Assembly: GCA_016278415.1 (NCBI GenBank)
Contig: JADQBV010000141.1
Coordinates: 1-11,887, forward strand
Direction: 5' to 3'
DNA from: Halanaerobiales bacterium
Lineage (GTDB): Bacteria; Bacillota_F; Halanaerobiia; Halanaerobiales; DTU029
DNA length: 11,887 nucleotides
The position numbers were made by a program, and so were the translations under genes. The notes beneath the pieces are model-generated. The model did not search any database. It was not told the origin of the DNA and worked only from the letters and a program-made list of their open reading frames with translations. Below, piece after piece: positions 1 through 11,887 of the stretch (positions are counted from its first letter, which is position 1; each line of letters begins with the position of its first letter).

Positions 1-38
1 ATTGATGCTCCACCACCGCCATAACCGTAGTCTCCCAT
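1..38 (-). CDS. Start of a small Gly/Tyr-rich protein (partial, runs off window)
   Basis: Only the first 12 codons are present, read on the minus strand from an ATG at 36-38: MGDYGYGGGGAS. A good ribosome binding site (GAAAGGAG on the minus strand, about 50-57) lies at normal spacing upstream. The Gly/Tyr-rich start resembles that of tiny YjcZ-type sporulation proteins, and two coat-like genes are transcribed divergently next door. With so few residues the family assignment is only a suggestion. Confidence 0.5.
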   Translation of the reverse strand, partial: MGDYGYGGGGAS

Positions 39-250
39 AATATACAACTCCTTTCTATAAAATTTATATAATTACTAATTAATAGATTAGTGACTATTTG
101 TAATATTATATGAAGAAAATATAATTTTGTGTCCTTATTGTCAGTATATAGTCATAATAAAAATTATATAATCCTTAAGAAGATTAATGTATAAGATTGT
201 TATAAAAAAAGATAATAATATTAAGTCTAAAGAAGAAAGGAGATGTACTT

Positions 251-433
251 GTGCTATCACAGATGGATCTTTCTTTAATCAAAGATCATTTACATGACCA
301 TAAGGCAGGTATTAATAAACTTAACTATTATCTAGATCAGGTTCAGAACCCTAATCTACAACAGGTTTTGCAGCAGCAAATAAACACTATGGAAAATCAT
401 TATAATATTATGCTTAATTTATTAAATACGTGA
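251..433 (+). CDS. Small CotF-like helical protein (60 aa)
   Basis: A 60-residue, entirely helical-looking protein rich in His, Gln, Asn and Leu. The start is GTG at 251, preceded by AAAGGAG (237-243) at good spacing; no better start exists. The pattern of helix-forming residues with DHKAGINKLNYYLDQ and QQQINTMENHYNIM recalls one half of the ferritin-like CotF spore coat family, and the next gene, 22 bases downstream, is a longer member of the same type. The two are probably co-transcribed and may form a two-subunit coat component. No metal-ligand pattern is obvious. The assignment rests on composition and context. Confidence 0.7.
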   Translation: MLSQMDLSLIKDHLHDHKAGINKLNYYLDQVQNPNLQQVLQQQINTMENHYNIMLNLLNT

Positions 434-455
434 TATAGAATAGGAGGAGATTTAT

Positions 456-752
456 GTGAATCATGTAACAGAATATGATATGATTGTTGATGCCCTGGCA
501 ATGGCAAAATATACAGCTGTTTTAAACCTGGAATCTGCTTTAAATATGGACAATCCGCAGAGTAAACAGGTCCATTTACAGATGAGCCAGGATGATGCCA
601 GGATTGTTTTTAACTATCAACAACAATTAAAACAGTTGGGGTGGGATCAAGCAATAATGTCTAACCCCAGAGAAGTTAGTCAAGTAAGAGAACATTTTCA
701 AAATCCTCAATTCGCTGGTAGAATACCTGTACAACAACCCGAGTTTATCTAA
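456..752 (+). CDS. CotF-family spore coat-like protein (98 aa)
   Basis: The protein resembles the Coat_F family (ferritin-like helical bundle). It has an N-terminal helix (about 5-30) with MIVDALAMAKYTAVLNLESA, a second helix (about 35-62) with HLQMSQDDARIVFNYQQQLKQLGW, and a Pro/Gln-rich tail (about 68-98). The tail is typical of coat proteins. The start is GTG at 456: the ATG two bases earlier reads straight into a TGA, and AGGAGG at 443-448 is correctly placed for the GTG. It follows the 60-residue coat-like gene by 22 bases, so both probably form a sporulation operon ended by the hairpin at 845-869. In the family, members bind the spore surface; function here is inferred from similarity. 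Confidence 0.75.
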   Translation: MNHVTEYDMIVDALAMAKYTAVLNLESALNMDNPQSKQVHLQMSQDDARIVFNYQQQLKQLGWDQAIMSNPREVSQVREHFQNPQFAGRIPVQQPEFI

Positions 753-844
753 TTTAGATATATATAAATTTTCCAAATTACCATACCTTAATAGTCTATT
801 TCTAGATTTAAGTATGCCAGCAGAAAATGGAGGAATTAATATAT

Positions 845-869
845 AGCCAGGGAAAATTCCCTGGCTTTT
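845..869 (+). terminator. Intrinsic terminator between convergent genes
   Basis: GCCAGGGAA (846-854) pairs with TTCCCTGGC (857-865), giving a GC-rich stem with a tiny loop, followed by TTTT on the plus strand. It lies between the coat-like gene ending at 752 and the convergent ferritin-like gene ending at 890. It can end plus-strand transcription; minus-strand use is possible, but the tail there is AT-mixed rather than a T run. Confidence 0.8.
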
Positions 870-889
870 AACAATTTTTAGGTTAAAGT

Positions 890-1204
890 TTACATTCCGG
901 GTCTCCGGCGTTCATCCATCTCTTTCATCATTTCTTTTCTCTGCTCAGGATCTAGATCCATAATCAGGTGCATTAATTCTGCTACATGATGACGTTCATC
1001 GTTAGCAATTTCCTGAAATAAAATACTTGCCTTAGTATTTGTGGTTATTCGAGCGTGACGCTCATACTGATTTATAGCCTCAAGTTCACCTATTAAGTTT
1101 ATTCTTAATAATTCCAGTGTTGTTAAATCATTATTATCTATATTAGGTCTATTTGGACCAGGATAATTCCTGTCACGAAAACTTTCTTTATTAAGATCAG
1201 ACAT
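890..1204 (-). CDS. Small ferritin-like protein, EncFtn/rubrerythrin type (104 aa)
   Basis: A half-ferritin: two helices (about 27-55 and 57-83) with carboxylate/His ligands. The first helix has GELEAINQYERHA and the second has ANDERHHVAEL. E40, Y47, E70 and H73 reproduce the relative spacing I recall for the Rhodospirillum rubrum encapsulated ferritin di-iron site (E32, Y39, E62, H65), which forms by dimerisation. The length, near 100 residues, also fits that family. The Asn/Pro-rich N-terminus (about 13-26) and the tail DERRRPGM look disordered; no clear encapsulin cargo peptide is seen and no encapsulin gene is in the window. The start is ATG at 1202-1204 with AAAGGAG upstream on the minus strand. 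Likely an iron-binding or ferroxidase protein; a generic rubrerythrin-like role is the alternative. Confidence 0.8.
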   Translation of the reverse strand: MSDLNKESFRDRNYPGPNRPNIDNNDLTTLELLRINLIGELEAINQYERHARITTNTKASILFQEIANDERHHVAELMHLIMDLDPEQRKEMMKEMDERRRPGM

Positions 1205-1259
1205 AAATTTTTTCTCCTTTCTTCGTACTATATTATTTTATGAGTAAAATAACATAAAA

Positions 1260-1287
1260 GTGACTTCATTTGTTTGGAGAGTATAAT
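1260..1287 (+). promoter_or_regulatory. Candidate sigma-A promoter for the 1352-1943 genes
   Basis: GTGACT (1260-1265), 16 bases, then a perfect TATAAT (1282-1287). A second TATAAT (1316-1321) lies closer to the gene but lacks a convincing -35. The site sits in the divergent gap between the minus-strand ferritin-like gene and the plus-strand miniprotein gene. Confidence 0.4.
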
Positions 1288-1351
1288 CTACTGTATGATT
1301 AAATAGGATTTGGGATATAATATCATGATATATGTGAAGGAGTGAATCATT

Positions 1352-1441
1352 ATGAGTGGTAGTCTAATTTTTAATATTATAGGGGGGATTGTTTTATTAA
1401 TTGCAATCTATTTGATAATCAGGTCAAGGAAGTTGCGTTAA
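1352..1441 (+). CDS. 29-residue single-pass membrane miniprotein
   Basis: ATG at 1352 is preceded by GAAGGAGTG (1336-1344) at good spacing and opens a 29-codon frame ending in TAA at 1439-1441. The product begins MSGSLIFNIIGG, continues as one hydrophobic helix (about 5-23) and ends in the basic cluster RSRKLR, so it would insert with a positively charged cytoplasmic tail. The strong ribosome binding site, clean membrane-helix design and position 46 bases ahead of another membrane-protein gene argue that it is real. No family is recognised; it could be a small partner of the following protein. Confidence 0.6.
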   Translation: MSGSLIFNIIGGIVLLIAIYLIIRSRKLR

Positions 1442-1487
1442 TAGTATTTTGGAACAGATAATAAAATCGAGCAAGGAGAGGGTTTTA

Positions 1488-1943
1488 ATGCGTGATACAA
1501 TGACTATTGGTACAATCGGAGGATTGATAGGCACCCTTTTTATGCATCTGACGAATCTCGTGTTACAGTCTTTAGGTATGCTAAAAATTACAACCTTACA
1601 GATTGCATCGGCTTTGTTTATGGATTGGGATCAGGTGAATACTACCTATGGCTTTATAATAGGTGCTATTAATCACTTTTTTATTGGTGCAATTGCCGGG
1701 GTAATAATAGCTATGGTTCTCAAATATTTTGGCAAAGATTATTACCTACTTAAAGGATTAGGCGTTCTGGGAGTTATGTACTTAGTTGCTATGGGATTTA
1801 TCTTACCACTTAATGATATTGCAACACAAATTAGAAGTGATACAGGTAGTCTACTAGGTCATATTATTTCCTATACTATTTCAGGAATAATTACTACTAT
1901 AATTATTTATAGATATAGTGAGTTTAAAGAAACTGTAAAGTAA
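1488..1943 (+). CDS. Four-helix integral membrane protein, function unknown (151 aa)
   Basis: About four membrane helices can be seen, near residues 5-28, 55-79, 88-107 and 119-141, with short loops and a basic C-terminus (YRYSEFKETVK). Polar residues inside or next to helices (H20, N60-H63, N109-D110, H125) could be functional. The start chosen is ATG 1488, with AAGGAG at 1473-1478; a longer reading from TTG 1449 has no ribosome binding site. It lies directly after the 29-residue membrane miniprotein, and the two are probably co-transcribed. The antiporter downstream is separated by about 150 bases containing promoter-like sequence, so it may be independent. The overall look resembles firmicute YqhR/DUF-type small membrane proteins, but I cannot assign a family. 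Confidence 0.7.
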   Translation: MRDTMTIGTIGGLIGTLFMHLTNLVLQSLGMLKITTLQIASALFMDWDQVNTTYGFIIGAINHFFIGAIAGVIIAMVLKYFGKDYYLLKGLGVLGVMYLVAMGFILPLNDIATQIRSDTGSLLGHIISYTISGIITTIIIYRYSEFKETVK

Positions 1944-2091
1944 ATTTGAATAGCTTTTAATGTTGACATATAATATTGTTAATAAAAATATGTTGTAATT
2001 CATAGTTGCGTGAAAAAGTAGTATTATATAAATAACTTATTAGAAAATAAAATGATGATAAGGTGTTTAGCAAAGATAAGGAGTGATAATT

Positions 2092-3573
2092 ATGCCAGAA
2101 GAAATAGTAGCAATTTTACCCCCTTTAATTGCTATCATATTAGCCTGGGCCACAAAACAGATAATACCTGCTTTATTGACAGGACTACTGGTCGGATCAT
2201 TTATAATGGAACCTGGATTAATAACAGGTATAGCAAAGATGGTCGAGTATGTAGAGGCTACTTTTTTAAATCAGGGAAATCTGGATGTCCTTTTGTTTCT
2301 CTATGTTTTTAGTGGTTTTGTAGGTCTATTAAAAATGTCAGGTGGTATTAAAGGATTTGCCCGTTGGATTGGTAAAATCACTGAGACTAAAAAAGGCACT
2401 TTACTAGCACTCTGGGCAACAGAGTTAGTAACCTTTCTTGACTGTGCCTATCGCGTAGTTGCTACAGGTATGATCTTTAGACCCCTTGCAGATAAAAGGG
2501 GAATATCAAGGGAACGACTTGCCTTTATGCTAAATAACTCGGCAAGTCCGGTAGTTGCACTTGTTCCAATTGCTACAACCTTTGTCGGCTTTATGGTTGG
2601 AACTGTAGCAACAGGATTAAATGTAGCAGGACTGGACAGTTCACCATATATAACCTTTCTAAAAAGTATTCCCTTTAATTTTTTCAGTATTACTTCAATT
2701 ATTGTAGTAATGTCATCAATAGTTTTTAATTTTAATTTTAAAAAGATGCGTGAATTGGAAGGAGAAGAGACCGGGCAGAAAAGGAGAACTGCTGGTCATA
2801 TTAAACATAGGCCTGCTATGGATATGGAAATGGGGAATATGGATCAGATGGCTATGGGTATGAATAATAATCAAAATCCTGATACAAAGAAGAGGGAAGG
2901 ACGTATCTACAATCTTGTAATTCCTATACTATTGCTCTTACCATTGAGTTTGTATATGATGTGGTGGACAGGGCAGGATGAAGCTAACTCGTTTAGTAGT
3001 GCAATTATAAATGCCGAATCATCAAGGGCAATGTTCCTTGCTTTAGTAATTACAACTGCTGTAGCCGCTGTAATTTATCTATTTCAGGGTTTTTCTTTAG
3101 GGGAATTAACAGATAACTTCTTCAAACAGGCAAATAAGATAATTCATACAATTGCTATCCTGGCAGTAGCCTGGCCGATAGCAGATGTAACCAAAGATTT
3201 AGGCCTACCAAGATTAATTACGACAACTCTGGGGGATAATCTCCCCGGTGTTTATATACCTGTTATAATTTTTCTCGTAACCTCTTTAGTAGCATATTTT
3301 ATTGGTTCTTCATGGGGTACCTTTGCTCTTTTAATGCCGATTGCTATACCACTGGCAGCCATTACCGGTGGTTCAGTATTAATGGCTATTGGTGCTGTTT
3401 TCGCTGGTGGTACCTTTGGAGATGTTACATCACCTTTGTCAGGTATGACAGTAATGGCTGCTGGCGCAGCAGAGGCAGAACATATGGAATATGTAGAGGC
3501 ACAGATGCCCTATAATCTAACGGCTTTTGCATTAGCTGCAGTTTTATTTCTAATTATTCCTTTCTTAATGTGA
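2092..3573 (+). CDS. NhaC-family Na+/H+ antiporter with a Met-rich loop (493 aa)
   Basis: A polytopic membrane protein with the family hallmarks: FLDCAYRVVATGMIFRPLAD (116-134), LNNSASPVVALVPIATTF (147-164), SSWGTFALLMPIAIPL (406-421) and AGGTFGDVTSPLSGMTVM (438-455). These are the conserved NhaC-superfamily segments for ion exchange, in which Na+ leaves the cell in exchange for protons. The start is ATG 2092 with AAGGAG at 2078-2083; the GTG at 2083 overlaps that site and is rejected. Two transporter halves are joined by a hydrophilic segment (about 215-270) containing seven Met in 15 residues (243-257, PAMDMEMGNMDQMAMGM), which is unusual for this family and echoes the Met clusters downstream. 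The gene ends before a strong terminator. The substrate could instead be an organic ion, as some NhaC relatives carry metabolites. Confidence 0.85.
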   Translation: MPEEIVAILPPLIAIILAWATKQIIPALLTGLLVGSFIMEPGLITGIAKMVEYVEATFLNQGNLDVLLFLYVFSGFVGLLKMSGGIKGFARWIGKITETKKGTLLALWATELVTFLDCAYRVVATGMIFRPLADKRGISRERLAFMLNNSASPVVALVPIATTFVGFMVGTVATGLNVAGLDSSPYITFLKSIPFNFFSITSIIVVMSSIVFNFNFKKMRELEGEETGQKRRTAGHIKHRPAMDMEMGNMDQMAMGMNNNQNPDTKKREGRIYNLVIPILLLLPLSLYMMWWTGQDEANSFSSAIINAESSRAMFLALVITTAVAAVIYLFQGFSLGELTDNFFKQANKIIHTIAILAVAWPIADVTKDLGLPRLITTTLGDNLPGVYIPVIIFLVTSLVAYFIGSSWGTFALLMPIAIPLAAITGGSVLMAIGAVFAGGTFGDVTSPLSGMTVMAAGAAEAEHMEYVEAQMPYNLTAFALAAVLFLIIPFLM

Positions 3574-3726
3574 TTCAAACTAGGTAAAATTAATTATCAT
3601 TCAATGGATTAAACAATGGTGTTACTGCGGGGAGAATGATTACAAGAATAATCTATAGGGAATAGTGTTCAAATATTTATATTAGTTTACAAAAGGTATA
3701 AGATTTAGTCTAATATATGCCTATGT

Positions 3727-3762
3727 GTATAAAAACCAGGACTGCAGTCCTGGTTTTTATAC
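3727..3762 (+). terminator. Strong palindromic terminator after the antiporter gene
   Basis: A perfect 36-base inverted repeat with 18-base arms: GTATAAAAACCAGGACTG is followed directly by its exact complement. The GC-rich core (CCAGGACTGCAGTCCTGG) is flanked by an A run on the left and TTTTT on the right, so it can end transcription in both directions. The 150 bases between the antiporter stop and this hairpin hold no recognisable gene. Confidence 0.85.
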
Positions 3763-3806
3763 TATCTAATGATTAAGTTGATTAAAGAAATATTTTTACA
3801 AAAATG

Positions 3807-3836
3807 TTGACAAGTATTAAAGATATAGGATAAAAT
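3807..3836 (+). promoter_or_regulatory. Sigma-A-type promoter for the LysM-M23 gene
   Basis: A perfect TTGACA (3807-3812) is followed after 18 bases by TAAAAT (3831-3836). The transcript would have a leader of about 55-60 bases before the ATG at 3901. It follows immediately after the strong terminator, so this gene appears to be an independent unit. Confidence 0.6.
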
Positions 3837-3900
3837 AAAGACAATAACCTAATAGGGGTATGGGGTGTACAATATTAACATATGTTAAAGGAGTTGTAGT

Positions 3901-4803
3901 ATGAAAAAGCAGATCATAATCGTTTTCTTAATTATAATTAGTATACTAAGTAATGTAGGTTATACTGAATCGTCGCTAGATATTGTAGACGAAGTATCGT
4001 TAAACATTCAAGAACATAGTCATATTTTAAACAGTCATTCATTTGAATTAATAGATGAAAATAGACTTACGATACTTTCTTTAAAATCAATGCCTATTAC
4101 AGATATGTTAAAAGTTCATACTGTCAAAGAAGGTGAGAATCTCTGGAATATTGCTAATAAGCATGATATAGATATAGATACCTTAATAGGTGCTAATGAC
4201 TTCAATAATATAAATACAATTCGTCCTGGAGATAAAATTAATATATTACCTATGAAAGGTATTCTTTATAAAATTAGTCCAGGTGAAAATTTAAGTATTA
4301 TTAGCCAGAAATATAATCTGAAGATAGAGATTATTAAAGTACTAAATGATATAAAAGACCCTGATAAAATTTTCCCGGCTAGAGTACTCTTTCTTCCAGG
4401 TGTAAAGCCTGAGTTCGGATTTCAGGATAGAATTGAGAAGAAGTTTATCAGACCAGTAGTGGGTAGAATCTCATCACCTTTTGGCAAAAGATGGGGCAAG
4501 ATGCATGAAGGAATAGATTTTGCTGTTCCTAGCGGAACCAGAGTAGAAGCGGGGGCATCTGGCATAGTTACTTATAGTGGGTGGGCCAGAGGCTATGGTC
4601 AAACTGTTATCATAGAGCATCAGAAGGGTTTTCATACTCTTTATGCACACATTTCAAAATTATTAGTAAAAAAGGGGCAGAGGGTAAGTCAGGGTGAATT
4701 AATTGCCTTATCTGGAAACACAGGTACTACCACTGGTCCTAACTTACATTTTGAGGTACATGTAAATAGTCGCCCAGTAGACCCCATTAAGTATCTGAGG
4801 TAG
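3901..4803 (+). CDS. Secreted LysM-LysM-M23 peptidoglycan peptidase-like protein (300 aa)
   Basis: Layout: an N-terminal signal or anchor helix (about 4-19), a spacer, two LysM peptidoglycan-binding domains (about 72-116, with VHTVKEGENLWNIANKHDI; and 122-166, more diverged), then an M23/LytM endopeptidase domain (about 183-300). The domain shows HEGID (zinc ligands H202 and D206), YAHIS (H250) and NLHFE (zinc ligand H283). The first His of the usual HLH motif is Asn281, which may weaken or remove catalysis; the zinc ligands remain. The start ATG has AAAGGAG 9 bases upstream. Such proteins cleave or regulate cleavage of cell-wall cross-links during growth, division or sporulation. It has its own promoter, so it is probably not part of the neighbouring two-component system. 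Confidence 0.88.
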   Translation: MKKQIIIVFLIIISILSNVGYTESSLDIVDEVSLNIQEHSHILNSHSFELIDENRLTILSLKSMPITDMLKVHTVKEGENLWNIANKHDIDIDTLIGANDFNNINTIRPGDKINILPMKGILYKISPGENLSIISQKYNLKIEIIKVLNDIKDPDKIFPARVLFLPGVKPEFGFQDRIEKKFIRPVVGRISSPFGKRWGKMHEGIDFAVPSGTRVEAGASGIVTYSGWARGYGQTVIIEHQKGFHTLYAHISKLLVKKGQRVSQGELIALSGNTGTTTGPNLHFEVHVNSRPVDPIKYLR

Positions 4804-4934
4804 AAATTACTATTTTACATTAAGTATAATGGTTTAATTTATATTTTACAGGTGATAAATTAATTTCTCAAACTAAATAGTTGTGTAACACTATAAAACT
4901 AACTAACTAGAAAAATATGTCTATCAGATACAAA

Positions 4935-4966
4935 TTCATAATTCCTTCACATTTTACTGTTACTCT
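4935..4966 (+). promoter_or_regulatory. Copy A of a repeated response-regulator site with -10 element
   Basis: Two TTCA half-sites (4935-4938 and 4946-4949) sit exactly 11 bases apart in TTCATAATTCCTTCACA, followed by a weak -10-like TACTCT (4961-4966). The stretch 4929-4986 matches 8536-8593 at 49 of 58 positions. The 11-base periodicity is that of PhoB/OmpR-class DNA binding, with the repeats taking the place of a -35 box. It lies upstream of the response-regulator gene, so autoregulation is likely, unless the hairpin at 5035-5054 ends this transcript first. Confidence 0.65.
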
Positions 4967-4971
4967 AAAAC

Positions 4972-5062
4972 TACTCGAAAAGGGTACAAGTTAATTTCAT
5001 AGCTTGAAAAGATACTGTTATTTTTATAATTGGTCCTGAGATTACAATCTCAGGTCTTTATT
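4972..5062 (+). ncRNA. Possible short terminated transcript (leader or small RNA)
   Basis: If copy A is a promoter, transcription would begin near 4972 and meet the terminator-like hairpin at 5035-5054, giving an RNA of about 85-90 bases without a credible start codon and ribosome binding site. The first 15 bases (4972-4986, TACTCGAAAAGGGTA) can fold into a five-pair stem with a GAAAA loop, as does the equivalent position of copy B. This could be a regulatory RNA or an attenuated leader of the two-component genes. The inference rests on promoter and terminator placement only. Confidence 0.3.
5035..5058 (+). terminator. Terminator-like hairpin upstream of the response-regulator gene
   Basis: CCTGAGATT (5035-5043) pairs with AATCTCAGG (5046-5054), an 8-9 base-pair stem, followed by TCTTTATTT. 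It is 230 bases past the M23 stop codon and 160 bases before the response-regulator gene, so it ends either M23 read-through or a short transcript from copy A. Confidence 0.6.
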
Positions 5063-5080
5063 TATATGGTGAGATTTTTA

Positions 5081-5109
5081 TTGAACAAAGAGATTATTAA
5101 TACTATATT
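5081..5109 (+). promoter_or_regulatory. Candidate second promoter of the two-component operon
   Basis: TTGAAC (5081-5086), exactly 17 bases, TATATT (5104-5109). It lies after the terminator-like hairpin and about 100 bases ahead of the response-regulator start. It could provide basal expression of the two-component genes independent of copy A. Confidence 0.4.
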
Positions 5110-5212
5110 TAGTATATCTATTGAATTATAGGAATTGTTAAGATGGTTTTGTGGTATAACAATTACAGTTATTTTTTTGTGAATGAGGAAAGTGAAAGGG
5201 ATGATATTTTAT

Positions 5213-5905
5213 ATGGAAAAGAAAATATTAGTAGTAGATGATGAAAAGAAACTTTTAAAGGTTATAAAAGCATACCTTGAAAAAGAGGGATATATTGTCA
5301 AAACTGTTTCTGGTGGTAATCAGGCATTGGAAGTGGTGAAGGATTTCCAGCCTGATTTAATGGTACTGGATCTGATGTTGCCTGAAATAAGTGGAGAAGA
5401 GGTCTGCCAGAGGGTTAGACGTGAAAGTTCTCTACCGATATTAATGCTAACTGCAAAAGGTGGAGAGGATGATAAAGTTAAGGGGTTTTCATATGGTGCT
5501 GATGATTATTTAGTAAAACCCTTTAGTCTGTCCGAATTATTAGCAAGGATAAAGGCAATTTTACGTAGAAGTGACTATTCTGCTGCTAAAGCCGATGTTT
5601 TAATTTATCAGAATGGCAAGATCAGGGTATTTCCCGCAGAAATGAAGGTACTACTAGATCAGGAAGATGCTACTCTCACAAAAACTGAGTTTGATATTCT
5701 ATATGTTTTGTTAAAAAATCCTGGACAGGTATTTTCACGTGATAAATTGGCAGAAAAAGTTATGGGACTGGAATTTAAAGGGTTTGACAGAACTATAGAT
5801 GCCCATATAAAAAATATAAGGAAAAAGCTTCAACTTGATAAAAACCAATTTATTATAACGGTATATGGTGCTGGATATAAATTTGAAGGTGATAAGGATG
5901 AGTAG
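5213..5905 (+). CDS. OmpR/PhoB-family response regulator (230 aa)
   Basis: Receiver domain at about 3-117, with the acidic pair D9/D10, phosphoacceptor D53 in LMVLDLMLPEISG, T80 and K102 (VKPF), all intact. A winged-helix DNA-binding domain follows at about 130-226, with LTKTEFDILYVLLKNPGQVFSRDKL and the recognition helix FDRTIDAHIKNIRKKL, ending in the VYGAGYKFE wing. When phosphorylated by the adjacent kinase it should bind tandem 11-base repeats as a dimer. The start at 5213 is chosen because the receiver fold begins at once (MEKKILVVDDE); in-frame ATGs at 5201 and 5183 are possible, and ribosome binding sites do not decide between them. The gene overlaps the kinase gene by 8 bases. Its probable targets are the three TTCA-repeat sites in this window. 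Confidence 0.92.
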   Translation: MEKKILVVDDEKKLLKVIKAYLEKEGYIVKTVSGGNQALEVVKDFQPDLMVLDLMLPEISGEEVCQRVRRESSLPILMLTAKGGEDDKVKGFSYGADDYLVKPFSLSELLARIKAILRRSDYSAAKADVLIYQNGKIRVFPAEMKVLLDQEDATLTKTEFDILYVLLKNPGQVFSRDKLAEKVMGLEFKGFDRTIDAHIKNIRKKLQLDKNQFIITVYGAGYKFEGDKDE

Positions 5906-7295
5906 ATTAGGATTAAAGTTTTTTTCTATAATATTATTGGTGGCTCTTGGTGGACTCATTTTTACCAGTATTTATATAAACACTAGTATTGATAATAGAT
6001 TTTTTGACTATCTGTATTTAGAAGAAAAAGAGAAAATTGAAAATCTAGTAACAATAATTGAGGAAACGCTAGACGAAAATGAAAATTGGATAGATGTTAG
6101 AATGTTAGCTCACGATTTCATACGAATAAATAAGGTCAATTTATTGTTAGAAGATAAGAATGGAGATACTATATTCAACGGTCAGATGGGTATGATGATG
6201 AATAATATGATGAGTAATAATATGATGTCTAATGCCCATAATAATTATTCAAATCGTAATTCAAATAAATTTAAAAATAATAGTGAAATCTTCGAAATTC
6301 AATATAACGATAAAACGGTAGCTAATCTGTACTGGGAAACAAGCAGTAATGCAAATTTGTCTGAAAAAGCAGAGATTTTTACCAATAGAGTAAATAAAAT
6401 TATTATGATTGCTGCTATCTTTGTTTCAGTGTTAACAATATTAATAAGTTATTATTTCTCCCGTTATTTAACCAGACCTCTATTGCAGATGAATCAGATA
6501 GCAGGTAAGATTGTTAAAGGTGACTTTGACCATCATGTTGGGATAAAGGGCAAAGATGAATTGGCCGAGTTAGGACAATCTTTTAATGATATGGTTGATA
6601 AGTTAAAATATTTAGAGAAGATACGAACTGAGTCAACTTCTGATCTTGCTCATGAATTACGGACACCTTTAACTACGATCAAGAGTTATTTGGAGGGCAT
6701 CAAAGAAGGAATTTTATCAGCTGATTTAGATACAATACAAGAGATTGAAGAAGAGCTGGAACGGTTAATTAAACTGGTAAATAGATTAGGAGATTTAAGT
6801 GATGCTGAAAAAAGTATAGTTCATCAAGAAGTGGAGAAGATCTCTTTTTCTGAAATTTTACAGAATATAATAGATAGATTTTTACCACTTGCAGAAAAAA
6901 AAGAGGTTTCAATTGAAAGAAGAATAAAAGAAAATCTTAGTATTACAGCTGATCCAGATAATCTGGAATCTGTAATTATAAATTTACTTTCAAATGCAGT
7001 AAAATATACAAATGAGGGTGGGAAAATATTGATCAATCTGAAAAAAGAAGATAAAAGTATAATTTTCAGGATAACTGATACAGGTATTGGTATTGGTTCT
7101 GAAGATTTACCCTACATCTTTGAGAGATTCTACCGGACAGATAAATCACGTTCAACAAAGACAGGAGGAACAGGAATAGGTCTTGCTATAACCCGGGAAC
7201 TTGTATATGCTATGGGGGGAACCATAGAAGTAGAGAGCCCAGGTATTAATGCTGGCTCTACATTTATAGTGACTATACCTATAATTGACAATTAA
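5898..7295 (+). CDS. Membrane sensor histidine kinase with Met-rich sensor loop (465 aa)
   Basis: TM1 at about 6-28, an extracytoplasmic sensor domain at about 29-165, TM2 at about 167-187, a HAMP linker (about 188-242), the H-box SDLAHELRTPL with phospho-acceptor H252, then the ATPase domain with N box (NLLSNAVKYT, 362-371), G1 (DTGIGI), F box (FERFYR) and G2 (GTGIGLAI). All catalytic motifs are intact. The sensor domain contains MGMMMNNMMSNNMM (97-110, eight Met in 14 residues) followed by an Asn/Ser-rich stretch. Met clusters on the outer face suit Cu(I) or Ag(I) binding, as in CusS-type sensing, or Met oxidation. The start ATG 5898 lies inside the end of the regulator gene with AAGGTGA upstream, so translation is coupled. 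Confidence 0.92.
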   Translation: MSRLGLKFFSIILLVALGGLIFTSIYINTSIDNRFFDYLYLEEKEKIENLVTIIEETLDENENWIDVRMLAHDFIRINKVNLLLEDKNGDTIFNGQMGMMMNNMMSNNMMSNAHNNYSNRNSNKFKNNSEIFEIQYNDKTVANLYWETSSNANLSEKAEIFTNRVNKIIMIAAIFVSVLTILISYYFSRYLTRPLLQMNQIAGKIVKGDFDHHVGIKGKDELAELGQSFNDMVDKLKYLEKIRTESTSDLAHELRTPLTTIKSYLEGIKEGILSADLDTIQEIEEELERLIKLVNRLGDLSDAEKSIVHQEVEKISFSEILQNIIDRFLPLAEKKEVSIERRIKENLSITADPDNLESVIINLLSNAVKYTNEGGKILINLKKEDKSIIFRITDTGIGIGSEDLPYIFERFYRTDKSRSTKTGGTGIGLAITRELVYAMGGTIEVESPGINAGSTFIVTIPIIDN

Positions 7296-7385
7296 TATTA
7301 AAATGCTAAACTTCTATATAATTAAATTGATCTATGTCTATTTTCTATACTCCATTAATATTTAATAGGAATTTCTTTAGTAAAA

Positions 7386-7417
7386 TTCATAATTTCTTCA
7401 TATTCTCTTGTTATGAT
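7386..7417 (+). promoter_or_regulatory. Copy C of the response-regulator site with -10 element
   Basis: TTCA half-sites at 7386-7389 and 7397-7400, 11 bases apart, within AATTCATAATTTCTTCATA. A -10-like TATGAT follows at 7412-7417, at exactly the same offset (15 bases from the second TTCA) as in the other two copies. It lies between the kinase gene and the first Met-rich gene. Unlike copies A and B it lacks the downstream TACYC/GGGTA inverted repeat. Confidence 0.65.
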
Positions 7418-7538
7418 TTTATTAACAGGTGAGGATATGAAGAAATTTACACTGTAATGGGAGGAGGAACTTATTTTTGTAAATTATAACTAAAAATTAT
7501 AATATATAGATATATAAATATATGTGAGGTGTATAAAT

Positions 7539-8438
7539 ATGAAAAAAAGTAAAATAATATTGACAGTTTTTACTCTATTAATATTAATTTCAGTTTCTTC
7601 TGTAAGTAATGTTCAGGCGATGATGGGTGGAGGATTTGGTAATGGTCTATTAGGTGGTCTATTTGGTATTTTCGGTATGGGCACAGGTAATCAGGGAATG
7701 TTTTCGAGTAATATGAGTTTCGGTATGGGTCCAGGTATGGGATCTAATAGTCAAAATTATCAAGGGTATCCATATAACGGCTCCGGGAATATGGGTAGAA
7801 ATATGATGGGAAGTGGTATGTCTGGTTCAGGAATGTACGGATCTGGTATGTCTAACAATGGAATGTATGGAAATCAAATTAGTCCAAATCAGCCAATGAA
7901 TCAGCAGGAACAAAATAACAGTTATAATCTACAGGCAGAAATAGATTTTGAAGATGGCGAATTAAGAAAAATTGCCGTTGAATTTATTAATAAGCAATTA
8001 GGTGAGCAATATACAGTGGGAGATATCCTGGTATTTAATAATTCACCTTATTATATATCTGTAATTGACAGGAAGACTGGAAATGGAGCATTTGAATTAT
8101 TATATGATCCTTATTCGAACAGATTTAGTCCGGCACCAGGCCCCAACAGAATGTGGAATTTAAATAATGCAGGTACAGGAGTTAATCAAAATAAGAATGT
8201 TAACACTACTGTTAATCTTTCACGGGAAGAGTCAGTAGAGCAAGCTGAATATTTCCTTCAGGAAAATGGCAGTCAGTTAACTGTAGAAAGTGAAGGACAG
8301 CTTTTTAATGGATATTATACCTTTTATACTGGTGTAGGAGATAAAACTGTCGGGATGATAAGTGTCAATTCAGGCAGCGGGGAGGTCTGGTTCCATAACT
8401 GGCATGGACAAGTGGATAGGGTAATAAGGGACAACTAA
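7539..8438 (+). CDS. Exported Met/Gly-rich protein with two-part PepSY-like core, paralog 1 (299 aa)
   Basis: A signal peptide (about 1-27) ends in NVQA, a good cleavage site. Residues 28-120 form a low-complexity Met/Gly/Asn/Ser linker with about 15 Met, including repeats of the SGMSGSGMYGSGM type. The C-terminal core has two units: 138-207, ending SPYYISV, GAFELLYDP and GPNRMWN, and 228-297, with GYYTFYTG, VGMISVNSGSGEVW and HNWHG. The units look like diverged PepSY folds, small domains common in exported proteins. The start is ATG 7539 with GAGGTG at 7526-7531; the GTG at 7524 overlaps that site and is rejected. Probably controlled by copy C. Metal (Cu/Ag) binding by the Met linker is plausible but unproven. 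Confidence 0.85.
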   Translation: MKKSKIILTVFTLLILISVSSVSNVQAMMGGGFGNGLLGGLFGIFGMGTGNQGMFSSNMSFGMGPGMGSNSQNYQGYPYNGSGNMGRNMMGSGMSGSGMYGSGMSNNGMYGNQISPNQPMNQQEQNNSYNLQAEIDFEDGELRKIAVEFINKQLGEQYTVGDILVFNNSPYYISVIDRKTGNGAFELLYDPYSNRFSPAPGPNRMWNLNNAGTGVNQNKNVNTTVNLSREESVEQAEYFLQENGSQLTVESEGQLFNGYYTFYTGVGDKTVGMISVNSGSGEVWFHNWHGQVDRVIRDN

Positions 8439-8440
8439 AA

Positions 8441-8464
8441 AAAGTTATAAATCTTCATAACTTT
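8441..8464 (+). terminator. Weak AT-rich hairpin after Met-rich gene 1
   Basis: AAAGTTAT (8441-8448) pairs with ATAACTTT (8457-8464) around an eight-base loop, just after the stop codon at 8438. The stem is AT-rich and the T run is poor, so it is at best a weak terminator. Confidence 0.35.
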
Positions 8465-8541
8465 ATTTCGCAATCAAACATTAATATATGATAGGCTTTA
8501 CTCTAAAGTCGATTAAAAAAATAGGTTTAATAAGGTACAAA

Positions 8542-8573
8542 TTCATAATTTCTTCACAATCTAGTGTTATAAT
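8542..8573 (+). promoter_or_regulatory. Copy B of the response-regulator site with perfect -10
   Basis: TTCA half-sites at 8542-8545 and 8553-8556, 11 bases apart, in TTCATAATTTCTTCACA, followed by a perfect TATAAT at 8568-8573. The repeats occupy the -35 region, as expected for a PhoB-type activated promoter. Transcription would start near 8579-8581, giving a leader of about 40 bases to the SHOCT-protein gene at 8622 and the Met-rich gene behind it. Confidence 0.72.
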
Positions 8574-8578
8574 AAAAC

Positions 8579-8593
8579 TACCCGATAAGGGTA
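8579..8593 (+). repeat. Inverted repeat at the predicted transcription start
   Basis: TACCC-GATAA-GGGTA, five-base arms. The same position after copy A (4972-4986) holds TACTC-GAAAA-GGGTA, where the base change keeps an RNA G-U pair. It may be a 5' stabilising RNA hairpin or an operator for a second regulator; C/G-tract arms of this sort recall CsoR-type copper-repressor operators, though no CsoR gene is in the window. Confidence 0.45.
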
Positions 8594-8621
8594 TTTGGTA
8601 TAAAAGAAAGGAGCAAATATT

Positions 8622-8867
8622 ATGATGGGTTTTGGAATGGGTATGATGGGCGGAGGTGGATTTTCCTTGATATTCTGGATAATAATCATTATTGCTGTAA
8701 TTTATTATTTTAATAATCGAAGTCAGAGCGGTTCTAGTTCTGATTATAGTAATAGGAATTTCTCTAAGTATAATGAAAATAGGGCTGAAGAGATAGCTAA
8801 AGAGCGTTATGCTAGAGGCGAAATAAACAAGGAAGAACTTGATGATATTTTGAAAAATTTGAAATAA
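8622..8867 (+). CDS. Single-helix membrane protein with C-terminal SHOCT-like domain (81 aa)
   Basis: The N-terminus MMGFGMGMMGGGG has five Met in nine residues. One membrane helix follows (about 14-31), then a Ser/Asn-rich linker, and a C-terminal SHOCT-like motif (about 54-81: AEEIAKERYARGEINKEELDDILKNL). SHOCT domains are short helical modules at the ends of many small membrane proteins, with suspected oligomerisation or docking roles. The start ATG 8622 has AAAGGAG at 8607-8613. It is first in the transcript from copy B and is followed after 60 bases, without a terminator, by Met-rich gene 2, so both should be made together. The Met-rich tip would probably face outside, with the basic/acidic SHOCT end in the cytoplasm. 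Confidence 0.85.
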   Translation: MMGFGMGMMGGGGFSLIFWIIIIIAVIYYFNNRSQSGSSSDYSNRNFSKYNENRAEEIAKERYARGEINKEELDDILKNLK

Positions 8868-8927
8868 AGTATTTAAAGTAATTTGAGGAAAAATAAAAAA
8901 AGATATTTAAAGAAGGAGTGAATTAAT

Positions 8928-9761
8928 ATGTTTAAAAATAAGGTTTTTACATTGTTAATTGCAGTAATGTTGGTAGTTGGTATTTATTCAATAGCTGGAG
9001 CTCATGGGGCTTATAATGGTAATAATAACATGATGAGTAATGATTATAATGGTCAAATGAATGGTTTTAATAACCTAGGATATAATGGTCAGGGATATAA
9101 CGGTATGATGGGATCAGGCGGAATGATGGGTATGATGAGTATGATGATGGGCAGTGGCATGGGCTATGGTAATATGATGGGGAACGGCAATGGAATGATG
9201 GGAGGATATGATCCTGGAGTTAATGGAAATATAGATTACAGTCTTTCAGCACTTGGTATGAATGAAGATGAAGTTAAAGATCTAGCAATTGAACTTGTAG
9301 AAAGGCAGTTTGGTTCAGATTTTCAGATAAGTGATATATTTATTTTTGATAATTCACCATATTATATATCGGTTGTCAAGAAAGATAGTGAACAGGGTGC
9401 CTTTGAATTGTTATTTGATCCTTATAGAAAAGTAATTTATCCGGAATATGGACCAAATATGATGTGGAATACTGAAAATGGTATGAGCAATATGATGGGG
9501 TGGAGTGCAGCAAATGAAGAGAATATGATTTCTCGCCAGCAAGCATTAGATGATGCCAAGAAATATGCTCAGGCAAATGGCTTTACAGTGGAAGATGAAG
9601 GACATCAGTTCCCTGGTTATTATACATTCCATACAGGAGATACGAAAGATAATACAAGGGGCATGCTAAGTGTTAATGCTTATACAGGTCAGGTCTGGTA
9701 CCACAATTGGCACGGAGATTTAGCAACTGTAATTGAAGTTGAAAAACATATTGATAAATAA
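8928..9761 (+). CDS. Exported Met-rich protein with two-part PepSY-like core, paralog 2 (277 aa)
   Basis: A signal peptide (about 1-25) ends SIAGA before HGAYNGN. Residues 31-100 are Met/Gly/Asn/Tyr-rich with about 17 Met, peaking in SGGMMGMMSMMMGSGMGYG. The core matches paralog 1 throughout: ISDIFIFDNSPYYISVV, GAFELLFDP, GPNMMWN, then a short Met patch (NGMSNMMG, 184-191), and RQQALDDAKKYAQANGF, GYYTFHTG, GMLSVNAYTGQVWYHNWHG. Both core units resemble PepSY domains. The start ATG 8928 has AAGGAG at 8913-8918. It is second in the copy B operon behind the SHOCT protein. The linker differs in sequence from paralog 1 although composition is the same, so selection appears to act on composition. 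A metal-binding or oxidant-quenching role is inferred. Confidence 0.87.
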   Translation: MFKNKVFTLLIAVMLVVGIYSIAGAHGAYNGNNNMMSNDYNGQMNGFNNLGYNGQGYNGMMGSGGMMGMMSMMMGSGMGYGNMMGNGNGMMGGYDPGVNGNIDYSLSALGMNEDEVKDLAIELVERQFGSDFQISDIFIFDNSPYYISVVKKDSEQGAFELLFDPYRKVIYPEYGPNMMWNTENGMSNMMGWSAANEENMISRQQALDDAKKYAQANGFTVEDEGHQFPGYYTFHTGDTKDNTRGMLSVNAYTGQVWYHNWHGDLATVIEVEKHIDK

Positions 9762-9853
9762 AGGTATAGAGCAGATGATAGTTTGATAATAATTTCAAGT
9801 ATCTTAATATATTATAACTGTTTGAAAAGATATAATGAAAGGAGTGTTATGTA

Positions 9854-10078
9854 ATGGGTTATTGTTATGGCCTAAGTGGTTATGGTTCAACATTAGGAGG
9901 TTTCTGGTGGATTATGCCTTTACTGTTCTGGGGTTTGATAATTACAGGTGTAGTTCTTTTAGTTAGATCAAACAGGAAAAAAGGTAGTTACCAGGCTTTG
10001 GATACACTCAAACATGAATATGCACTGGGGCGTATATCTAGAGAAGAATTTATAAGCAGAAAAAAAGATTTACAATAG
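9854..10078 (+). CDS. Second single-helix SHOCT-like membrane protein (74 aa)
   Basis: A Gly/Tyr-rich N-terminus with one Cys (MGYCYGLSGYGS), one membrane helix (about 16-38), a basic stretch (RSNRKKG) and a SHOCT-like end (about 46-74: ALDTLKHEYALGRISREEFISRKKDL). It shares design with the 81-residue protein but the sequence outside the SHOCT motif differs, so the pair is related by architecture more than close duplication. The start ATG 9854 has AAAGGAG at 9838-9844. A TATAAT at 9831-9836 without a good -35, and TTGATA (9783)-N16-TAATAT (9805), are weak promoter candidates; read-through from Met-rich gene 2 is equally possible. A strong hairpin at 10090-10123 ends the unit. Confidence 0.82.
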   Translation: MGYCYGLSGYGSTLGGFWWIMPLLFWGLIITGVVLLVRSNRKKGSYQALDTLKHEYALGRISREEFISRKKDLQ

Positions 10079-10089
10079 AATTTTTTAGA

Positions 10090-10123
10090 AAATAATCAGA
10101 AGAGAAGTCTCTTCTGATTATTT
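10090..10123 (+). terminator. Long-stem terminator after the second SHOCT gene
   Basis: Sixteen-base perfect arms (10090-10105 and 10108-10123; AAATAATCAGAAGAGA and its complement) around a two-base loop, with a T run on either side. It can act in both directions. It marks the end of the operon, and the chemotaxis-receptor remnant begins just beyond it. Confidence 0.8.
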
Positions 10124-10132
10124 GATTCTAGA

Positions 10133-10491
10133 ACTCATCTAGCCAGCGATAAGATGGATACAGGTATTATGGAGATAGCTCATGGTCAAAAAGTTGTAAA
10201 ATCTGCTACAATGATTTTCAAGAAATCAAAAAAGCCATTAATAAGGTTTTACTAGGTATAAATAAATCTAATAATATAATCAAAGAAGCGAATAATAATA
10301 GTCAGACGGTTTCTATAAATATTACTAATATATCCAGGATTGCTAAAGAAAGTTCTAATAATGCAAAAGAAGTGGCATCATCCAGTCAAGAACAGACAGC
10401 TTTAATAAAAGGAACCACAAATATGACACTTGATCTTTCCTTAGTGGATGTAAATTTAAAACAGTTAGTTGATCAAAATAAAATTTATTAA
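10133..10491 (+). pseudogene. Truncated, frameshifted methyl-accepting chemotaxis protein remnant
   Basis: The 3' end of a chemotaxis-receptor gene without its front. One frame gives HLASDKMDTGIMEIAHGQ then KVVKSATM (up to about 10213). After a -1 shift near 10214-10218 the next frame gives FQEIKKAINKVLLGINKSNN and, further on, ISRIAKESSNNAKEVASSSQEQTALI before a stop at 10489-10491. These are the usual features of the receptor cytoplasmic tail, including the SSQEQT adaptation-helix pattern. No start codon or ribosome binding site is present, and the sensor, membrane and signalling-tip regions are absent. The remnant records a deletion or insertion at this site. The 230 bases after it hold an inverted repeat but no other gene. 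Confidence 0.75.
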
Positions 10492-10530
10492 ACTATTAAG
10501 GGAATATGTCTTAGACAATGTTTTATTATT

Positions 10531-10548
10531 ATGTAAAACACTTTACAT
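10531..10548. promoter_or_regulatory. Perfect dyad upstream of the methyltransferase gene
   Basis: ATGTAAA-ACAC-TTTACAT, seven-base arms with a four-base spacer, lying between the chemotaxis remnant and the methyltransferase gene. No T run follows, so it is not a terminator. TTTACA (10542-10547) could serve as a -35 with TATACT (10569-10574), but the 21-base spacing is too long. It could be an operator for an unknown dimeric regulator. Confidence 0.35.
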
Positions 10549-10722
10549 GAAAAAAAGGTAATTTATTCTATACTATACTTAGGAATATAACAGGTACTGA
10601 AATATTTTAATATATTGATTTGAGGAATAGTAAAGAAAAATTTATTGGTTTTGAAACAAATCAGGATAAAATAAATAAAAATTTAGATTATCCTAAATAA
10701 TTGAGGAAGTGACTTTCGATAT

Positions 10723-11355
10723 ATGGTTGATAATAATAAGATCAAAAAGCGCTATAATAGGATTGCCCTTATCTACGACTCGATGGAAGGCTTGATGGAA
10801 AAAGGAAAGATGGGGAGCTGGCGTAAAAAACTGTGGCAGAGAGTAGAAGAAAATCTACCAGATTCAGGCGGGAAACTGCTGGAAGCAGGTGTAGGGACAG
10901 GTAAAAATATAGCATACTATCCTGATAATATTGATTTGTATGCCATCGATTTTAGTAAAAATATGTTACAAAAAGCAAAGGAGAGAGCAAAGGGTTCTGG
11001 GAAGGATATAAACTTATTACAGATGGATATCCAGAATTTAGATTTCCATGATAATTTTTTTGATATTATTGTAACAAGCTGTGTCTTCTGTTCTGTACCG
11101 GATCCTGTGAAGGGTCTTAAGGAGTTAAGGAGAGTTTGTAAAACTGACGGTAAAATCATAATGCTGGAGCATATGCGGTCTAAAACGGAACCTGTAGGTA
11201 AATTAATGGATCTTTTTAACTGGGTTTCTTTATATACCTATGGTGCCAATATTAACCGTAGGACGATGGAGAATATTGAAAAAGCAGGTTTAAAGATAAA
11301 AGAAATAAATGATTTATTATTTGATATTGTTAGGGAAATTGTACTGGAACCTTAA
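10723..11355 (+). CDS. Class I SAM-dependent methyltransferase, METTL7/UbiE-like (210 aa)
   Basis: A Rossmann-fold methyltransferase. Motif I is KLLEAGVGTGKN (51-62), the acidic residue for SAM ribose is D76 (AIDFS), motif II/III is FDIIVTSCVFCSVPDP (113-128) and the post-motif is GKIIMLEHMRS (143-153). The block from CVFCSV through ELRRVCK to LEHMRS is close to what I recall of METTL7-type enzymes, which methylate alkyl thiols; small UbiE-like or phospholipid methyltransferases are alternatives. The ATG is weakly served: AGGAAG ends 13 bases before it, but an in-frame TGA upstream leaves no other start. A third Met-rich paralog gene begins 40 bases after its stop, so they are likely co-transcribed. 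The substrate cannot be read from sequence. Confidence 0.82.
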   Translation: MVDNNKIKKRYNRIALIYDSMEGLMEKGKMGSWRKKLWQRVEENLPDSGGKLLEAGVGTGKNIAYYPDNIDLYAIDFSKNMLQKAKERAKGSGKDINLLQMDIQNLDFHDNFFDIIVTSCVFCSVPDPVKGLKELRRVCKTDGKIIMLEHMRSKTEPVGKLMDLFNWVSLYTYGANINRRTMENIEKAGLKIKEINDLLFDIVREIVLEP

Positions 11356-11395
11356 GCTCAGGTATATCTTGAACTTAAAAAAGAGGTGTAATAGC

Positions 11396-11887
11396 ATGAA
11401 TTTAAGTAAAAATACAACAATTGTTTTGATTGTTTTACTGATACTTATCGGTATAGGAGGCACCTATTATATGATGGGTTGGCCTGGAACAGGTTATTTT
11501 CAAAGCCAGAACCAGGTATCATATACTGAGGATGAACTAAAGGAATATGTATCTAATTTTATAAGGCGAGAATTAGGTTCTGAATATCAGGTATCTGACA
11601 TCTTTGTATTTAGTAATTCACCTTACTATATTTCAGTGGTAGAAAGAGGTACCGGTAAAGGGGCCTTTGAGCTACTCTTTGATCCTGATACAAGAGACTT
11701 TCAACCAGAACCTGGTCCCAATATGATGTGGAATCAGAAGTATGGTATGATGGGTAGGAATTGGATGGGTCTGAATCAGCTTTCTAATAATAGTGAATTC
11801 AATAATATAAATCAAATATCTAAGAATGAGGTCCTGGAATATGCCCGTAAATATCTGTCTGAAAATGCTCAGGAAATAGAAGTAAGT
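11396..11887 (+). CDS. Membrane-anchored PepSY-like protein, paralog 3 (partial, 164 codons in window)
   Basis: ATG 11396 has AAGAGGTG upstream and opens a frame that runs past the window edge. An N-terminal helix (about 8-24, no clear cleavage site) probably anchors it. Unlike paralogs 1 and 2 it has almost no Met-rich linker, only YMMGWPGTGY, before the first core unit: DELKEYVSNFIRRELGSEY, VSDIFVFSNSPYYISVV, GAFELLFDP and GPNMMWN. A patch (YGMMGRNWMG, 116-125) follows, then the start of the second unit (SKNEVLEYARKYLSENAQ). Identity to paralogs 1 and 2 across the core is plain by eye. Co-transcribed with the methyltransferase gene. The missing C-terminus should contain the HNWHG-type ending if it is a full member. 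Confidence 0.85.
   Translation, partial: MNLSKNTTIVLIVLLILIGIGGTYYMMGWPGTGYFQSQNQVSYTEDELKEYVSNFIRRELGSEYQVSDIFVFSNSPYYISVVERGTGKGAFELLFDPDTRDFQPEPGPNMMWNQKYGMMGRNWMGLNQLSNNSEFNNINQISKNEVLEYARKYLSENAQEIEVS

Follow-up and report, generated by a model that had tools for sequence, protein, structure and literature searches.

A Met-rich two-component and exported-protein island of a Halanaerobiales bacterium as a probable outer arm of the copper/silver response

Results

The stretch of DNA analyzed here (the window, all 11,887 nucleotides of it, from a salt-loving, anaerobic Halanaerobiales bacterium) carries a compact gene island that is probably the part of a Cu(I)/Ag(I) response acting outside the cytoplasm. 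Judged from sequence, the island most likely uses Met-studded proteins to sense and buffer toxic copper, or else silver, at the cell surface. The gene content is Halanaerobiales-like and comprises a PhoB-type regulator, a kinase with a Met-rich loop, three exported paralogs, two SHOCT-like proteins, and a methyltransferase. An earlier note had listed the two-component pair with its Met-rich sensor, the three exported paralogs, and the methyltransferase, and all of these are borne out by Pfam and the ORFs. These parts, the boxes and their conservation, the copper-gene neighborhoods of relatives, and the operator-like sites are direct observations.

The same note had reported no classical copper ATPase, oxidase, or CsoR gene. 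This holds for the 14 of 21 listed window ORFs scanned with Pfam, none of which matched a copper ATPase, a multicopper oxidase, or CsoR (the remaining seven are mostly antisense or overlapping). The hallmark of a copper resistance island, a Cu ATPase, oxidase, or CopZ at the same locus, was likewise absent from the 14 scanned ORFs and is present in some relatives. Searches of the window for tRNAs and for known RNA families at gathering scores found none. A viral origin was rejected (viral contig scan: 11 pattern matches, none confirmed, no relative), as was a chemoreceptor remnant suspected by eye at 10261-10488, which Pfam did not recognize.

The OmpR/PhoB-type response regulator (5213..5905, + strand; Response_reg E = 1.8e-31, Trans_reg_C E = 2.9e-24) is followed by the sensor histidine kinase (5898..7295, + strand; two TM segments, HAMP, HisKA, and HATPase_c), whose ATG overlaps the 3′ end of the regulator gene by 8 nt. 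The extracytoplasmic region of the kinase contains a Met-rich loop (6186..6233, + strand; MGMMMNNMMSNNMMSN) with a maximum of 8 Met per 25 residues. Comparable clusters, of 4 to 8 Met per 25 residues, recur in all 10 close kinase homologs (P0121-P0130) and are absent from three distant ones (P0131-P0133; 1 to 3 Met in 25 residues). We also compared kinases encoded within 4.5 kb of genes of the exported family with HAMP kinases encoded elsewhere in those genomes (of 25 linked kinases, the window kinase included, 21 could be scored, and of 25 controls, 15; 30 control loci were fetched, two controls were removed as family-linked and eight were unparsed). The sensor regions of the linked kinases are richer in Met, both by percentage (Mann-Whitney P = 1.6e-4) and in the densest 25 residues (P = 5.9e-4), P values that are optimistic because the compared rows are related to one another; for MM doublets, P was 0.13. 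Met content is at most 4.2% in 9 of the 21 linked kinases, including all five from Trichococcus. One control kinase (L106), encoded near two P-type ATPases, is Met-rich as well.

Kinases of the CusRS and CopRS systems are thought to sense periplasmic Cu/Ag, as we propose for the window kinase, and an excerpt of PMC10100754 assigns a functional contribution to a Met triad loop of CusS. The window kinase differs in its longer Met cluster and in scoring far below the cut-offs of the curated CusS/SilS/CopS-type models (TIGR01386 and NF007345; 203 bits versus 292.55 and 148.9 versus 423), and the locus differs in that no copper pump or oxidase is encoded among the scanned ORFs.

Shared control sites had been claimed for the island, and these are evident: the box AAATTCATAATTTCTTCAYAWT, an 11-bp direct repeat of the form TTCAYAAN4, occurs three times in the window with at most one mismatch each, where 0.01 copies would be expected even with up to three mismatches allowed. 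Box 1 (4932..4953, + strand; one mismatch; repeat families D1 and D2) precedes the regulator/kinase pair, box 2 (7383..7404, + strand; exact) precedes paralog 1, and box 3 (8539..8560, + strand; exact, with TATAAT downstream at 8568) precedes the operon of the first SHOCT-like gene and paralog 2. Since box 1 sits at 4932, the island probably begins upstream of 5213. Downstream of box 1 and before the regulator gene, a terminator-like hairpin (5035..5054, + strand) may be due to chance, because three such sites were found against 2.5 expected. No box was found before the methyltransferase gene of the window.

Although an exact short-box search of 118 loci returned two matches only, a relaxed search of 15 chosen loci and the window revealed sites in Halanaerobium and Petroclostridium. 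Across six genomes the box was found 27 times, versus 5 times with the reversed pattern, and 17 of 25 distinct sites, as tallied from gene lists of a crude ORF caller, head operons with SHOCT, family, DUF305, PspA, LTXXQ-like, DUF2680, or HMA-DsbD genes. In four related loci (L009, L010, L011, and L032) the counterpart of the first SHOCT-like gene also has the box upstream, with 0 to 2 mismatches. In H. congolense, H. saccharolyticum, and a Halanaerobiales MAG, the kinase/regulator pair lies away from the regulon, and no box was seen before it.

The presence of the same box before PspA and LTXXQ/Spy-like genes of relatives (LTXXQ under its Pfam cut-off) lends some support to the envelope-stress half of the earlier proposal. 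It would also fit an explanation to which we assign a minor share of the probability and which is compatible with a copper response, namely that the exported proteins are mainly kinase ligands within a general envelope-stress system, copper being one trigger among several. The best full-length curated match of the kinase is BaeS, albeit at 238.8 bits against a cut-off of 500. In addition, an excerpt of PMC12714742 describes PepSY proteins as enriched more than 60-fold beside two-component genes, with DbfQ directly controlling the kinase DbfS. In DbfQRS and other PepSY-two-component modules a PepSY-type exported protein is likewise encoded with a kinase and a regulator; however, DbfQ is small with a single PepSY domain, whereas the window offers two domains, a Met-rich linker, three paralogs, and a copper setting. 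Against such a ligand role, many family copies have no adjacent kinase yet are accompanied by SHOCT genes or copper ATPases, and CsoR-like sites at sister operons point to copper.

These CsoR-like operators are clear at sister operons in H. saccharolyticum and H. congolense; the matches in the window are weak. The sequence ATACCNNNNAGGGGTATR, allowing up to three mismatches, matches the window 7 times (2.0 expected). One of its matches, TAACCTAATAGGGGTATG (3845..3862, + strand; two mismatches), lies just 3′ of a sigma-70-like promoter (3807-3836; 11/12, the best in the stretch 3800-11887) and before a gene for an exported LysM + M23 peptidase (3901..4803, + strand; Peptidase_M23 E = 2.3e-36, LysM E = 8.8e-21), which by this site alone is a possible further member of the island. 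A degenerate CsoR-operator-like palindrome, TACCCGATAAGGGTA (8579..8593, + strand), is located just 3′ of the box-3 promoter. The pattern TACCSGNTAAGGGTA occurs without mismatch at box promoters of H. saccharolyticum, the Halanaerobiales MAG, and the PspA-SHOCT operon of H. congolense; with up to one mismatch it gave 10 matches, versus 4 when reversed. Two Halanaerobium genomes (G001 and G002) have 10 box sites between them, and at 5 of these a CsoR-like site is no more than 150 bp away, against an expectation of 0.008; these combined promoters are near-identical to promoters of a methyltransferase-CopA-CsoR operon and of P1B ATPases. By the same crude gene calling, 12 of 21 CsoR-like sites directly precede a copper gene or a SHOCT, family, DUF305, or PspA gene, and nine lie elsewhere. 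The UbiE-like SAM methyltransferase of the window (10723..11355, + strand; Methyltransf_11 E = 1.7e-22) is 70% identical to one within the CopA-CsoR cluster of H. saccharolyticum.

The exported proteins belong to an unnamed family with a Met-rich linker followed by two PepSY-like domains that end in GPNMMWN and HNWHG, the tandem arrangement being read from a predicted model. Paralog 1 (7539..8438, + strand; variant GPNRMWN) has a Met/Gly-rich linker; paralog 2 (8928..9761, + strand) carries GPNMMWN at 9450-9470 and HNWHG at 9702-9716; and paralog 3 (11396..11887, + strand) is membrane-anchored, has a short linker, and is incomplete at the window end. GPNxMWN is thus found in all three and HNWHG in the first two, the third stopping before that position. 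Paralog 2 scores below the cut-off of PepSY PF03413 (17.4 bits versus 24; E = 0.0055), a precomputed PF03413 call exists for 5 of 120 listed homologs, and a Foldseek search against the PDB gave no significant match (best E 0.018, an unrelated protein). YpmB/YpeB showed no significant sequence match to the window protein either (best YpeB E = 0.29), and we know of no GPNMMWN/HNWHG motifs in these double-PepSY proteins. We counted 674 homologs of the family, with 535 confirmed loci spread over Bacteria and Archaea, and studied a sample biased to close relatives (88 loci: 80 kept of the 535 and 8 of 13 plasmid records, three plasmid records being without annotation). In many fetched loci the GPNMMWN/HNWHG core stands together with kinases of the window's type and with SHOCT genes, as the earlier note had anticipated.

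Of the two SHOCT single-helix proteins claimed previously, the small single-helix proteins are present, but their SHOCT Pfam scores stay below cut-off. The first (8622..8867, + strand) combines a Met-rich N terminus with a SHOCT-like C terminus (PF09851, 21.9 bits; cut-off 27), and the second (9854..10078, + strand) gave a weak DUF1707 match only (E = 0.057), SHOCT being unlisted. Both share one homolog cluster, and related proteins exceed the Pfam cut-off (44 bits in L133, 28.2 in L142, 30 in L011). A counterpart of the second gene occupies the same position in L009, L010, and L032. Genes of this cluster lie within 1 kb of a family gene in 38 of 88 loci, and their density is 45 genes per 171 kb near the family versus 5 per 691 kb at a distance of at least 4 kb. 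A Pfam scan of family neighbors found SHOCT in 19 of 130 ORFs versus at most 1 in 116 far ORFs, the only usable count of that scan because 4 of 131 listed ORFs were omitted as doubtful and three P-type ATPases were added by hand. Very little was found in the open-access literature that links this family or SHOCT membrane proteins to metals; in an excerpt of a Haloferax silver study (PMC10694973), silver at 0.25 mM is reported to induce a SHOCT-domain gene, which we liken to the present ones by domain only.

Of the 63 family copies, 14 (in 13 of 49 genomes) have a copper P1B ATPase no farther than 10 kb away among the matches listed, with 0.95 expected. The genomes represent 49 of 80 genome loci, hand-picked at roughly one per lineage; the 63 copies are all family matches, two short pieces among them; and the ATPase set (TIGR01511, at least 480 bits) consists of 91 matches, five only together with frame neighbors, so that split matches may be missing beyond those listed. 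For the other 49 copies, some of them on short contigs, the listed matches include no strong copper ATPase at up to that distance. CsoR-family regulators were within the same 10 kb for 4 of 63 copies (0.50 expected). In L043, L046, and L057 the family gene and a CopB-type ATPase gene are separated by 0 to 21 bp, and on a Meiothermus plasmid the family and SHOCT genes are placed amid genes for a multicopper oxidase, a four-helix copper protein, CopA, a metal-sensitive regulator, and a two-component pair. Two of five annotated plasmid loci inspected (L001 and L005) contained no copper gene. Together with the CsoR-like operators on sister operons, this proximity gives good support to the earlier guess that the island would respond to a metal. 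The further claim, that the locus would be a distinct solution doing without the classical copper genes, is not supported, because the modules of relatives often lie near CopA/CopB, CopZ-like, and CsoR genes.

The metal may vary between relatives, since the Trichococcus copies L031 and L033 adjoin an ATPase without copper motifs, which by motif we take to be of the Zn/Cd type, and an ArsR-type regulator is nearby; ArsR-type genes occur in several loci. A system for a wider range of soft metals (Cd, Zn, Pb, As, or U besides Cu/Ag), with clade-dependent specificity, is a less likely reading, itself compatible with a copper response. The tandem-PepSY protein UipA of Microbacterium binds uranyl according to an excerpt of PMC8963506, iron being named in a cited title, and the predicted model suggests that the window shares with UipA/UipRS a tandem PepSY-like protein beside two-component genes. 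UipA was absent among the PDB sequence matches of the window protein. Uranyl is said to bind UipA at a negatively charged face, whereas the window proteins have Met/Trp/His motifs and Met linkers; on the window side there are also SHOCT partners, CsoR-like sites, and, near relatives, copper ATPases. Against the broader specificity, Halanaerobium, which provides the genomes nearest to the window, points to copper by its CsoR-like sites and the shared methyltransferase, and cation diffusion facilitators, used as a control, are not clearly enriched (2 of 63 copies versus 0.79 expected; 85 of 90 matches used, the five omitted being weak pieces, none near a family copy).

It is very unlikely that the Met-rich surface proteins instead act as a sink for HOCl or peroxide, with reversibly oxidized surface Met sensed by the kinase. 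The Met composition would also fit oxidant scavenging, and some relatives (L004, L006, and L062) have peroxiredoxin or AhpC/TSA genes nearby; the proximity to copper genes is stronger, however, and the nearest named relatives are obligate anaerobes.

Discussion

Returning to the preferred reading, a copper/silver response, the Met-rich loop of the kinase would bind Cu(I)/Ag(I), and its PhoB-type partner would then act on the 11-bp-repeat box to activate its own operon, paralog 1, and the SHOCT-paralog 2 operon. The Met-rich linkers of the exported double-PepSY proteins, and perhaps also the conserved Met/Trp and His/Trp motifs, could bind Cu(I)/Ag(I), so that these proteins may serve as surface sinks or as acceptors for metal exported by CopA/CopB. 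The SHOCT proteins would add Met-rich tips at the membrane. Several of the corresponding Halanaerobium operons have a CsoR-like operator as well, so that control by a copper sensor inside the cell and by the Met-loop sensor outside may converge on one gene set in these relatives.

PepSY-plus-two-component modules are already known; the family itself is unnamed. Excerpts of three papers on PepSY and copper (PMC12542790, PMC9426467, and PMC12004943) treat PepSY-TM proteins or do not mention the family. A further likeness is offered by copXL of Staphylococcus aureus, in which, according to an excerpt of PMC5947656, a predicted surface lipoprotein, CopL, is CsoR-controlled and adjoins a P1B-3 ATPase. 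In Trichococcus loci a YdhK/CopL-type DUF1541 gene follows the family and SHOCT genes. CopL has DUF1541, whereas the window has a double PepSY-like protein and adds a Met-loop two-component system.

More speculatively, the locus could exemplify a widespread, undescribed copper module in which kinase loop, double-PepSY linker, and SHOCT tip share a Met-rich "language," composition rather than sequence being selected, and in which the outside Met-loop and inside CsoR sensors converge on the same promoters. GPNMMWN/HNWHG might then form a new Met/Trp/His site for Cu(I)/Ag(I), similar to CusF in make-up but not in fold, and the exported proteins might report metal loading to the kinase.

If the proposal is true, the dual-control promoter of regulator box and CsoR-like site would be a concrete object for testing. 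A large unnamed protein family and tiny SHOCT membrane proteins would gain a testable role, and copper handling outside the membrane would extend to anaerobic bacteria and archaea.

Gene content of the island and its regulator boxes

The island opens with a gene for a PhoB/OmpR-type response regulator (from 5213), whose end is overlapped by 8 nt by the gene for a two-TM HAMP sensor kinase. The kinase gene is followed, in this order, by paralogue 1 of the exported double-PepSY-like family (a family marked by a Met-rich linker and GPNMMWN and HNWHG motifs), a SHOCT-like membrane protein, paralogue 2, a second SHOCT-like protein, a UbiE-like methyltransferase, and paralogue 3, which is incomplete and runs off the window end. 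The window is AT-rich (GC content 32.6%), and the closest relatives of its proteins belong to Halanaerobium (protein P0006, loci L009–L011). The Pfam scan, which covered 14 window ORFs, revealed neither a copper ATPase nor an oxidase nor CsoR. The stretch 10130–10490 looks coding without holding an intact ORF; by eye it resembles a chemoreceptor remnant, but Pfam does not recognize it. Upstream of the island, an NhaC-type Na+/H+ antiporter (2092–3573) carries another Met cluster (AMDMEMGNMDQMAMGMNNNQ, 2815–2874), and two small Coat_F-like proteins just under the Pfam cut-off (251–752 and 890–1204) and a rubrerythrin/ferritin-like protein are also encoded there.

The box AAATTCATAATTTCTTCAYAWT occurs at 4932 (one mismatch), 7383, and 8539, each time ahead of one island unit, with 0.01 copies expected. 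The core consists of the 11-bp unit TTCAYAAN4 in direct repeat, the layout of PhoB-family boxes, and the copy at 8539 is followed by TATAAT at 8568. The window's own methyltransferase gene has no box ahead of it. Between the first box and the regulator gene lies a terminator-like hairpin (5035–5054) that would give a short leader transcript and may be due to chance.

In relatives, the core recurs with zero to two mismatches ahead of the cluster-leading SHOCT gene at the four other Halanaerobiales loci (L009, L010, L011, and L032). In Petroclostridium (L022) and a Clostridiales MAG (L023), it precedes the family gene as tandem copies with two to three mismatches, and a related methyltransferase gene of Petroclostridium (L013) is preceded by the core with three mismatches. 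The family genes of L021, L024, L036, L038, L039, and L040 are not preceded by a box.

Neighborhoods of the family in relatives

Among 88 loci from relatives, a set biased to close relatives, 38 have a SHOCT-cluster gene within 1 kb of the family gene. The density of such genes falls from 45 in 171 kb at this distance to 5 in 691 kb at distances of at least 4 kb. Within the first 20 residues, the mean number of extra Met is 2.61 for the SHOCT-cluster proteins (n = 66) and 0.53 for 384 other small ORFs. Loci of Clostridia, Chloroflexota, and Spirochaetes place kinase and regulator genes next to the family gene. The gene order is fixed in four Chloroflexi loci (L059, L062, L070, and L088; the Pfam run covered L062 only), where family gene, response regulator, histidine kinase, and two SHOCT genes diverge from genes for an L,D-transpeptidase, a DUF1573 protein, and two unknown exported proteins. 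At eight archaeal loci (L041, L052, L054, L055, L066, L075, L077, and L079), seven of them titled Methanoperedens or Methanoperedenaceae, a conserved trio follows the family gene: a small regulator that looks winged-helix-like by eye, a 59-amino acid membrane protein, and a glutaredoxin-like protein.

Of 63 family copies, at least 14 (in at least 13 of 49 genomes; 0.95 expected) have a strong Cu-type P1B ATPase within 10 kb, four have a CsoR-family gene within that distance (0.50 expected), and two have the cation-diffusion control (0.79 expected). In L043, L046, and L057, only 0 to 21 bp separate the family gene from the start of a CPH-type (CopB-like) ATPase gene. A Meiothermus plasmid places family and SHOCT genes amid a multicopper oxidase, a four-helix copper protein, CopA, a metal-sensitive regulator, and a two-component pair, and on two Streptomyces plasmids, family and SHOCT genes have DUF305, DUF3105, and CopC genes in their vicinity; the other two annotated plasmid loci, from Rhodococcus and S. 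goshikiensis, show no copper genes. Six Trichococcus loci contain a DUF1541-cluster gene; one of these genes was tested and proved to be related to YdhK, whose structure served as the template for a model of the staphylococcal copper lipoprotein CopL (PMC5947656). The ATPases adjoining the family gene in L031 and L033 lack copper motifs, which counts against a purely copper-based explanation.

Met content in the sensor regions of the linked kinases

The window kinase shows no sensor domain in a Pfam scan, and its extracytoplasmic part holds the Met-rich stretch MGMMMNNMMSNNMMSN (nt 6186–6233). Sensor regions are Met-richer in kinases encoded within 4.5 kb of a family gene than in other HAMP kinases of the same genomes (21 versus 15 scored). 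The difference gave p = 1.6e-4 when scored as Met percentage, 5.9e-4 in the densest 25-residue segment, and 0.13 for MM doublets, the rows being related to each other. Met does not exceed 4.2% in 9 of the 21 linked kinases, including all five from Trichococcus, which lie 2.2 kb from the family gene. Six genomes were searched for the window kinase (H. saccharolyticum, H. congolense, a Halanaerobiales MAG, Sporosalibacterium, Petroclostridium, and the Clostridiales MAG of L023), and in all of them the best match has a Met cluster, as judged by eye. Such a cluster is present in all 10 close kinase homologues and absent from the three distant ones listed. The loops show no residue-by-residue alignment, so what is conserved seems to be their composition and not their sequence.

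The putative box regulon and a second, CsoR-like operator

Across six genomes, TTCATANNNYCTTCAYA occurs 27 times, versus 5 for the reversed pattern. By our reading of the gene lists, these are 25 distinct sites, 17 of which head operons with SHOCT, family, DUF305, PspA, LTXXQ-like (under the Pfam cut-off), DUF2680, or HMA-DsbD genes; three lie within genes, and the other five are followed by a gene of another kind or by none that is clear, one of the five lying in a doubtful 68-amino acid ORF. A single 14-kb stretch of Sporosalibacterium unites a boxed SHOCT pair, a kinase/regulator pair, a DUF326 gene (of the copper-storage type), a gene that is CopZ-like by eye, and a copper ATPase gene. In Petroclostridium, three kinase/regulator pairs adjoin box operons, and for two of these pairs CsoR and copper ATPase genes are close by as well. 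The pair is located away from the regulon, with no box ahead of it, in H. saccharolyticum, H. congolense, and the Halanaerobiales MAG. The box also precedes exported LTXXQ (Spy/CpxP)-like proteins, under the Pfam cut-off, at the Halanaerobium loci L134 and L139, a possible link to envelope stress.

In the SHOCT-PspA-family operon of H. saccharolyticum and H. congolense, the box is preceded at 84 bp by a second promoter that ends in ATACCCAATAGGGGTAT or a near copy and in H. saccharolyticum overlaps the end of a 123-amino acid ORF. ATACCCAATAGGGGTAT follows the same pattern as ATACCtataGGGGGTAC (copA) and ATACCctggGTGGGTAT (copX), the S. aureus sites that PMC5947656 proposes for CsoR. Like promoters precede a methyltransferase gene heading a CopA-CsoR cluster, other P1B ATPase genes, and DUF305-SHOCT-DUF302 and PspA-SHOCT operons. 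The window's methyltransferase shares 70% identity with the one in the H. saccharolyticum copper cluster. Such operator-like sites, with up to one mismatch, number 21 in three genomes, versus 2 for the reversed pattern. By our reading of the lists, 12 of the 21 immediately precede a P1B ATPase, methyltransferase, CsoR, 146-amino acid pre-CopA, DUF305, PspA, or SHOCT gene, and two more are followed by a CsoR gene at a distance of about 0.1 and 0.5 kb; the remaining seven do not fit, and three of these fall inside MAG ORFs. Within the two Halanaerobium genomes G001 and G002, 5 of 10 box sites have a CsoR-like site within 150 bp (0.008 expected), and at L124, L129, L162, and L164 (Halanaerobium), Met-rich DUF305 proteins head DUF305-SHOCT-DUF302 operons with both elements. 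These sites, of the form ATACC-N4-AGGGGTAT, would be bound by CsoR. Window counterparts are weak: 3845–3862, before the LysM/M23 gene (two mismatches), and a degenerate palindrome at 8579–8593.

A probable surface arm of a copper response

In outline, this kind of system is known, since PepSY proteins paired with two-component systems have been described for UipA (PMC8963506) and DbfQ (PMC12714742). The island departs from these in its motifs, in having SHOCT partners, and in its copper setting; we recognized no paper treating the family in the open-access literature searched. The island is best read, from sequence and gene context, as the surface arm of a copper(I)/silver(I) response. The Met-loop two-component system would drive this arm, a CsoR-like switch would additionally do so in relatives, and the Met-rich double-PepSY proteins would be likely metal sinks or acceptors.
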